This document shows, piece after piece, positions 1 through 64,000 of a DNA stretch of 64,000 nt (its first letter is position 1; every line of letters starts with the position of its first letter). The DNA comes from Anaeromassilibacillus sp. An172. GTDB taxonomy: Bacteria > Bacillota > Clostridia > Oscillospirales > Acutalibacteraceae. The DNA is taken from NCBI RefSeq assembly GCF_002160515.1, contig NZ_NFKS01000001.1, positions 62,001 through 126,000 of the forward strand, read 5' to 3'. The position numbers and the translations under genes were made by a program. A model generated the notes under the pieces. That model did not search any database, had not been told where the DNA came from, and worked only from the letters and a program-made list of their open reading frames with translations.

Positions 1-113
1 AAGGCAAAAAAGAAAACACAATATGCGGAAAATTCGGAAGTATACCTTTTCAGATTATAGTCATTGCAGGTTCTCTTATTGCGACAGTTGGAGCCTTGAT
101 TAAGATAGTATAA
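1..113 (+). CDS. C-terminal end of a membrane protein (partial)
   Basis: An open frame enters from the left edge and stops with TAA at 111-113. The visible 36 residues include a hydrophobic stretch (IIVIAGSLIATVGALI) typical of a last membrane helix. It ends 12 bases before the GTG of the next gene on the same strand, so the two are probably co-transcribed. Nothing more can be said about function because the rest of the gene lies outside the window. Confidence 0.55.
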   Translation, partial: GKKENTICGKFGSIPFQIIVIAGSLIATVGALIKIV

Positions 114-125
114 GGGTGAATTGAT

Positions 126-956
126 GTGAAAGACAATAATATTTTTAATACAACTCCAATTACAAAAATAAGGCCTACTATAGAATTTTTTCTGGGTGCT
201 GATACCGAACATGACAAAACCATTGAGTGTGGTGTTTTAGAAAAAACCTTAGAAACTGCCAAACAACTTGGTTTTGTAGATGAAAATGGAAAATCAAAAG
301 TTGACAGAGTTTTTATGTATAACCCTGACGCCATAGGATTGTGGATATATCAGGAGTACAAAGACTTATTTAAGCCTCTTGAAAATATTACCCAAGTTAG
401 GGAGGACATTCTAACGGTTTATCCTCCTGTAACGCCGGTGTGTTTTGGCTCAATGTATACGGGAATGAAGCCTGAAAATCATGGGATTCTTAAATATGAA
501 AAACCTGTTTTGCAGGTAAACACCATTTTCGATTTTTTACCCTCAGTAGGTAAAAAGGTAGCTATAGTCTGCACTCAGGGGGATTCTATAGCCGAGATTT
601 TTAAGGGCAGAAAGGTAGACTATTTTATTTATCCAACCATTGACCGGTGCAACAAAAAGGCGGAAGAGCTGATAATTGCGGACAATCACGACCTTATAGT
701 TTTGTATAACGGTAATTATGACTACTACATGCACAGGTTTACACCAAAGGGTAGAAAATCCATAAACGAGCTTAGAAAAAATATTGATACCTATTGCGCA
801 CTTTATGAGCTAATTAAAGAAAACTGGAAACAGCATAGAACTTTTATGGCGTTTGCTCCGGACCACGGATGTCACAGAAGTATTTTTCCTCCCGGAAATC
901 ATGGAAAGAATATACCAAAGGATATGAATACAGTACATTTCTATACTTTTATATGA
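126..956 (+). CDS. AlkP-superfamily phosphodiesterase/nucleotide pyrophosphatase-like protein
   Basis: This 276-residue protein resembles type I phosphodiesterase/nucleotide pyrophosphatase members of the alkaline phosphatase superfamily. Visible signatures are the segment PPVTPVCFGSMYTGMKPENH at about residues 100-119, which would hold the nucleophilic Thr, and late metal-ligand motifs APDHGCH (about 244-250) and GNHGK (about 257-261). No signal peptide is seen, so it should act in the cytoplasm on phosphodiester or phosphonate substrates; the substrate is unknown. It is shorter than typical 400-residue relatives. The start is GTG at 126, preceded by an AAGGGTG Shine-Dalgarno; the ATG at 124 is out of frame. 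The preceding membrane-protein gene ends just upstream. Confidence 0.75.
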   Translation: MKDNNIFNTTPITKIRPTIEFFLGADTEHDKTIECGVLEKTLETAKQLGFVDENGKSKVDRVFMYNPDAIGLWIYQEYKDLFKPLENITQVREDILTVYPPVTPVCFGSMYTGMKPENHGILKYEKPVLQVNTIFDFLPSVGKKVAIVCTQGDSIAEIFKGRKVDYFIYPTIDRCNKKAEELIIADNHDLIVLYNGNYDYYMHRFTPKGRKSINELRKNIDTYCALYELIKENWKQHRTFMAFAPDHGCHRSIFPPGNHGKNIPKDMNTVHFYTFI

Positions 957-975
957 GGCTTTTGAGGGGTAGAAA

Positions 976-1248
976 ATGGAATTATTAAACATAGTAAAAA
1001 ATACGATTGCGACAAAAATAATAATAGGGTCGTTTGTTGTTAATACATTAACAACCCTTTGCGCTTCCGGAATAGTCTATTGCTGTCCAAATTCAGCGTT
1101 AATAACGGCAATTATTGCAGTCGGATTGATATTTTCACCGATTATAATTTTAAACATATATTATGTCTGGAACACACAGCGGAAGTACAAAACTATTGAT
1201 GTTATAATATCTGCGGTTACAGCGGTTTTTCATTTGATAATAATATAA
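976..1248 (+). CDS. small membrane protein
   Basis: A 90-residue protein with three hydrophobic stretches (roughly residues 14-35, 40-63 and 74-90) and little else. GAGGGG at 964-969 lies seven bases before the ATG and supports translation. It follows the phosphodiesterase by 19 bases, so it is likely in the same operon. After the TAA the same frame stays open to a TAG at 1366-1368 and encodes another hydrophobic stretch, so this may be the front of a longer membrane protein broken by a nonsense mutation. Family not recognised. Confidence 0.55.
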   Translation: MELLNIVKNTIATKIIIGSFVVNTLTTLCASGIVYCCPNSALITAIIAVGLIFSPIIILNIYYVWNTQRKYKTIDVIISAVTAVFHLIII

Positions 1249-1269
1249 TTTTTGATATATAAAAAAATA

Positions 1270-1368
1270 ATGCCGGTTGACCGTTTTACATTGCTGTATT
1301 TGACTTTTCCGCTGTGCATTGGAGGCTTGAACTTTGTAAGAGGATATAAAGGAAGACCATTTTTATAG
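1270..1368 (+). pseudogene. possible continuation of the 976-1248 membrane protein after an in-frame stop
   Basis: This 32-codon frame (ATG at 1270) is in phase with 976-1248, separated only by its TAA plus seven codons. It encodes a hydrophobic segment followed by GLNFVRGYKGRPFL. No clear ribosome-binding site precedes the ATG. The simplest reading is a decayed tail of the upstream gene; an independent micro-protein is possible but less likely. Confidence 0.3.
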
Positions 1369-1375
1369 AGACAAC

Positions 1376-1513
1376 ATGGAAAACAGAAGGATACCTAAAA
1401 TTACTGTCATGAAAATTTTTACTGTAGTAGTTATTTTAGTCTGTATTGCCTCTGTGATTATGTGTATTTTGAATTATTATGATTTTTCTATATTTAATGA
1501 TATAGGAGCGTAA
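1376..1513 (+). CDS. 45-residue single-pass membrane micro-protein
   Basis: ATG at 1376 opens a 45-residue frame ending at TAA 1511-1513. It has a basic start (MENRRIPK), one strongly hydrophobic helix at about residues 11-32, and an acidic end. The ribosome-binding site is weak (AGAG at 1367-1370). The terminator that starts about 45 bases downstream closes the operon after it, which supports it being transcribed. No family recognised; it could equally be debris of a decayed membrane gene. Confidence 0.4.
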   Translation: MENRRIPKITVMKIFTVVVILVCIASVIMCILNYYDFSIFNDIGA

Positions 1514-1555
1514 CCAACAGTAAAACTCTATAAATCCAATATTTAAAAAACTATC

Positions 1556-1599
1556 AAAAATCAAACCTGTAGAATTTGTTTTATAGGTTTGATTTTTTT
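1556..1599 (+). terminator. intrinsic terminator
   Basis: Inverted repeat AAATCAAACCT / AGGTTTGATTT with a 16-base loop followed by a run of T. It ends the rightward operon that begins before the window. Confidence 0.8.
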
Positions 1600-1870
1600 A
1601 TTTCACACAGTACTTAAAAGGTTTCTAAAAAACTGAATATGATGAAAATTATCATTGATATCTTAATCATTTAAGGTGTTGTATTTAAAAACTGTTTAAA
1701 AGCCAATTAAATCTAATTTATTGTTTAAATATATAGAAATATAGATATCTCGCTTTTTATTTTAATTGATGAAGTTAGGTGTATAAAACACATGGAATTT
1801 TGTATTTAACCGCAAAAAGAATTAAACATAACAATAAATAATAGTCTAAATTTAATAAAACAATACAAGA
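1600..1870. other. AT-rich intergenic stretch without a gene
   Basis: About 270 bases of very AT-rich DNA between the terminator and the promoter of the large secreted protein. I see no convincing ORF, RNA gene or repeat in it. Confidence 0.5.
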
Positions 1871-1876
1871 AAATTA

Positions 1877-1904
1877 TTGAAAAAAATTACCTTAAGAGTA
1901 TAAT
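1877..1904 (+). promoter_or_regulatory. sigma-A type promoter of the GH20 gene
   Basis: TTGAAA at 1877-1882 and TATAAT at 1899-1904 with 16-base spacing. It would start RNA near 1911, leaving about 200 bases of leader before the ATG at 2110. The leader holds a 14-residue mini-ORF (1958-2002) behind AAAGGAG, which may affect translation. Confidence 0.65.
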
Positions 1905-2109
1905 GTAAACTATATAAAGTGGTACATTTGTAAAAAAATATATTGCAGGAAAGGAGAATGGATAATAGCAATATTTTGCAAAACTTTATGCCGCTTATGT
2001 GATGAATTATTTGTATTTTATCTAAAGAAAGGAGTAAAAACAGAGGTAAAAGACATATGTAAGTTAATTATTCAAGTGTAAAATGTTTAACAGAACGGAG
2101 GATAGAGCG

Positions 2110-5100
2110 ATGAAAAAATTTCTGAGCGTGATTTTATCTTGTCTTATGGTTTTGTCCATGGTTTCAGTGGCATCTTTTGCAGATGAAAACGTCGGACAGC
2201 TTGAGGGAGAGGGAACTGCTGAAAATCCTTTTGTGATAAAGTCGGCAGATGATTTGATTGATATGTCAAATCTTATAGAACAGGATGCAGCATATGCAGA
2301 CGATTATTATGTTTTAGCAAACGATATAGACTGTACCGGAGCTTCAATAACACCTATCGGAAAAACTAACTATTTCAGCGGTGTTCTTGACGGACAGTCT
2401 TTTGAAATATCAAATATTGTTATAGATGACGCCACAGACAATACAGGATTGATAGCTTTTGCGGACGGAGCAACTGTTAAAAACATAGGCATAGTTGATT
2501 CTAATATTAAAGGCGCAGGCAATACCGGTGCGCTTATCGGAAGAAGTATGCATGCAACAGTTTACAATAGCTATGCAAGAGGAGTAACTATTGTCGGAGG
2601 CAAGGATGCAGGCGGACTTATAGGAATGTGCAACAATTCAGTTGTAGAAAACTGTTTTTCAAACGGTAACGTAACCGGTAAAGGCGATTCAGCAGGCGGA
2701 CTTTTGGGTTCACTCAATGCAAGCCTTGATACAACGCCGGAAGCAAAACCGGTTTTGAGAAACTGCTATTCTCTCGCCATTGTTTCAGCAACTAAATACG
2801 GCGGAGCAATAATGGGCTGGGACGAAGGATTAAGCTCTCCTCAGTTTGCAAGAACCATAGAGAATGTTTACTATTTGGAAAGTCAAAAACCAATGGGAAA
2901 TAATGGAGAAAGTGATGAGTACACTCCTTGTGCTTTGAAAGAGTTTATAGATGGTACATTGCTTGAAAAGCTCAACAGCACAGGTAATGAAAATTATGCT
3001 GCATGGATTACCGGCGGTTCAGGTTATCCTGAATTCAGAGAGGGAACAGGCTCTTCAGTTGAAACAACCCTTAAAGGTGACGGAACAGAAGAAAGTCCAT
3101 ATTTAATTGAAAATGCCGATGACCTTTTTGAAATGGCCCGTGTAGTAGAGCTTTCTTATTTGTTTGCAGGCGCTAACTATAAACTTACCGCTTCCATAGA
3201 TATGAAAGACGTTGATTTCGAAGGTATAGGAAATTTCAGCTTCTCCGGAACATTTGACGGAGGCAATCACGTTGTCAGAAATCTTAATATGGATTTAGGC
3301 GGCCAGTCAAACGCAGGTTTCTTCAGAAATATTGACGGCGCTGTTATAAAGAACTTTGGTATTGAAAGCGGTTCTATTTCCGGTGGATTTACTGTTGGTT
3401 CTATTGCAGGCAACGCAAATAATTCTCAGATTATTAACTGCTATAACAATGCAGAAATAAAGGGTTTTGATACAGTCGGAGGTATCGCAGGTTCTATCAG
3501 CAACACCACAATAAAGAATTCCTTTAATAAAGGAAAAATCAGAGGTACTTTCAGACTGGGTGGAATTGTAGGTAAAATATCTGCAATAGATGAAGATTTC
3601 ACAGAGCCAGTACTTGATAACTGCTACAATTTGGGACATGTTAACTGGGGAACATATTCAGGAAAGGTTATAGGTTTTACCGCTGTGCCTGAATTAAATA
3701 TTTCCAATACATATTACAACATGGAACAAATTCCTGATATGGGAATAGGCAATGTACAGCCTTTTATCACCAATGCTGGAGTTATCGGAAAAACAAAAGC
3801 TGAACTTACAGACAGCGAATTTGTAAACCTTTTAAATTCAAATGCAAAAGAGGGATATCTCACATGGACTTATGGCGAAGATAAAACCGCTGTATTTGAG
3901 GAATTTGAAGAGGTAGGCAAACTGGAAGCTTTCATGGCTTCTGTAACTTCTGTTGAGGTAAAAGACGGAAAAATTTCTCCTATTTATTCAGATGACGGTA
4001 AATATGTAACATCTGTTTACGGTTCAACAAATAAAAACGTGGTTGACCTTGAGGGAAATGTTTATACTCCTTTGACAGAACAGACAGCGCTTTTGATATT
4101 GGATGTATATGATACCGAGAGCAATGAAAAAGTTGGACGCATTGACAGAAATATTGAAATTACCATACCGGGAAAATACGACAATGAAGGCATAAATCAG
4201 AAGCCTAATGTAGTTCCCGGATTAAGAGAGTGGTATGGCCTTGAGGGTAATTTTGAAATAACAGGTGAAACAAGAATTGTTGCCACAAGCGATGAATCAC
4301 TGGAAATGGCAAACAGACTTAAAACCTATTTCAAAGATATGCTTGACATAGAGCTTTCTGTTGTACAGCTTCCGCAGGGAGAAGCAAATGACATTATCCT
4401 TAATTTCAATACCGACAGACAAAATGACCTTCAGGAAGAAGGATACGAGATTTCTATCACAGATAGAATTATAATTGAAGCACCTACAGAAATAGGTCTG
4501 TTCTACGGCGGAGTTTCTCTTACTCAGATTTTGTATCAGGAGCCGACACACAGCCTGATTCCAAAGGGCTACATTCGTGATTATCCTGAATATGAACTCC
4601 GTGGCGGAATGATGGATGTTGCCAGAAAGTATTTCTCACTTGATTATATCGAGGAAATGGGTAAATACATGTCATGGTTTAAGCTGAACACCCTCAGCCT
4701 GCATATAAATGACTGCGGCGGTGAATATCCTAATTCCTTTGTAGTTGAGAGCAAAAAGTATCCGCAGCTTAACTTGAATAACGGAGAATATGTATGGTCA
4801 CAGGATTACTATCGTCAGATGCAGAAAAATCTCAAGGAATATGGTGTGAATGTTATCACAGAGATAGACACTCCCGGACATGCTGCAATGTTTGGAAACA
4901 TTGACAGCACAATAGTAAACGGGGCAAACTTCGATTTGTCAGGACATTATGACGAGTCACTTGCATTGGTTGAGGATGTTTTCGATGAATTCTTAGACGG
5001 TGAAGACCCTGTATTCCAGAGTGCATATGTTCATATAGGAACAGACGAGTCAGCCAACACAAACGAAAACATGAGACGCTATATCAACGACTTGGCTCAG

Positions 5101-7509
5101 TATTTACTGGGTAAAGATAATGTTGATAAGGTTGTATTCTGGGGTAACCTTACATACTATTACGGTGAAACTACAGTAAACAGTGAAAATGTTGTAAATC
5201 AAATTTGGGATAGCGCTGACCAGCGTGTTGATGAGGCTTTGGACGCAGGATTTGAGGTAATCAATTCCACAAGTAATATTATGTACCTTGTTCCAAATAC
5301 AGGAGCAGCATTCGGTCCGGGAACTTTCTTTAACGGATATGTTGACATGGCAAGATTCTATGACACATGGCAGGGCGGAAGCGATTTCACCACAAGAAAT
5401 CTTTCCAACCCTTACATGCTCAGAGGCGGCATAGATAACTACTATGGAGATTTTGACGTACTTAAAGGAAATCCTCAGATTCTTGGTTCCTTGTTCTGTA
5501 ACTGGAACGACTTGGGCTGGTATTCTGATTATGATATGCTTGACCTTATGATTTCCTACATAGGAGGTATAAGCGAGAAGCTTTGGTACGGTGATGAGGA
5601 CAGATTTGAAAGCGGAGATGAATTTGTTGAAGCTTTCAACGCAGTTGGAGATTTTGCAGCTTATGCAAATCCGAGAAGAATAGTAAAAACAGATACGTAC
5701 ACAATTGCTCAGTATGATTTTGAAAATGTTACTGAAAACACCATTGAGGATATAGCAAACGACTATGACGGAACTTTAGTAAACGGTGAAATCATATTCG
5801 ATGATACCCTTGGAAGCAATGTGTTTAAGCTTGACGGAACATCATATATTAACTTGCCATTTGAGGCTGTAGGTTATCCGTACACAATTTCCTTTGATTT
5901 GTATTTGGACGGAGAACAGCCTGAAAATGCAGTTTTGTTCCAGGATGATCACTGTACTTTCTATCTCAACTATAAAGAAAATGGTGTATCCTTTGTAGTT
6001 GATAAGTATGAATATACTTTCAATACAACTATCCCAACAGATCAGTGGGTAAATATTAAGCTTACAAGCACATTTGTACATGGCGGAGTAAATACAACAA
6101 CTCTTGTTATCAATGATGAAGAGTTCAGTCCAGCTGTTTTGGGCAGAGATAACAACTCAAAATCTTCCTACATCGGAACAGAAAAGATGTTTGAGGGAAT
6201 CACAGGAAAGATTGACAATATAAGCATTTATAATAAGTATAGACTTCTCTATGACCCGAACTTCAAATTTGAGGGAGAAGGCACAGAAGAGTCACCTTAT
6301 CTTATTCAGAATGCAGAAGACCTGAGCATGTTCAGCAACTTCCTCAATTCCGGTGAATATACAGATGCGTACTTCAAACTTACCAACGATATAGATATGG
6401 CAGGTGCTAAATACACAACTGTAGCCACATTCAGTGGAACATTTGACGGCGACGGTCATGTTATCAGCAACCTTACAATCAATAATTCAGGTGTAACAAA
6501 TGTAGGACTTATCGGCTTCTTAGAGGGCGGAACTATCAAAAACCTCGGTATAGCTGATTCAACAATAACAGGAGGAGATAAGGTCGGAGCTTTTGCAGGA
6601 AGAACAATGCATGCGACTATCTATAACTGCTATGGAAAGAATGTAACTGTAAACGGCGGAAACGATGTCGGCGGTCTTGTAGGAATGTGCAATAACAGCG
6701 TGGTTGAAAACTGCTTTACAACAGGTACAATCACAGGCACAGGTATATCAATAGGCGGAGTATTTGGTTCAATGAACAGCAGCCTTGATGCAAATCCTGA
6801 AGCACAGATGGTTGTAAATAACTGTTATTCAACAGCAGAAGCCAAGGGCGAAGGTAACGTTGGCGCAATAGCAGGTTGGGACGAATATGCAGCATACCCA
6901 CAGTATTTGTCAACAATAGATAAGGCTTACTATCTTGAGGGCAAAAACCCAATAGGCAACTGTGAAAACTATGCTGATTATACTTCTATAACAGCAGAAC
7001 AGCTCACAGACGGTACTTTGCTTGATAAACTCAATAGCGGCAAGAAGGATTACTATAAAACATGGATAAGCGGAGAGGACAACATGCCTGTGCTTAGATT
7101 TGTTTTGGATGTTGATAAGACCGATTTGTCAGAGCTTATTGCTAAGGCTCAGGAAATAATCGACTCTGATAATTTCTATCTGCCTGAATCTATTGACAAT
7201 ATGAAGCAAGAAATGGACAATGCTCAGAAGATAGTTGACAAACAGGATGCCACAGCTGGAGAAATAACAGCTGCATACGAGAAGCTTGAAACTGCAATAT
7301 TCAATGTTATCCCGGCAATCCTCGGAGATGTAAACTTTGATAATGTACTTGATATAAACGATGTAACACTTATCCAGAAACACATTGTCAACATAGAAAC
7401 CCAGGGAACATTCTATGAAAGCCTTGCTGATGTAGATGGCGACGGAATTATAACAATAAAGGATGCAACAGGCGTACAGATTATTCTTATTAAGTCTCAG
7501 GCTGCATAA
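2110..7509 (+). CDS. secreted multidomain GH20 beta-N-acetylhexosaminidase with GLUG repeats and dockerin
   Basis: A 1,799-residue exported enzyme predicted to release terminal N-acetylhexosamine from glycans. In order: a signal peptide (MKKFLSVILSCLMVLSM...), GLUG-type repeat blocks (about 35-315 and 325-590), an Ig-like linker, a GH20 N-terminal subdomain (about 705-815), the GH20 barrel (about 820-1180) with the catalytic pair in HIGTDE (D979/E980), a LamG-like domain (about 1200-1375), a third GLUG block (about 1390-1660), a FIVAR module (about 1670-1735), and a type I dockerin with two calcium-loop repeats (about 1738-1797). The ATG at 2110 is chosen over 2083 because CGGAGG lies just upstream and the signal peptide then begins correctly. 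The dockerin implies docking onto a cohesin scaffold, but none is seen in the window. Confidence 0.9.
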   Translation: MKKFLSVILSCLMVLSMVSVASFADENVGQLEGEGTAENPFVIKSADDLIDMSNLIEQDAAYADDYYVLANDIDCTGASITPIGKTNYFSGVLDGQSFEISNIVIDDATDNTGLIAFADGATVKNIGIVDSNIKGAGNTGALIGRSMHATVYNSYARGVTIVGGKDAGGLIGMCNNSVVENCFSNGNVTGKGDSAGGLLGSLNASLDTTPEAKPVLRNCYSLAIVSATKYGGAIMGWDEGLSSPQFARTIENVYYLESQKPMGNNGESDEYTPCALKEFIDGTLLEKLNSTGNENYAAWITGGSGYPEFREGTGSSVETTLKGDGTEESPYLIENADDLFEMARVVELSYLFAGANYKLTASIDMKDVDFEGIGNFSFSGTFDGGNHVVRNLNMDLGGQSNAGFFRNIDGAVIKNFGIESGSISGGFTVGSIAGNANNSQIINCYNNAEIKGFDTVGGIAGSISNTTIKNSFNKGKIRGTFRLGGIVGKISAIDEDFTEPVLDNCYNLGHVNWGTYSGKVIGFTAVPELNISNTYYNMEQIPDMGIGNVQPFITNAGVIGKTKAELTDSEFVNLLNSNAKEGYLTWTYGEDKTAVFEEFEEVGKLEAFMASVTSVEVKDGKISPIYSDDGKYVTSVYGSTNKNVVDLEGNVYTPLTEQTALLILDVYDTESNEKVGRIDRNIEITIPGKYDNEGINQKPNVVPGLREWYGLEGNFEITGETRIVATSDESLEMANRLKTYFKDMLDIELSVVQLPQGEANDIILNFNTDRQNDLQEEGYEISITDRIIIEAPTEIGLFYGGVSLTQILYQEPTHSLIPKGYIRDYPEYELRGGMMDVARKYFSLDYIEEMGKYMSWFKLNTLSLHINDCGGEYPNSFVVESKKYPQLNLNNGEYVWSQDYYRQMQKNLKEYGVNVITEIDTPGHAAMFGNIDSTIVNGANFDLSGHYDESLALVEDVFDEFLDGEDPVFQSAYVHIGTDESANTNENMRRYINDLAQYLLGKDNVDKVVFWGNLTYYYGETTVNSENVVNQIWDSADQRVDEALDAGFEVINSTSNIMYLVPNTGAAFGPGTFFNGYVDMARFYDTWQGGSDFTTRNLSNPYMLRGGIDNYYGDFDVLKGNPQILGSLFCNWNDLGWYSDYDMLDLMISYIGGISEKLWYGDEDRFESGDEFVEAFNAVGDFAAYANPRRIVKTDTYTIAQYDFENVTENTIEDIANDYDGTLVNGEIIFDDTLGSNVFKLDGTSYINLPFEAVGYPYTISFDLYLDGEQPENAVLFQDDHCTFYLNYKENGVSFVVDKYEYTFNTTIPTDQWVNIKLTSTFVHGGVNTTTLVINDEEFSPAVLGRDNNSKSSYIGTEKMFEGITGKIDNISIYNKYRLLYDPNFKFEGEGTEESPYLIQNAEDLSMFSNFLNSGEYTDAYFKLTNDIDMAGAKYTTVATFSGTFDGDGHVISNLTINNSGVTNVGLIGFLEGGTIKNLGIADSTITGGDKVGAFAGRTMHATIYNCYGKNVTVNGGNDVGGLVGMCNNSVVENCFTTGTITGTGISIGGVFGSMNSSLDANPEAQMVVNNCYSTAEAKGEGNVGAIAGWDEYAAYPQYLSTIDKAYYLEGKNPIGNCENYADYTSITAEQLTDGTLLDKLNSGKKDYYKTWISGEDNMPVLRFVLDVDKTDLSELIAKAQEIIDSDNFYLPESIDNMKQEMDNAQKIVDKQDATAGEITAAYEKLETAIFNVIPAILGDVNFDNVLDINDVTLIQKHIVNIETQGTFYESLADVDGDGIITIKDATGVQIILIKSQAA

Positions 7510-7546
7510 GCAAAATGTTGTATACTTTAGGAGTAAAGGTTTAGTA

Positions 7547-7592
7547 TAAAAAACTCCCTTTCGGATATTCAAATCTGAAAGGGAGTTTTTCT
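7547..7592 (+). terminator. strong bidirectional terminator
   Basis: AAAAACTCCCTTTC / GAAAGGGAGTTTTT inverted repeat. It has T-runs on both strands and separates the GH20 gene from the convergent metallopeptidase gene. Confidence 0.85.
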
Positions 7593-7595
7593 AAG

Positions 7596-8165
7596 TTATT
7601 TTTTCATTCTCATCATTATTCTGTTTCCGTTTTCTTTAAACCATTTTTCCCGTTCCTTATAATCAGGCAAAATAGAAGCCACCAAGTTGTAGAAATTTTT
7701 TGAATGGTTCATCTCTTTTAAATGACAAAGCTCATGAACAACGGTGTAGTCTATCATTTCCTTGGGCATAAGCATTAAGAGACAGTTGAAATTAAGATTT
7801 TTCTTTCCGGAACAGCTTCCCCAGCGGGTAGTTTGATTTCTTATTGTAATTCTGTTATAGGTTACACCCAACTGTTTTGCAAAGTATTCAACTCTTTTTG
7901 GTATGTACTCAAGTGCCTTGTCTGCTAAAGCTTTTATATCCTCGTTGGTAAGCTTTGGCTCAGCATTTTTAGCAGCTTCCTCCTGGCGTTCTTTCATTGA
8001 AAGCATATGTTTTTCAATCCATGTTCTTTTTGAACTAATGAACTTTTTAATTTCGCTGTCGCTTAAATTAAGAGGAGCCTTAACATATAAATTCAAGTCA
8101 CTGCCTATTTCTATTGAGAGGGTTTTTCTGTTGCTTTTCTTTACAAATATTTTTTCAGGCATCAT
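7596..8165 (-). CDS. YgjP/SprT-like zinc metallopeptidase (DUF45 family)
   Basis: A 189-residue protein with the HELCHLKEMNH motif (H144, E145, H148, with H154 as likely third zinc ligand). Just before it is the conserved TRWGSCS segment (about 113-119). Both match the YgjP-type family of cytoplasmic zinc peptidases (DUF45, M48-like clan). Physiological substrates of the family are poorly known. GGAGAGG precedes two consecutive ATG codons, so the start may be 8165 or 8162. The gene stands alone, convergent with the GH20 gene and sharing its terminator. Length is somewhat below the usual 220-240 residues. Confidence 0.85.
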   Translation of the reverse strand: MMPEKIFVKKSNRKTLSIEIGSDLNLYVKAPLNLSDSEIKKFISSKRTWIEKHMLSMKERQEEAAKNAEPKLTNEDIKALADKALEYIPKRVEYFAKQLGVTYNRITIRNQTTRWGSCSGKKNLNFNCLLMLMPKEMIDYTVVHELCHLKEMNHSKNFYNLVASILPDYKEREKWFKENGNRIMMRMKK

Positions 8166-8245
8166 TTTTACCTCTCCGTTTCGTTATAATGTTACTAAAT
8201 TCTATAACATATTATTAAGTCCGTCAATACTTGATATTGTTTTAA

Positions 8246-8274
8246 TTGAAATTTTATATATCATATGATAAAAT
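8246..8274 (+). promoter_or_regulatory. promoter for the GNAT gene
   Basis: TTGAAA (8246-8251) and TAAAAT (8269-8274) with 17-base spacing, followed about 60 bases later by the SD and GTG start. Confidence 0.55.
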
Positions 8275-8336
8275 AAATTAAGAGACTAAAAAGTGGTTGT
8301 AATTTAAGCGATATTTTTTAATTGAGGGGTGGTATC

Positions 8337-8783
8337 GTGATAATTAGAAAAATAGAAAATACTGAACGCATAACGGCTGTTGCTTTGATATGGGATACAT
8401 TTTTGAAATTTGAAGCTCCTGACTATTCTTTTGAAGGGGTTGATGCTTTCAGGTCTTTTATTTTTAATGATAAGATTTTAGACACTTTAGAAATTTTTGG
8501 AGCTTATGAAAAAGAAAAGCTTTTAGGCGTCATTGCCACAAATCAAAACAGAAAACACATATGCTGCTTTTTTGTAGAAGCAGACAGTCAGCGCAAGGGA
8601 ATAGGCAGAAAGCTTTGGGAATACATAAAAAAGCACAATCAAAATGATGTTGTCACCGTAAACTCATCGCCATATGCTGTTAAAGTTTATCATAAGTTTG
8701 GGTTTATTGATACAGATACAGAAAAAACCACGGACGGCATAAGGTATACACCGATGAAATATGAAATGGATAATGGATTATAA
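8337..8783 (+). CDS. GNAT-family N-acetyltransferase
   Basis: A 148-residue acetyl-CoA dependent acetyltransferase. The acetyl-CoA binding motif A appears as FVEADSQRKGIGRKLWEYIK (about residues 80-99), preceded by a beta strand containing HICCFF. The C-terminal YHKFGF motif near residue 125 fits the GNAT fold. The acceptor substrate cannot be predicted. The frame is open from a TTG at 8322, but GAGGGGTGG at 8324-8332 sits within that extension and points to GTG 8337 as the start. It has its own promoter and is followed by a tiny ORF and a terminator. Confidence 0.8.
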   Translation: MIIRKIENTERITAVALIWDTFLKFEAPDYSFEGVDAFRSFIFNDKILDTLEIFGAYEKEKLLGVIATNQNRKHICCFFVEADSQRKGIGRKLWEYIKKHNQNDVVTVNSSPYAVKVYHKFGFIDTDTEKTTDGIRYTPMKYEMDNGL

Positions 8784-8801
8784 AACAGAGATGATATAGT
8801 T

Positions 8802-8903
8802 ATGGACCTTAGAGAGGTTATGAATATAGAAGAAGGATATTATGCGGGGTATAGACCGATATATGATAAGCTTCAAAAGAAAGCAAAGAAGCAGACGAAA
8901 TAA
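8802..8903 (+). CDS. 33-residue ORF, possibly a gene remnant
   Basis: ATG at 8802 to TAA at 8901-8903 encodes a charged peptide ending in a Lys-rich tail (KLQKKAKKQTK). Only a weak purine stretch (ACAGAG) precedes it. It lies between the acetyltransferase stop and a strong terminator, so it is transcribed. The sequence looks like the C-terminus of a larger soluble protein, and a remnant is as likely as a real micro-protein. Confidence 0.3.
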   Translation: MDLREVMNIEEGYYAGYRPIYDKLQKKAKKQTK

Positions 8904-8935
8904 ATGAAAGCTTTATTATGAGATAAATCTACATC

Positions 8936-8982
8936 CAAAAAGCTGTTGTGTCCGTGTTTTGCCGGAACACAACAGCTTTTTT
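8936..8982 (+). terminator. intrinsic terminator
   Basis: Long stem AAAAGCTGTTGTGTCCG / CGGAACACAACAGCTTTT followed by T residues. It closes the acetyltransferase transcript. Confidence 0.85.
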
Positions 8983-9041
8983 CTTGAAATAATTGACCAA
9001 AATATGTTTTCAATCGTTTATATATCAGAGGAGGGATCAAA

Positions 9042-9521
9042 ATGGAGAATAAGAATACTCAAGCGGAGGAAATTGTAAATGAATATGGTGATTTGATTTT
9101 TAGAACCTGTTTTATTTTACTGAGCAACAGGGAAGATGCACAGGACGCTGTTCAGGATACAATAATAAAATACATTAAAAAGTCGCCGGATTTTAAAGAT
9201 AAACATCATGAAAAAGCATGGCTTTTAAGAGTCGCTGCAAACCGCTGTAAAGATATTCTGCGTTACAGAATAAATCATCCCAAATTTGATTTAGAAATGC
9301 TTAAAGAATTTTCAGATGAGCCTGATAACACAGGAATTTTGGAAGCTCTTATGCAGATTCCGGAAAAGTACCGTATCGTTTTAACGCTTTATTATGTGGA
9401 AGAATACAAGGTGGATGAAATAGCAAAAATAATCAGCAAAACGCCTTCAGCGGTAAAAATGAGATTAAAGAAGGGAAGAGAATTGCTTGAAAAAGAATAC
9501 AGAAAGGAGTATCTGACATGA
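9042..9521 (+). CDS. ECF-type RNA polymerase sigma factor
   Basis: A 159-residue sigma-70 family protein with only regions 2 and 4, as in ECF sigma factors. Region 2 spans about residues 10-75 (NREDAQDAVQDTIIKYIKK, then KAWLLRVAANRCKDILR). Region 4 is at about 100-155 with the helix-turn-helix VDEIAKIISKTPSAVKMRLK. GAGGAGGG precedes the ATG. It overlaps the next gene by four bases (ATGA), the classic sigma/anti-sigma arrangement, so its activity is probably controlled by that membrane protein. The inducing signal is unknown. Confidence 0.9.
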   Translation: MENKNTQAEEIVNEYGDLIFRTCFILLSNREDAQDAVQDTIIKYIKKSPDFKDKHHEKAWLLRVAANRCKDILRYRINHPKFDLEMLKEFSDEPDNTGILEALMQIPEKYRIVLTLYYVEEYKVDEIAKIISKTPSAVKMRLKKGRELLEKEYRKEYLT

Positions 9522-10549
9522 ACATTACCGATTTAAAAAGACAAGCAGAAAGCATTAGAATTCCTCAGGATATGAAAAGACAAATTGTATTATACTGTAA
9601 TGATGAAATTGAAAACATAAATCATAAGAAAGAGAAATGTACATTATTGTGGTTCGGAAAAAAATTGGCTGTGGCAATAGTATTTGTGTTGTTTCTTTTC
9701 TCAGGTACCTCTGCGCTGGTGGCTAATGTTAACGATTTTTACTATGCATTATATTATGTGTCACCTCACACAGCCCAGTTCTTTATGCCTGTTAATATGT
9801 CATGTGTCAAAGATAATATCATAATGACAGTTGATTCCGTAAGTATCAGCAAAAATAAAGCCGAAATATTAGTGAGCTTGCAGGATTTGTCAGGAAAGAG
9901 AATTGATGAAACCACTAACTTGAACGAAAGCTATGGCATATTTTCAGCAGGTGATTGTTCAGCTCATTGTGAAATGTATGGATATGTAGAGGAAGAAAAC
10001 AAAGCGGTCTTTCTGATACAGATGGAACCTTTCAGTGGGGAAGAATTTAACATAAAAGATAAAGTCACTTTTATTGTTGGTAACTTTATGAGTGCTAAGG
10101 AAAAATATATGGGTATTGCAGAGGATATAGATTTATCACTGGCTGAAAGAAATCCAAATGTAAAAATTATTGAGAAGTCGGAAAATATTTATTATGAAAT
10201 AAAAGAAATAACAGTATTGGACCAAAACCTCTCTATCAGCACTCCTGTAAACAATATTGAAATAACAGGAATGGGATATATTGAAGGAAACCTGCATATT
10301 CAGGCTCGCTGTATAAATCCTTGGGAAAACGGCAGTTATTTGTGGATTTGTTTAGACGACAGCGGAAAGAAAAGAATCAGTCCAACTGATTGTATAAGAT
10401 TTAATGATGGCGAAGATGTAATATACGAATATGTTTTTGAGGGAATAAACAATACGGATAACTGTAAGTTATACGGCAGATTTTATAACTATAACAATTA
10501 TACCGAGGGGCCTTGGAAAGTGACATTTATGCTGGAGAAAAATAAATAA
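9518..10549 (+). CDS. membrane-anchored anti-sigma-like protein (DUF4179-like)
   Basis: A 343-residue protein with a short cytoplasmic part (about 1-48), one membrane helix (about 50-70, LAVAIVFVLFLFSGTSALVA) and a large extracytoplasmic beta-rich domain. This layout, and the four-base overlap with the ECF sigma gene, match DUF4179-type proteins that sit next to ECF sigma factors in Clostridia. It probably holds the sigma factor at the membrane and senses an envelope signal outside. The cytoplasmic segment lacks an obvious zinc-binding anti-sigma motif (HxxxCxxC). The role is inferred from topology and context. Confidence 0.7.
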   Translation: MNITDLKRQAESIRIPQDMKRQIVLYCNDEIENINHKKEKCTLLWFGKKLAVAIVFVLFLFSGTSALVANVNDFYYALYYVSPHTAQFFMPVNMSCVKDNIIMTVDSVSISKNKAEILVSLQDLSGKRIDETTNLNESYGIFSAGDCSAHCEMYGYVEEENKAVFLIQMEPFSGEEFNIKDKVTFIVGNFMSAKEKYMGIAEDIDLSLAERNPNVKIIEKSENIYYEIKEITVLDQNLSISTPVNNIEITGMGYIEGNLHIQARCINPWENGSYLWICLDDSGKKRISPTDCIRFNDGEDVIYEYVFEGINNTDNCKLYGRFYNYNNYTEGPWKVTFMLEKNK

Positions 10550-10559
10550 AACATATTAA

Positions 10560-10598
10560 AAAGCAACCGATATCACAAAAAATCGGTTGCTTTTGCTA
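10560..10598 (+). terminator. intrinsic terminator
   Basis: GCAACCGAT / ATCGGTTGC hairpin followed by TTTTGCTAT, ending the sigma/anti-sigma operon. Confidence 0.75.
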
Positions 10599-10628
10599 TA
10601 AAAATTATTAAATATTTCATCAATATTA

Positions 10629-10657
10629 TTGCTATAAATTCAATTATATTGTATAAT
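10629..10657 (+). promoter_or_regulatory. promoter for the 10695 gene
   Basis: TTGCTA (10629-10634) and TATAAT (10652-10657) with 17-base spacing, just upstream of the GGGGTGG SD of the next gene. Confidence 0.6.
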
Positions 10658-10694
10658 AAAGTATAAATATATTTTTTGGAATGGGGTGGAGTGA

Positions 10695-11447
10695 TTGGAA
10701 AAAGAAGAGAAATTATTGCTGGCAGATGAATACATATCGAGTCTTGCAAAAGGTCTGCATCCAATTACAAAAGCTGTTTTACCGGAGGACAGTGTAATAA
10801 ACGATGTGAAAATAGTAAGATGTCTCTATTTTGTTTCGGAAGCGATTAAAGAGGCGATGAATTGTGATAAAAAGAAATCTGGGCGAAAGAAGAAACCTTT
10901 TAGTCTTTCACAACATGAGATAGAAAATTTTAGAATATCAAATGGTGAAATTACAATATCTGCAATAGTAAAAAAACTCAACGAATTAAAGAACGATGAA
11001 AATATGGTAAAACTTACCACAAAACCTATAACCCAATGGCTTTTAAACTGCGATTTGCTGCAAGAGGTTGAGGAAAACGGAAAAACAGTTAAACGACCGA
11101 CAGAATCGGGAAAGTCAATGGGCATGTCGGTTAGAAGGATGATGACAGATCATGGCTTTTTTAATGCAGTGGTATACAACAGTAAAGCCCAGCAGTTTAT
11201 TTTAGATAACTTATGGTCTATTTTAAATTTTGACAAAGCGATTAACAAAGAAAAGTATAAATCTGACATAACTCCTCAAAATTCTAAAAACAAAAATGTC
11301 GGTCAACCCTGGAATCACGATGAAGAAATGGATTTGATTGATATGTACAATAAAAAATATACTATCGCAGAAATGTCAGAAGCTCTAGGGAGAACCAACG
11401 GCGGAATAAGAAGCAGACTGAAAAAACTCGGGCTTATAGATCGTTAG
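10695..11447 (+). CDS. putative DNA-binding protein with C-terminal Myb/SANT-like helix-turn-helix
   Basis: A 250-residue protein whose last 50 residues (PWNHDEEMDLIDMYNKKYT..., then GRTNGGIRSRLKKLG) resemble Myb/SANT-like or GcrA-like helix-turn-helix segments. The N-terminal 100 residues form an uncharacterised domain starting KLLLADEYISSLAKGLHPIT, followed by a basic stretch (KKKSGRKKKPF). It probably binds DNA or a DNA-bound partner; no specific function is recognised. The start is TTG at 10695, five bases after GGGGTGG, with no better ATG. Its 3' end overlaps the convergent MATE gene by 14 bases. Confidence 0.6.
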   Translation: MEKEEKLLLADEYISSLAKGLHPITKAVLPEDSVINDVKIVRCLYFVSEAIKEAMNCDKKKSGRKKKPFSLSQHEIENFRISNGEITISAIVKKLNELKNDENMVKLTTKPITQWLLNCDLLQEVEENGKTVKRPTESGKSMGMSVRRMMTDHGFFNAVVYNSKAQQFILDNLWSILNFDKAINKEKYKSDITPQNSKNKNVGQPWNHDEEMDLIDMYNKKYTIAEMSEALGRTNGGIRSRLKKLGLIDR

Positions 11448-12798
11448 GATTATTAAAAATTTCTTTGTAAAGCCCTGCTGCCATAATTGCTGTTATTATA
11501 GCGGTGATTACATCAGCTGTCGGCTGAGAATATATAATTCCGTTTAAACCAAAGGAAAAAGTCATGAATACGACTGTAGGAATAAAACACAGTCCCTGGC
11601 GGCAAGCTCCTAAAATAAATCCTTTTGTGGCTTTACCAATTGATAAAAACAGAGATGAGAAAACCGTATTAAATCCAAAAAGGATGAAAGTAATGCCGTT
11701 GGTTATCAGTGCTTTTGAGCCGGTTTCAATAAGCTTGCTATCGTTTTGAGTGAACATGGACATTATTTCCGTGGAAAAAACGGCTGTTGAAATGCCAAAA
11801 AGGATACAAAATCCTGTTGACCAAAGAAGAGATGTTTTTATTGATTTTTTTAATCTGTCATAATTTCCGGCTCCGTAGCTGAATCCGGCAATAGGCTGAA
11901 ATCCCTTAATAAACCCGAACACCATAAGACTGCCGACAGAAATAACTTTTGAAACATTTCCCATAGCTGCAATAACCGAGTCGCCATAGCCAAAATCTTT
12001 TGCCAGCCTGCTTATCATTGCTATGGAAACACCTGATAATATCTGAAAGACTAATGTTGGAATTCCGATTTTTAAAATTTCTGAAATGATTTCTTTGGTA
12101 AAAGAACACTCTTTAATACTGAAAGAAAAATTGCTCTTTTTTCTAAGTATGTACTGAATGTAAATAAGAGTTGAAACAATTTGGGATATTGCAGTGGCGA
12201 TGGCAGCTCCGGCAACACCAAAATTAAGAGTGTATATAAAAATCGGATCGAGTATTACATTCAGTATAGCTCCCGAGAGCAGAGCAAACATAGTTGTTTT
12301 AGCTGAGCCTTCACTTGTTACTATGTTATTCATAGTGACATTAAACACATTAAAAATAGATGATATAACATAAATTCTTGTGTATATTTGGGCATATGGA
12401 AGAATGCTTTCAGTAGCACCTAAAAGCTTTAAAATAGGAGTAAGAAAAATAGATGTGATAATAATTATAACTGCTCCTATAAAAAGACTGCTGTATACAG
12501 CTGTGCTTGCTGTTTTGCCGGCAATGTCTTTTTGACCTTTACCAAGCAATCGTGATATATATGATGCAGCTCCGTTTCCGAAAAGCAAACCGAGGCCGAC
12601 AATAATCTGACCTATAGGAAAAGCTACAGAAATAGCTCCATTTTGACTTGTTCCAAGTCCGGCTACAAAATAGGTATCTGCAAGATTATAAAGTGCGTTC
12701 ACCATCATTCCTATCATTGTTGGAATACCTAAAGCGAGAAGTGCTTTTGGAACAGGTGATGTGGATAAAAGCTGAAGTTTGTTGTTTGTTTTGTTCAT
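11434..12798 (-). CDS. MATE-family multidrug/toxin efflux transporter
   Basis: A 454-residue inner-membrane protein with about 12 hydrophobic helices in two related halves. The N-terminal segment GIPTMIGMMVNALYNLADTY is typical of MATE transporters, which expel cationic drugs or metabolites using sodium or proton gradients. AAAGGGG lies upstream of the ATG at 12798. It is divergently transcribed from a PadR-type regulator across about 110 bases containing two palindromes. It is therefore very likely the regulator's main target and induced by a drug-like ligand. The substrate is unknown. Confidence 0.88.
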   Translation of the reverse strand: MNKTNNKLQLLSTSPVPKALLALGIPTMIGMMVNALYNLADTYFVAGLGTSQNGAISVAFPIGQIIVGLGLLFGNGAASYISRLLGKGQKDIAGKTASTAVYSSLFIGAVIIIITSIFLTPILKLLGATESILPYAQIYTRIYVISSIFNVFNVTMNNIVTSEGSAKTTMFALLSGAILNVILDPIFIYTLNFGVAGAAIATAISQIVSTLIYIQYILRKKSNFSFSIKECSFTKEIISEILKIGIPTLVFQILSGVSIAMISRLAKDFGYGDSVIAAMGNVSKVISVGSLMVFGFIKGFQPIAGFSYGAGNYDRLKKSIKTSLLWSTGFCILFGISTAVFSTEIMSMFTQNDSKLIETGSKALITNGITFILFGFNTVFSSLFLSIGKATKGFILGACRQGLCFIPTVVFMTFSFGLNGIIYSQPTADVITAIITAIMAAGLYKEIFNNPNDL

Positions 12799-12829
12799 GA
12801 TAATTCCCCTTTCACAGTATTTATTATAG

Positions 12830-12846
12830 TACTATAAATTATAGTA
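12830..12846. promoter_or_regulatory. PadR operator, perfect palindrome
   Basis: TACTATAAATTATAGTA is a perfect 17-bp palindrome (8-bp arms around one base) lying 32 bases from the MATE start. A near copy occurs at 12868-12884, so this is probably the MATE-side binding site of the adjacent PadR protein. Confidence 0.7.
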
Positions 12847-12867
12847 GTTGCGTCGCAAAGAGTATAG

Positions 12868-12884
12868 TACTATAATTTATAATA
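12868..12884. promoter_or_regulatory. PadR operator, second copy
   Basis: TACTATAATTTATAATA repeats the first palindrome with one mismatch between its arms. It lies 25 bases before the regulator's ATG, consistent with autoregulation. The two sites start 38 bp apart. Confidence 0.65.
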
Positions 12885-12909
12885 GATGTCAATACCAAAG
12901 GAGAAAAAT

Positions 12910-13440
12910 ATGGCTACAATAGACTTAATCGTATTAGGAATAATAAAAAAAGAACCATTAAGCGCATACGATATTCAAAAACTTGTTGAGTATAGAAACA
13001 TCTCAAAATGGGTTAAAATAAGTACGCCTTCGATTTATAAAAAGGTAATTCAGCTTGAAGAAAAGGGATTTATCGTTGGGCATATAGAGAAAGACGGAAA
13101 GATGCCGGAAAAGTCTGTATACACACTTACAGAAAAGGGAGAACAGGAGTTTAAACGCTTAATGTTTGAACTATCAGGGAAAAAAATAAATTTTTTCTTG
13201 GACTTTAACGCAGTTATAGTGAATCTTGAAAATTTGTCAACCGAAGATAAAAAGCTATGTATCGAAAGAATAGAAGAGCAGATAAGAGAAGTCAAGGGAT
13301 ATATGGAGGAAAATCTATTGTTGAAAGAGAATCTTCCGGAAATACCAAAGACAGGTTTGGCAGTGCTAAAGCAGCAGCTTATCTTAGCGAAATCTGTAGA
13401 AGATTGGATAAAATCGGTGAAAGATGATATATCGCAGTAA
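12910..13440 (+). CDS. PadR-family transcriptional regulator
   Basis: A 176-residue repressor. The N-terminal winged helix (about residues 5-85: IDLIVLGIIKKEPLSAYDIQ, then STPSIYKKVIQLEEKGFI) matches PadR. The helical C-terminus (about 90-175) would dimerise. The frame is open from 12886, but AAAGGAG at 12896-12902 fixes the ATG at 12910. It is divergent from the MATE exporter, with two near-identical palindromes between them, so it most likely represses both genes until a toxic ligand binds. It is the only regulator beside this exporter. Confidence 0.85.
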   Translation: MATIDLIVLGIIKKEPLSAYDIQKLVEYRNISKWVKISTPSIYKKVIQLEEKGFIVGHIEKDGKMPEKSVYTLTEKGEQEFKRLMFELSGKKINFFLDFNAVIVNLENLSTEDKKLCIERIEEQIREVKGYMEENLLLKENLPEIPKTGLAVLKQQLILAKSVEDWIKSVKDDISQ

Positions 13441-13455
13441 ATTTAAAGCGACATC

Positions 13456-13483
13456 TTGACAAAGAAACAGATAATATTATAAT
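13456..13483 (+). promoter_or_regulatory. sigma-A promoter of the CmpB-like gene
   Basis: Perfect TTGACA (13456-13461) and TATAAT (13478-13483) with 16-base spacing, 31 bases before the chosen ATG at 13514. Confidence 0.75.
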
Positions 13484-13513
13484 AATCAATATAAAATAAT
13501 CGGAGTGTATTAT

Positions 13514-14245
13514 ATGAATGTAATGCTTATACTTGCTTTTCTTTTTTTCATAGGTTCGGTTTCGGGATGGGTGCTGGAATTACTTTTTAGGCGGTTTATA
13601 TCTTCTGCCAATCCTGAAAGAAAATGGATAAACCCGGGATTTTGCACCGGACCGTATCTTCCAATATACGGCTGTGGGCTGTGCATTATGTATTTGATAG
13701 CGTCCATGGAAAAATTTAATATGATAACAGATCCGTTCTGGAACAAAATTGTGTTATTTATTTTCATGTCTGTTTGTATGACGGCAATCGAATACATAGC
13801 CGGTATAGTTAGTTTGAAGCATACAAAAGTCCGTTTATGGGATTATACAAAAGAATGGGGAAATATACAGGGTGTTATTTGTCCTAAATTTTCCCTAATA
13901 TGGGCAATACTCGGGGCGGTATACTATTTCTTTATTCATCCCTATATACTGGATGCATTGAACTGGCTTTCAAATAATTTGGCATTTTCGTTTTTTATAG
14001 GTTTGTTTTTTGGGTTCTTTATTATAGATGTGGTTAATTCTGCACAGATTGTGGCAAAGCTCAAAAAATATGCAGAGGAAAACAATGTTGTTGTCCGTTA
14101 TGAAACTATAAAGGCGGATATAAGAAAACGCTACGATGAAAGAAAGCAAAAATATCATTTTTTCCGTCCTTTCCGTACAGAATTGCCTTTGACGGAACAC
14201 TTAAATGACTTGTTCAATCAGAATAAAAGAAGAATAAAAAAATAA
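13514..14245 (+). CDS. putative ABC-transporter type IV (CmpB-like) membrane protein
   Basis: A 243-residue integral membrane protein with about five or six helices. It resembles the PF06541 'putative ABC-transporter type IV' family (CmpB-like). Landmarks are SVSGWVLELLFRRF near the start, the conserved NPGFCTGPYLPIYGCG segment (about 40-55), and VRLWDYTKEWGNIQGVICPK in the middle. The C-terminal 45 residues are charged and cytoplasmic. Despite the family name, a transport role is unproven. GGAG at 13502-13505 and an eight-base gap support the ATG at 13514 over the GTG at 13505. It is monocistronic, with its own promoter and terminator. Confidence 0.75.
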   Translation: MNVMLILAFLFFIGSVSGWVLELLFRRFISSANPERKWINPGFCTGPYLPIYGCGLCIMYLIASMEKFNMITDPFWNKIVLFIFMSVCMTAIEYIAGIVSLKHTKVRLWDYTKEWGNIQGVICPKFSLIWAILGAVYYFFIHPYILDALNWLSNNLAFSFFIGLFFGFFIIDVVNSAQIVAKLKKYAEENNVVVRYETIKADIRKRYDERKQKYHFFRPFRTELPLTEHLNDLFNQNKRRIKK

Positions 14246-14249
14246 ATTT

Positions 14250-14293
14250 AAAATAACACAGCCTAAATCATAAAATAGGCTGTGTTATTTTTA
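14250..14293 (+). terminator. intrinsic terminator
   Basis: AATAACACAGCCTA / TAGGCTGTGTTATT hairpin with a trailing T-run. Confidence 0.85.
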
Positions 14294-14677
14294 TCCATCG
14301 ACAAAAAAGGATTTGATTAAATTTTTTCTTTTATTATTATAGAAATAAAAGAAACGTTAAATTTTAAATATACAAGTTTTATGCAATTTAATAAATTTGT
14401 GTTCACAGATTAAGGTTATAATTATATTTAAGGTTTATATTGTATAATAAAAATAAAAGTTGGAGTTAATTTTATTCTAAAAATTTTGTGAAAGTTTTGA
14501 GAAACATCCCATAAGATATTTTGCAAAAGAATTATATAATCGAACAATAAGGAATATAATTTTATTTTGTTATTGTTATAGATAATTTAAAAAATACTGT
14601 TATAATAAGTTTCGAAGAATTTTAAAATCCTATTTAAGGCTTGCATAATATTTTTAAATTTTACATGTTTTTGGTAT
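14294..14677. other. AT-rich intergenic stretch without a gene
   Basis: About 380 very AT-rich bases between the terminator and the promoter of the C39-like peptidase gene. I find no ORF with a ribosome-binding site and no stable RNA-like hairpin. Confidence 0.5.
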
Positions 14678-14705
14678 TAGACATTATTGAAATTTAGGGT
14701 ATAAT
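14678..14705 (+). promoter_or_regulatory. promoter of the C39-like peptidase gene
   Basis: TAGACA (14678-14683) and TATAAT (14700-14705) with 16-base spacing, about 40 bases before the ATG. Confidence 0.5.
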
Positions 14706-14746
14706 AGAGTTGACGGCAACTTAAATTTTGAAAAGGGAAACTAAAA

Positions 14747-15601
14747 ATGAAGAATAAGCATACTTTTGGCGGTATATGTATTTTGTCTTTAGTTTTCATA
14801 GCTGTAGGATCTTTTTTGATTGTAAATTATTTAAGCAATCATCTGACTTTTAATAATTACATAGAGGTTGCGCAAACTAATCCAAACAATATAGAAACTT
14901 CAGAGGAAGGAACATCATCGCTTCACTCAGGTGAAAATACAGATGTTAATGAAAATCATACAAAAACTACCGAGCCGACAACAGAAGCTAAAAGCTCGTA
15001 TGTTATAGATGATTTTGAGTCAATAATACAGACACCTGAACTTCCCACAGGTTGCGAAATAACAGCTTTAACAATGGTTCTTAACTATTATGGTTATGAT
15101 GCAGATAAAGTTGTAATGGCTACAGAGTATCTGCCTATTGCACCGACATATTTCTATTACGACAGCGAAGGTAACTTGTATGGCCCTGACCTTAATAACT
15201 ACTTTATAGGTGATCCTACCACCACCGGCGGATATATCTGCGGAACCGGAGCGATTACCACGGCTGCAGATGACTATCTTGAAGATGTGGGAAGCTCAAT
15301 GAGAGCGGTGGACATGACCGGTTCAACGCCTGAAGAACTTTACCAGCTTGTAAGCAAAGATACCCCAGTGGTTGTGTGGGTAACTATTTACATGGTGGAA
15401 AGATCCGGTGTAAGCGGTTGGTATACTGAAAGCGGAGAATACGTTGATTGGAGTACCAGCGACCACGGAGCAGTTCTCATAGGATATTCGGAAGATACTG
15501 TAACTATCGCTGACCCGATTTCCGGAATAGTTGAATATGACAGAGCCGCATTTGAAAGCGTATTTGAATCACGTGGCAATAAATGCGTAATATTGGAATG
15601 A
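14747..15601 (+). CDS. secreted or membrane-anchored C39-like cysteine peptidase
   Basis: A 284-residue exported protein with an N-terminal membrane anchor or signal (about 8-30), a Ser/Thr/Glu-rich linker (about 40-85), and a peptidase_C39-like domain. The catalytic Cys is in LPTGCEITALTMVLNYYG (C103) and the His in SDHGAVLIGY (H240), followed by ADPISG, which carries the third catalytic-site residue. Such proteins lie outside the cell and probably process wall-associated peptides or proteins; the substrate is unknown. AAAAGGG precedes the ATG. It is monocistronic between a promoter and a strong terminator. Confidence 0.8.
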   Translation: MKNKHTFGGICILSLVFIAVGSFLIVNYLSNHLTFNNYIEVAQTNPNNIETSEEGTSSLHSGENTDVNENHTKTTEPTTEAKSSYVIDDFESIIQTPELPTGCEITALTMVLNYYGYDADKVVMATEYLPIAPTYFYYDSEGNLYGPDLNNYFIGDPTTTGGYICGTGAITTAADDYLEDVGSSMRAVDMTGSTPEELYQLVSKDTPVVVWVTIYMVERSGVSGWYTESGEYVDWSTSDHGAVLIGYSEDTVTIADPISGIVEYDRAAFESVFESRGNKCVILE

Positions 15602-15617
15602 TGATTTCCATATAAAA

Positions 15618-15660
15618 GTGAAAGCACTATACTCATTTAGGGTATAGTGCTTTTTTATGT
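15618..15660 (+). terminator. intrinsic terminator between convergent genes
   Basis: AAAGCACTATAC / GTATAGTGCTTT stem with a T-run on the + strand. It probably serves the peptidase gene and, more weakly, the converging LacI gene. Confidence 0.8.
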
Positions 15661-15671
15661 ATATAAGATTT

Positions 15672-16691
15672 TTATTTTGGTGAAGAACAGCTTTCACGTT
15701 CGATAATTCTGTGAGGAACAATAATCTTTGTTGCCAGCAAATCAGGGTTTTCAATATGATTTATTATCTGTGATGCTGCTTCAATTCCCAACTGCAATGC
15801 GTTTATGTCAACGCTTGTAAGCTGAGGATGGCAAAGATGAGATAAAAGAGAATCGTTAAAAGACGCAACAGACAAGTCATCTGGAACTTTGAGTCCCAAA
15901 GTATATGCGGTACTTATCAAAAGAGTAGCCAAAACATCATCGCTAGTAACTATTGCGGTCGGTCTGTCTTCAAGTGTAAGGAGCTCTTTTATTTTATCAT
16001 TGTTGTAATCCGGAATTCCTGAACACTCTACAATGTACTGTGAGTTCATTGGTATAGAATTTTCAGTAAGGGCAAGCATATAGCCGCTTTTTCTGTCTTG
16101 GGAAAAATTATATTCCGAGTCGCTTGAAATGTATCCGATTTTTTTGTGGCCTTTGCTTATCAAAAGATTTGTAAGCTCACGGCTTGCCTGAATATTGTCG
16201 TTGTCAACATATATTGCGTCGCTTAAATCTTTGGTGGCTTTACCGATAAGCACATAGAGAATACCTTCGGAGTTCAAATATTTAATTACAGGGTCGTCAT
16301 GGCGTGAATAAAGCAGGATAAAGCCTTCTACACGACCGCCTTTTACCATGGACTGGACGGTTTGTAAAATCTCTTCGTCATTTTGACCTGTGATAATCGT
16401 ATTCATGTATTGTTTTTGATTGCAGAACAAGCCTATGCCTCGTATTGCTTCAAGGTAGAAAGATTTTTGATAAACATCATAATCGGAAGATGGAAGAAGA
16501 ATCCCGAAAGTTTTGGAATTTTGAGTTGCAAGGCTTGTTGCCTGAAAATTAGGTTCATATCCAAGTTCTGCCATGGCTTTGCGCACACGTTCTTTTGTAC
16601 GCTGGCTTATAGAGGGATGATTGCTGCATGTTCTCGAAACAGTTGATGGGGAAACACCTGCAAGTTTTGCTACATCTGAAATTGTTGCCAT
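15672..16691 (-). CDS. LacI-family transcriptional regulator of the alpha-glucan locus
   Basis: A 339-residue repressor. The N-terminal LacI helix-turn-helix (ATISDVAKLAGVSPSTVSR) is followed by the hinge and a periplasmic-binding-protein-like sugar domain (about 60-330). The ATG at 16691 is preferred over the open-frame ATG at 16715 because AAAGGAG lies within the extension, 11 bases upstream of 16691. It is divergent from the EIICB-EEP-malQ-glgP operon, so it is a MalR-like local regulator sensing maltose or a related alpha-glucoside. It has its own consensus promoter flanked by an inverted repeat, suggesting autoregulation. Confidence 0.88.
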   Translation of the reverse strand: MATISDVAKLAGVSPSTVSRTCSNHPSISQRTKERVRKAMAELGYEPNFQATSLATQNSKTFGILLPSSDYDVYQKSFYLEAIRGIGLFCNQKQYMNTIITGQNDEEILQTVQSMVKGGRVEGFILLYSRHDDPVIKYLNSEGILYVLIGKATKDLSDAIYVDNDNIQASRELTNLLISKGHKKIGYISSDSEYNFSQDRKSGYMLALTENSIPMNSQYIVECSGIPDYNNDKIKELLTLEDRPTAIVTSDDVLATLLISTAYTLGLKVPDDLSVASFNDSLLSHLCHPQLTSVDINALQLGIEAASQIINHIENPDLLATKIIVPHRIIERESCSSPK

Positions 16692-16729
16692 GATTTGCGC
16701 AACTCCTTTATGCAAAAAATTATGAAATA

Positions 16730-16769
16730 ATTATATCTCTTTCAACGAAACTTGTCAAGAAAACGTTGA
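16730..16769 (-). promoter_or_regulatory. promoter of the lacI-type gene with flanking inverted repeat
   Basis: On the minus strand TTGACA (16753-16758) and TATAAT (16730-16735) have 17-base spacing. TCAACG (16742-16747) and CGTTGA (16764-16769) form an inverted repeat bracketing the -35 box, a plausible autoregulatory operator. Confidence 0.65.
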
Positions 16770-16891
16770 GTTTTTATGAGGCATTATGGAATGGTTTTAT
16801 GCGGTTATTAAATATCCAAAATCTAGATTAGTTAAATTGAATAAAAAATATCATTTGTTATTGTAAAAAAGAGAGAAATAGAAAAAAGTAC

Positions 16892-16920
16892 TTGAAAAAT
16901 AGATTTTGCAGTAGTACAAT
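16892..16920 (+). promoter_or_regulatory. promoter of the PTS/malQ/glgP operon
   Basis: TTGAAA (16892-16897) and TACAAT (16915-16920) with 17-base spacing. Transcription would start near 16927, just before the imperfect palindrome at 16937-16954. Confidence 0.7.
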
Positions 16921-16936
16921 CAAGTTATGAAAGCGG

Positions 16937-16954
16937 TTGCGTAAATTTGCACAA
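16937..16954. promoter_or_regulatory. putative LacI-family operator
   Basis: TTGCGTAAATTTGCACAA is an imperfect 18-bp palindrome (7 of 9 positions match). It sits directly downstream of the -10 box, where a bound repressor would block initiation. The divergent LacI-type gene is the obvious candidate. Confidence 0.6.
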
Positions 16955-16990
16955 CGGATTGCACAAATAAAATAAAAGGAGGTTGAAAAG

Positions 16991-17149
16991 GTGTTTGGGA
17001 AAGGTTTCAGGTTGTATTCAGCATCGCTTAAATGTAAAACAGTTCCGTTTAAAATGTTCTTGATGCTTTCTTTTGCATATTTTGCGGGGAAAGAAAGCAG
17101 TAAAAAATGTGCAGTCCGGCTGTTTGCGTTGGCGGAAAACACAAATTAA
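16991..17149 (+). CDS. 52-residue leader ORF of the PTS operon
   Basis: GTG at 16991 follows a perfect AAAGGAGG SD and opens a 52-codon frame ending at TAA 17147-17149, inside the operon leader about 100 bases before EIICB. The peptide is basic at its start (VFGKGFRLYS), has a short hydrophobic centre (MFLMLSFAYFA) and a basic/mixed end. It could be a small membrane-associated regulator of the PTS, as SgrT is in enterics, a leader peptide, or a chance frame. The SD is far better than that of EIICB itself. Family not recognised. Confidence 0.4.
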   Translation: MFGKGFRLYSASLKCKTVPFKMFLMLSFAYFAGKESSKKCAVRLFALAENTN

Positions 17150-17249
17150 AAGTTTTGTGTTAAAACATGGAAGTAAAACGGAAATAGAAAATGTTTGACT
17201 TCTGAATGGTTACATATTATCTAAGAGAGGTAAAGGTTGGTGACAGGTC

Positions 17250-18998
17250 ATGTCAATAGGCAGTAAGACAAAAGAAAAAAACAAAACTGACAAGGCTCTT
17301 GATAAAAAAATTAAATCTGCTCAGGAGCAGTCAAAAAAGATTTCAAAGAAAAAATTCGTAAATTTTGAATTTCTGCAAAAGTTGGGCAAAGCAATGATGG
17401 TTGTTATTGCTGTTATGCCTGCGGCAGGTTTGATGATTTCCTTGGGAAGCATGGTTCAGATTTTCGGAAAAGATAATTCAACAGCCATGTGGATAGGAAA
17501 TATTGTTTCCAATATCGGATGGGGCGTTATTAACAACCTCAGTCTGTTGTTTGCGGTTGCAATAGGTGGTTCTTGGGCTAAGGAGCGTGCAGGCGGAGCA
17601 TTTGCGGCATCCATTGCATTTATTCTTATCAACCTGCTTACAGGTTCATTCTTTGGTGTTACAAGCGCTATGCTTACAGCAGAAGGAGCAACGACACACA
17701 CATTGTTCGGACAGGAAATTCCGGTTGCGGATTACTTTACATCTGTTTTGGGAGCACCTGCTCTTAACATGGGAGTATTTATAGGAATTATCTCAGGATT
17801 TGTAGGCGCTGTTGTTTACAATAAGTACTACAATTTCAGAAAGCTTCCGGACGCACTTTCATTCTTTAACGGCAAAAGATTTGTTCCGTTGGTTGTAATG
17901 GTTTGGTCAGTGGTAATTGCTATTGTTCTTGCAATAGTTTGGCCGCTTATTCAGGGCGGAATCAATTCCTTTGGTATCTGGATTGCAAATTCATCAGAAA
18001 CATCTCCTATCCTTGCACCGTTTGTTTACGGAACATTGGAAAGATTGCTTCTCCCATTTGGATTGCATCACATGCTGACAATTCCAATGAACTACACATC
18101 ATTCGGCGGTACATATACAATTCTTACAGGAACAAACGCAGGAACACAGGTATTCGGACAGGATCCATTGTGGCTTGCATGGGTTACAGACCTTGTAAAT
18201 CTCAAAAATCAGGGCGATATGGCTGGCTATCAGGAGCTTTTAACAACTGTTACACCTGCAAGATTTAAGGTTGGACAGATGATCGGTGCAACAGGATTGC
18301 TTATAGGTATCGGTGTGGGAATGTACAAGTGCATTGACCCGGATAAGAGAAAGAAATATACTTCAATGTTCCTTTCAACAATCGTTGCAGTTCTTCTTAC
18401 AGGTGTTACAGAGCCTTTGGAATTTATGTTTATGTTCTGTGCAATTCCTCTTTACATTGTTTACGCTATTCTTCAGGGTATTGCATTTGCCCTTGCAGGA
18501 GTTATCCATTTAAGACTTCACTCATTCGGAAACCTTGAGCTTATCAGCAGACTTCCAATGTCATTCAGCGCAGGTCTTGGCTGGGACGTATTCAACTTTG
18601 TAATCTGCGTAATAGTATTCTTTGTTGTAGGATATTTCGTATCAAAGTTCATGATTAAGAAATTTAACTTTGCAACTCCGGGAAGACTCGGCAACTATAT
18701 TGATGATGATGTTCAATCAGAAGACGTTTCCGAAGACCAGGGCAAAGCAAAGACAGGAGCTGCAGGAAGTAAGGCTGAAAGAATTATTGCATTGCTTGGC
18801 GGAAGAGAAAACATTGTTGATGTTGACGCTTGCATGACAAGACTCCGTGTTACAGTAAAAAATCCTGATTTGGTTGCTGAACTGAGCGACTGGAAAAATG
18901 AGGGAGCTTTGGGACTTGTAAGAAAAGACACAGGTATTCAAGCTATATACGGCCCGAAAGCCGATGTTATTAAATCCGATATTTTGGATATTTTGTGA
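17250..18998 (+). CDS. PTS glucose/maltose-type transporter subunit EIICB
   Basis: A 582-residue phosphotransferase permease that imports and phosphorylates a sugar. A basic N-terminal tail (1-45) is followed by the EIIC membrane domain (about 48-480, including PFGLHHMLTIPMNY). A linker (about 485-510) joins the cytoplasmic EIIB domain with the phosphorylatable Cys in DACMTRLRVTV (C528). No EIIA domain is attached, so EIIA must come from elsewhere. Neighbouring malQ and glgP point to maltose or maltodextrin-type substrates, but glucose cannot be excluded. Only weak SD-like sequences precede the ATG. The next gene overlaps its stop codon. Confidence 0.87.
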   Translation: MSIGSKTKEKNKTDKALDKKIKSAQEQSKKISKKKFVNFEFLQKLGKAMMVVIAVMPAAGLMISLGSMVQIFGKDNSTAMWIGNIVSNIGWGVINNLSLLFAVAIGGSWAKERAGGAFAASIAFILINLLTGSFFGVTSAMLTAEGATTHTLFGQEIPVADYFTSVLGAPALNMGVFIGIISGFVGAVVYNKYYNFRKLPDALSFFNGKRFVPLVVMVWSVVIAIVLAIVWPLIQGGINSFGIWIANSSETSPILAPFVYGTLERLLLPFGLHHMLTIPMNYTSFGGTYTILTGTNAGTQVFGQDPLWLAWVTDLVNLKNQGDMAGYQELLTTVTPARFKVGQMIGATGLLIGIGVGMYKCIDPDKRKKYTSMFLSTIVAVLLTGVTEPLEFMFMFCAIPLYIVYAILQGIAFALAGVIHLRLHSFGNLELISRLPMSFSAGLGWDVFNFVICVIVFFVVGYFVSKFMIKKFNFATPGRLGNYIDDDVQSEDVSEDQGKAKTGAAGSKAERIIALLGGRENIVDVDACMTRLRVTVKNPDLVAELSDWKNEGALGLVRKDTGIQAIYGPKADVIKSDILDIL

Positions 18999-19834
18999 TT
19001 GCCATGAAAATATTAACTTTAAACTGTCATAGTCTTGAAGAAGAAAACTATCAGGACAAACTTTTAAAATTCGCCCAATGGACTGCAAAGGAAAAACCTG
19101 ACATAGTTGCTTTGCAGGAGGTTAATCAGTCAATCGAAGCTAAAGCGGTTTCTTCGGAAGCCGCATACGGCTTCACCTCCGACGAAAAGGATTTAATTCT
19201 TAAAAGCGACAACCACGCCTATAATTTGGCAAAGCTTTTGAGAGAATTGGGATATCCCATGTACTGGACATGGACACCGGCAAAAATAGGCTATGGAAAA
19301 TATCAGGAGGGTTTGGCGATTTTCTCGTCTATGCCATTTAAAAAGACAACCCAGCGCTATACAACACATTCAAAAGAGTTTGAAAACTGGAAAGTAAGAA
19401 AAGCGCTTTCAGTTGTTTGTGATGTAAATGGGAGAGATATGCAGTTTGTTACCGTACATATGGGCTGGTGGGAGGATAAGGAAGAGCCTTTCACCGATCA
19501 GTGGGAATCACTGGAAAAAATAGTTGAAAAGAATATGAAATGTTTTGTTATGGGTGACTTTAACAGTCCGGCTTCGGTTTCAGGCGGAGGATACGACTAT
19601 ATCACAGCTAAAGGCTGGAATGATACGTATAATCTTGCTAAACTAAAAGATGAGGGTTACACAGTATGCAAAAAAATAGACGGCTGGAAAGATAAAGACA
19701 CAGACAGCAAAATGAGAATAGATTTTATCTTTACTAACGAAAATACAAATATTGAAAAATCCGTTGTTGTTTTTAACGGAACTAACGACGGTGTAGTTTC
19801 GGATCATTACGGTGTAATGATTACTTTAAAGTGA
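18995..19834 (+). CDS. endonuclease/exonuclease/phosphatase-family hydrolase
   Basis: A 279-residue EEP-fold metal-dependent phosphoesterase. Visible motifs are TLNCHSLEEE near the start, IVALQEVNQ (metal-binding Glu), MGDFNSPA (catalytic Asp/Asn) and VSDHYGVMITL (catalytic His at the C-terminus). It has no signal peptide. The GTG at 18995 overlaps the EIICB stop (GTGA), implying translational coupling; an in-frame ATG at 19004 lacks an SD. Its place between a sugar PTS and malQ is unusual. It may dephosphorylate a sugar phosphate or related product, but that is inference only. Confidence 0.75.
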   Translation: MIAMKILTLNCHSLEEENYQDKLLKFAQWTAKEKPDIVALQEVNQSIEAKAVSSEAAYGFTSDEKDLILKSDNHAYNLAKLLRELGYPMYWTWTPAKIGYGKYQEGLAIFSSMPFKKTTQRYTTHSKEFENWKVRKALSVVCDVNGRDMQFVTVHMGWWEDKEEPFTDQWESLEKIVEKNMKCFVMGDFNSPASVSGGGYDYITAKGWNDTYNLAKLKDEGYTVCKKIDGWKDKDTDSKMRIDFIFTNENTNIEKSVVVFNGTNDGVVSDHYGVMITLK

Positions 19835-19843
19835 GAGGTGATT

Positions 19844-21346
19844 ATGTTGAGAGAAAGCGGTATTTTATTGTCAATAAGCAGCCTTCCGTCAAATTACGGA
19901 ATCGGTTGTTTTTCAAAGGAAGCATATGAATTTGTCGATAAGCTTTGCGCAGCGGGACAAAGCTTTTGGCAGATTCTTCCTTTAGGCCCTACAGGTTACG
20001 GCGACAGCCCTTATCAGTCATTTTCAACCTTTGCGGGAAATCCCTATTTTATAGATTTAGAAAAACTTATAAGGGACGGACTTTTGACAAAGGAAGAATG
20101 TGACGCTGTTGACTTTGGAGAAGACAACGAAAAAGTCGATTATGAAAAGCTTTACAAAGGAAGATACAAACTTTTGAAAAAGGCTTTTGAAAATTCAAAT
20201 ATAAATGAAAATAACGCATTTAAAGAGTTTCAAAAGGAAAATTCATTCTGGCTTGAAGATTATGCCCTTTTTATGGCGGCGAAAGAAAAATATGATAATC
20301 AAAGCTGGCACAACTGGGATAAAGAAATAAGACTCAGAGATAAAGAAGCTTTGGAAAAACTTAAAGAAGAATTAAAAGAACAGATTGATTTTCAAAAGTA
20401 CATGCAGTTTGAGTTTTTCAGCCAATGGAAAGAGCTTAAAAGTTACGCAAATTCCAAAGGCATAAAAATCATCGGAGATATACCTATATATGTATCCCTT
20501 GACTCCGCTGATGCATGGGCAAACCCACAGCTTTTTTACCTTGACAGCGACAATAAGCCTACAAGAATTGCCGGATGTCCTCCGGATGGTTTTTCCGCAA
20601 CAGGACAGCTCTGGGGAAATCCTCTTTATAACTGGAATTACCACAAGGAAACAGGATTTAGCTGGTGGATAAAGAGAATTGAATACTGCTATAAGCTCTA
20701 CGACATTTTGAGAATAGACCATTTCAGAGGATTTGACGAGTACTACAGTATTCCCTTTGGTGCAGAGTCAGCCATTGACGGAAGATGGGAAAAAGGCCCG
20801 GGTATTGAGCTTTTCAAGGCAGTTGAAGCAAAGCTTGGAAAAAGAGAGGTTATCGCAGAGGATTTAGGATATCTCACTGATTCAGTTAGAAAACTTGTAG
20901 ACGACTGCGGTTTCCCTGGAATGAAGGTGCTGGAATTTGCTTTTGACTCAAGAGATTCTTCAGGAGCTCAGCACTATTTCCCATACAATTATAAAGAAAA
21001 CTCAGTTGTGTATACGGGAACGCACGACAACGAAACCATTGCGGGATGGTTTAAAAATATAACAGAGGAAGAAAGAAACATGGCAAGGCTTTATCTCAAC
21101 AACAGATATACCCCTGAAAGTGAGATTTACTGGGATTTTGTCTGCCTTGCAATGGCGTCGGTTTCCAAATGGTGCGTAATTCCAATGCAGGATTATTTGG
21201 GACTTGACAACAGCGCAAGAATGAATACACCGTCAACCGTCAGCGTAAACTGGAAATGGAGATTGCCAAAATCAGCTTTTGACAAATCCCTTGCGGAAAA
21301 AATATATAGTATCACAGGATGCTATGGAAGACTTCCAAAGGATTAA
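19844..21346 (+). CDS. malQ: 4-alpha-glucanotransferase (amylomaltase)
   Basis: A 500-residue GH77 enzyme that disproportionates malto-oligosaccharides and releases glucose. Family motifs are QILPLGPTGYGDSPYQSFS near residue 45, IRIDHFRGF-type ILRIDHFRGFDEYY (nucleophile Asp), VIAEDLGYLTDSVR (acid/base Glu) and YTGTHDNETIAGW (third Asp). Length is normal. GAGAGG five bases upstream supports ATG 19844 rather than the in-frame GTG at 19838. It lies in the operon EIICB-EEP-malQ-glgP, where it would convert short dextrins into chains for the phosphorylase. Confidence 0.93.
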   Translation: MLRESGILLSISSLPSNYGIGCFSKEAYEFVDKLCAAGQSFWQILPLGPTGYGDSPYQSFSTFAGNPYFIDLEKLIRDGLLTKEECDAVDFGEDNEKVDYEKLYKGRYKLLKKAFENSNINENNAFKEFQKENSFWLEDYALFMAAKEKYDNQSWHNWDKEIRLRDKEALEKLKEELKEQIDFQKYMQFEFFSQWKELKSYANSKGIKIIGDIPIYVSLDSADAWANPQLFYLDSDNKPTRIAGCPPDGFSATGQLWGNPLYNWNYHKETGFSWWIKRIEYCYKLYDILRIDHFRGFDEYYSIPFGAESAIDGRWEKGPGIELFKAVEAKLGKREVIAEDLGYLTDSVRKLVDDCGFPGMKVLEFAFDSRDSSGAQHYFPYNYKENSVVYTGTHDNETIAGWFKNITEEERNMARLYLNNRYTPESEIYWDFVCLAMASVSKWCVIPMQDYLGLDNSARMNTPSTVSVNWKWRLPKSAFDKSLAEKIYSITGCYGRLPKD

Positions 21347-21385
21347 ATTTTTTGGATAAACCAATGTCTGAAAAGGAGATTGATT

Positions 21386-23653
21386 ATGATGAAAATTTAT
21401 GAAAAACTGAACGATGTCACAAATACAAAATGGAATAAAAAACCGGAAGATTGTACCAATCATGAAATATATTACGCAATGCTTGAAATGACAAACAAGC
21501 TGTGCAGAGATTTGCCTAAACCTCAGGGTGAAAGAAAGCTCTATTATTTTTCCGCAGAGTTCCTTGTAGGAAAACTTTTGAGCAACAACCTTTTGGCTTT
21601 GGGAATATTTGAGGAAACAGAAAAAGTTCTTGAAAGTATGGGCAAAAAGCTCAGTGAAATCGAAGAATATGAGCCGGAGCCCTCTTTGGGAAACGGCGGT
21701 CTCGGCAGACTTGCGGCGTGTTTTCTCGATTCTATCGCAGCCCTTGGACTTAACGGCGACGGTGTAGGACTTAATTATCATTACGGTCTTTTCAGACAGC
21801 GATTTGTAAATAACAATCAGCAGGAAAACCCCGATCCATGGATAGAAAATGAAAGCTGGCTGGAAGATACAGGCGTGAGCTTTGAAGTTCCTTTCGGAGG
21901 TTTTACCCAGAAAGCAATTATGAAAGATATACTTGTTCCGGGAGCAGGTTCAAAAGTTGCAAACAGACTTCATCTTTTCGATGTGGAAGAACCAAAGGAG
22001 TTTGAAAACGGCGGCATAGACTTTGACAAAAACGATATTTCTCATTGTCTTACTTCGTTCCTGTATCCTGACGACAGATATGAAGACGGCAAGCTTCTTA
22101 GAGTATATCAACAGTATTTTATGGTATCGGCAGGCGCACAGCTTATACTGAAAGAGCTTGAGGACAACGGATTTTCCTTTGAAAATATTTCAAAGCACGT
22201 TGTTATCCAGATAAACGATACCCACCCGTCAATGGTTATTCCTGAGCTTATAAGACTGCTGGTTGAAAAAGGCTTAACTATGGATAAGGCTGTTGAAGAG
22301 GTTTCCAAGACCTGCGCATACACAAACCATACAATTTTAGCAGAAGCTTTGGAAAAGTGGCCCATTTCATATATTGAAAAGGTAGCTCCTCAGATTGTTC
22401 CGATAATCAAAGAGCTTGACGCAAGAGCACGAAAAGTAACCTCAGATAACAGTGTTGAAATTATCCACGACGGCTGGCTTGTAAATATGGCTCATATGGA
22501 TATGCATTTCGGTTTTTCAGTAAACGGTGTTGCTTATCTGCACACTGAGATACTGAAAAATACTGAGCTTAATAATTTTTACAAGCTCTATCCTGAAAAA
22601 TTCAACAACAAGACAAACGGAATTACATTCAGAAGATGGCTTCAGGTTTGCAATCAGGATTTATCAGAGCTTATTACAGAATATATAGGGGACAGCTGGA
22701 AAAACGACGCCGAAGACCTTAAAAAACTTATGGATTATTCCGAGGATGAGGAGTTTTTAAATAAATTACTTGAGGTAAAGCATAAGAACAAAATCAGACT
22801 TAAAGAACAGCTTTTGAAAACAAGCGGCGTGGAGATAGACGAAAATTCTATTTACGACATTCAGGTAAAAAGACTCCACGAGTACAAAAGACAGCAGATG
22901 AATTTGCTCTATGTAATCTACAAGTATATCAAGATTAAAAACGGCGAAATTCCAAAACGTCCTATTACGGTTATTTTCGGAGCAAAGGCGGCGCCAGCAT
23001 ACGATATGGCGAAAAATATAATTCATCTTATTCTTTGTATGCAGTCTTTAATAGAAAATGACCCAAGTGTAAACAAGTGGCTTAAAGTCGTTATGATAGA
23101 AAACTATAACGTAACATGGGCGCAGAGCTTAATTCCTGCCTGTGATATTTCAGAACAGATTTCCTTGGCTTCAAAAGAGGCAAGCGGAACCGGAAACATG
23201 AAGTTTATGGCAAACGGTGGAATTACTCTGGGAACTATGGACGGCGCAAATGTTGAAATAGCTCAGCTTGTTGGAGAAGATAATATTTATACCTTTGGAA
23301 AATCAAGTGACGAAGTTATAGAGCTTTACAAAAACTCATCTTACAGAGCAGTTGATTTCTATCATAAGCCGGAGCTTGAATATCTTGTTGACTTTATAGT
23401 ATCACCTGAACTTTTGTCCATCGGAAATCCTCAAATGCTCTCAGCACTTTGGCGCAATATAAAGTACGAAGACTACTTCAAAGCTCTTCTTGATACAGAA
23501 GAATACATCAAAGTTAGAGAAAAGGCCTATGAGGATTATGAAGACAGAATTTCATGGGCAAAGAAGATGACTGCAAATATCGCAAATTCCGGATATTTCT
23601 CATCTGACAGAACAATTTCCGAATACAATAAGGATATTTGGAAGCTGAAATAA
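21386..23653 (+). CDS. glgP: alpha-glucan (maltodextrin/glycogen) phosphorylase
   Basis: A 755-residue pyridoxal-phosphate enzyme (GT35) that phosphorolyses alpha-1,4-glucans to glucose-1-phosphate. The PLP lysine is in [15 protein letters not shown] (about K606). [19 protein letters not shown] and the active-site segment [18 protein letters not shown] are also clear. At 755 residues it is shorter than the 800-840 of regulated glycogen phosphorylases and more like maltodextrin phosphorylases, so malP is an equally fair name. AAAGGAG supports the ATG at 21386. It is the last gene of the operon, with a terminator about 45 bases after its stop. Confidence 0.92.
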
Positions 23654-23695
23654 TATTTGATAATACCATATTCATCTAACCTCACTCAATATAGA

Positions 23696-23736
23696 AAATC
23701 CGAGAACAATTTTGCCGTTGTTCTCGGATTTTTCTC
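23696..23736 (+). terminator. intrinsic terminator of the alpha-glucan operon
   Basis: AATCCGAGAACAA / TTGTTCTCGGATT hairpin followed by TTTCTC, 45 bases after the glgP stop. Confidence 0.85.
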
Positions 23737-23795
23737 ACTTGTGTTCTTTTGTTTTTGTGGTAAAATGTTATTAAATAAGAATATCGGAGGGAAAA

Positions 23796-24152
23796 ATGAA
23801 AGAAGAAAAAATATTCGGTATGTCATTTGCAAAGGTTTACCCGTTGCTTATAGCTAAAGTAGAAAAGAAAGGACGTACCAAAGCAGAGCTTAATGAGGTT
23901 ACCTGCTGGCTAACAGGATACAGCATAGAAAATTTAGATGAACTTATGAAAAGCGATATAACCTACGGTGATTTCTTTTTAAAAGCACCAAACTTAAATC
24001 CGGATAGAAAGCTTATAACAGGTACAATATGCGGAGTGCGTGTGGAGAATATTGAAAATCCTCTTATGCAGGAAATCAGATATCTGGATAAATTGGCTGA
24101 TGAACTTGCAAAGGGAAAAGCACTGGAAAAAGTTATGCGTAAACCGAAATAA
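23796..24152 (+). CDS. DUF2200-family protein
   Basis: A 118-residue soluble protein matching DUF2200 over its whole length. Typical segments are FGMSFAKVYPLLIAKVEKKG, VTCWLTGYS, and ICGVRVENIENPLMQEIRYL with KLADELAKGKALEKVMR at the end. The family is widespread and has no established function. CGGAGGG lies seven bases before the ATG, and a promoter-like TTGTGT-16-TAAAAT precedes it. It is followed by the promoter of a structured leader, so it appears to be monocistronic. Confidence 0.85.
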   Translation: MKEEKIFGMSFAKVYPLLIAKVEKKGRTKAELNEVTCWLTGYSIENLDELMKSDITYGDFFLKAPNLNPDRKLITGTICGVRVENIENPLMQEIRYLDKLADELAKGKALEKVMRKPK

Positions 24153-24156
24153 AGTA

Positions 24157-24185
24157 TTGTATTTTCAAAAAATATAGTATATAAT
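24157..24185 (+). promoter_or_regulatory. promoter of the riboswitch-controlled transporter operon
   Basis: TTGTAT (24157-24162) and TATAAT (24180-24185) with 17-base spacing. RNA would begin near 24192, at the base of the structured leader. Confidence 0.65.
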
Positions 24186-24189
24186 ATTA

Positions 24190-24278
24190 TCCGCATCAGT
24201 GCGATGCCGACAGTTCGTTTGTACCATCCTGTCGTTAAACAAAACCAGGACTGCTATTCATATTTTGTAATGATAGTG
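24190..24278 (+). ncRNA. structured leader, candidate preQ1 riboswitch aptamer
   Basis: The leader holds hairpin GCATC/GATGC (24193-24207) and a larger element. In that element CAGT (24211-) pairs with ACTG (about 24250-24253), TTTGT pairs with ACAAA, and loop TCCTG (24227-24231) can pair with CAGGA (24246-24250) as a pseudoknot. A second hairpin CTATTCAT/ATGATAG follows. It sits before a queuosine-precursor transporter gene and is followed by an intrinsic terminator. This fits a preQ1-sensing riboswitch, by context and a pseudoknotted form perhaps class III; the class is a guess. Confidence 0.55.
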
Positions 24279-24306
24279 GCTTTGCGTTTTGCAAAGCCAT
24301 TTTCTT
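24277..24306 (+). terminator. attenuator terminator after the candidate riboswitch
   Basis: TGGCTTTGC / GCAAAGCCA stem with a short loop and TTTTCTTT. It lies about 50 bases before the coding start, consistent with ligand-controlled transcription termination. Confidence 0.7.
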
Positions 24307-24358
24307 TCTGTGAAAGTGGTTTTGTGTTTTGTAAAAACTATTTTTCGGAGGAATGAAA

Positions 24359-25135
24359 ATGAATAGTGAAATTTTACAATCAACACAACAGACCAAAACA
24401 ATCAGAGCTTGGATTAAAAAAGAAAAAGAAGAAACTGCTATATTGCTCAGATGCATACCTGCAACGGTGGTTTCTCTTTTTGTTGTAAGCGTTATATGCA
24501 TGAATTTGCTTGCAAATAAGACATTGGTTCAAACAGAGTGGATTGCTTTGGACGGCGGTATTTTAATATCTTGGCTTTCATTTATGTGCATGGATATTAT
24601 AACCAAGCATTTTGGACCGAAAGCCTCAAATAAAATTGCGGTTCTTGCGGCGGCTATAAATCTGCTTACCTGTTTGATTTTTTATATAGCCAGCGTAATT
24701 CCATCAAATGCAGCAGATTACACTGCCTTAAATGGAATTTTAGGCGGCACATGGTTTATTCTTTTTGGTAGTACGGTTGCATTTTTGGCGTCTGCTGTGA
24801 TAAACAATTTTTTAAACTGGACTATAGGAAAAGCTTTTAAGAATAATCCGGACAGCAAACGAGCATTTGCGGCGCAGACCTATATATCTACTTTTTTAGG
24901 TCAGTTTATGGACAATTTCATATTTGCAATTATTGTCTTTGTGTTTTTTGCGCCAATATTCTGGGACGGATTTCACTGGACAATTGTGCAGTGCGCAATG
25001 TGTTCTTTGACAGGAGCTGTGGCAGAATTGTTTATGGAGATAGTTTTTTCACCTATAGGATATAAGATTGTAAAGAGATGGCATAAGTATAATGTGGGAC
25101 AGGAGTATCTCACCTATATGAAAGTGGGTCAATAA
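24359..25135 (+). CDS. queuosine precursor transporter (VUT/YhhQ-like family)
   Basis: A 258-residue membrane protein with about six helices. It resembles the VUT/DUF165 (YhhQ-like) family of queuosine-precursor (preQ1/preQ0) importers. Supporting segments are LDGGILISWLSFMCMDIITK and FLGQFMDNFIFAIIVFVFFA, plus C-terminal charges after the last helix. GGAGGA at 24348-24352 is one base from the ATG at 24353 but seven from the ATG at 24359, so 24359 is chosen. A structured leader with an attenuator precedes it, consistent with preQ1 control. The following SDR gene starts two bases after its stop. Confidence 0.75.
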   Translation: MNSEILQSTQQTKTIRAWIKKEKEETAILLRCIPATVVSLFVVSVICMNLLANKTLVQTEWIALDGGILISWLSFMCMDIITKHFGPKASNKIAVLAAAINLLTCLIFYIASVIPSNAADYTALNGILGGTWFILFGSTVAFLASAVINNFLNWTIGKAFKNNPDSKRAFAAQTYISTFLGQFMDNFIFAIIVFVFFAPIFWDGFHWTIVQCAMCSLTGAVAELFMEIVFSPIGYKIVKRWHKYNVGQEYLTYMKVGQ

Positions 25136-25136
25136 T

Positions 25137-25790
25137 ATGAAAATACTTGTAACCGGAACATCACAGGGCATAGGGAAAGCCATTGCCGAGTTGTTTTTAA
25201 AAGAAGGACATGATGTTATCGGAATTGACAGACAAAAATCTGAAATTGAACATAAATGCTATACACATCATCAGCTTGACGTCCGTGATTACGATAATTT
25301 ACCGGAGATTAGCGGTGTGAATATTTTAATAAACAATGCGGGAACACAAAACGAAGATGATATAGATATAAATCTGAAAGCACTTATTCATATCACCGAA
25401 AAATACGGTGTTCAAGGAGATATACGTTCTATATTAAATATCGGTTCCGCAAGCGCACATACAGGTTCGGAATTTCCGGAATACTGCGCAAGTAAGGGCG
25501 GAGTTTTGGCATATACAAAGAATGTGGCAATGCGTGTGGCAAATTTTGGAGCGACCTGTAACAGTCTTGACCCGGGCGGTGTTCTGACGCCTCTTAATGA
25601 ATGTGTTATGAATGACGAAGAGCTTTGGGCTCAGATTATGGATGAAACACCTTTGAAAAAGTGGGCAACACCTGAAGAGATTGCACAATGGGCGTATTTT
25701 TTAACAGTTACAAACACATTTTGCACAGGTCAAAGCATAGTAGTAGACGGCGGAGAGTCTATAAAACATAATTTTATTTGGAAAGATTAA
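25137..25790 (+). CDS. short-chain dehydrogenase/reductase (SDR)
   Basis: A 217-residue classical SDR with the nucleotide motif VTGTSQGIGKAIAELF at the N-terminus, LINNAGTQNE (NNAG motif), the catalytic Ser in NIGSASAH, YCASKGGVLA (YxxxK) and a C-terminal GQSIVVDGGES. Cofactor and substrate are unknown. It begins two bases after the queuosine-precursor transporter and shares its leader, so it is probably under the same riboswitch. No SDR is known to me in queuosine salvage, so the pairing is noteworthy. It is slightly shorter than the usual 245-250 residues. Confidence 0.85.
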   Translation: MKILVTGTSQGIGKAIAELFLKEGHDVIGIDRQKSEIEHKCYTHHQLDVRDYDNLPEISGVNILINNAGTQNEDDIDINLKALIHITEKYGVQGDIRSILNIGSASAHTGSEFPEYCASKGGVLAYTKNVAMRVANFGATCNSLDPGGVLTPLNECVMNDEELWAQIMDETPLKKWATPEEIAQWAYFLTVTNTFCTGQSIVVDGGESIKHNFIWKD

Positions 25791-25807
25791 ATGATTTATA
25801 TCACAAA

Positions 25808-25852
25808 ATTAGAAACGCATCGGAGAACAGTTTTCTTCGATGCGTTTTGCTG
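25808..25852 (+). terminator. intrinsic terminator between convergent operons
   Basis: AAACGCATCG..AGAA / TTCT..CGATGCGTTT hairpin with T residues. It serves the SDR operon and probably the converging ABC operon. Confidence 0.8.
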
Positions 25853-25940
25853 TTAATGGTATTTTTGGCAGAAAAGATTGTTTTTCTATTATTATGTATT
25901 TGAAGAGATTGAGTTTTTTATGTTTAATTGAGATATGTTT

Positions 25941-26567
25941 TTATGTTTCATCTTTGACTGTTACGGTTATATATCTTTCTGTTGGATACTGGGAAAGCAC
26001 ATACAAATAATCTGAATTTTTCAGATAATCATATACATCAAAGAAAGGTATATTTTCAGAGCCGTTATAACAATAGGGAAGATGATATGTCTTTGTTTCA
26101 CCTTTTTCCAATGATATTCCTTGAATGATTTGCGGTTGTTCATACAACGCACCGAAGAGGTTTTGTTCTATAACAAGCCCATCAAAATCAGATAAGAGTG
26201 TGTATATTGAAGGATTTATACCCTTTTCAGAATTTATATTGGAAAATTCTACTTCCAAATCTATAACATAGCTTGCAACCTCGTATTCAGGAAGCGGCAA
26301 ATCTTCTTGTTTTATCTCATATTTTTCCATATAATCTTGAGAAGTCATCAATGAGGCACTTTTTATGTTGACTGTGTATCCTATGGGTGAATCCATAGGA
26401 TTAAATAAAAAATCATCTGTGTATTCTATTGTTTCTCCCATAGGATAATATACCTTAGGCGGTCGTGTTGAGGTAATGTTTACATACATAATTCGGGAAA
26501 TCACACCAACAAAGAGAGCAATAACAAAAATCAGAAATATAAGTTTTCTTTTTTTCATCTTCATCAC
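25941..26567 (-). CDS. membrane-anchored exported protein of the ABC operon (DUF5028-like)
   Basis: A 208-residue protein with an N-terminal signal anchor (about 8-28, LIFLIFVIALFVGVISRIMY) and an extracytoplasmic beta-rich domain. It resembles DUF5028-type proteins that accompany ABC export operons in Firmicutes; the family assignment is from memory and moderate. It is last in a five-gene leftward operon (lipoprotein, two permeases, ATPase, this protein) and overlaps the ATPase gene by four bases. A role in immunity or export of a small peptide is plausible. No lipobox Cys is present. Confidence 0.6.
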   Translation of the reverse strand: MMKMKKRKLIFLIFVIALFVGVISRIMYVNITSTRPPKVYYPMGETIEYTDDFLFNPMDSPIGYTVNIKSASLMTSQDYMEKYEIKQEDLPLPEYEVASYVIDLEVEFSNINSEKGINPSIYTLLSDFDGLVIEQNLFGALYEQPQIIQGISLEKGETKTYHLPYCYNGSENIPFFDVYDYLKNSDYLYVLSQYPTERYITVTVKDET

Positions 26568-27214
26568 TCCTCTACATTGAAATGGTCTGTGAGCTTTCCT
26601 TGTTCAAGCACGTATATTTCCTCACTCAGTTCCTTGAGAATATCTATATCGTGACATGATATTATAACCAGCGCACCTTCTTCTCTTTTTTGGACAATAA
26701 GCTCCTTTACCATTGTAATTCCGTCGCTGTCAAGAGCATTTGTAGGTTCATCCAAAACAATGATATCGGGACTTTCCATAAGGGCGCAGGCTATTCCGAG
26801 ACGCTGTTTCATGCCAAGAGAATATTTTTTATAATGCTTTTTGTCATCAGGGTTCAGTCCAACAGCTTTGATAATATCTTTTATTTGGTAGTCCTTAACA
26901 ATATTCTTTATGGAAGCCAGCATTTTCAGGTTTTCAAATCCTGAATAACCGTCGAGAAAAGCCGGATTTTCAATAAGTATGCCGACGCTTTCAGGGAAAG
27001 AAATATCCTTATGAAGAACTTTTCCGTTTATGGTTATTGTTCCGTCTGTCGGCTTTATAAGCCCGCAAATCAAACGCATAAGCATAGTTTTTCCGGAACC
27101 GTTGATACCTTTAAAGCCAACTATTTTGGGAGATGTCAGGGTAAGGGTAATGTTGTCTATTACTTTGTTTCCCTTGATTGTTTTTACAAGGTTTTCAATT
27201 TTAATTTCTGTCAT
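26564..27214 (-). CDS. ABC transporter ATP-binding protein
   Basis: A 216-residue ABC ATPase with Walker A GINGSGKTML, signature YSLGMKQRLGIACALM, Walker B IIVLDEPTNALD and switch His in ISCHDID. It is of the CcmA/ABC-2 exporter type and would drive the two membrane proteins encoded upstream. It is encoded between the second permease (nine-base gap) and the DUF5028-like protein (four-base overlap). It probably exports or pumps away a peptide or lipid-like substrate rather than importing one, because no binding protein of the importer type is present. Confidence 0.9.
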   Translation of the reverse strand: MTEIKIENLVKTIKGNKVIDNITLTLTSPKIVGFKGINGSGKTMLMRLICGLIKPTDGTITINGKVLHKDISFPESVGILIENPAFLDGYSGFENLKMLASIKNIVKDYQIKDIIKAVGLNPDDKKHYKKYSLGMKQRLGIACALMESPDIIVLDEPTNALDSDGITMVKELIVQKREEGALVIISCHDIDILKELSEEIYVLEQGKLTDHFNVEE

Positions 27215-27223
27215 AAGCTATCA

Positions 27224-28069
27224 CTATTCTTTCTCTAAAATCTCATAACGGTTAAACAGAACCGTGCTGACCACAATAGAAAATACTATTATTGACGCCA
27301 TAACTATAACTCCCACAACAGGGTCAACGCCATTTGAAACAAAGCATATGCTGCGCTGAGTCATAGCATAATTTCCTATCATAAAGGGACTTACATAATA
27401 CGAAGAAACCATAAATATTGCGGTTATCACAATTATACTGGCAAAAGGTCTTATTATCAAGGTTAAAAGCATTTGCAAAAGACACATAGCTATTGCAAAT
27501 ATAAACGGAAGTACAAATACAGTGAGAACCATGTATAAAGGTTCAGGTGACAAGTTAAATCCCTCGGGCATTCCTCCAAGTATAAGAAGCCTTGAAAATA
27601 CCTCAGGTTTAACAGTAAGCTCAAATTTTAAGCCAAAGGAAAAAGCAAAGATAAAAATGCTAAGTGCAGCAGTAAAAAAATAGACTATGCATATACAAAT
27701 GGTTGTCACACATTTAGAAAGCCACCAGACCGTCCTTGATGTGCTTGCAATCAGTACATTTTTTCCGTAGCCCATAATGTCGTTGTATGGATAGTACAGG
27801 GTAAAAAACAAGAGCAAAACAAAAATTACCATCCACATCATGGGAAAAGCAAAGGATTCATCGCCGCCGGGGATATATTCTTTCATGCCATTGAAAATAA
27901 ACATCACCATTTCAGTAATTGTAACATCTTTAATGGATATATCGGAATTTAAGATTCTCATATAGGCATCAAGTAAAAACCAGCAGAATACAAAAAAGGT
28001 AAGTATGTAGTTTTTATACTTTTTTATGATGGTGTTTTTTAAGTCGTATTTAAGTATTTTAAAAAACAT
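27224..28069 (-). CDS. ABC-2 type permease-like membrane protein
   Basis: A 281-residue protein with about six hydrophobic helices, the first at about residues 21-39 and a pair near 75-95. A large extracytoplasmic segment (about 45-75) lies between the first helices, as in ABC-2 exporter permeases. It overlaps the preceding permease gene by 11 bases and is followed after nine bases by the ATPase gene, so the two permeases probably form a heterodimer with an ATPase dimer. Family membership rests on topology and context more than motifs. Confidence 0.75.
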   Translation of the reverse strand: MFFKILKYDLKNTIIKKYKNYILTFFVFCWFLLDAYMRILNSDISIKDVTITEMVMFIFNGMKEYIPGGDESFAFPMMWMVIFVLLLFFTLYYPYNDIMGYGKNVLIASTSRTVWWLSKCVTTICICIVYFFTAALSIFIFAFSFGLKFELTVKPEVFSRLLILGGMPEGFNLSPEPLYMVLTVFVLPFIFAIAMCLLQMLLTLIIRPFASIIVITAIFMVSSYYVSPFMIGNYAMTQRSICFVSNGVDPVVGVIVMASIIVFSIVVSTVLFNRYEILEKE

Positions 28070-28907
28070 CTTTTTTCATCCCTTTAAAAAATATCGTTCC
28101 GGCAGTTAAAATTAAAAATACACCGTATACTAAGATTAAATATTCCAATACTCTATATGTGTTGCTAAGCCCGTTTATAAGGTAAAGTGGATCCATTTCT
28201 CCCCAAAACAGGCGATTTAAAAACATTGAACATGCATATGAATACAAAAAAGAAAATACAAAAGGAAAAAGCGTTACAATATATTTATTTGTTGTAAACA
28301 TTGAAACCGCCATTGCAAATGTGGCAAACAGACCGCCCAATATAAAATGAAATATGAGAATAATCACCATGTATAATGCCGGAGCTTTATAAAATAAATT
28401 GGCAAAGGCAAACGCCGGGAGTTCCGCATAGTATATACTTTCAGAAACATTTGGCATACGAAATGGCATAAAGCAGGCAAGTGTTAAAATATTCACCAAA
28501 ATTGGGATGAGCACCACAAGCCCTCCGGAGATAAATGTGGCAAAATACTTGGAGGTAAGATACTTCAATTTACTTGTACGGGTAATAATGCTTTTAATAT
28601 AGCCGCTTCTCACGTCGCTGCTGTATGACCAGCCGTAGGCAAGCACACAGATAAGGGGAATAAAGCGATAAAACATGGCAGGAGTTATACTGGTAAAGTC
28701 ACGGTAAACCGTATTGACATAAGTGTTGTCTAAAGTGGCAGACATTACATTATATCCAAATCCAGCCAGAGTGTCGAAATCTTTTTTACTTGACTGAAGC
28801 TCATATACTGCACTCAATACAGTTAATACAACAGCAAAGGCTATTACCAACCAAAATAATTTACCTTTAAATACTTTTTTCATTTCTATTTTAAATATTG
28901 CCATCAT
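28059..28907 (-). CDS. ABC-2 type permease-like membrane protein
   Basis: A 282-residue membrane protein beginning FKIEMKKVFKGKLFWLVIAF, a typical start of ABC-2 permeases, with about six helices. An extracytoplasmic loop (about 35-75) follows the first helix. VLAYGWSYSSDVRSGYIKSI (about 96-115) resembles the FxxDxxxGxxK-type region of bacteriocin-resistance permeases. It overlaps the lipoprotein gene by four bases and the second permease by 11 bases, so all are translationally coupled. Confidence 0.78.
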   Translation of the reverse strand: MMAIFKIEMKKVFKGKLFWLVIAFAVVLTVLSAVYELQSSKKDFDTLAGFGYNVMSATLDNTYVNTVYRDFTSITPAMFYRFIPLICVLAYGWSYSSDVRSGYIKSIITRTSKLKYLTSKYFATFISGGLVVLIPILVNILTLACFMPFRMPNVSESIYYAELPAFAFANLFYKAPALYMVIILIFHFILGGLFATFAMAVSMFTTNKYIVTLFPFVFSFLYSYACSMFLNRLFWGEMDPLYLINGLSNTYRVLEYLILVYGVFLILTAGTIFFKGMKKDVF

Positions 28908-29608
28908 GAGCCCTCCTTGGATAGATTCAGATTGACATAATATTTTTGTTCATCTGAATCTAAAATCTTGGAAATCAGCAAGTAAAACGGCAGATTGGCT
29001 CTTTCTTCAGGAACGGCATAGAGAACTTTTAGATTTAATTCCTGTCCCTCTATAAGATCAAAATAAAGATACTGAGTACTGGAATCTGTATAGTTTTCTC
29101 CTCCGTCAACTATGGTGTAATCAAAAACAACCTCGGTGTCAGGAAATCTGTCCCATGTGCCGCTTTGTTCACCTGTTTCGGAGGAATACAAACCAAACAT
29201 ACTGTTTATGCCTGAAAGTTTGTCCGTTCCTTTTATAAGCTGTCCTTTCAGGTTTTCGTCTGTATAAAGAAAGGTATAATCTAAAAGCAGAAATACGTAG
29301 CCGCTGTTAAAATCCTTTTTTTTGACAACACATTCTTCATCTTCTGCATAGCCTGTTTCCGCAAAGGAACTGAAAATTTTTGCGTCGTTCACAGTTACAG
29401 TGATGTGATTATCAAGCTTAATAGGCTCTGCAAATGAAACTTCAATAATGTCGGAAGATTCAGAGGCGTTATTTTCATTATCTGAGGTTTCACCATGAGA
29501 TGGCGGTTCTTTATCTTTGCTGAGTATGGATGTCACATCGCATCCGGATAAAACTAAAAGTCCAACCAATAAAACGGAAATAAACACAAAAATTCGTCTT
29601 TTTACCAT
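28904..29608 (-). CDS. lipoprotein heading the ABC operon (DUF5027-like)
   Basis: A 234-residue lipoprotein with lipobox LVLSGCDV (Cys 23), a Ser/Glu/Asp-rich linker (about 30-55) and a globular extracytoplasmic domain ending near 230. It resembles the DUF5027 family of lipoproteins found beside DUF5028 and ABC exporters; I recall the pairing but cannot verify it. It is the first large gene of the leftward operon. AAAGAGAGG precedes the ATG, and a perfect 36-bp palindrome lies just upstream. A role capturing or neutralising an exported peptide at the cell surface is plausible but inferred. Confidence 0.65.
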   Translation of the reverse strand: MVKRRIFVFISVLLVGLLVLSGCDVTSILSKDKEPPSHGETSDNENNASESSDIIEVSFAEPIKLDNHITVTVNDAKIFSSFAETGYAEDEECVVKKKDFNSGYVFLLLDYTFLYTDENLKGQLIKGTDKLSGINSMFGLYSSETGEQSGTWDRFPDTEVVFDYTIVDGGENYTDSSTQYLYFDLIEGQELNLKVLYAVPEERANLPFYLLISKILDSDEQKYYVNLNLSKEGS

Positions 29609-29630
29609 AGAAAATACCTCTCTTTCCTTG

Positions 29631-29666
29631 CAAGCGCTGTTCGCAAATATTTGCGAACAGCGCTTG
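29631..29666. repeat. perfect 36-bp palindrome in the ABC operon leader
   Basis: Two 18-base arms (CAAGCGCTGTTCGCAAAT and its exact complement) with no spacer. The palindrome lies between the 30-codon ORF and the lipoprotein gene. On the minus strand it has no T-run, so it is not a plain terminator for the operon; on the plus strand TTTT follows. It could be a processing or stability hairpin, or a binding site. Confidence 0.9.
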
Positions 29667-29678
29667 TTTTATGACATT

Positions 29679-29771
29679 TTAAAAATGACTTGAATCAGGG
29701 CTCCAGACTCCATAAATAGATCTTGTATATGTACCGGCGTTTTTTACACCAATAATCCAAAGAAAAAACAT
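29679..29771 (-). CDS. 30-residue peptide ORF ahead of the ABC operon
   Basis: On the minus strand ATG at 29771 opens a 30-codon frame ending at 29679. It has a hydrophobic start (MFFLWIIGV) and a polar, aromatic tail ending GVWSPDSSHF. The frame is open further upstream without ATG/GTG/TTG. An ATT at 29792 would extend the hydrophobic part into a signal-like helix. A TATAAT box (29817-29822, minus strand) lies just upstream. There is no clear SD. Its place directly before a lipoprotein/ABC export operon suggests a secreted peptide such as a bacteriocin or signal, but it may be chance. Confidence 0.4.
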   Translation of the reverse strand: MFFLWIIGVKNAGTYTRSIYGVWSPDSSHF

Positions 29772-29822
29772 AAGTATAAAAACACAGACAATGTTTTTTA
29801 ATCTAAAACTTTGTCAATTATA

Positions 29823-30364
29823 ATAAATAGATAAAAACAATTAACCTTAATAAAAATTTTTATTTTTTATGCATTTATATTATCATACATAATTTTTAAT
29901 GTCAATACTGTATTTATAAAAAGTTAAAAAAATTCAAAATATAATATACTTTTGTGGTTATAAAGAAAATATATATTTAGTTTTTTTTATAAATAGTTTA
30001 TATAAAATAAAACAATTTGAAATATAACGATATAATGCACGTTTAAACTCGTGATATTATAATAAATTCTTAAATTTTATTTTTAATGCTTACAGAGAAA
30101 TAATAAAATGCAATCAATAGCCAAATCCGACGAATAGGTATTTTAAATAAATGAACTCAATATTTCAATTAAATCAAAACAGTGTTTTATTCAAAAACGG
30201 ACGCTTGCGATATTAGGACTTTAATACAAATGCAAAAAAGCTAATCAAGATTTTGATTTTTGGTTGGCTTATTTGTTTTTGTTAAATTTATTGAATTATA
30301 TAATTATAAGTAGTATAATAAAATCAAACAACATGAATAAAACTTTGAATGTTAATAAGAAAAT
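29823..30364. other. AT-rich intergenic stretch with a terminator-like hairpin
   Basis: About 540 very AT-rich bases between the leftward peptide ORF and the rightward gene at 30365. The only structure I see is a hairpin at about 30236-30280 (AAGCTAATCA with TGGTTGGCTT via G-U pairs, then T-rich). It would stop rightward RNA, yet no rightward gene precedes it. Confidence 0.5.
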
Positions 30365-30856
30365 ATGGGGGTGAAAAATATTGTTTATAATTTAATGATA
30401 AATTTTGAAGATATAATAAATCATCAAATTGAACTATTGAGGTATGCAGGAAAAAATTCAGATACGTTTACTGTTATTACAACTCTTAAAAAGCCATATT
30501 CAAAGCGACCACCAAATTTTATCCATGACAAAATAATGATGGAACTGTCCCCTTATATGGTAGATTATATTGTTGGTATAAAAGAATGGCCTGGTACATA
30601 TCGAAGTGGGGGAAGTCATACTGTTATGCTTACCTATCGATTATGTAAAAACAGTAGGTACCTATTGGAAAAATTGGAGAATTGGTATTTACCTTTGAAA
30701 AATGGTCTCCCAGAGGATATATGTTTTTACAGAAAACAAAGACCATGGTTTGGAAGTGTTTCCCACGAAAAAATGGCGTTTATGTGGAATGCAACCGAAA
30801 GTGATCTTACTAATTTAGAAAACCTTTCAATTAAATTTTCAATTCAGAATAAATAA
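30365..30856 (+). CDS. uncharacterised conserved-looking soluble protein
   Basis: A 163-residue soluble protein with no signal or membrane segment. It has coherent composition and patterns such as TVITTLKKPYSKRPPNF and VDYIVGIKEWPGTYRSGGSH, which look like a real folded domain. I do not recognise the family with confidence. The start is uncertain: the ATG at 30365 itself overlaps the only SD-like run (GGGGGTG at 30367-30373), and GTG 30371 is an alternative. It precedes a secreted protein gene by 28 bases, possibly in one operon. Confidence 0.55.
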   Translation: MGVKNIVYNLMINFEDIINHQIELLRYAGKNSDTFTVITTLKKPYSKRPPNFIHDKIMMELSPYMVDYIVGIKEWPGTYRSGGSHTVMLTYRLCKNSRYLLEKLENWYLPLKNGLPEDICFYRKQRPWFGSVSHEKMAFMWNATESDLTNLENLSIKFSIQNK

Positions 30857-30884
30857 TTTATTTGAATAGAAAGGACAATGACGT

Positions 30885-31622
30885 ATGAAAAAACTGACAT
30901 CAGCTTTAATATCAATATTTTTTATTATTGTATTTTGGGATATTTTTGTTTTATCTGCTTTCGCTTCGACAATACATACCGGTTTTGAAACAGAGATACT
31001 TACTTCAAGTGAAGAGAAAGAAATATTATCTAATTTCGAAATTAATAAAATTACAGAAGAGGGAGATAAAAAAGCTATAGAATGTTTTGATGTAAATGAA
31101 AAAGGAAACATTGCTGTTGGTTCTTCTGACTTTCTCAAAAGAATTATAAAAATTTATTCAGAAGATGGAGCTTTTCAATACGGATTTGAGTTTGAAACTG
31201 CAGGAAAATTTGGGCTGGAGTGGGACAATGATAATATTTTGATTTATAACGTTAGAGGTAATATTGTGATTTCAGTAGATTCAAAAGGTGATGTTGTAGC
31301 TGTTGATAAAATAGCAGATACAATAAATAACCAGTTGTATTGGAAAAATACAGTTTATGCTACAAAGAGGACAAATAATAACAAAACATACGAAATCAGA
31401 AACGATATGGGACCGTTGAATATATTCTCATTCAATTATTCCCAATTACTGATTACAGATCAAAACAGTGATGTTAAAATTATTTATGATGTTAATAGTT
31501 ATCAAATCACTAAATACATTATAATAATCATTATTATAATCAGTATTATTGTGTTCATTATAATTCCTACAATATATAAACTTTATAAAGATGGCAAGAA
31601 AAAACATAATATATATTTCTAA
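30885..31622 (+). CDS. uncharacterised exported protein with C-terminal membrane helix
   Basis: A 245-residue protein with a signal peptide (MKKLTSALISIFFIIVFWDI, cleavage probably after SAFA), an extracytoplasmic domain rich in beta strands (about 30-205) and a very hydrophobic Ile-run helix (about 209-229), then a basic tail (KLYKDGKKKHN). This is the topology of a surface-exposed, membrane-anchored protein. Repeated short patterns (IAVGSSDFLKRI, IYNVRGNIVISVDSKGDVVA) suggest a beta-propeller-like fold. AGAAAGG precedes the ATG. Function not recognised. Confidence 0.6.
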   Translation: MKKLTSALISIFFIIVFWDIFVLSAFASTIHTGFETEILTSSEEKEILSNFEINKITEEGDKKAIECFDVNEKGNIAVGSSDFLKRIIKIYSEDGAFQYGFEFETAGKFGLEWDNDNILIYNVRGNIVISVDSKGDVVAVDKIADTINNQLYWKNTVYATKRTNNNKTYEIRNDMGPLNIFSFNYSQLLITDQNSDVKIIYDVNSYQITKYIIIIIIIISIIVFIIIPTIYKLYKDGKKKHNIYF

Positions 31623-31747
31623 TATGTTAGGCTGGAAAAAGAACATATTTTTCAATAAAAAAAGATACAATTCGTAGATCTATACATAAGAAGTACAAAA
31701 AGCGTTGGATAAGAGAAGAAAAGCAATAAAAGATTTATTATAAAATA

Positions 31748-31796
31748 GAAAAAGCGGCGACTGAAAGACAAACGTCTATCTGTCGCCACTTTTTAT
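31748..31796 (+). terminator. intrinsic terminator
   Basis: AAAAAG-CGGCGAC / GTCGCCA-CTTTTT hairpin with a 20-base loop that can fold internally (AGAC/GTCT), followed by T residues. Confidence 0.7.
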
Positions 31797-31913
31797 TTTG
31801 GGAGGTAAGTTCTACTAATTGGAACTTTATTTTTTCTTAACAGTAATCAATGAGGTCTTTTGCCCGTTTTAATTTCTCATGTGTTAATCTATAAGCATAA
31901 GGAGGGATTAAAT

Positions 31914-32108
31914 ATGTCAGCTATATTTAAAACTATACATAAACTTGACAAACGTATAGAAGCACATGCGGAGCATTTTGCGTTTAAGTATCCATATATA
32001 TCTTTTTTCGCTTTATTTATCGGTATGCCGATTTGTGTTTTCGCTGCCGTGTTTTTCTTTACAGTAATTATTACTGTTCCTATCGCTTTGATTTTCGGAT
32101 GGCTGTAA
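31914..32108 (+). CDS. 64-residue small membrane protein upstream of kdp
   Basis: AAGGAGGG seven bases before ATG 31914 marks a well-translated small gene. An N-terminal amphipathic charged segment (LDKRIEAHAEHFAFKYPY) is followed by one long or two short membrane helices (about 29-62). It ends three bases before the tandem KdpE-like motif of the kdpFABC promoter, so it is upstream of, not within, that operon. The frame is open from 31860, but the SD fixes this start. Family not recognised. Confidence 0.65.
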   Translation: MSAIFKTIHKLDKRIEAHAEHFAFKYPYISFFALFIGMPICVFAAVFFFTVIITVPIALIFGWL

Positions 32109-32110
32109 GC

Positions 32111-32160
32111 ATCTTAATATAATCTTAATACGCTGAAAATTCTCCTAATCCCGATTTAAT
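32111..32160 (+). promoter_or_regulatory. KdpE-like tandem box in the kdpFABC promoter
   Basis: ATCTTAATA occurs twice with an 11-bp period (32111, 32122). The second copy, AATCTTAATAC, is followed after 19 bases by CCGATTTAAT. The same motifs at the same spacing occur before kdpD (36837-36886). Tandem 11-bp repeats are typical of OmpR/PhoB-type response-regulator sites. Confidence 0.7.
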
Positions 32161-32199
32161 ATTTATGCTGTTAAAATATCAGGCAAGGAGGTAAGACTA

Positions 32200-32292
32200 A
32201 TGAATATTATAATCGGATTTATCGGTCTTTGTGCTGCGGCACTGCTAATCTATTATGTTTATATACTAATGAAGGGGGATGAACAAAAATGA
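32200..32292 (+). CDS. kdpF: potassium-transporting ATPase small subunit KdpF
   Basis: A 30-residue single-helix peptide ([20 protein letters not shown], then [10 protein letters not shown]) immediately before kdpA. KdpF stabilises the KdpFABC complex in the membrane, and the size, topology and position fit. GGCAAGGAGG precedes the ATG, and its TGA overlaps the kdpA ATG (ATGA), so translation is coupled. Confidence 0.85.
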
Positions 32293-34100
32293 GTGCGGTA
32301 ATACAATACATACTCTATCTTGTTGTTCTTATTGTTTTAGCAATTCCGCTCGGTGCTTACATCAAGAAAGTAATGAACGGAGAGAAAACATTTCTTTCTA
32401 AAATTCTAACGCCCTGCGAAAACGCTGTGTATAAGGTTATGCATATTAATAAGGACGAGCAAATGAACTGGAAAAAATATGCCGTTTCTGTTCTGGTTTT
32501 TTCAGGCATAGGGCTTATTTTTCTGTTTTTGCTTCAGCTTTTGCAGGGGGTTCTTCCTGGAAATCCACAAGGGCTCTCAGGTGTAAAATGGGATTTGTCA
32601 TTTAACACAGCAGCCAGTTTTGTAACCAACACAAACTGGCAGGCATATAGCGGCGAGTCTACATTAAGCTATCTTACTCAAGCACTCGGACTTACCGTGC
32701 AGAATTTTGTTTCCGCAGCCACGGGCATTGCTGTGCTGTTTGCCCTGATACGTGGATTTATAAAAGTTAAAGCCGATGGATTAGGCAGTTTTTGGGTTGA
32801 TATAACGAGAATTGTGATTCACATTTTAATTCCGCTTAATCTTGTAATATCCATTTGCCTTGTTGGCGGAGGCGTTATTCAAAACCTTAAAGGCGCTGAA
32901 ACCGTATCGCTCGTTGAACCGATTGCGGTAAGTGCAGACGGAGAAATTCTTGAAAATGCCGAAATTGACATTGATACAAACACCGTAACAGTTGACGGTA
33001 AAAAAATAGAAGACGCCGAAATTGTTACCGAACAGTTTGTACCTATGGGTCCTGCGGCAAGTCAGGTCGCCATTAAGCAAACAGGTACAAACGGCGGCGG
33101 TTATATGGGCGTTAACTCCGCTCATCCGCTGGAAAATCCTAATGCTTTTACAAATTTAATTGAAATGATTTCAATTTTGCTTATTCCTGCGGCGCTGTGC
33201 TTTACTTTTGGTAAGGCAGTAAAAAATAAAAAACAGGGCATTGCAATTTTTATGGCAATGTTTATATGCCTTGTGCTGGCGCTCGGCACGATCGCCGTCA
33301 GCGAACAGGTTGCAACACCGCAGCTTGCACAGGATGGCGTTAACATCTCTATGACCGACCAGGCAGGTGGCAATATGGAGGGTAAGGAAACCCGATTCGG
33401 CATTGCAACATCCTCAACATGGGCGGCATTTACAACGGCAGCTTCCAACGGCTCTGTAAACTCTATGCACGACAGCTACACGCCGCTCGGCGGTATGGTG
33501 ACAATGCTTCTGATGCAGCTCGGCGAAGTTATCTTCGGCGGAGTTGGATGCGGTCTTTATGGTATGCTTGCCTTTGCCATTCTGACGGTATTTATAGCCG
33601 GACTTATGGTGGGCAGAACTCCTGAGTTTTTAGGCAAAAAGATTGAACCTTACGAGATGAAATGGTCTGTGCTTGTTTGCCTTGCCACACCGATTGCAAT
33701 TCTTATAGGAAGCGGTATTGCGGCTGTCTTTCCGAGCGTGGCGGACAGTCTCAACAACAGCGGAGCACACGGTTTTTCCGAAATGCTCTACGCATATTCC
33801 TCCTGCGGCGGTAATAACGGCTCCGCCTTTGCAGGTTTTAATGCAAACACCGTATTTTTGAATGTTTCGCTCGGTATTGTAATGCTGTTTGCTCGTTTTC
33901 TGCCGATTATCGGAACTCTGGCGATTGCGGGAAGCCTTGCAGGGAAAAAGAAAATTGCAACAAGCTCGGGTACACTTTCCACCACAAATGGTATGTTCAT
34001 ATTTTTGCTGATTTTAATTGTCCTGATTATCGGCGCACTCAGCTTTTTCCCTGCGCTGGCACTCGGACCGTTGGCTGAATTTTTCAGTAATGTGATATAA
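32289..34100 (+). CDS. kdpA: potassium-transporting ATPase potassium-binding subunit KdpA
   Basis: A 603-residue membrane protein that binds and conducts K+ in the high-affinity KdpFABC pump. Selectivity-filter-like segments are [19 protein letters not shown] and [12 protein letters not shown]. The usual length is about 555-575. The extra residues form an acidic insert at about 215-255 ([16 protein letters not shown]..., [13 protein letters not shown]) just before the [18 protein letters not shown] filter region, on the extracytoplasmic side. First large gene of kdpFABC, overlapping kdpF by four bases. Confidence 0.95.
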
Positions 34101-34112
34101 GGAGGCACTGTT

Positions 34113-36182
34113 ATGGCATCAAATACAAAAAGTACTTTTGCCGATAAAAAGATGCTCGGCAGAGCTATAAAAGATTCATTTATAAAACTAAACCCAAAAA
34201 CGCAGGTACAAAACCCAGTTATGCTTTTGGTGTATATTTCGGCGATTCTTACAAGCGGACTGTGGATTGTTTCTCTGTTCGGGCTAAAGGATGCTTCAAG
34301 CGGCTACACATTGGCAATCGCAGTAATTCTGTGGTTTACCTGTATTTTTGCAAATTTTGCCGAAGCCATTGCCGAGGGACGCGGAAAAGCTCAGGCGGAC
34401 GCTTTGAGAGCATCAAAAAAAGATGTAGAAGCACATAAAATACCGTTTGCCAATAAAAAGGAGCAGATAACAGCAGTTTCTTCCGCAATGCTTAAAAAAG
34501 GCGATATTGTGATTGTAAAAGCAGGAGAGCAAATTCCGGGAGACGGTGAGGTAATCGAGGGTGCCGCTTCGGTAGACGAAAGTGCGATTACAGGCGAATC
34601 TGCACCTGTAATCCGTGAAGCAGGCGGTGACAGAAGCGCCGTAACAGGCGGTACTACTGTACTTTCCGATTGGATTGTCGTGCAGATAACAAATGAAGCA
34701 GGGGAAAGCTTCCTTGATAAGATGATTGCTATGGTCGAGGGCGCTTCCAGAAAAAAGACACCTAACGAAATTGCATTGCAGATTTTTCTTGTTGCGCTTT
34801 CCATTATATTTATTCTTGTTACTGTATCTCTGTATACATATTCCATATTCTCGGCAAAACAGGCAGGAATTGACAATCCAACCTCTGTTACTACCTTGGT
34901 GGCTTTGCTTGTTTGCCTTGCCCCAACTACCATAGGTGCATTGCTTTCTGCTATTGGTATTGCGGGAATGAGCAGACTCAATCAGGCAAATGTACTTGCT
35001 ATGAGCGGCAGAGCCATTGAAGCCGCAGGCGATGTAGATGTGCTTATGCTTGACAAAACAGGAACAATTACACTGGGAAACCGCAAAGCGAGTGCTTTTA
35101 TTCCCGTAGACGGGGCGAGTGAACAGGAGCTTGCCGATGCGGCACAGTTATCCTCGCTTGCCGATGAAACGCCAGAGGGCAGAAGTGTAGTTATTCTCGC
35201 AAAAGAGAAATTTAATATTCGAGGCAGAGAGCTTTCCGATAAGAATATGACATTTATTCCCTTTACGGCAAAAACACGTATGAGCGGCGTTGATTATGAC
35301 GGCAACGAAATCCGCAAGGGAGCCGCCGATACAATGCAAAAATATGTAACCGAAAGCGGCGGTATTTACTCAGAGGAATGCGACCGAATCGTTAAAGAAA
35401 TTGCAAACAAAGGCGGAACTCCGCTTGTTGTTGCGAAAAACCATAAGATTTTAGGTGTTATTCATCTGAAAGACATTATCAAGCAGGGAGTAAAGGAAAA
35501 ATTTGCAGATCTTCGTAAAATGGGTATAAAAACCATTATGATTACAGGCGATAACCCGATGACAGCCGCCGCTATTGCAGCAGAAGCGGGCGTGGACGAT
35601 TTTCTTGCCGAAGCAACACCAGAAGGCAAGCTTCAGATGATACGTGATTTTCAAAGCAAGGGACACCTTGTGGCAATGACAGGCGATGGCACAAACGACG
35701 CTCCAGCGCTTGCACAGGCTGATGTGGCGGTTGCTATGAACACAGGTACACAGGCGGCAAAGGAAGCTGGTAATATGGTTGACCTTGATTCGTCACCGAC
35801 AAAGCTTATTGATATTGTCCGCATCGGAAAACAGCTTTTGATGACAAGAGGAAGTCTTACTACCTTCTCAATAGCGAACGATGTGGCAAAATATTTTGCT
35901 ATTATTCCAGCCTTGTTTATGGGAATTTATCCCGGACTTTCGGCACTTAACATTATGGGTCTTCATTCACCGCAAAGCGCTGTTTTGTCGGCTATTATGT
36001 ACAATGCACTGATTATTATTGCGCTGATTCCTTTGGCGCTTAAAGGTGTAAAATACCGTGAAGTTCCGGCAGGTAAGCTTTTGTCACGTAACCTGTTAAT
36101 TTACGGTCTCGGCGGTCTGGCAGCACCATTTATCTTCATTAAGCTGATTGATATGCTGTTAGTTCTTTTCGGACTTGCATAA
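34113..36182 (+). CDS. kdpB: potassium-transporting P-type ATPase subunit KdpB
   Basis: A 689-residue P-type ATPase that supplies energy to KdpFABC. The phosphorylated Asp is in [12 protein letters not shown] (D314). Also visible are the actuator motif ITGESAPVI, the nucleotide-domain segment [11 protein letters not shown], the hinge [20 protein letters not shown] and [20 protein letters not shown]. Normal length. Start ATG 34113 has AAGGAGG upstream, 12 bases after kdpA. The kdpC start lies 13 bases after its stop. Confidence 0.96.
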
Positions 36183-36195
36183 GGAGGAATTTATA

Positions 36196-36798
36196 ATGAA
36201 AACATTTAAAAATGTACTTCCGAAAGCGGCAATAATCTTTCTTATTTTTACGTTACTCTGCGGTGTGGCTTATACGGGTGTTGTTACAGGCATTTCACAG
36301 CTTATTTTCCCCGACAAAGCAAACGGCAGTATTATTGAGGTTGACGGAAAAAAGTATGGATGCGAGTTGCTTGGTCAGCAATATACGGACGACAGACATA
36401 TGTGGGGGCGCATTATGAATATTGATGTTTCAACCTACAAAGATGAAAACGGAAAAACTTTGATGTATGCCGCACCGTCCAATCTTTCTACTGCAAGCGA
36501 AGAATATGAGGCTTTGGTTAAGGAACGTGTGGAAAAGCTGAGAGAGTCTAACCCCGATATGGACGAAACGGCAATCCCCGTTGATCTTGTGACTTGCTCA
36601 GGCAGTGGACTTGACCCGCATATTTCAGCTGCCGCCGCCGAGTATCAGGTTGCAAGAATTGCAAAAGCAAACGATATGAGCGAAGACGAGGTACGAGAGA
36701 TTATTGAGAAATGCACTGACGGTAAATTTTTAGGCATATTCGGAGAAAAAACAGTAAATGTTCTTGAAGTGAATTTGATGCTGGATGGAATTATGTAA
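36196..36798 (+). CDS. kdpC: potassium-transporting ATPase subunit KdpC
   Basis: A 200-residue protein with one N-terminal membrane helix (about 11-33) and an extracytoplasmic domain, the KdpC architecture. Typical segments are GVVTGISQLIFPDKANGS and the conserved VTCSGSGLDPHISAAAAEYQ near residue 140. It acts as an assembly factor or catalytic chaperone of the pump. TAAGGAGG before ATG 36196 decides the start; the open frame from 36175 overlaps kdpB and is not used. Confidence 0.95.
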   Translation: MKTFKNVLPKAAIIFLIFTLLCGVAYTGVVTGISQLIFPDKANGSIIEVDGKKYGCELLGQQYTDDRHMWGRIMNIDVSTYKDENGKTLMYAAPSNLSTASEEYEALVKERVEKLRESNPDMDETAIPVDLVTCSGSGLDPHISAAAAEYQVARIAKANDMSEDEVREIIEKCTDGKFLGIFGEKTVNVLEVNLMLDGIM

Positions 36799-36836
36799 TA
36801 AATTTAAGGCGGATGAGTTTAGGCTTTTTCGCCTTT

Positions 36837-36886
36837 ATCTTTATACAATCTTAATACTGTCTTTCTCTTGCTTATGCCGATTTAAT
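36837..36886 (+). promoter_or_regulatory. KdpE-like tandem box upstream of kdpDE
   Basis: ATCTTTATA (36837) and ATCTTAATA (36848) are spaced 11 bp. AATCTTAATAC is followed after 19 bases by CCGATTTAAT, exactly as before kdpF. This suggests that KdpE also controls its own operon. Confidence 0.7.
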
Positions 36887-37214
36887 GCAGATTAAGATAA
36901 AATAAAGACAGCCTAAATGTGATATTAAGATTGCAAAGGTATCCGTTATGATAAAACGGCAAATTTAAAACACAAGAATATTACATCGTTACAGTTGTAG
37001 CGATTCAGGTCGAAAAATAAAGCTGATACAGAGAAGCGCAACTCAAGCGTTGACTTATATGATATAATAAAGAGCGGAAAGAAAGGTATATGCTGCAATG
37101 CTTTATTAATTCAAAGAATGTGAGTTTGCAAAGTCACCCAAAAATGCGGTGAAAAAACCGTTTTTCTGTTTCTTACTTTTCTCTTAAAATATGAGACTTA
37201 CAGAAGGTGTTTTC
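36887..37214. other. kdpDE leader region
   Basis: About 330 bases between the KdpE-like box and the kdpD start, with no ORF that carries an SD. A short hairpin (CGGT/ACCG, 37147-37161) followed by TTTTTCTG at about 37162-37170 is terminator-like and might attenuate kdpDE. I looked for a cyclic-di-AMP (ydaO-type) riboswitch and did not find its conserved segments. Confidence 0.4.
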
Positions 37215-39917
37215 ATGAACGAAACAAGGCAAAGCCCGGAAGAAATTTTAAAGCAAATTAAAAAGGAAGAACAAAGTCTTAATCGTGGGCATTTAAAGAT
37301 ATTTTTCGGATATGCCGCAGGAGTAGGCAAAACCTATGCCATGCTAAAAGCCGCACATGCGGCTAAAAGGCATGGTATTGATATCGTTGCCGGTTACATT
37401 GAACCACACGCCCGACCGCAGACATCAGCACTTGTAAACGGATTGGAATGTATTCCTAATCTTGTTTCGGAATATAACGGAATTACTCTTTCGGAATTTA
37501 ATCTTGACGCCGCACTTGCTCGCCATCCGCAGTTAATCCTTGTGGATGAGCTTGCTCATACAAATGCCCCCGTGTGTCGACATACAAAGCGTTATCAGGA
37601 TATTGAAGAATTACTTAAAGCAGGAATAGATGTTTATACCACAGTAAATGTTCAGCATATTGAAAGCCTTAATGACACAGTTGCGTCTATAACGGGTATT
37701 ATGGTACACGAGCGCATTCCGGATTCAGTATTTGACAATGCCAGTCAGGTCGAGCTTGTGGATATTGAGCCTCAGGAATTGATTGATAGGCTTAAGGCGG
37801 GAAATGTTTATAATTCGGTTCAGGCTGAGCGTGCTACAGAGAATTTCTTTACCGTGGAAAATCTAACGGCGCTTCGAGAAATTGCCTTGCGCCGCTGTGC
37901 CGACAGGGTAAACCTGCTTACCGAAACCGTCAGAACGAAAAGCCACAGCGATTATCATACCGATGAGCATATTCTTGTATGCCTATCGTCGTCACCGTCC
38001 AATGCGAAAATTATTCGTACCGCAGCCCGAATGGCGAATGCTTTTAAGGGAGCTTTTACCGCGCTGTTTGTGGAAACCCCGGATTATCAGGTTATGCCCG
38101 AGGAAGATGTAAAGCGACTGCGTAGTAATATGCGTCTTGCGGAACAGCTTGGTGCTAAAATCGAAACAGTGTACGGTGAAGATGTTTCTTATCAAATCGC
38201 CGAATTTGCAAGGCTGTCGGGGGTTTCAAAAATCGTTATAGGAAGAAGCTCCGCAACACGAAAGAGCATATTTTCTAAACCGACTCTTACAGAAAAGCTG
38301 ATTGCAAATGCGCCGAACCTGGATGTGCATATCATACCCGATACCGACGGTAAAAATGCCGCATACCGTGCAAAAAAAGCGAGAAGAAAAAGCAAAATGG
38401 TCTTTTCGGTATCCGATCTTTTGAAAAGCATTGCTATTTTGATTTTGGCAAGCTGTATAGGAATGCTATTCCGTCAATTAGAATTTGCAGAAGCAAATAT
38501 TATCACGGTATATGTTCTCGGCGTGCTTGTGACTTCGGTTGTTACAAGACATAGGATTTATAGCCTGATTTCCTCTATTGTCAGTGTTTTGGTTTTCAAT
38601 TTTTTCTTTACCGATCCGCAGTTTACACTTCAGGCTTACGATAAAGGTTATCCTATTACCTTCCTGATTATGTTTTTGGCGGCATTGCTCACAAGCTCCC
38701 TTGCTGTAAAGTTAAAAGAGCATGCAAAACAGTCTGCAAAGGCGGCTTACAGAACAAAGGTGCTGTTTGACACAAATCAGCTCTTACAGCAGGCAAAGGA
38801 CAAGAACGAAATCATTTCAGCAACGGCAAATCAGCTCATAAAACTGCTTGGTAAGGATATAGTGTTTTATCTAACTGAGGACGAGAAACTTGGCGAACCT
38901 CATATTTTTACAGTATCTGGAGATAAAACAGATAAAGAAATAACAGGAACAAAAGAAAAGGCAGTTGCGGAGTGGGCGCAAAAGAATAATAAACACGCAG
39001 GAGCAACTACGGAAACGCTTTCAAATGCAAAATGCCTATACCTTGCCGTAAGGGTAAACAGCCATGTTTATGGTGTTGTCGGCATTTATATAGGCGATGA
39101 GCCGCTTGATTCGTTTGAAAAAAGTATCCTATTGTCCATACTCGGCGAATGTGCTTTGTCGCTGGAAAACGAAAAGAACGCAAGAGAGAAAGAAGAAGCG
39201 GCAATTCTTGCTAAGAACGAACAGCTTCGTGCAAATCTCCTGCGAGCTATTTCGCACGATTTACGAACACCGCTTACTTCTATTTCGGGAAACGCCAGCA
39301 ATCTTATATCAAACGGCAATTCCTTTGATGAAGCTACAAAGATTCAGCTTTATACGGATATTTACGATGACTCCATGTGGCTTATCAATCTTGTTGAAAA
39401 TCTGCTTTCCATAACAAGAATTGAAGAGGGACGGTTGAATCTTCACATTACAGAGGATTTAGTGGACGATGTCATCACTGAAGCGCTTCATCATGTGAAT
39501 CGAAAAAGCGTGGAACACCATATCATCGTCCGACATAAAGAGGATTATCTTCTTGCTAAAATGGATGCAAAACTGATGGTACAGGTTATTATAAATATTG
39601 TAGACAACGCCATTAAATACACGCCGAAAGGCTCCAATATTTTGATTAAAACTTGGAAGCAAGGAGATAAAGCCGTTATAACCATTGCCGATAACGGCGA
39701 CGGAATACCCGATGAAATGAAAGAAAGGGTATTTGATATGTTTTACAGCGGAGCGAATAAAATAGCTGACAGCCGCCGCAGTTTAGGCTTGGGATTGTCT
39801 CTGTGCCGTTCCATTGTAAATGCACACGGAGGAAAAATAATCGTTTCGGACAATACACCGCATGGTACGGTGTTCACCATTACATTACCTGCCGGGGAGG
39901 TAGAAATTCATGAATAA
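37215..39917 (+). CDS. kdpD: osmosensitive potassium-channel histidine kinase KdpD
   Basis: A 900-residue sensor kinase for K+ limitation. In order: N-terminal KdpD domain with Walker A GYAAGVGKTYAML (about 32-44), a universal-stress-like domain (about 240-375), four close membrane helices (DUF4118, about 395-500), a GAF-like region (about 520-655), HisKA with the phospho-acceptor in AISHDLRTPLTS (H681) and an HATPase with NIVDNAIKYTPKG (N box), ADNGDGIP and GLGLSLC. AGAAGGTG supports ATG 37215; an in-frame ATG at 37191 has no SD. It overlaps kdpE by eight bases. Confidence 0.95.
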   Translation: MNETRQSPEEILKQIKKEEQSLNRGHLKIFFGYAAGVGKTYAMLKAAHAAKRHGIDIVAGYIEPHARPQTSALVNGLECIPNLVSEYNGITLSEFNLDAALARHPQLILVDELAHTNAPVCRHTKRYQDIEELLKAGIDVYTTVNVQHIESLNDTVASITGIMVHERIPDSVFDNASQVELVDIEPQELIDRLKAGNVYNSVQAERATENFFTVENLTALREIALRRCADRVNLLTETVRTKSHSDYHTDEHILVCLSSSPSNAKIIRTAARMANAFKGAFTALFVETPDYQVMPEEDVKRLRSNMRLAEQLGAKIETVYGEDVSYQIAEFARLSGVSKIVIGRSSATRKSIFSKPTLTEKLIANAPNLDVHIIPDTDGKNAAYRAKKARRKSKMVFSVSDLLKSIAILILASCIGMLFRQLEFAEANIITVYVLGVLVTSVVTRHRIYSLISSIVSVLVFNFFFTDPQFTLQAYDKGYPITFLIMFLAALLTSSLAVKLKEHAKQSAKAAYRTKVLFDTNQLLQQAKDKNEIISATANQLIKLLGKDIVFYLTEDEKLGEPHIFTVSGDKTDKEITGTKEKAVAEWAQKNNKHAGATTETLSNAKCLYLAVRVNSHVYGVVGIYIGDEPLDSFEKSILLSILGECALSLENEKNAREKEEAAILAKNEQLRANLLRAISHDLRTPLTSISGNASNLISNGNSFDEATKIQLYTDIYDDSMWLINLVENLLSITRIEEGRLNLHITEDLVDDVITEALHHVNRKSVEHHIIVRHKEDYLLAKMDAKLMVQVIINIVDNAIKYTPKGSNILIKTWKQGDKAVITIADNGDGIPDEMKERVFDMFYSGANKIADSRRSLGLGLSLCRSIVNAHGGKIIVSDNTPHGTVFTITLPAGEVEIHE

Positions 39918-40611
39918 AACCTTGATATTGGTTGTTGAAGATGATAATTCGGTCAAAAATCTTATTACAACAACTCTTAAAGCACATGATTACAGATATT
40001 TAACCGCACAAAACGGTACAGATGCCATTTTGGAAGCGTCATCGCACAATCCGGATATTGTCCTGCTCGATTTAGGACTTCCTGATATTGATGGTGTTGA
40101 TGTAATTAAAAAAATCCGTACTTGGTCCAATATGCCTATTATTGTTATCAGCGCACGAAGTGAAGATACCGATAAAATTGATGCTCTCGATGCTGGTGCC
40201 GACGATTACCTGACCAAACCGTTTTCTGTGGAAGAACTGTTGGCAAGGCTCAGGGTTACGCAAAGGCGCCTTAATATGATGCAGAACGAAACTTCCGCTA
40301 AAGCGTCCGTTTTCACAAACGGCAAACTTCGTATAGACTACGCCGCAGGATGCGCCTATTTAGACAATGAAGAGTTGCACCTTACGCCTATTGAATATAA
40401 ACTTTTGTGCCTGCTTTCAAGAAATGTCGGAAAGGTTCTGACTCACACTTTTATTACGCAGAATATTTGGGGCAGTTGTTGGGATAACGATATTGCCTCT
40501 CTGCGCGTCTTTATGGCGACACTTCGCAAAAAACTGGAAAAGGATGCAAATTCTCCCCAATATATTCAGACACATATCGGCGTTGGTTACAGAATGATGA
40601 AGGTTGAATAA
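39910..40611 (+). CDS. kdpE: response regulator KdpE
   Basis: A 233-residue OmpR/PhoB-type response regulator: receiver domain (about 5-118) with phospho-Asp in VLLDLGLPDIDG (D54), acidic pair EDD near residue 10 and conserved Lys in DYLTKPFS, then a winged helix (about 135-231) with LTPIEYKLLCLLSRNVGKVL and YIQTHIGVGYRM. It overlaps kdpD by eight bases, so both are made together. It should activate kdpFABC from the tandem 11-bp box upstream of kdpF and probably its own operon from the matching box. Confidence 0.95.
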   Translation: MNKTLILVVEDDNSVKNLITTTLKAHDYRYLTAQNGTDAILEASSHNPDIVLLDLGLPDIDGVDVIKKIRTWSNMPIIVISARSEDTDKIDALDAGADDYLTKPFSVEELLARLRVTQRRLNMMQNETSAKASVFTNGKLRIDYAAGCAYLDNEELHLTPIEYKLLCLLSRNVGKVLTHTFITQNIWGSCWDNDIASLRVFMATLRKKLEKDANSPQYIQTHIGVGYRMMKVE

Positions 40612-40634
40612 TTTTTAAACAGATAATAAATACA

Positions 40635-40680
40635 AAAAACGGTGCTGTAAATCCTTTTAATGTTTACAGCACCGTTAATC
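40635..40680 (+). terminator. intrinsic terminator of kdpDE
   Basis: AACGGTGCTGTAAA / TTTACAGCACCGTT hairpin followed by AATCTTTT, 25 bases after kdpE. Confidence 0.85.
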
Positions 40681-40869
40681 TTTTATGAAAAATATGACTT
40701 TCTTTGCCAACTCGTACAAATATAACTTGATACGTGACTTGTAATCAGTTGTTATAAGGAAATATTATTTCTATCTTTTGTCGTAACAAAGTCTATCGAA
40801 AGAACATCATTAGAGTTGAGTTTTCCGAAATTTTAGGAGAGAACAATCAAAAAACAATCTAAAAGGTAT

Positions 40870-40921
40870 ATAAAAAGCTCAGTATTTAAACGGTAAAAAC
40901 CGCATAAATACTGAGCTTTTG
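40870..40921 (-). terminator. terminator of the tRNA-Ser gene
   Basis: AAAAGCTCAGTATTTA / TAAATACTGAGCTTTT with an inner GCGGTTTTTACCG-type hairpin. On the minus strand it directly follows the tRNA 3' end and has a T-run, so it is the native terminator of the tRNA gene. Confidence 0.8.
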
Positions 40922-40979
40922 GCGGAGATGAAGGGATTTGAACCCTTGCACGCCCAATGGACGCCTACCGGATTTCGAA
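40920..40979 (-). tRNA. 3' half of a tRNA-Ser gene, cut in the anticodon loop (attachment site)
   Basis: Read on the minus strand, this is TTCGAAA (anticodon CGA with its loop), the 3' anticodon stem TCCGG, a long class-II variable arm (CGTCC/GGGCG), the T arm AAGGG-TTCAAAT-CCCTT, acceptor strand CATCTCC and an encoded GCCA end. The 5' half expected at 40980 onward is missing; unrelated sequence begins exactly in the anticodon loop. Tyrosine-recombinase elements commonly cross over in tRNA anticodon loops, so this is the displaced 3' end at one boundary of an integrated element. The intact tRNA should be rebuilt at its far end beyond 64000. Confidence 0.8.
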
Positions 40980-41022
40980 TGTGTTATGTGATATGGAAAG
41001 TGTTAGAAAGGAGCAGAAAATA

Positions 41023-41094
41023 ATGCAAGAAAAACTACTTTATTTACAGGTAAAATCTGAGCTAAAAGCGGCGAAAAGCGGCAAAAAACCGTGA
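41023..41094 (+). CDS. 23-residue ORF just inside the ICE end
   Basis: ATG at 41023 follows AAAGGAG (about 41008-41014) and encodes a Lys-rich peptide (KSELKAAKSGKKP at its end). It lies about 45 bases inside the attachment site. The SD is good, but the frame is short and unrecognised. Excisionase-type small proteins do occur at such places, so it is kept with low confidence. Confidence 0.25.
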   Translation: MQEKLLYLQVKSELKAAKSGKKP

Positions 41095-41134
41095 GTTCGA
41101 ATAGGTTTCAAAAATGGCTCAAAAAAAGCAAAAA

Positions 41135-41231
41135 AGAGAGAACTTGGAGAGAACGGAGAGAACTCAGGAGAGAACAAAACCCCTTTTCCCGCCTACTTTT
41201 CAGGCACTCTCAAAATACTATTGGAGAGAAC
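41135..41231 (+). repeat. GGAGAGAAC direct repeats near the ICE end
   Basis: GGAGAGAAC occurs at 41146, 41155, 41167 and 41223, with a near copy AGAGAGAAC at 41135. All lie within about 250 bp of the tRNA attachment site and in the same orientation. Such clustered short repeats could be arm-type integrase sites, or binding sites for the excisionase-like protein encoded at 41283. Confidence 0.6.
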
Positions 41232-41282
41232 TTTTACACCTTTCTTCTGCTGTTGACCAAAAAGCGCAAAGAGGTGTAAGTG

Positions 41283-41888
41283 ATGATTACAGAAAAATAT
41301 TGCAACGAGATTTTGCAGCAATACCCAGAATACATAACCAAAGACCAGATGTACCGTATCTGTCATATCAGCAAAAAGACCTGCTTGTTTTTATTGGAAA
41401 GCGGTCTTGTGCCGAACATAGATAGCGGCAAAAAAACACGCCGCTTCAAAATCAAGACGGTTGATGTTATTCAGTATTTGAAAGACAGAGATGATTACCC
41501 AGAGCTATTCAAAGCTCCAGACGGCTTTTACAAAGGAAAAGGCGGAGATAAAAAAGCTCCGTCCTTTGATGAGGTGTTCACACAAGAGGATTTAATTCGT
41601 ATGCGGCAGTATTATGAACGACTGCTAAAAAACAACCCAGATGTTATGTCGGTTGAACAGGTAGCTCAGTTTACGGGCTACAATAAAAACTCGGTTAGTC
41701 GCTGGTGTGGTAAAAAAGAGCTGAAATGCTTTTATATCAAACAGCGTTATCAAATCCCTAAAGAGTATCTATTGGATTTCCTTGTAAGCAGATATTTCAT
41801 AGGAATTGCCGTGAAGTCTGTCAAGCACCAGAGGTTTAATGAGCAAATACGAAAATTGCGTACAGGCAGCGATGGCACAATGGCGTAA
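41283..41888 (+). CDS. helix-turn-helix (excisionase-like) protein of the ICE
   Basis: A 201-residue protein with two MerR/excisionase-like helix-turn-helix segments. The first is at about 18-70 (DQMYRICHISKKTCLFLLES, then RRFKIKTVDVIQYL) and the second at about 120-165 (SVEQVAQFTGYNKNSVSRWC, then YQIPKEYLLDFL). GTG 41280 is also in frame; ATG 41283 has AGAGGTG upstream. It is the first sizeable gene inside the ICE end, next to the direct repeats, and may control excision or the downstream operon. The specific function is inferred. Confidence 0.65.
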   Translation: MITEKYCNEILQQYPEYITKDQMYRICHISKKTCLFLLESGLVPNIDSGKKTRRFKIKTVDVIQYLKDRDDYPELFKAPDGFYKGKGGDKKAPSFDEVFTQEDLIRMRQYYERLLKNNPDVMSVEQVAQFTGYNKNSVSRWCGKKELKCFYIKQRYQIPKEYLLDFLVSRYFIGIAVKSVKHQRFNEQIRKLRTGSDGTMA

Positions 41889-41934
41889 TTTCTTAAACAT
41901 ATCTATAATGAAAAATGAAACGGAGGTATTCGTT

Positions 41935-42114
41935 ATGAAAGATAAAACCTACCACGCATATCTGGATAGCCACGAGCGACAGTTGGTAATACATAGCCTT
42001 GTAGAGCTGAAAAACAGACTGATACAGGAAGGCAGATACACGGACTGCGTTGACGAGCTGATTTTCAAGGTTGTCAATGCTCCTGTTAAGAAAATGAAAA
42101 TTGAACATATCTAA
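41935..42114 (+). CDS. 59-residue ICE-encoded small protein
   Basis: ATG 41935 follows ACGGAGG and yields a soluble 59-residue protein (KTYHAYLDSHERQLVIHSLV, then LIFKVVNAPVKKMKIEHI at the end). The open frame extends upstream to 41839, overlapping the previous gene, but only this start has an SD. Similar small proteins are common in Tn1549-like conjugative elements. Function unknown. A terminator follows directly. Confidence 0.6.
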   Translation: MKDKTYHAYLDSHERQLVIHSLVELKNRLIQEGRYTDCVDELIFKVVNAPVKKMKIEHI

Positions 42115-42126
42115 GGCATATCACAC

Positions 42127-42172
42127 ATAGCCGCTTATTCTTATTTCCCTAAGAGTAAGCGGCTTTTTTGCG
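42127..42172 (+). terminator. intrinsic terminator before parA
   Basis: AGCCGCTTATTCTT / AAGAGTAAGCGGCT hairpin followed by TTTTTT. It separates the short left operon from the parAB operon. Confidence 0.85.
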
Positions 42173-42239
42173 TTCTCTCACTCTTTTACATAGCCGCCTT
42201 GACAAAGCGGCTAAATTTATGCGAAAGGAGGACGCACAA

Positions 42240-43067
42240 ATGTCAAATTGCAAAGTGATTGCTCTGACCAATCAGAAAGGCGGTGTCGGTAAAACGACCA
42301 CGGCGGTCAATCTGGGCGTAGGTCTGGTACAGCAAGGAAAGAAAGTTCTGCTCATTGATGCTGATGCACAGGCAAATCTCACAATGGCACTCGGCTACAA
42401 CAGACCTGACGATATACCCATAACGCTCTCCACCGTAATGCAGAACATCATAGACGATAAATCTTTTGATGTTTCGCAAGGTATCATACACCATAGCGAG
42501 GGCGTTGGCCTGCTTCCGTCCAACATTGAGTTATCAGGCTTTGAAGTAAGGCTTATCAATGCTATGAGCCGTGAGCGTGTTCTGAAAACCTATGTAAATG
42601 AGGTTAAGAAGAATTACGATTATGTGCTTATCGACTGTATGCCCTCTCTCGGTATGATAACGATAAATGCTCTGGCGGCGGCAGACAGCGTGATTATCCC
42701 AACACAGCCGCACTACCTTTCAGCGAAAGGTTTGGAGCTGTTGCTTCGCTCTGTGTCAATGGTAAAACGACAAATCAATCCCAAGTTGCGGATAGACGGT
42801 ATTTTAATGACTATGGTAATGCCCCGTACCAACATTTCTAAGGAAATCACGGCAACGGTAAAAAGTGCCTACGGTCAAAAAATCAAGGTGTTTGATACTG
42901 AGATACCGCATTCTATCCGTGCGGTGGAAGCTACCGCAGAGGGCAAGAGCATTTTTGCTTACGACAAAAGCGGTAAGGTTGCCGCAGCTTATGAGCAGTT
43001 CGGAAAGGAGGTGGCAGAGATTGGCGAGAAGCAGAGAAACCAAAATCGAACTGACCGCTTACGATGA
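42240..43067 (+). CDS. parA: ParA-family partition ATPase
   Basis: A 275-residue Soj/ParA ATPase with the deviant Walker A NQKGGVGKTTTAVNLG (about 12-27), Walker A' LLIDADAQANLT and Walker B DYVLIDCMPSLGM. It lacks a long N-terminal DNA-binding extension, so it is the Soj-type (Ib-like) form. AAAGGAGG before ATG 42240 fixes the start; the open frame from 42168 includes a terminator region. With parB it probably stabilises the excised circular ICE. It overlaps the parB start by 47 bases. Confidence 0.9.
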   Translation: MSNCKVIALTNQKGGVGKTTTAVNLGVGLVQQGKKVLLIDADAQANLTMALGYNRPDDIPITLSTVMQNIIDDKSFDVSQGIIHHSEGVGLLPSNIELSGFEVRLINAMSRERVLKTYVNEVKKNYDYVLIDCMPSLGMITINALAAADSVIIPTQPHYLSAKGLELLLRSVSMVKRQINPKLRIDGILMTMVMPRTNISKEITATVKSAYGQKIKVFDTEIPHSIRAVEATAEGKSIFAYDKSGKVAAAYEQFGKEVAEIGEKQRNQNRTDRLR

Positions 43068-43968
43068 CCTTTTTCAGACAGATGAAAGCCGTGCAGAAGC
43101 AAAGCTGAGTAAAATTAGAGATATTCCCTTATCGCAGATTGACGAGTTTCCAGACCACCCGTTCAAGGTTTTAATGGACGAGGATATGGAACAGCTTGTC
43201 GAGAGCATTAAGCGAAACGGCGTAATGACCCCTGCTACCGTTCGGCTTAAAGAGGACGGACGGTATGAGCTTGTAAGCGGACACAGAAGAAAAAAGGCTT
43301 GCGAGCTTGCGGGGCTTGAAACGCTGAAATGCGAGGTTAAAGAGCTGACCCGTGATGAAGCCATTATTGTAATGGTAGAAAGCAATTTACAGAGGTCAAC
43401 GATTTTACCGAGTGAGAAAGCCTTTGCTTATAAAATGCGGCTTGAAGCGATGAAGCGACAAGCAGGCAGACCCACGAAAGAAAATTATTCCCCAATGGGT
43501 AATAATTTAGAGTTTGCCACTTCAAGCGATGAACTTGCCGACAAAGTTGGTGAAAGTAAAAATCAGATTTTCCGTTTTATTCGTCTGACCGAGCTTGTTC
43601 CCGAAATCCTGCAAATGGTAGATGAAAGGCAGATTGCTTTTCGTCCTGCTGTTGAAATCTCTTATCTGACCGAAGAACAGCAATACACCTTGCTTGAAGC
43701 TATGAGCTACAACGACGCTACCCCGTCGCTTGCACAGGCTATCAAAATGAAGAAGTTTATGCAGGAGGGTAAGCTGACAGGTGAGGTTATCCAGAGCATT
43801 ATGGAGGAAGAAAAACCCAACCAAAGGGAAAAGCCTGCTTTCCGTGACGAGAGGATAACCAAACTCATTCCTAAATCTGTTCCCAAAGGACAGGAAGCGG
43901 ATTTTGTTGTAAAGGCGCTGGAGTTTTACAACCGCCACCTGCAACGGCAGAAAGCACAGGAACGATAG
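43021..43968 (+). CDS. parB: ParB/RepB/Spo0J-family partition protein
   Basis: A 315-residue ParB-like protein: N-terminal ParB/sulfiredoxin domain (about 30-120) with DHPFKVLMDEDMEQLVESIK, TVRLKEDGRYELVSGHRRKK and MVESNLQRSTILPSEKAFAY, then a helix-turn-helix region (about 165-200, ELADKVGESKNQIFRFIRL). TTG 43021 is the likely start because AAAGGAGG lies eight bases upstream within parA. The frame stays open back to 42865 but that part is parA in another frame. It should bind a parS-like site in the ICE, which I did not locate. Confidence 0.85.
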   Translation: MARSRETKIELTAYDDLFQTDESRAEAKLSKIRDIPLSQIDEFPDHPFKVLMDEDMEQLVESIKRNGVMTPATVRLKEDGRYELVSGHRRKKACELAGLETLKCEVKELTRDEAIIVMVESNLQRSTILPSEKAFAYKMRLEAMKRQAGRPTKENYSPMGNNLEFATSSDELADKVGESKNQIFRFIRLTELVPEILQMVDERQIAFRPAVEISYLTEEQQYTLLEAMSYNDATPSLAQAIKMKKFMQEGKLTGEVIQSIMEEEKPNQREKPAFRDERITKLIPKSVPKGQEADFVVKALEFYNRHLQRQKAQER

Positions 43969-44167
43969 CCGCACACCGAGGGCGAGGTCTGTCCGTTTGC
44001 GTGGATAGCCGCTTTTTCGGCTTTCCCCCTCTCCACACCTCACCCCCTTTGCTACTACCAAGACTATCCGAAAAGAGAATATGCAAATCACTCTGCTTGA
44101 AAGATTTTCTACCTTTGAGAGCTTCTGCGGTTTTTCGTATAATGAAGCCGCAAAGGAGGTCTATGCT

Positions 44168-44875
44168 ATGCGAAAAAAGATGATTGCAATGCTTTTTGCG
44201 CTGATATTGTCATTAAGCGGCTGTGCCGATGTTTCAACAGCTCCCAAAGAAAGTGATAATTACGGGCTTGTGACGGGAACAGAAGCCGCCGCCGAAGCAG
44301 AAAGCACGGAAAGCAGTTCTTTCTCGGAAAGTTCCGAAAGCAAGAGTGCGAAAACGGATACTGCGCTTGAAAGCGATGCAGAAGCTACGGCGTGTGAGCC
44401 TGTTGACAGCGAAACTCCAAAGCAGACTGAGCCTGTGCTGCAAGAGGAAAACAATGTGTCTGAAAGCAAGCCTGCGGTAACGGAAAGCAGCTCTGCTCCT
44501 GCCGAAAAGCCAGAGGAAACAGAGCCGCCCGTGGTAATACCGCCGCAGACAGTCCCAGAAGATACAAAGCCTAAGACCGCCTATGATTATGAATTTGACA
44601 TTGAAGCGGTTAAAGCGGATTGCATCGGCATTGGTCTTGATATGGGGCTTGCCTTAGACAGCTCACTCACTCCGAGTAATTCTACTTGGTGGAAACCTGT
44701 AACGGCATCACAGAACAATCAGGGCGAAGCATTAAAGCAGAGCCTTGAACGCTATATCACATTCCATACTGTCGAAAATCTCGGCGCATACGGAATTGAT
44801 GAAATCACAGCTTTTAATATTTATTGCGAAGCAAGAGGAAACGGCAGCTACTCGATTTATTTCCTCTTTGCGTGA
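44168..44875 (+). CDS. ICE-encoded lipoprotein
   Basis: A 235-residue lipoprotein with a basic start and lipobox LSLSGCAD (Cys about 19). A long low-complexity Ser/Glu/Thr/Pro-rich stalk (about 30-145) leads to a small C-terminal domain (about 148-235, including YDYEFDIEAVKADCIGIGLD). The stalk would hold the domain away from the membrane, a plausible aid to mating contact. AAAGGAGG before the ATG at 44168 decides the start. The adhesin gene follows after a terminator. Confidence 0.75.
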   Translation: MRKKMIAMLFALILSLSGCADVSTAPKESDNYGLVTGTEAAAEAESTESSSFSESSESKSAKTDTALESDAEATACEPVDSETPKQTEPVLQEENNVSESKPAVTESSSAPAEKPEETEPPVVIPPQTVPEDTKPKTAYDYEFDIEAVKADCIGIGLDMGLALDSSLTPSNSTWWKPVTASQNNQGEALKQSLERYITFHTVENLGAYGIDEITAFNIYCEARGNGSYSIYFLFA

Positions 44876-44888
44876 GCAGCTATCAGGC

Positions 44889-44921
44889 TTTTCCCTCTGT
44901 TCAAAGACAGAGGGATTTTTT
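44889..44921 (+). terminator. intrinsic terminator before the adhesin gene
   Basis: CCCTCTGT / ACAGAGGG with a six-base loop and ATTTTTTA, between the lipoprotein and the Cna-B adhesin gene. Confidence 0.75.
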
Positions 44922-44956
44922 ATGCCCAAAATCAAGAAAGGACGGTTTAACAGCCT

Positions 44957-47900
44957 ATGAAAACTAAGTTTACAAAGAAAGGCAGGCGTATCCTGTCGGC
45001 GGCTCTCTGCTTGCTGATGATGATAACAGCTCTGCCGATGTCTGCCTTTGCGTGGACGAGCGAGGAAGGTAAAAGCTGCACATCTTCCTTTGGCGATTAC
45101 TATGTCGGCTCTGACGGCGAGTATTACCGAAGCAAAGCGACCTATTCCTTTATCGTTTATGACAGTAAAGGCAACATTACCGTGCAAAGCATTAACGCAG
45201 GTAACGCCAAGCGAAAATATCTGATGACAGATAATAGCGGAACACATCAGGTTTACTGCGTGGAGTCTGGCGTTGATTTCAACACGGGCAATTCCTATGT
45301 GTCCAAAAGCGGAAAGAACAGCTCGTATTTTCAAAACCTGCCGACTGACGCTCAGTTCGGTATTATGATGGCTTTGATGTATGGCTGGCACGAGGGTAAA
45401 TCCTCTCCCGTTGCAGGTACAAATGTAGATGATTATGCTTTTGCGACCCAGACAATTATCTGGGAATATCAGCAGCAGCTCCGCACAAGCCCCTCAAACC
45501 GTCAGAGTGCAAACGGGATTGACGGGGACACTTACTACTATTCCCTGAAAGGCAGACCCGCCGAGAAATGCTACAACTGGATTTTGTCGCAGATGTCAAA
45601 ACACTATACCATTCCGAGCTTTGCAGCAAGAAGCCAGAGCAATGCGGACACCTACACTCTCAAATACAATCCCGATACAAAGAAATACAGCCTGACGCTT
45701 GAGGATACCAACAACACATTGTCCGATATTAAGTTTTCCGCAAGCGGTATTTCCGTAACAAGAAGCGGCAACAAATATACTTTTACGAGTGATAAGATGA
45801 TTACTTCTCCCGTAACAGTATCGGCACAGAAAAATGTCAATCTCGATTGCGGAGAAATGCTTATCTGGGGCTGTGTTGGTAAACAGACAATGGTTTCTGG
45901 AGCTTCCGACCCCGTATATTTCTATCTTAAAATCGACACAGAAACCTACGGCACAGGGCAGATTAAAAAGACCTCTGAGGACGGTGTTGTGTCTGGCATT
46001 AGCTTCAATATTTCTGGAAACGGTGTAAATAAAACCGTTACCACAGGCGCAGACGGTACGGTAGATGTTCAGCTAATGCCGGGGGTTTACACCGTCACAG
46101 AGCAGTCCATTGACCGATACGAGCCGCAGAGCGTTCAAAGGGTAACGATTGTAAGCGGTCATACTGCTACCGTAACCTTTAACAACACCTTGAAGCGTGG
46201 CAGTCTGAAGATTATCAAAAACTCTGAGGACAATCTTGTGGAGGTTGTGAAGTTCCACCTTTATGGCACATCTCTTAGCGGCTTGCCCGTTGATGAGTAT
46301 GCTGTTACCGATGAAAACGGTGTGGCAAGATTTGAAAATGTCCTAATCAGCGGCGAAACACCTTACACCGTAGAGGAAGTAGATACGGCTATTCGCTATG
46401 TTGTTCCCGAAAGCCAGACAGCTCCTATTGAATGGGAAAAGGTTACAAGCCGCAGCTTTACGAACATTCTCAAAAAGTTCAATGTGACCGTGACGAAATC
46501 CGATGCGGAAACAGGCACGGCACAGGGCGACGCTTCTCTTGCAGGTGCAGTTTACGGCATTTATAAAGGCGAAGAACTGATTGACACCTACACTACGGAC
46601 GAGAACGGGCAGTTTACCACCGACTATTATATCTGTGATGATGATTGGACTATCCGAGAAATCAGCCCGTCCGAGGGCTATCTGCTCGATACTACAATTC
46701 ATCATATCGGCGCAGAGCCAGAGCTTTATACCGTAGAGCGCAACAGTACCGCAAACGATGTGACTGAGCAGATTATCAAGGGCAATATCGCCATTATCAA
46801 GCACACCGATGACGGAGAAACCCAGATTGAAACACCCGAAACGGGAGCAACATTTGAGGTTTATTTGAAAGACGCAGGCAGCTATGACGCAGCAAAGGAA
46901 ACCGAGCGGGATATACTCACCTGTGATAAAAACGGCTTTGCTCAGACAAAGGATTTGCCTTACGGCGTTTATGTCGTAGAGCAGACCTCTGGGTGGGAAG
47001 GTCGAGAGCTGATGAAGCCTTTTGAGGTATTTATCAGCAAGGACGGTCAGACCTACCGCTATCTTATCAATAACGCTAATTTTGAAAGCTATATCAAAAT
47101 CGTAAAGAAAGATGCGGAAACAGGTGCTACCATTCCGTATGCAGGCGCAGGCTTCCAGATTTACGACCCCAACGGTGAGCTTGTGACAATGACTTTCACT
47201 TATCCCGAAGTGACGACCATTGACACCTTTTATACCACAGCAGACGGTTATCTCATTACGCCGCAGACTTTGGAATACGGCACAGGATACTCAATCGTGG
47301 AAGTGCAGGCTCCGTATGGCTATGTTCTGAACTCCGAGCCTGTCTATTTTGATGTGACGCAGGACGGCTCTGCCGAAGAAAGCGGCATTACGGTCATTGA
47401 GGTAGTTCGCTCCAATATGGCGCAGAAAGGCACAATTACCGTTTCTAAGTCTGGTGAGGTGTTCACTTCCGTTTCTGAGAATAACGGAATGTATCAGCCC
47501 GTATTTGCAGTACAGGGGCTTGAAGGTGCGGTTTATGAGATTACCGCCGCCGAGGATATTTATACTCTGGACGGAACGCTGAGAGCTTCTAAGGGCGAGG
47601 TTGTTGACACTATTACCACAGGCACGGACGGAACTGCAAAATCAAAAGAGCTGTATCTGGGCAAATATGAGGTCAAGGAAATCACAGCTCCTTACGGAAT
47701 GGTGCTGAATGACGAAATTCACGCTGTCGAGCTTGTGTATGCAGGTCAGAATATTGCTGTTACCGAAACCGAAACGAGCTTCTACAATGAAAGGCAGCGT
47801 GTGGAAATTGACCTTGTAAAGAGCCTTGAAACAGACGAAGCCTACGGTGTTGGCAATAACGGCGAAATCTTTGATGTAACCTTTGGATTGTATGCAGAAA

Positions 47901-49153
47901 CAGACCTTACCGCCGCAGACGGTACGGTTATCCCCGCCGATGGTCTGATTGAGATTATTTCTCTGGACGAAAACGGCAAAGGCACGGTCAATAGCGACCT
48001 TCCGTTCGGCAGCTACTATGTAAAAGAGCTGTCAACCAATTCCGTCTATGTGCTGAATGAGCAGAAATACCCTGTCCACTTTGAGTACGCAGGTCAGGAC
48101 ACGGCGGTTGTTCATCTTTCCGCCAATGACAGCGAAGCTATTGAGAATGAAATCATTTACGGCTCGGTAAGCGGTCTGAAATCCGATGAGGACGGAAACG
48201 CTCTGGGCGGTGCGGTCATCGGTATCTTTAAGACAGGTACAGAGGAGTTTACAAAAGAAAATGCTATCCAAACTACCACATCAGCCGATGATGGTAGTTT
48301 TTCTTTTGAAAAAGTACCGTATGGCACTTGGGTAATCCGTGAAATTGAAAGTCCCACAGGTTTTGTACTCTCCGAGGAAGAAATCGCCGTAACTGTCGGC
48401 AAGGTTGATGAGGTCGTGGAAATCGAGCTTGTGAACTACTTTATCAAGGGGAATATTGAACTGACTAAGGTTGACGCAGATTATCCTGACAATAAGCTCA
48501 CAGGTGCGGTCTTTGAGGTGTATGCCGATACAAACGGCAACGGCGAATTTGATAAAGACGATGAGCTGTGCGGCGAAATGACTGAGCTTGAGGGCGGCGT
48601 TTATCAAATGACCGAGCTGCGCTACGGCAAGTATTTCGTCCGTGAAAAAACAGCTCCAGACGGCTTTGTGCTTGATGAAAGCGTGTACGGCGTTTCCATC
48701 GAGGAAAACGGCAAGACCTATACCGTAGAAAACAAAGCAGGCGTTGGCTTTATCAATGACGCACAGAAAGGCTCTCTCAAAATCGTAAAGACTTCCTCTG
48801 ACGGTAAAGTTGAGGGCTTCTCTTTCCGTGTGACAAGTGCTGACGGCTACGACCAGACCTTTAAGACCGACAAAAACGGAGAAATCTTTATTGAGGGTTT
48901 GCGTATCGGTGAATACACCGTGTCCGAAGTCAGCGACTCGGCTTCCGCAGGATATATCCTTCCTGCCGACAAACAGGCAACCGTCAAAACAGACTCTACT
49001 ACTATTGTTGAAATGCACAACGAGTTCAGGGATACGCCAAAAACAGGCGATGACTTTAATCTGGGCTTGTGGGTAAGCCTTGCGGCTGCTTCCGTTATCG
49101 GTGCAGGCGTTCTCGGCTTTGTCGGCTTCAAGAAAAAGAAAAAGGAGGACTGA
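44957..49153 (+). CDS. large sortase-anchored thioester/Cna-B surface adhesin of the ICE
   Basis: A 1,398-residue exported surface protein: signal peptide (about 1-32, ending MSAFA), a thioester (TQXA) domain with Cys in VYCVESG (about 100) and Gln in ATQTIIWEYQ (about 164), then roughly ten Cna-B/SpaA-like beta repeats (about 330-1350). Repeat hallmarks are GTYTVTE-like blocks such as PGVYTVTEQS, LRYGKYFVREKTAPDGFVL and YGTWVIREIESPTGFVL. The C-terminus is TPKTGDD (about 1360), a hydrophobic helix and KKKKKED, i.e. a sortase signal with TPKTG in place of LPXTG. Thioester adhesins bind partner surfaces covalently, so a mating-pair role is likely. A 12-codon frame overlaps its start. Confidence 0.9.
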   Translation: MKTKFTKKGRRILSAALCLLMMITALPMSAFAWTSEEGKSCTSSFGDYYVGSDGEYYRSKATYSFIVYDSKGNITVQSINAGNAKRKYLMTDNSGTHQVYCVESGVDFNTGNSYVSKSGKNSSYFQNLPTDAQFGIMMALMYGWHEGKSSPVAGTNVDDYAFATQTIIWEYQQQLRTSPSNRQSANGIDGDTYYYSLKGRPAEKCYNWILSQMSKHYTIPSFAARSQSNADTYTLKYNPDTKKYSLTLEDTNNTLSDIKFSASGISVTRSGNKYTFTSDKMITSPVTVSAQKNVNLDCGEMLIWGCVGKQTMVSGASDPVYFYLKIDTETYGTGQIKKTSEDGVVSGISFNISGNGVNKTVTTGADGTVDVQLMPGVYTVTEQSIDRYEPQSVQRVTIVSGHTATVTFNNTLKRGSLKIIKNSEDNLVEVVKFHLYGTSLSGLPVDEYAVTDENGVARFENVLISGETPYTVEEVDTAIRYVVPESQTAPIEWEKVTSRSFTNILKKFNVTVTKSDAETGTAQGDASLAGAVYGIYKGEELIDTYTTDENGQFTTDYYICDDDWTIREISPSEGYLLDTTIHHIGAEPELYTVERNSTANDVTEQIIKGNIAIIKHTDDGETQIETPETGATFEVYLKDAGSYDAAKETERDILTCDKNGFAQTKDLPYGVYVVEQTSGWEGRELMKPFEVFISKDGQTYRYLINNANFESYIKIVKKDAETGATIPYAGAGFQIYDPNGELVTMTFTYPEVTTIDTFYTTADGYLITPQTLEYGTGYSIVEVQAPYGYVLNSEPVYFDVTQDGSAEESGITVIEVVRSNMAQKGTITVSKSGEVFTSVSENNGMYQPVFAVQGLEGAVYEITAAEDIYTLDGTLRASKGEVVDTITTGTDGTAKSKELYLGKYEVKEITAPYGMVLNDEIHAVELVYAGQNIAVTETETSFYNERQRVEIDLVKSLETDEAYGVGNNGEIFDVTFGLYAETDLTAADGTVIPADGLIEIISLDENGKGTVNSDLPFGSYYVKELSTNSVYVLNEQKYPVHFEYAGQDTAVVHLSANDSEAIENEIIYGSVSGLKSDEDGNALGGAVIGIFKTGTEEFTKENAIQTTTSADDGSFSFEKVPYGTWVIREIESPTGFVLSEEEIAVTVGKVDEVVEIELVNYFIKGNIELTKVDADYPDNKLTGAVFEVYADTNGNGEFDKDDELCGEMTELEGGVYQMTELRYGKYFVREKTAPDGFVLDESVYGVSIEENGKTYTVENKAGVGFINDAQKGSLKIVKTSSDGKVEGFSFRVTSADGYDQTFKTDKNGEIFIEGLRIGEYTVSEVSDSASAGYILPADKQATVKTDSTTIVEMHNEFRDTPKTGDDFNLGLWVSLAAASVIGAGVLGFVGFKKKKKED

Positions 49154-49156
49154 TTT

Positions 49157-49249
49157 ATGGACGCTAAAACTATTATTGCCATTGTGCTTGTAGTGTTTAT
49201 CGTCGGTGCGGCAATATGGCTTAATATCCGAAACAGAAAGAAGAAATAA
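49157..49249 (+). CDS. 30-residue single-helix membrane peptide
   Basis: ATG 49157 lies three bases after the adhesin stop, behind AAAGGAGG (about 49141-49148). It encodes a short polar start, one helix (IIAIVLVVFIVGAAIWL) and a basic end (NIRNRKKK). Coupling to the adhesin suggests a membrane helper for it or for the conjugation apparatus. It is too short for family recognition. Confidence 0.65.
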   Translation: MDAKTIIAIVLVVFIVGAAIWLNIRNRKKK

Positions 49250-49262
49250 CCCGATATGACAG

Positions 49263-49302
49263 GAAAAGGGCGGCTTATGTTGATAAGCCGCCCTCTTTCC
49301 AT
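49263..49302 (+). terminator. intrinsic terminator
   Basis: GGGCGGCTTAT / ATAAGCCGCCC stem followed by TCTTTCC, ending the adhesin operon. Confidence 0.75.
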
Positions 49303-49317
49303 ATATGGAGGCAATCT

Positions 49318-49620
49318 ATGAAAAATCTGAAAACCATTGAAGCTAAGGTAAAGGCTGTTCTGCAAAAGAACGAGGACGCAAGAAACGATGATATGACCCT
49401 CTATCTGATTGTGTGCAACACCTATTTGAAAGGTGCAGGAGCAATGCCCTTTGCGGAAGTAATGGAACAGTATAAATATCTCGGTCTGCCGAGTTTTGAG
49501 AGCGTGGGCAGAACACGCCGCAAGCTGCAAGCAAAATATCCAGAGCTTGCGGGAAACGCCCGTGTAAGACGGCTTCGTGCCGAGGGCGAAAAGGCATACC
49601 GCAAATACGCTAAGGAATGA
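49318..49620 (+). CDS. 100-residue ICE/phage-type small protein
   Basis: A basic, helical 100-residue protein (NLKTIEAKVKAVLQKNEDAR, then GRTRRKLQAKYPELAGNARV). Similar proteins occur in prophages and conjugative elements of Clostridia; their function is not known to me. GGAGGC precedes the ATG. The last codons overlap the open frame of the next gene (ATGA), suggesting one operon running from here to the helicase. Confidence 0.6.
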   Translation: MKNLKTIEAKVKAVLQKNEDARNDDMTLYLIVCNTYLKGAGAMPFAEVMEQYKYLGLPSFESVGRTRRKLQAKYPELAGNARVRRLRAEGEKAYRKYAKE

Positions 49621-49628
49621 GGTGTGAA

Positions 49629-49898
49629 ATGGACGAAAAGCGCATAAACGGCGGTTATGAGATTATTGAGAGCTGTACTATCGGGAACAACGAGCTTGTC
49701 ATCGGTCATAACTCCAAAGCCCCCAACCCGTATGTGTGCTGGTATTGTAAGGACGGCTCGGATTATTTCTGGGGATATTACTGCAATCAGTTATCTGAAG
49801 CAAGAGAAAAGCTGAATGAACGCTACCAGAGAGAGTGCCGTATGCCCTACAACCAGCCCGATAAAAAACAGAAAAGCCGTGATGACCGTGAGCGATAA
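49629..49898 (+). CDS. 89-residue ICE small protein
   Basis: An 89-residue soluble protein (GGYEIIESCTIGNNELVIGH, YVCWYCKDGSDYFWGYYC). It starts at ATG 49629 after GAGGTG; an in-frame ATG at 49617 overlaps the previous gene and lacks an SD. The N-terminal half resembles the start of the protein at 50027 (NYEVVNSIYIGDKEVVFGVD), so the two may share a domain. Function unknown. Confidence 0.55.
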   Translation: MDEKRINGGYEIIESCTIGNNELVIGHNSKAPNPYVCWYCKDGSDYFWGYYCNQLSEAREKLNERYQRECRMPYNQPDKKQKSRDDRER

Positions 49899-50034
49899 AC
49901 GAAAATATGACTGCACGACCTGTCCTTATCCCCGATATAAGGACGGGTCTGTTATTTTCTGCGATGTCTGTATCCGCAGGATTTTAGACGAGCAGAAAGA
50001 GGAAAAGAAACGAAAGGAGCAATCGAATGAGTGA
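49882..50034 (+). CDS. 50-residue Cys4 zinc-ribbon-like ICE protein
   Basis: ATG 49882 (or GTG 49888) starts a small protein with CTTCPYPRYKDGSVIFCDVC, four cysteines arranged like a zinc ribbon, followed by a very charged tail. It overlaps the previous gene by 17 bases and the next by eight, the dense packing usual for ICE operons. It may bind nucleic acid or protein; function unknown. Confidence 0.5.
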   Translation: MTVSDKRKYDCTTCPYPRYKDGSVIFCDVCIRRILDEQKEEKKRKEQSNE

Positions 50035-50629
50035 AGAAAAACGAATGCTCGGCAATTATGAGGTCGTGAACAGCATTTATATTGGCGACAAAGAGGTTGT
50101 TTTCGGTGTAGATAAAAGCGATAAATACCCTTTCCTTGTAAGCTACTGCGACTACCATAATCCGTTTGGTGTGCCGTGGGCAACCGAAAGCGTCGGCTGT
50201 GACGATTATCTGGAGGCTATGGGGATTTTCATTCAGCGAGTACAGTCCCAGATAGAGCAAACCAAATCCGAATTATCCAAATTCGCTTTTGACAATACCG
50301 TGTTCACGAAAGACCATTGTATTCCCGACAAACGCAGCAGCAGTATTGTCGGCAAGGTTGTCGTTATCAATGCAGAGCCGAAACGGTATGAATATCAGCA
50401 CCCTGCTTTTCAGCTCGTTTTGGCGGACGGCGGCAATGGAGCAACAGGCGGCAGAGGTAACGCTGTCTTTGGTACTTGCCTTGCTACAGGCGAAAAATCC
50501 AGATGGGAACGGTACGATGTGTTGGGTGAAATCAAGCCTGAATGTATGCCAGCTTGGGCAAAGGAAGCTCTTGCAAAAATCAAGGAGCAGCAGAAAGAGA
50601 AAAAACAGAAAAATCGGGAGGAACGCTGA
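50027..50629 (+). CDS. 200-residue ICE protein of unknown function
   Basis: A 200-residue soluble protein starting MSEEKRMLGNYEVVNSIYIG, with a middle domain (about 95-165, including FQLVLADGGNGATGGRGNAV) and a Lys/Glu/Gln-rich tail. GAAAGGAG precedes the ATG. Proteins like it sit next to the large helicase in Tn1549-like elements and resemble 'large polyvalent protein' associated pieces, but I cannot name the family. The N-terminus is related to the protein at 49629. Confidence 0.6.
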   Translation: MSEEKRMLGNYEVVNSIYIGDKEVVFGVDKSDKYPFLVSYCDYHNPFGVPWATESVGCDDYLEAMGIFIQRVQSQIEQTKSELSKFAFDNTVFTKDHCIPDKRSSSIVGKVVVINAEPKRYEYQHPAFQLVLADGGNGATGGRGNAVFGTCLATGEKSRWERYDVLGEIKPECMPAWAKEALAKIKEQQKEKKQKNREER

Positions 50630-50630
50630 T

Positions 50631-51329
50631 ATGGAGATACGAGCCTTAACCCCTGCCGAACAGAAATACACCTACGCTCAAAGTATGCAGCTTGAGGGAC
50701 AGACAAGTAATATCGGACACTTGCGTGGAGATTTTGCATCTTCTGGATATGGCTTTTACACTACTTGGTTTGATACAAGACCGCAATGGAAAACGGACGA
50801 GTTTAAGAAAGAGCTTGACGAGGTTATCAATTCGCTTCGTGAGGACAAGGGACTTTTGCACAACCGCTATGATATGAGTGCGTTTGCAAAGCATTATCCC
50901 GAAAGCGCATTTGCAGGAAGCTATTGCACCGAGTACGGTTTCCGTGTGGATACGGAAAAACACGCCTTTCTGTTTCGGTGCAATCCGACTAAGGGCGATT
51001 ACAATTTTTACTGCTATTGCTTTGTGAAAGAATGGCTTGATAAGCATATCCAAAAAGCTGAACAGGGTATCCGATTTATCGACCCAAATTACAAAGAGCT
51101 GTTTCGTATCCCAGACGGCGGCAAAATCATCATCACATCATCGTGGGGAGAAAAAACCGAACGCCCCTGCCGTTTTATTGACGAGTATCATACCGAGATT
51201 GGAAATAACATTTTCCATATCTGCGAGTTTGCCGAGCGTATGGAACAAAACGGAGCGACCTACGAGCCAAAGTCCACAGAGCCGCAGACGGTAACAAAAG
51301 CCCCAAAGCATAAAGATTTAGAACGATAG
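50631..51329 (+). CDS. 232-residue ICE protein of unknown function
   Basis: A 232-residue soluble protein (LTPAEQKYTYAQSMQLEGQT near the start, SGYGFYTTWFDTRPQWKTDE, then RCNPTKGDYNFYCYCFVKEW). It starts at ATG 50631, one base after the previous stop; GGGAGGAACGC lies upstream. The frame is open from 50289 but that part overlaps another gene. It ends in HKDLER, very like the NRDLER end of the protein at 51545, hinting at shared origin of this operon's small genes. Conserved beside ICE helicases; function unknown. Confidence 0.6.
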   Translation: MEIRALTPAEQKYTYAQSMQLEGQTSNIGHLRGDFASSGYGFYTTWFDTRPQWKTDEFKKELDEVINSLREDKGLLHNRYDMSAFAKHYPESAFAGSYCTEYGFRVDTEKHAFLFRCNPTKGDYNFYCYCFVKEWLDKHIQKAEQGIRFIDPNYKELFRIPDGGKIIITSSWGEKTERPCRFIDEYHTEIGNNIFHICEFAERMEQNGATYEPKSTEPQTVTKAPKHKDLER

Positions 51330-51341
51330 GAGGTTTTGAAA

Positions 51342-51548
51342 ATGGCACTCAACCAAAAGGCAATCAAGGTGCTTGGTAAGGTCTTTGAAGCAGGCTTTAC
51401 TGATGAAAAGTCGATTGCCGCTATGACAATGGACGATATTCTTGCGATACAGGGTATCACCATAGCCGACATCGGCATTATCAATGAGCTGCAAAAGAGT
51501 ATCAAGGCAAACAAGGTCATTTCCTTTTTCGGGGGTAATGCTGAATGA
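51342..51548 (+). CDS. 68-residue ICE small protein
   Basis: A helical 68-residue protein (ALNQKAIKVLGKVFEAGFTD, then MTMDDILAIQGITIADIGII), possibly helix-hairpin-helix-like around ILAIQGITIADI. AGGAGG at 51329-51334 supports ATG 51342 rather than TTG 51336. It overlaps the next gene by four bases (ATGA). Found in the operon leading to the helicase; function unknown. Confidence 0.55.
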   Translation: MALNQKAIKVLGKVFEAGFTDEKSIAAMTMDDILAIQGITIADIGIINELQKSIKANKVISFFGGNAE

Positions 51549-52003
51549 GTACAGAGCTTATCAACCGTATTACAGTAAAGAAAGACGGTGTATATCTGTC
51601 CTCACACAGTTCAAATGATACTGCCCCCTTTCACGCTTGGCGGTGTAACAGCCTTTCGGAAATCTATGCCGCCGAAGGACAGGCAGGACTTGACCGAGAA
51701 ATCGTCTGTATGCTGTATGAATACGCACAGCTCCGTGGCAGTCATAAAAGCCTTGACCGTTATCGCTATGCGATTGAAAGTCCTGCTGCTCACGCCATCT
51801 ATAAAAAATATACCGACCAAATTGACGACAAATACGAACAGATGGACAAAGCAGATAAGGACAGCGTATGGTACAAGCCGACAGAAAAGGCAAAGGAATA
51901 TCGAGCCTTTGAGCGTGAAATGCGTAACAAAATGTACGCTGAGATTGCCGAGCGATGCGGCGAGTATGACCGTAAACACAAAAACCGAGATTTAGAACGA
52001 TAA
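51545..52003 (+). CDS. 152-residue ICE protein (DUF3849-like)
   Basis: A 152-residue soluble protein (ITVKKDGVYLSSHSSNDTAP, then MLYEYAQLRGSHKSLDRYRY). It resembles small DUF3849-neighbourhood proteins of Tn1549-like elements; the assignment is tentative. Coupled to the preceding gene by an ATGA overlap and followed after 15 bases by the giant helicase gene, whose SD (AAGGAGG) overlaps its end. Confidence 0.5.
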   Translation: MSTELINRITVKKDGVYLSSHSSNDTAPFHAWRCNSLSEIYAAEGQAGLDREIVCMLYEYAQLRGSHKSLDRYRYAIESPAAHAIYKKYTDQIDDKYEQMDKADKDSVWYKPTEKAKEYRAFEREMRNKMYAEIAERCGEYDRKHKNRDLER

Positions 52004-52856
52004 GGAGGTGTGTAAAGAATGGCTGCGAAGTATCAGCTAATTACAGAGCTGTATCGGCGCACAGGCGTGGCGGTTGCTAAAAATCCGCAGGCGTGGCAGA
52101 GCTTTTTGTCTGCCGCTTGCCGTAACTATAAATGCCGATTTGATGAACAGCTCTTGATTTACGCTCAACGCCCTGACGCTGTTGCGGTAGCACAGCTTGA
52201 AACTTGGAACAAGCAGTTTAAGCGTTGGGTAAACAAAGACAGCAAAGGCATTGCGGTGTTCGACCCGAAAGGTCGCAGGAACACGCTGAAATACTATTTT
52301 GATATATCCGATACGCACGAGGGCTATTACGGCAGCCGCCCTGTTCCGATATGGCAGATGAGTGAGCGATACGAGCAGGCAGTTATTGAACGGCTTTCCG
52401 ACAGATTTGGCGATGTGGAAAGCACCGACCTTGCTTCGGTGCTGATGGAAACGGCAAAAAACGCAGTTGAGGATAATTTGCAGGATTATATGCCGCAGCT
52501 CAAATCCTGTACGCAGGATAGTTTGTTAGAGGGTCTTGACGAATATAATATCGAGGTCATTTACCGACAGCTTGCGGTCAACAGCGTAGCATATATGCTG
52601 ATGAGCCGTTGCGGTGTTGATACCGAAGCGGTATTTGAGCGTGAGGATTTTGCGGAAATCATTAACTTTAATACTCCTGCCACTATCAACGCTCTCGGTA
52701 TTGCTACAAGCGATATTTCTGAAATGGCACTCAGAGAAATCTCTCAGACTATCCGAGATGTGCAAATTGCGGAGAAAAGTCAAAATCGCACCTTTGCGCC
52801 GCAATCTCAAACACGCTATGATGTAGGCAGAGAACAAGCCGAAAGGAGTAATCATA

Positions 52857-53210
52857 ATGAGCGAAATCACATACACCAAACAAGGGGATTATCTTATTCC
52901 CGACCTAACATTACCGACAGAGCCAGAAATTCAGCTTGGCAGATACGCTTTGATGCACAGGGATTATCTGGAGCAGCACAAACGAGTGACCTACCTCAAC
53001 CTGCTGACATCGGGCGAGCTGAACAAACATCTTTACGAGGTGGAACAGACGGCTCTCACGAGGTTGGAGCTTCTGACAAAACAGCTTTGCAAGGAGCAGG
53101 GCGTGACGGAGGAACTGAAAGAAAAAGCACCGATGCAATGGGTCGGGCTGATGAACAATATCCGCAGTCAAGCGGAGGAAACGATACTGAACGAGCTGAT
53201 TTACAGCTAA
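52857..53210 (+). CDS. tnpV: TnpV-type transposon protein, embedded in the helicase gene in another frame
   Basis: ATG 52857 follows GAAAGGAG and gives a 117-residue protein that I recognise as TnpV-like (SEITYTKQGDYLIPDLTLPT, then KRVTYLNLLTSGELNKHLYE, MQWVGLMNNIRSQAEE). It lies wholly inside the helicase coding region but in a different frame. The helicase reading there is a low-complexity Arg/Gly/Ser/Asp-rich linker. Both readings are open, so one stretch of DNA appears to encode two proteins. TnpV is found in Tn4451-like and related elements; its function is not settled. Confidence 0.75.
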   Translation: MSEITYTKQGDYLIPDLTLPTEPEIQLGRYALMHRDYLEQHKRVTYLNLLTSGELNKHLYEVEQTALTRLELLTKQLCKEQGVTEELKEKAPMQWVGLMNNIRSQAEETILNELIYS

Positions 53211-55833
53211 ATGTCGCTGATGAACAGCAGGTCACAGTTAATCTCCCCACCGTAGAAGAACAGATTGAAATGTTAGCTGAAGCAGAGGACGAAAAATCCT
53301 CTGCTTTTGTTATTTCTCAGGAAGATATTGACTCTGTTCTCCTAAGAGGAAGCGGCTTTCAGAATGGTAAATACCGTATCTACCGTCAGTTTCAAAAGAA
53401 TGAGGACGGCAAAAGCAATATTGATTTTCTCAAAAAAGAGTACGGCACAGGCGGCGGCACGCATTATTTCCCAGACGGTACGCAGGGACACACTTGGCAC
53501 GATGGGAAAGGCATTGCGATTGAAAAGTACGGCTCATCTACAAACCCCGACCTTGTTCTTTCTTGGGCAAAAGTCGAAAAACGGCTGCGTGAGCTGATAA
53601 AGAATGACCGCTACCTGAATGAAAAGGAAAAAGACCACTACGCCGATTATCTCGAAAGTGAGGAAGCTCCGCAGTACGAAATCGACACGCAAAGGAAAAT
53701 GGCAAGGCAGCGTTTCATTGACGCAAACCGTGACCTTCCGCCTGCCGATAAGAGAGATACCCTTGCTTTGCGGCTGTCCGATTTTATCCGTGATTTAGAC
53801 GGTTACGAGAAAGACATGTTTGAAAATGTGGAGCGTACCGACCTTGCAAATGTGACCGCCGAACAAATGGAACAGCATTTAGGCGACCCCGCTACTGTTC
53901 AGCAGCTCATTGATTTTCTTGCTTTGGTACAGGGAAAGACCGCCGATGTTTACAGCCGCAGCAATGCGTGGCGGTTTTCACAGGAGCTTATGGAGCTGTA
54001 TCCTCTCCGCTATGTCTATCACGAGGACGATGTTGTATATATCGGGGCAGACAAATATGAGATTGCGGCGTTTGATGAAAACGCTGTTTCTCTGCGTAAT
54101 CCCGACTTTCCATTGTTCGGCAAGGAACTCAGCCGAGCTGATTTTGAGGAAAAGTTAAAGGAAAACCCTGCTAACGACCATTTGAAAGTAGTCGTTACCG
54201 AAAAGCAGAGCGTTCAAATACCGTCCGAAGAAAAGTCAGACGGCATAAAGTTCTCTATCGGATTTTCGGAACACCCTGCCTTTTATGACAGGCAATTTAA
54301 TGACCGATATACCGATTTGAGCTTTGCTCTGGGCAACTATCTTCTCGGCGTTCTGGACGAAAAGCAGCACCGTGAGCGTGAAAGCAAAGATAATGTTGGT
54401 TGGTATCATAAGACTGATTTTGAGATTACCGCTACTATCGGCGGCGAGGATTTCCATTATGAAGGAAGGTTTGATATTGGTGATGGCGAGGGCGACCTTA
54501 TCTCCCACATCAAAAACTTTTACGAATACTCCCTGTCACCGAATTGCCCATTTATTCCTGAATGGAAGAAACAGGGCGAGGATTACTACCGTGAAAAAAT
54601 AGAAACCTTGCAATGGGGACGAGATGTGTTTATCCCTTATCTGGAACAGCATAAAGCCCTTACTCCAGAGGACGAAAAGCTCTATGCGGAGATTATGGCA
54701 ACGGAAAGCGATTGGTTTAGAGTTCCAGAAGATAAGGAAGCCACTCTTGCGGAGCGACTGGTAGATTTTGCGGAAGATGTTTCTCCTTATGAGTATATGG
54801 ACGCCCTTGAAGTAGGAGAAACAAAAGAAGATGCCATTCAGAAAATCAACAATGATTTAAGTAACCCTGAGCTTGTGCAAAGCTATGTGGAACAGCTTAC
54901 AGAGTGGTTAGAAGAATTAGAAGATGATGAGCAAAAGCAGGTCTGCCGTCAGCTCATAGACGAGATGACACCGTTCTTGTCAATAGAGGAAGTTCCGCAT
55001 TATACCGTAGAACTGACTTCCGATGCCTTTGCCGACCCGTTTATCATACGGGATAACACCGTACCATACGGAGAGGACGGGCAATATTACGATGTGGACG
55101 GCATTTACCAGACCTTTGAAACCGAGGAAGAAGCACAGGAATATGCCGATACCTTGAATAGTGCCGAAAACATCGTCAAGCTGTTCGCTCAGAAAGATGA
55201 GGAACGAAGCCAGCAGGAACAGCCCGATATACAGGATAACTCTGACCTCATCGGTAAGGAAATCCTTATTGATAACCGCCGCTATGTCATTGAAAGTATC
55301 AGCGAAATAAGCGGCGATGTGTCAATGCGGGATATGACCTTTGCAAATGCCGTGGGCTTTCCCATAAACCGTGTTGAGAAAATCGGCTATATCCGCAGTC
55401 TGCTCAGTAAGGCACAGGAAGAAAAACAACCCGAAAAGGCTGTATCTCCTGTCCCTGCTCCCTCAGAGCCACGGCACAATTACCGCATTACCGAGGATAC
55501 TTTGGGTGTCGGCGGCGCAAAAGAAAAGTTCCGTAATAATATGGCGGCTATCAATCTCTTGCACGAGTTGGAGCTTGAAAACCGACTTGCCACACCCGAA
55601 GAACAGGAAACCCTTTCAAAGTATGTCGGTTGGGGCGGTCTGTCTATGGCGTTTGACGAAAACAATGCGGCGTGGGCTGATGAGTTCAAAGAGCTGTATG
55701 TAAGTCTTTCCCCAGAAGAATACCGTGCGGCAATGGAGTCCACCCTGACAGCATTTTATACGCCGCCTGTTGTAATCAAAGGTATGTATGAAGCTCTTGA
55801 GCGTTTGGGATTTTCCGAGGGCAGTATTTTAGA

Positions 55834-55835
55834 AA
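55834..55835. other. junction between the ICE and a nested element
   Basis: Helicase coding homology stops after the GAA codon at 55832-55834. DNA of different character follows: no helicase reading, then terminator, promoter and cassette. The exact core is uncertain by a few bases. Two large serine recombinases lie 3-6 kb to the right. Confidence 0.6.
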
Positions 55836-55886
55836 TAATCTTACCGAGTTTGATACAAAGGACAGGAATAATTAAAAAGTGCGCCT

Positions 55887-55916
55887 TTGCGGTGTAAAAA
55901 CAGTCGTTGCGGTGTA
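55887..55916 (+). repeat. TTGCGGTGTA direct repeat near the nested element's end
   Basis: TTGCGGTGTA at 55887-55896 and 55907-55916, start to start 20 bp (two helical turns), about 55 bp inside the junction. It overlaps the stop codon of the truncated helicase frame and the terminator hairpin. Confidence 0.55.
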
Positions 55917-55940
55917 GAATCCGAAGCGGCTGTTTTTTAT
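55897..55940 (+). terminator. terminator insulating the cassette
   Basis: ACAGTCGTT / AGCGGCTGT (9 bp including G-U pairs) followed by TTTTTTATT. It would stop read-through from the ICE operon into the cassette. Confidence 0.6.
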
Positions 55941-55971
55941 TGTAGCAGAGCGTATATACCACGCCGAACTA

Positions 55972-56000
55972 TTGACAAATATATTGTCAAAGGATATAAT
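55972..56000 (+). promoter_or_regulatory. cassette promoter with built-in palindrome
   Basis: Perfect TTGACA (55972-55977) and TATAAT (55995-56000) with 17-base spacing. TTGACAAATATATTGTCAA (55972-55990) is an inverted repeat with 7-bp arms around 5 bases. It covers the -35 box and is a likely operator for the XRE protein encoded just downstream. Confidence 0.8.
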
Positions 56001-56023
56001 TTATACAAGAGGAGGGCGCACCT

Positions 56024-56521
56024 ATGGATGAAATCATTCGTATGCAAGAATATTTACTTTTAATACGACGCACTGTTGGATGGACTGCCGAGGAGTTTGG
56101 TGAAAAAATCGGCGTCACCAGACAGACTATTAATAACATCGAAAGTGGTCGCAATAAGCTGACCAAAACACAATATATCGCCATGAGAAGTGTCCTCGAT
56201 GCAGAAATGATTCAAAAGCCAGATGACACAGAAATGCTGAAAGTTCTTCTGGATGTCCTTGTGGATCACCCGGAGAACTACAGTGAAGACCACAGAAATG
56301 AACTCTTGGCCAAAGCAAACATGATGGCTCCTTCCATCCTAGCAGGCACTTCCACTCGTGCGGATGTGTCTAAGGAATGGATGAAAGTAGCCGGTGCTGT
56401 GGTTGGTGCCGGAGTTCTTATGGGACCTCTCGGAATCGGTGCAGGCATTGCTGCTGTGAATGTGTGGCTTGCTAAATCAATCGCCGACGGAAAAAAGAAG
56501 TCGAAAAAGGGCAAGGAGTAA
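56024..56521 (+). CDS. XRE-family regulator with C-terminal glycine-rich hydrophobic tail (cassette gene 1)
   Basis: A 165-residue protein. The N-terminal XRE helix-turn-helix (about 8-62: WTAEEFGEKIGVTRQTINNI, then ESGRNKLTKTQYIAM) is followed by a short helical linker. Then comes a glycine-rich hydrophobic stretch (about 125-150: AGAVVGAGVLMGPLGIGAGI) and a Lys-rich end. A DNA-binding domain joined to a probable membrane segment is unusual and hints at membrane-linked sensing. GAGGAGGG and a perfect promoter with a palindromic operator precede it. It starts a four-gene operon. Function of the fusion is unknown. Confidence 0.75.
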   Translation: MDEIIRMQEYLLLIRRTVGWTAEEFGEKIGVTRQTINNIESGRNKLTKTQYIAMRSVLDAEMIQKPDDTEMLKVLLDVLVDHPENYSEDHRNELLAKANMMAPSILAGTSTRADVSKEWMKVAGAVVGAGVLMGPLGIGAGIAAVNVWLAKSIADGKKKSKKGKE

Positions 56522-56525
56522 TCTT

Positions 56526-57071
56526 ATGGGCGGATATGTGAAAAAGAAAAAAGACATGGTTTTTCAGAGTGTGGACTCTCTCCAGCAGATCGTAAATGTT
56601 GTAAATGAGGCCGCCGCTGCTGTGAACGACTCGAAACGAACAATCAAAGAAAGTGCAATCCCCGAAGTCCTTGCAGGTGCCCTTGGTGCTGGAATTGGCG
56701 GTGTAGGTTCCTTTGCTGCCCTCTATGGCCTGGGCGTTGTTGGTTTGTCCGCTGCCGGAATAACATCTGGACTGGCGGCTGCTGGTGCCGTGGTCGGCGG
56801 TGGTATGGTAGCTGGCATATTTGTTTTGGCCGCCCCTATCGCAGCGTTAGCAGCAGGAGGTGTTGGCGTTGCAGCACACCTCAAAAATAAACAGTTGCGA
56901 CAGGAGAAGGAGCGTCTCTATAAAGAAGTTCTCGCTCGTCATGAAGCGATTATCAAGGCACTAAAAGATGAAGCAGACGCCACGCAGGAACGTCTGGATT
57001 ATTTGCAGAGTTTGAATATACTGCTCCAGCAAGCCGTGAAGGATTTGGGCCACGACTTGGGGGTGGCTTAA
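56526..57071 (+). CDS. glycine-zipper membrane protein with C-terminal coiled coil (cassette gene 2)
   Basis: A 181-residue protein starting with a basic tip (MGGYVKKKKDM) and an amphipathic helix (about 12-45). A long Gly/Ala-rich hydrophobic region follows (about 48-125, e.g. LAGALGAGIGGVGSFAALYG and LAAAGAVVGGGMVAGIFVL) with repeated GxxxG patterns, then a charged coiled coil (about 125-172). The hydrophobic part could span the membrane two to four times, or form a pore. CAAGGAG supports ATG 56526, four bases after gene 1; the open frame from 56460 overlaps gene 1. Family not recognised. Confidence 0.7.
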   Translation: MGGYVKKKKDMVFQSVDSLQQIVNVVNEAAAAVNDSKRTIKESAIPEVLAGALGAGIGGVGSFAALYGLGVVGLSAAGITSGLAAAGAVVGGGMVAGIFVLAAPIAALAAGGVGVAAHLKNKQLRQEKERLYKEVLARHEAIIKALKDEADATQERLDYLQSLNILLQQAVKDLGHDLGVA

Positions 57072-57083
57072 AGGAGGGCTTCT

Positions 57084-57431
57084 ATGGGAAAGCAAATCAA
57101 ACTCCCCAATATTGACTTTGTCAAGGTTGGTAACACCCTTGTTGAGTCAGGCAAGACCGCAGGCGCATTTGTCAAAAACCATGCGACTGAATTTCTCGCA
57201 GGGGCTCTTGCTGGTGTAACCATTGATAACATTCGTATTCGTATGGGTCGTAAAAAGGACAAAAAAGCCTTTGAGGAAAATGCTCACAAACAACAGCAAG
57301 TTATCAGAAAACATGAAGCTGAAATCAATGTGCTGAAAGACAAGGCAGAACAGGGACAGGAAGCTCTACAAAAGGTTGACCAGTTGGAGCAAATCGTAAA
57401 TAACCTAACGGAGGGAGGTGCTTCTGAATGA
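57084..57431 (+). CDS. coiled-coil protein with short hydrophobic patch (cassette gene 3)
   Basis: A 115-residue protein: a short N-terminal region, a moderately hydrophobic patch (about 30-48, ATEFLAGALAGVTIDNI), a basic bend (RIRMGRKKDKK), and a heptad-like coiled coil to the end (about 58-108, KHEAEINVLKDKAEQGQEAL and VDQLEQIVNNL). AAAGGAGGG precedes the ATG. It probably pairs with the similar C-terminus of gene 2. Its end overlaps gene 4 by four bases (ATGA). Family not recognised. Confidence 0.65.
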   Translation: MGKQIKLPNIDFVKVGNTLVESGKTAGAFVKNHATEFLAGALAGVTIDNIRIRMGRKKDKKAFEENAHKQQQVIRKHEAEINVLKDKAEQGQEALQKVDQLEQIVNNLTEGGASE

Positions 57432-58789
57432 GCAAGTACAAGTATAGCGAAACCGAAAGGCAGATAAATTCTGTACTCAAGCACCAAGATGAAGACCTCA
57501 AATCGATTCACTTTCCGTCTTTGTCTGAAGCGGATGCCACTGTAGCCAAAGCGGATGCCCTGCTTCGTAGGCTTGGATATCAGCCGGATGCGATCAAGGG
57601 CTTAGTGCCTGTACAACCCAGAAAAACAATGGTTATCCCTACTTGGGAGCAATGCTGCGCCGAAGCAGAAACACACGTAGGAACGGACTGCGAATTGGAG
57701 TCCCTTTTCACTGAGGAGGAACTCCGCAGTAACGAGCTTGCTATTAAACAACTCAACGAAGAATTTAATGCTGTACATCGGCTTGATGCCTTTGACATCA
57801 GCATCGCCGCTCTTGCCGGGTTGGTTGGTGCTGCAGTGGATATTCTTCTTGTCGGCATTCCGCAGAAAACCCCGGATGGGCTGAAAGGTGGTCCCCTTTC
57901 CAACTACGTTCGAGACTACTTCGATAAAAAATTCCCAGAAGAAGAAATGCAGAAACTTGCCAATTCAAAAGTCAGCAAGGTTCCTTATGATGCCCAGGAT
58001 AATCGCCACACAACAATCCGTGTGGAAGGACTTTCTGCTTACTACCACAGACTGCTTCAATTGGGGCATGATCCTCTCCTCGGTTTCGTATTCGGTGTAG
58101 CGGATATTTTGACCGGCAGAATGACTACCATCGACAAAGCCGGAAATATCGTATCTCAGGTGATGGAGAATTATGCCGACCGCAAAGAATCAGATATCTT
58201 CGCAGCACTGGCAAAACAGGTCATTCATTTCAAATCGGACGTAACCACTTCTATGGGACTCCCTGTACCGCTGATGAGTCTCTTTAACCTTCTTCAATTT
58301 GGCAGCATCGGTGAAGAGGAACAAACCATAGCAGAAATCGTTCAAGGTATGTACTATGAGGGTTATGATTTCATCCACTTCTGCTCCATGTCCATTCCCG
58401 CAATGCTTGTAGAGGTTATTGTCCGTTTGGGTTATTCTATTAAGCGCATAAAGGAAGGACACGAAATAAAGGATGCTATTCCGTTTTCCTTAAACCGAGA
58501 GAAGCACCCTAAACTGGCAACAATGCTCTTCATTGCTCATGCCGGTGCTACGGCAGCAAATGCCGGAAAGGTATATTTTACGCACAACCCTGTTGCAATC
58601 AATTATCCTCAATGGATAGCCTTTGCTAAATACACCTATAGCCAACTCAAATGGGCACTGCTCGAAAGACCTGCCCTACGAGAAGCCTATGTGCGTGGTA
58701 AAATCAATGAAGAACTGGATGATGTCCTCTCGGAAGCCGAAGCAACCTTTGACCGATTCGCAAGAGATTACATCGTAGTATTCAACTGA
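57428..58789 (+). CDS. 453-residue protein of unknown function (cassette gene 4)
   Basis: The largest cassette protein. An N-terminal helical region (about 1-75: YSETERQINSVLKHQDEDLK) leads to a domain with hydrophobic segments at about 120-145 (FDISIAALAGLVGAAVDILL) and 275-290. The C-terminal half is mostly helical, with VEVIVRLGYSIKRIKEGHEI and LFIAHAGATAANAGKVYFTH. His-rich spots (DNRHTTIRVEGLSAYYHRLL) might bind metal, but no known catalytic motif is evident. It could be the effector of the cassette. GGAGG lies before the ATG, and the gene is coupled to gene 3 by ATGA. A strong terminator follows. Confidence 0.6.
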   Translation: MSKYKYSETERQINSVLKHQDEDLKSIHFPSLSEADATVAKADALLRRLGYQPDAIKGLVPVQPRKTMVIPTWEQCCAEAETHVGTDCELESLFTEEELRSNELAIKQLNEEFNAVHRLDAFDISIAALAGLVGAAVDILLVGIPQKTPDGLKGGPLSNYVRDYFDKKFPEEEMQKLANSKVSKVPYDAQDNRHTTIRVEGLSAYYHRLLQLGHDPLLGFVFGVADILTGRMTTIDKAGNIVSQVMENYADRKESDIFAALAKQVIHFKSDVTTSMGLPVPLMSLFNLLQFGSIGEEEQTIAEIVQGMYYEGYDFIHFCSMSIPAMLVEVIVRLGYSIKRIKEGHEIKDAIPFSLNREKHPKLATMLFIAHAGATAANAGKVYFTHNPVAINYPQWIAFAKYTYSQLKWALLERPALREAYVRGKINEELDDVLSEAEATFDRFARDYIVVFN

Positions 58790-58804
58790 AGAGGATGCTT
58801 ATGG

Positions 58805-58857
58805 AAAAAGGATACTCCTCACCACCGCAATTGGTAGTGAGGAGTATCCTTTTTCCC
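58805..58857. terminator. strong bidirectional terminator between cassette and recombinases
   Basis: AAAAAGGATACTCCTCAC / GTGAGGAGTATCCTTTTT stem around CACCGCAATTGGTA, with T-runs on both strands. It serves the rightward cassette and the leftward recombinases. Confidence 0.9.
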
Positions 58858-58858
58858 C

Positions 58859-60430
58859 TTACGCTCGGATTTCCTGCCCATTCTTAAAGGTAAAAAGCAC
58901 ATCGTCCTTGCTGTAGACTGTTACATGATCCACCAGACCGCACCAGAGGACAGGGTCAAATTTTCCCATCAGGTCAGCTTGCGCCAGCGTGCCCAGAAAG
59001 GATTCAATCGCCGCCCGTCTGGATTTCTTATCAGCAATGGCGGTTTCGATTTCCTCAAGCCGTGCTTTTGCAATGTCGAAGCGGGCGGTAAGACTGTCAT
59101 AGCGTTTCTGGTATTCCCTCTGGTCGAGCGCCACATGAGCGTTTTCGTAGATGCATTTCTGGATGAGGTCTGAGGCGACCATGAGTTCTTCCTGCAATTT
59201 TTCGGTTTCGGCTTCCAGTGCGGAGGTGTCGAAGGCAATGTCCAGCGAAGCCCGTAGAGGCGAGATAATTGCGGTCTTTTTGCCAATCAGCTTGTTCGCC
59301 GCTGAAATAAACATCGCTTTGATCTCATCCTCCGTCAAGTGCGGCGTGGAGCATTTTTCCTCGCCGTCATACTTGTGATTACACTGCCAGATTACTCTGC
59401 GATACTTACTGTTGGAATGCCAGACCTTGGAACCGTACCACTCTCCGCATTGTCCGCAGCGTATCTTGCCGGAGAAAAGGTGGACACCGCTGTGCGGGCC
59501 CCGACCTTGCTTTCTGCGCTTCAGTTCCTGCTGAACCAGTTCAAACACCTCCGGCTGAATGATGGCCTCGTGATTTCCCTCCACATAGTACTGCGGGATT
59601 TCGCCCTCGTTGACCTTTTTCTTCTTGGTGAGGAAATCCACCGTATAGCTCTTTTGCAGGAGCGCATCGCCCTTGTACTTCTCGTTGGTGAGAATGCTGC
59701 GAACTGCCCCTGCGTTCCATTTGTCTTTGCCGCCCGGCGACTTGATGCCGTCGGCAGTCAGCCTGGCGGCAATGCCGTGCGGCGTCATGCCCTGCAGGAA
59801 CATACTGTAGATGCGGCGGATGATGACCGCCTCGTCCTTATTCAAGACGAGATTGCCATCGGGACCCCGGTCGTAGCCAAGAAACCGCTTGAAGGGTACG
59901 GTGACCTTGCCGTCTGCAAACCGCTTTCTCTGTCCCCAGGTACAGTTCTCGGAAATACTGCGGCTTTCCTCCTGCGCCAGGGAGGACATAATGGTGATAA
60001 GCAATTCTCCCTTGCTGTCCAGCGTCCAGATGTTTTCCTTTTCAAAATAGATCTCCACGCCCTTTTCCTTTAGCTGGCGCACCGTGGTCAGGCTGTCTAC
60101 CGTATTGCGGGCAAAGCGGCTGACCGATTTGGTAACGATAAGGTCTATCTTACCCGCCAGCGCATCCGCTACCATGCGTTTGAAGCCCTCACGGTGCTTG
60201 GTATTCGTACCGGTTATACCTTCGTCCGTATATACGGAAACAAACTCCCAATCGTCCCGACTCTTGATATAGTTGGTATAATAGTCCACCTGGGCGCTGT
60301 AGCTGGTAAGCTGCTCCTCGCTGTCCGTGGAGACACGGGCATAGGCGGCGGTGCGGCGCTTTTTCCTTTCATTGATCGGCGTTGCCGTGAACCGGCTTAT
60401 CGTTGCCGGTATAGTCGTTACTTTCGCCAC
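58859..60430 (-). CDS. large serine recombinase 1
   Basis: A 523-residue site-specific recombinase. The N-terminal resolvase domain (about 26-170) has the nucleophile in AAYARVSTDSEEQ (S34) and the family block SRFARNTVDSLTTVRQLK. Then a recombinase domain (about 190-290: RRIYSMFLQGMTPHGIAARL), a zinc beta-ribbon (about 325-375: KIRCGQCGEWYG, WQCNHKY, KCSTPHL) and a coiled coil (about 410-470). Such enzymes integrate and excise phages and conjugative elements. GGAGGG six bases before GTG 60430 sets the start. It overlaps recombinase 2 by 62 bases. Confidence 0.92.
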   Translation of the reverse strand: MAKVTTIPATISRFTATPINERKKRRTAAYARVSTDSEEQLTSYSAQVDYYTNYIKSRDDWEFVSVYTDEGITGTNTKHREGFKRMVADALAGKIDLIVTKSVSRFARNTVDSLTTVRQLKEKGVEIYFEKENIWTLDSKGELLITIMSSLAQEESRSISENCTWGQRKRFADGKVTVPFKRFLGYDRGPDGNLVLNKDEAVIIRRIYSMFLQGMTPHGIAARLTADGIKSPGGKDKWNAGAVRSILTNEKYKGDALLQKSYTVDFLTKKKKVNEGEIPQYYVEGNHEAIIQPEVFELVQQELKRRKQGRGPHSGVHLFSGKIRCGQCGEWYGSKVWHSNSKYRRVIWQCNHKYDGEEKCSTPHLTEDEIKAMFISAANKLIGKKTAIISPLRASLDIAFDTSALEAETEKLQEELMVASDLIQKCIYENAHVALDQREYQKRYDSLTARFDIAKARLEEIETAIADKKSRRAAIESFLGTLAQADLMGKFDPVLWCGLVDHVTVYSKDDVLFTFKNGQEIRA

Positions 60431-62135
60431 ATTTTTCCCTCCATTTCTGTATCATTACTTCCCGCATATGCTGCTTGCGCTGCTCCGTATGCTTGGGCAT
60501 TTTTCGCTTATTTTCCCATGCCGCTTCAAAGGTATGCCCGTCAAAGAAGCGGATGGAAAGTTGAAACGGAGCAACGATATGAATGCAGGCAATCTGCTCA
60601 CGGAAAGCCGTTTCGTCAAATGATTCCAGCCCCATAGCGTCAGCGCAGAGGTTTTTAAGGACTTCCTCCTTGATGCTGGGGCTATTGCATTTTCCGCCTG
60701 ACGCGCACCGCCATACGGAATCAAAGCTGCCGTCTTTGTGCCGTGAACGTTGCCTGCGGTAGTTCTCGCCGCAGCTGTCGCAGCGAATGCGGCTGGTGAA
60801 GCAGGAACTGTTGGGACCGAGCTGATGCTCCTGCACATACCGTCCTTTGGCGGCTCGGCGCTCATCCGTCCAGCAGTCTTTCCGCATGGTGGATTCCCAG
60901 TGGTGCGGTACAATGTGGCCATCCTTAAAATAGAAAATCATCTCATTCGGAGCAGGGATCTCAATGCGGTCGATCTGCTCTGAAAAGATGATCTCATCAA
61001 ACGTATCTAGTCCCAAAACCGCAGTACAGGCTTCTTTGAGCATCGGTTCCGGGATATCCTTATTTCGACAATGCGCGTTCCCGGTCTTTCTTCGAGTCCC
61101 ACAAATCCAGATCGTATAGTTGGCGTTTGGGTCTTTGCGCCCCTTGCGGTTGGAACGCTGATAGCTCTTTCCGCACCGACCGCACTTGATTTTGCTGGTA
61201 AAGCAGGAGGTATTGATGCTCCAGTTTGCCAAAGCCCCAAGCTCCCGGCGGCGCGCTTTCTCGGTCTGCACCGCCTGGTAGACCTCCATCGGGATGATGG
61301 CTTCGTGGGTGTTCTCCACGAAATACTGCGGCAGCTCCCCACGGTTAATTTTGCTTTTCTTGCTGATGGGGTCCTGCACATATTCCTTCTGGAACAGAAG
61401 GTTGCCCGTATAAGTGATGTTGCCGAGGATCTGTCTGATAGAGGTATTGCCGAAGTGCTGGCCCTTATAGGATTTCACACCCATCTCGGCAAGCTGCTTC
61501 TCTGTGGTTTCCGCTGATAAACCATTCATGTAATTGTCGTAGATGAGCCGAACGATCTTTGCCTCCTCCTCATGGACAACCAGATGATCGCCCTCCCAGC
61601 GGTACCCGTAGATTTGAAAGCGACCATTGGGAATACCTTTTTCAAATCGTTTCCGGGTACCCCATTTGACGTTGTCCGACAGGCTGCGTATCTCCTCTTG
61701 GGCAAAGGATGCTAAAAGGGTCAGCATCAACTCGCCGTCCTCGGTGAGGGAGTCGATGCGCTCCTTTTCAAATTGCACGGAAACGCCCAGTTCCTTGAGC
61801 CTGCGCACTGTATTCAACAGGTCAACGGTGTTGCGCGCGAAACGGGAAATACTCTTTGTCAGAACAATGTCGATTTTTCCGGCTTCGCAGTCGGCAATCA
61901 TCCGATTGAACTCTTCGCGGGCTTCGGCTTTGGTTCCGGTTATTCCATTGTCGGCATATACGCCCACATATTCCCAGGCGGGGTTGCTCTGTATCAAACT
62001 GCTGTAAAAGCTGACCTGTGCCGAAAGGGAGTGCTGCAGCCGCTTGGACTCCATTGAGACTCTCGCGTAGGCAGCGACCCTTTTGCGGCGCGGCATCTGC
62101 GGTGTTTTCGCTTCGATTTTATTTACAATCCGCAT
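60369..62135 (-). CDS. large serine recombinase 2 with duplicated zinc ribbon
   Basis: A 588-residue recombinase. The resolvase domain has its nucleophile in AAYARVSMESKR (S27) and SRFARNTVDLLNTVRRLK, followed by a recombinase domain (about 185-285). Two zinc-ribbon units follow: KIKCGRCGKSYQRSN with ICGTRRKTGNAHC, and RIRCDSCGENYRRQR with WRCASGGKCN. Each is followed by a similar LGLDTFDE/MGLESFDE segment, an internal duplication. AAAGGAG seven bases before the ATG at 62135 fixes the start over 62156. It heads the recombinase pair and overlaps recombinase 1, so the two may act together. Confidence 0.92.
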   Translation of the reverse strand: MRIVNKIEAKTPQMPRRKRVAAYARVSMESKRLQHSLSAQVSFYSSLIQSNPAWEYVGVYADNGITGTKAEAREEFNRMIADCEAGKIDIVLTKSISRFARNTVDLLNTVRRLKELGVSVQFEKERIDSLTEDGELMLTLLASFAQEEIRSLSDNVKWGTRKRFEKGIPNGRFQIYGYRWEGDHLVVHEEEAKIVRLIYDNYMNGLSAETTEKQLAEMGVKSYKGQHFGNTSIRQILGNITYTGNLLFQKEYVQDPISKKSKINRGELPQYFVENTHEAIIPMEVYQAVQTEKARRRELGALANWSINTSCFTSKIKCGRCGKSYQRSNRKGRKDPNANYTIWICGTRRKTGNAHCRNKDIPEPMLKEACTAVLGLDTFDEIIFSEQIDRIEIPAPNEMIFYFKDGHIVPHHWESTMRKDCWTDERRAAKGRYVQEHQLGPNSSCFTSRIRCDSCGENYRRQRSRHKDGSFDSVWRCASGGKCNSPSIKEEVLKNLCADAMGLESFDETAFREQIACIHIVAPFQLSIRFFDGHTFEAAWENKRKMPKHTEQRKQHMREVMIQKWREKCGESNDYTGNDKPVHGNADQ

Positions 62136-62178
62136 GAAATCACTCCTTTCCGACACTATATATCACTCTGAAAGCCAA

Positions 62179-62355
62179 TTATATCAAGTCGTTTTCCGAT
62201 AATAATGTACCCAAAGACGACGAGAACTCAGCCCGCAGATTTGTATCAATTACGGCATATTCCTCCTCGCTCAGAAGCCCCTTTTCCCTGAGATTCTTTG
62301 CGATGGAAAGGGCGGCAAGGTAGCTCATTTCAGAGCGGAATTTATCCTCACTCAT
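62179..62355 (-). CDS. 58-residue SHOCT-like protein
   Basis: MSEDKFRSEMSYLAALSIAK and LREKGLLSEEEYAVIDTNLR are typical of the short SHOCT-like proteins encoded beside serine recombinases in gut Firmicutes. The ATG at 62355 overlaps the previous gene by eight bases. The upstream open frame to 62613 is the opposite reading of that gene. It may be an accessory to recombination, which is inferred. Confidence 0.7.
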   Translation of the reverse strand: MSEDKFRSEMSYLAALSIAKNLREKGLLSEEEYAVIDTNLRAEFSSSLGTLLSENDLI

Positions 62356-62770
62356 GCCCGTCACCGCCTTTGTAGCGGTCTGCAATATAGCAGGCGTGAG
62401 AGCAGTATTTTCTTTTTGCATTGCCGTAGGTGGTGAAGGGCTTTCCGCAGTGAGCGCAAGTAAAGTGGTATACGGCCTTGCGGTTAACCTTTTCAGGATG
62501 TGCATTCCACCAAGCGGTACGGCAGTTATCGGAGCAGAACTTGACGCGCTTTCTGCCGGGAGTCTGCGTAAGCAGAGCGCCGCACTGCGGGCAAAATCCG
62601 GCGTCCAGTTCAATGCGGCTGTTATCTGCGGCCTTCGTGCCGGTCAGCCCCACCTTACGGCAGAATGCTACAACGGTATCTTTCTTCAGTCCTATCGCCT
62701 TTGCAATGGTTGCATATCCATAGCCCTGGGAGCGTAGGGCAGTTATCTGTTCTTTTTGCTGATGGGTCAT
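62348..62770 (-). CDS. helix-turn-helix plus zinc-finger protein beside the recombinases
   Basis: A 140-residue protein with an N-terminal helix-turn-helix of the sigma-region-4/Hin type (about 5-40: ITALRSQGYGYATIAKAIGL, then KKDTVVAFCRKVG). Two Cys-rich zinc-finger-like modules follow (FCPQCGALL...VKFCSDNC and FTCAHCGKPF...RKYCSHAC). Such proteins are often encoded immediately before the SHOCT-like protein and serine recombinases in clostridial elements, and may help direct or regulate recombination. GGAGGAACC precedes the ATG on the minus strand. The end overlaps the SHOCT-like gene by eight bases. Confidence 0.75.
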   Translation of the reverse strand: MTHQQKEQITALRSQGYGYATIAKAIGLKKDTVVAFCRKVGLTGTKAADNSRIELDAGFCPQCGALLTQTPGRKRVKFCSDNCRTAWWNAHPEKVNRKAVYHFTCAHCGKPFTTYGNAKRKYCSHACYIADRYKGGDGHE

Positions 62771-62836
62771 TTTGGTTCCTCCATTCCGAGGGTTACCCTC
62801 AATGACCCATCTGGACAGAAGAGCGAATTTTGGCCG

Positions 62837-62880
62837 AAAAAAATATGCCCACCGAGCGGTTATGGCTCGATGGGCATTCA
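62837..62880 (-). terminator. terminator of the lysis genes
   Basis: TGCCCA-CGAGC / GCTCG-TGGGCA stem with a seven-base loop. Read on the minus strand it is followed by TATTTTTTTC, just after the endolysin stop. Confidence 0.8.
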
Positions 62881-62889
62881 GCAGTTTGG

Positions 62890-63861
62890 TTATTTAATTT
62901 TAGATGTATAGTCAAGCGAAATCCATCCCGCGCCGGATTTCAGCCGGCCCCAGCCAGCCGTGGAACCCTGCCCGGATTTGACCTCCATGATGGTAAATAC
63001 GCCTTTTCCTGTAAACTTACCGGTCTTGGCATAGTCCGTTCCCGGCCCTTTGCGGATATTCAGGTCAGAAATGCTGACCTGGACAAGAAACGGCACATCT
63101 TCGGACGGCGCAGAAGCAGCCCCGCCCGGCGAGTAGATATTGACCCCGTTATCGTCGAACACGCTGTAACCTGGGTTGCTGTCGGCACACCTCTTGGCGT
63201 TGGATAGGATCTTGTATGCGCCTTTCTGTGTCTTACTGTCCGCCCATGTCTTGCGGACACGGTAATAGCCTTCTGTCAGCTTTTCGGGATGCTCCGTCTC
63301 TGTGTTCCCAGAGATCCCGCCGCCAAGCTGTGCCGTAACTTTTTCCGCCAGATCACCCATCCGGGCATACATCCAGTTTCCCGGACAGGACTTGTTGGCA
63401 AACCAGCGGTGGACGGTCAGCACCATCTCATCCGACTTCGGCTCATAAGAGAGCGTCTTGTCCTTGTCTCCCAGCCACAGGAGCTTTTTCTTGCCGTTTC
63501 GCTTGCAGATGTCCGCGCAGAGGGTGATCAGCTTCTGGTAGACCACATCCTTAAAGGCATACGGCTCAGCCGTATCGGACGCGCACTCAATGGTGATAGC
63601 CCTCTGGTCGTTTGCATTGGAAGAAGAACACCAGGAGCGGTTCTTTTCCTCTACATACATTCCGATTCTGCCATCCTCGCCGATACCGTAGTTGCAGCTT
63701 GCCTGTTTGGAAACCGGCAGGAAGATATTCCCCAGTGTTTCCACAGAGCATTGTCCTACCACACAGTGGGGCGTGATGCGGTCGATGGAGTGCGTCCGCT
63801 GCCCGGAGTGGTTCGGGCTGAGTTTTGTGTAAGATACCAGTGAACTGTTCGTATAAGCCAT
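62890..63861 (-). CDS. phage-type N-acetylmuramoyl-L-alanine amidase (endolysin)
   Basis: A 323-residue endolysin that cuts the amide bond between muramic acid and the stem peptide. The amidase_2-type domain spans about residues 1-180, with DRITPHCVVGQC (zinc His), the middle NYGIGEDGRIGMYVEEKNRS, and VLTVHRWFANKSCPGNW (second His, Cys-Pro-Gly). A bacterial SH3-type domain (about 245-322: VSISDLNIRKGPGTDYAKTG) probably binds the wall. There is no signal peptide, so release would depend on the holin encoded just upstream, whose stop is two bases before its ATG. Codon and base use are GC-rich, unlike the host half. Confidence 0.9.
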   Translation of the reverse strand: MAYTNSSLVSYTKLSPNHSGQRTHSIDRITPHCVVGQCSVETLGNIFLPVSKQASCNYGIGEDGRIGMYVEEKNRSWCSSSNANDQRAITIECASDTAEPYAFKDVVYQKLITLCADICKRNGKKKLLWLGDKDKTLSYEPKSDEMVLTVHRWFANKSCPGNWMYARMGDLAEKVTAQLGGGISGNTETEHPEKLTEGYYRVRKTWADSKTQKGAYKILSNAKRCADSNPGYSVFDDNGVNIYSPGGAASAPSEDVPFLVQVSISDLNIRKGPGTDYAKTGKFTGKGVFTIMEVKSGQGSTAGWGRLKSGAGWISLDYTSKIK

Positions 63862-63863
63862 AG

Positions 63864-64000
63864 TTATTTTCCCTCGCTTTCTGTGTTTTCCGCCCGGTCA
63901 TGGAGCTGCGCCAGGATGTCCTTCATCTTCTCCGGCACGGGAAGCCCCAGGTGCGCCGCGTTCTCCAGCAGGCTCACGCCCTCATTGGAGAGATAAAAGA
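63864..64000 (-). CDS. phage holin, C-terminal part (partial)
   Basis: The frame enters from the right edge and ends at 63864. The visible 45 residues (NEGVSLLENAAHLGLPVPEK, then MKDILAQLH) match the conserved end of phage_holin_4/toxin-secretion holins, small membrane proteins that let the endolysin reach the wall. It directly precedes the endolysin gene, the normal lysis order. The membrane helices lie beyond the window. Confidence 0.8.
   Translation of the reverse strand, partial: FYLSNEGVSLLENAAHLGLPVPEKMKDILAQLHDRAENTESEGK

Follow-up and report, generated by a model that had tools for sequence, protein, structure and literature searches.

Analysis of a 64,000-nucleotide stretch of the genome of Anaeromassilibacillus sp. 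An172 (contig NZ_NFKS01000001.1, positions 62,001 to 126,000; hereafter the window) points to a decayed gene cluster, in which the relic of a DUF2712-like gene and an intercistronic hairpin precede an exporter/immunity operon that has persisted, a reading to which we give a probability of roughly 0.77 on the basis of sequence comparison. The tiny reading frame ahead of the operon is most likely the 3' relic of a gene for a secreted protein, as judged by its C-terminal residues, and the palindrome beside it occupies the position of a stem-loop that has an unrelated sequence in relatives. Rather than a new peptide, the site is probably the remnant of a secretion system so far unstudied; since the relic is probably not functional, the direct importance of this one site is moderate. 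What began as a vague lead of a peptide and a palindrome has become a testable family, in which uncharacterised secreted proteins sharing a conserved tail are accompanied by a hairpin and followed by an exporter operon.

The operon, the palindrome and the short frame in the window

The five-gene operon (25941-29608, minus strand) encodes a 234-residue lipoprotein (28904-29608), permease 1, an ABC-2-like membrane protein of 282 residues (28059-28907), permease 2 with 281 residues (27224-28069), an ABC transporter ATPase of 216 residues (26564-27214; ABC_tran, E 2e-29) and a membrane-anchored DUF5028-like protein of 208 residues (25941-26567; E 1.1e-6, 29.4 bits), all on the minus strand and in the order that a sequence-only reading of this DNA had given. 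The window thus shows the succession by which we recognized a cluster, namely a lipoprotein or membrane protein, two permeases, an ATPase and a DUF5028-like protein. The likeness of the lipoprotein to DUF5027 (E 0.062) and of permease 2 to DUF2705 (E 0.027) is weak and below cut-off, and the scores against the curated cut-offs for DUF5027 (PF16430; 13.4 vs. 25 bits) and DUF5028 (PF16431; 29.4 vs. 29.9 bits) indicate resemblance only. No copy of the lipoprotein was found in viral contigs. PADLOC matches of the ATPase (mad3, E 6e-23, plus weaker ones) were judged to reflect general ATPase similarity.

Upstream of the lipoprotein gene, its ribosome-binding region (AGGAAAGAGAGG; 29609-29630, minus strand) comes directly after a perfect palindrome, CAAGCGCTGTTCGCAAAT/ATTTGCGAACAGCGCTTG, at 29631-29666, which has arms of 18+18 nt, no spacer and a 100% match over 36 bp, and which on the minus strand would fold into a hairpin with a 16-bp stem and a 4-nt loop. 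As the sole loopless perfect palindrome with arms of at least 10 bp in the 247-kb contig, with a 26-bp core that occurs once in the 2.81-Mb genome even when up to 3 mismatches are allowed, it is beyond chance and does not belong to a repeat family. A search for the core in viral contigs found no copy, and Rfam gave two matches only, each far below its gathering score. The stop codon of the putative relic lies 12 nt before the stem and the lipoprotein start 22 nt after it, and the gap between that stop and that start has a folding z of -6.8. Past the stem, the operon strand reads CAAGGAAA; with no T-run there, the palindrome lacks the mark of an intrinsic terminator in the direction of the operon. 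That the palindrome might instead serve as a terminator for rightward (plus-strand) transcription, displaced or coincident, is suggested by the TTTTAT that follows the stem in that direction; we hold this to be very unlikely, given that no plus-strand gene ends just before it, that only transcription antisense to the operon could reach it, that a separate hairpin-like sequence lies close to the plus-strand gene that ends at 25790, and that the position fits the hairpin of the family instead.

The short frame consists of 30 codons and a TAA (MFFLWIIGVKNAGTYTRSIYGVWSPDSSHF; 29679-29771, minus strand) inside a 44-codon stop-to-stop frame (29679-29813, minus strand) that is the probable 3' relic of a secreted-protein gene. 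What can be recognised in it are the final dozen residues, TRSIYGVWSPDS, which match the C-terminus of DUF2712-like secreted proteins; the end, GVWSPDSSHF, has the G-x-W-S-P-D-S near the stop that is typical of the family. When all 6,899 stop-to-stop frames in the contig were scored with a C-terminal profile of 25 positions, the 44-codon frame came first (E 9.4e-4, with a C-terminal weight inflated by building the profile on proteins first chosen for a W.P[DENS] tail), the runner-up (E 0.78) being a WSPDS located 24 residues from the end of an unrelated 31-aa frame. The motif W[ST]PD occurs five times in the 6,899 frames, and only in the window frame does it lie within 10 residues of the frame end. 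Similarly, among 2,000 random 756-bp stretches drawn from the contig, 1,562 of which were scored, the three that exceeded 7 bits (14.6-14.9) all contain the relic and start at contig positions 91195-91380. The full-length profile again placed the window frame first in the contig, yet with an E of 0.18, and the frame was not listed in a whole-genome search with the full alignment. Homology is recognisable over only about 12 residues, and a scan of the 756 bp ahead of the operon, in which stops were read as X, gave no other credible family segment. Full-length members have 137-167 residues, a signal peptide and a conserved N/K/E core; the window frame, with only 44 codons and no further credible segment upstream, is therefore termed a relic and not a member gene. 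The hydrophobic N-terminal part of the frame may derive from eroded signal-peptide codons or simply be what T-rich DNA happens to encode.

We also weighed whether the frame encodes a working mini-protein, formed by an in-frame deletion that fused a signal-peptide-like N-terminus to the WSPDS tail, and exported or sensed via the operon. Its N-terminus is basic-hydrophobic and was aligned by MAFFT with the signal peptides of the family, its tail is conserved and its frame is open over 44 codons. On the other hand, no purine-rich Shine-Dalgarno sequence precedes the ATG of the 30-codon ORF, no ATG, GTG or TTG comes before that ATG within the hydrophobic stretch, the hydrophobic half scored alone gives -1.7 bits, and the ORF is absent from the only congener found to have the operon. 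We regard a working mini-protein as improbable, and the proposal of the sequence-only reading that the tiny ORF is a peptide gene finds no support in these data, the ORF being better described as the tail of a 137-167 aa family. The more basic observations in that reading, i.e. the 30-codon ORF, a TATAAT upstream of it and a spacer-free perfect 36-bp palindrome, were all confirmed in place, and its rejection of a plain-terminator role for the palindrome was likewise upheld.

The TATAAT lies at 29822-29817 (minus strand), 45 nt before the ATG, with no -35 partner at the scan threshold; the best upstream promoter pair is TTGACA-17-TAATAT at 29905-29877 (minus strand). Promoter-like sites are not in excess between 28800 and 36000 (20 found vs. 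23.8 expected), and claims about promoters were dropped. The 756 bp upstream of the operon contain 22% G+C overall, and the 545 bp from the relic to the next gene (29820-30364) contain 18%, compared with 41% for the window. Neither the intergenic DNA in plasmids nor the 30-codon ORF in plasmids or phages yielded a copy, the best matches of the ORF having E values of 0.5 and 9. Farther on, two plus-strand genes before the kdp genes, 30365-30856 and 30885-31622, are without a credible Pfam match, and by eye the product of the latter has a signal-peptide-like start and a membrane anchor in the form of an isoleucine run.

WSPDG-like motifs are a feature of WD40/PD40 beta-propellers, and a fragment of such a protein was considered as a source of the tail. 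This idea was dropped because the loci of weak ORF matches, except the window's own, are without such a tail (one unrelated FSPSGS was seen among them), and also because the relatives of the operon account better for it. In the home genome (G000) and the congener (G001), no full-length copy of a DUF2712-like gene was detected: PF10916 (DUF2712) matched neither, and our own alignment gave 21 weak matches in the two genomes (best E 0.006), mostly to the signal-peptide end, none of which reaches WSPDS.

Secreted-protein genes and stem-loops at related loci

Of 300 genomes of the family, 40 have relatives of permease 1, a count that takes in G000 and G001. Outside these two, 36 stretches covering 38 of 47 permease places were fetched, with the nine weakest left out, and together with three DUF5027 loci they make up 39 related loci, which were scanned for a W.P[DENS] tail and from which signal-peptide proteins and fragments were then picked by eye. 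Fourteen of the 39 hold 15 DUF2712-like ORFs that end in WSPDS or WSPDC plus 1-13 residues. Thirteen of the 15 are whole, with 137-167 residues and a signal-peptide start, and these were aligned (A1); L085 and L111, both lacking the N-terminus, were left out. The 13 aligned proteins share a common signal-peptide-like start and have A27, N29, K52, E109 and WSPD invariant; PF10916 matches 7 of the 13 at E <= 1 and, of six listed singly, three are over the cut-off. A PDB sequence search with the family profile returned nine antibody light chains (E >= 0.057), which were judged to be chance.

In 14 of the 15 cases the secreted-protein ORF precedes the permease genes and shares their strand, and the profile-based gene order in these is secreted gene, permease 1, permease 2, ATPase and DUF5028, some being cut by a contig end. 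Exceptions to this order are L085 and L109 (a later find), in which the secreted gene comes after the operon, L046 and L096, with the DUF5028-like gene elsewhere, and L103, in which no permease 2 or ATPase was seen. Because phmmer at E 1e-5 found no relative of the window lipoprotein in the 39 loci, its position was matched by place and look. These loci bear out the likeness to a structural gene with immunity or export genes that the sequence-only reading had proposed, inasmuch as relatives comprise a secreted-protein gene, a stem-loop and a like operon; as to conservation ahead of related operons, the peptide as such is not conserved, whereas the larger gene from which the ORF seems derived is.

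A search with the alignment profile found members in 17 of 398 genomes of the family. By comparison, PF10916 is too narrow for these Clostridia, having matched 1 of 398 genomes of the phylum, and the DUF5027 model matched 2 of 394 genomes of the order, the window's own not among them. From 28 profile-matched frames we kept 27 members, leaving out one N-terminal piece of L085; 22 of them have WSPD and 5 have WSVD, WSAD or WKQD. Twelve members were added by the profile (7 with WSPD, 5 with WSVD, WSAD or WKQD), of which only L124 came via Pfam's own model. Two of the surroundings deserve a remark of their own: L102 (5754-15796) has two secreted-protein/ABC clusters in tandem in one genome, and in L105 (8527-9060) the cluster comes directly after rpsB- and tsf-like genes (by eye), which is unusual for an accessory module.

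Many fetched operons have no secreted gene. A parallel loss seems to have taken place in L148 (1528-1653, G077), where a 41-aa C-terminal relic ending in GVWSPDSYV stands before a membrane-anchored gene. In L101 (G540), the operon has a hairpin and the secreted gene was not found; in L083 (G291), the hairpin is missing and the sole trace of the gene is a weak signal-peptide-like piece (4.2 bits). Among operons without a secreted gene, a hairpin is present in L101 and L079 (at a contig edge) and absent from L083, L084, L098 and L106; four others gave no usable upstream gene and one stood at a contig edge. These relics and orphan operons suggest that the secreted protein was lost and the operon kept, as is the case with orphan immunity genes.

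In the gap after the stop of the secreted gene, most relatives have strong stem-loops whose stem sequences are unrelated. Where this gap measured 45-110 nt, 18 of 18 relatives had a hairpin at z <= -2.5 (median -4.2), compared with 10 of 43 size-matched control gaps that separate other genes read in one direction (median -1.0; Fisher p 1e-8, Mann-Whitney p 5e-7), the controls being based on rough ORF picking. The distances in the window, 12 nt from stop to stem and 22 nt from stem to start, are inside the range of the relatives. Over the whole member set, 19 of 27 had a hairpin at this threshold; the other eight comprise three with gaps of 23-24 nt, two with long gaps, one with a mismeasured gap and two that are at or near a contig end or have no next start. 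Excluded from the test were L113, L124 and L146 (gaps of 23-24 nt), L085, L094 and L095 (>250 nt as measured), and L134, L143 and L137, in which no next start was found, with L143 itself at z -4.5. The long gaps of L085 and L094 show no hairpin in the first 100 nt, and in L095, despite its measured gap, a start lies at +71 and a hairpin was recognised by eye. Since the gaps of 23-24 nt and the long ones of L085 and L094 lack a hairpin, we consider it frequent and not universal.

Permease 1 lies within 2.6 kb downstream in 16 of the 18 relatives tested; in 14 it is preceded by a lipoprotein-like or membrane-anchored gene, and in two it follows at once. The 18 also include L109, in which the next gene is not the first of the operon, the secreted gene being located after it, and L148, for which no permease was seen in the 1.5 kb examined. 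A T-rich tail (at least 4 T in the 8 bases after the stem) was present in 6 of 18 relatives, so the terminator reading would fit about a third of their hairpins. G-U pairs in the stems number 22 on the sense strand vs. 9 on the antisense strand, an excess consistent with selection acting at the RNA level on the operon strand; the sense strand was the more stable in 13 of 18, which is not significant (p 0.085), the helix chosen for L100 in this comparison being a small inner one of 4 pairs.

These stem-loops bear on an alternative in which a dimeric or tetrameric regulator of the operon would bind the palindrome as its DNA operator, a role that would suit the perfect, spacer-free symmetry next to the ribosome-binding region. 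The stem-loops of relatives are, however, unrelated in sequence, with loops of 3-18 nt and with G-U pairs, features that a shared operator would not tolerate; the core has no second copy in the genome at up to 3 mismatches, and no shared regulator gene was seen by eye upstream of the ten clusters listed. We deem an operator improbable. The sequence-only reading had left a choice between an RNA-processing hairpin and a regulator site; a hairpin is favoured by a position that is kept in relatives, and the unrelated stems count against the regulator site.

The copy of the operon in a congener

Among 60 genomes, the lipoprotein gene is present in two, the window's own and that of one congener (G001), and a scan of a species-genome collection, which reaches close relatives only, returned the same congener (MAG contig CALWIW010000003). 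The block common to both (25934-29626 in the window, minus strand; G001:C3 29952-33641) is 95% identical and stands at another locus; its right edge ends 5 bp short of the palindrome. Three other aligned blocks are 80-83% identical. This difference in identity, together with the different loci, suggests that the operon was transferred or translocated as a cassette. Upstream of the lipoprotein gene, the congener has neither the 30-codon ORF nor the palindrome, nor a stem-loop (z -0.8 and -0.2 at two possible starts). Searching G000 with the upstream flank of the congener gave no match (without a positive control), and neither did searching G001 with the flank of the window among the 40 of 74 candidates scored (likewise without a positive control).

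A last alternative is chance, with a random short frame beside an unrelated palindrome, or a contig wrongly joined at the palindrome; the low G+C of 29820-30364 (18%) and the different location of the operon in the congener make a join error conceivable. Nevertheless, the sole W[ST]PD within 10 residues of a frame end has the strand and position that the family would call for, and relic and operon flank the palindrome in the order of the relatives, which is hardly the product of a false join; we consider chance or an assembly join exceedingly unlikely as the origin of the arrangement. The decayed cluster stays our preferred reading.

Proposed function and known systems

Drawing on gene order and the position of the hairpin, we propose that in intact clusters one promoter would drive all genes, and that the hairpin may protect the 3' end that processing leaves on the mRNA of the secreted protein, halt a fraction of the polymerases, or do both. 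The outcome would be much secreted protein and little exporter/immunity protein, with the operon presumably exporting the secreted protein or protecting its producer. In this genome, the secreted protein would have been lost, leaving the operon as an orphan exporter or immunity operon and the hairpin in what would now be its 5' leader, such that only hairpin and operon would still act. More speculatively, and with considerable doubt, DUF2712-like proteins with their usual WSPDS tail, the hairpin and an ABC/lipoprotein operon of their own might constitute a class not yet described, made up of antibacterial or cell-surface proteins that are secreted via Sec, come with an immunity dedicated to them and are carried as small cassettes in Clostridia and on Bacillus plasmids, with effector-less genomes keeping orphan immunity.

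Bacteriocin clusters (lactococcin 972, lantibiotics) have a short secreted product, a hairpin and then transport or immunity genes. The layout is alike; Lactococcin_972 (PF09683) is not among the seven Pfam families that match the 13 relatives at E <= 1, and in the genome search it matched nowhere, controls included. In the literature searched, where no paper carries the name DUF2712, we found no report of antibacterial activity for it; similarly, the open literature searched gave no paper naming DUF5027, DUF5028 or DUF2705. Compared with the DUF2712 family, the window holds only the C-terminal end, with no full-length copy found in its own genome.

A match of PF10916 was obtained in the B. 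subtilis control genome, in which the protein is probably YybN of the yybN-yybM-yybL-yybK(-yybJ) operon. Passages in two papers describe that operon as horizontally acquired and of unknown function, and as a Rok target beside sdp, sun and sbo genes (PMC2978689, PMC11841835). A third tabulates and models YybJKL as an ABC exporter that has two membrane proteins and whose function is unknown (PMC11466899). The idea that the effector is lost and the operon kept offers a concrete hypothesis for the yybN operon. Another parallel to the window is the DUF5027/DUF5028 ABC operon of G037 (L045), which has the same gene order with a secreted WSPDS protein and a stem-loop in front, but differs in that the secreted protein is intact and that upstream there is another secreted ORF as well as an ECF sigma/anti-sigma-like pair (by eye).

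Bacillus plasmids of the rolling-circle type (e.g. NZ_CP033053 and pS499 = NZ_CP014701) have two such genes, with both proteins ending in FLWSPDSR and a hairpin with a T-run after the second gene and before lepB; unlike the clusters above, they have a signal peptidase gene (lepB/sipP) in place of the ABC operon, and its location next to these genes suggests a dedicated peptidase for them. One plasmid protein is 35% identical to the relative in L113, and 30 plasmid records hold relatives of it. In pS499, the remaining plasmid genes are labelled hypothetical in a figure legend (PMC5243856). Small mobilizable Bacillus plasmids (L149 2010-2945, L150, L151) have two genes of this type in tandem before lepB/sipP.
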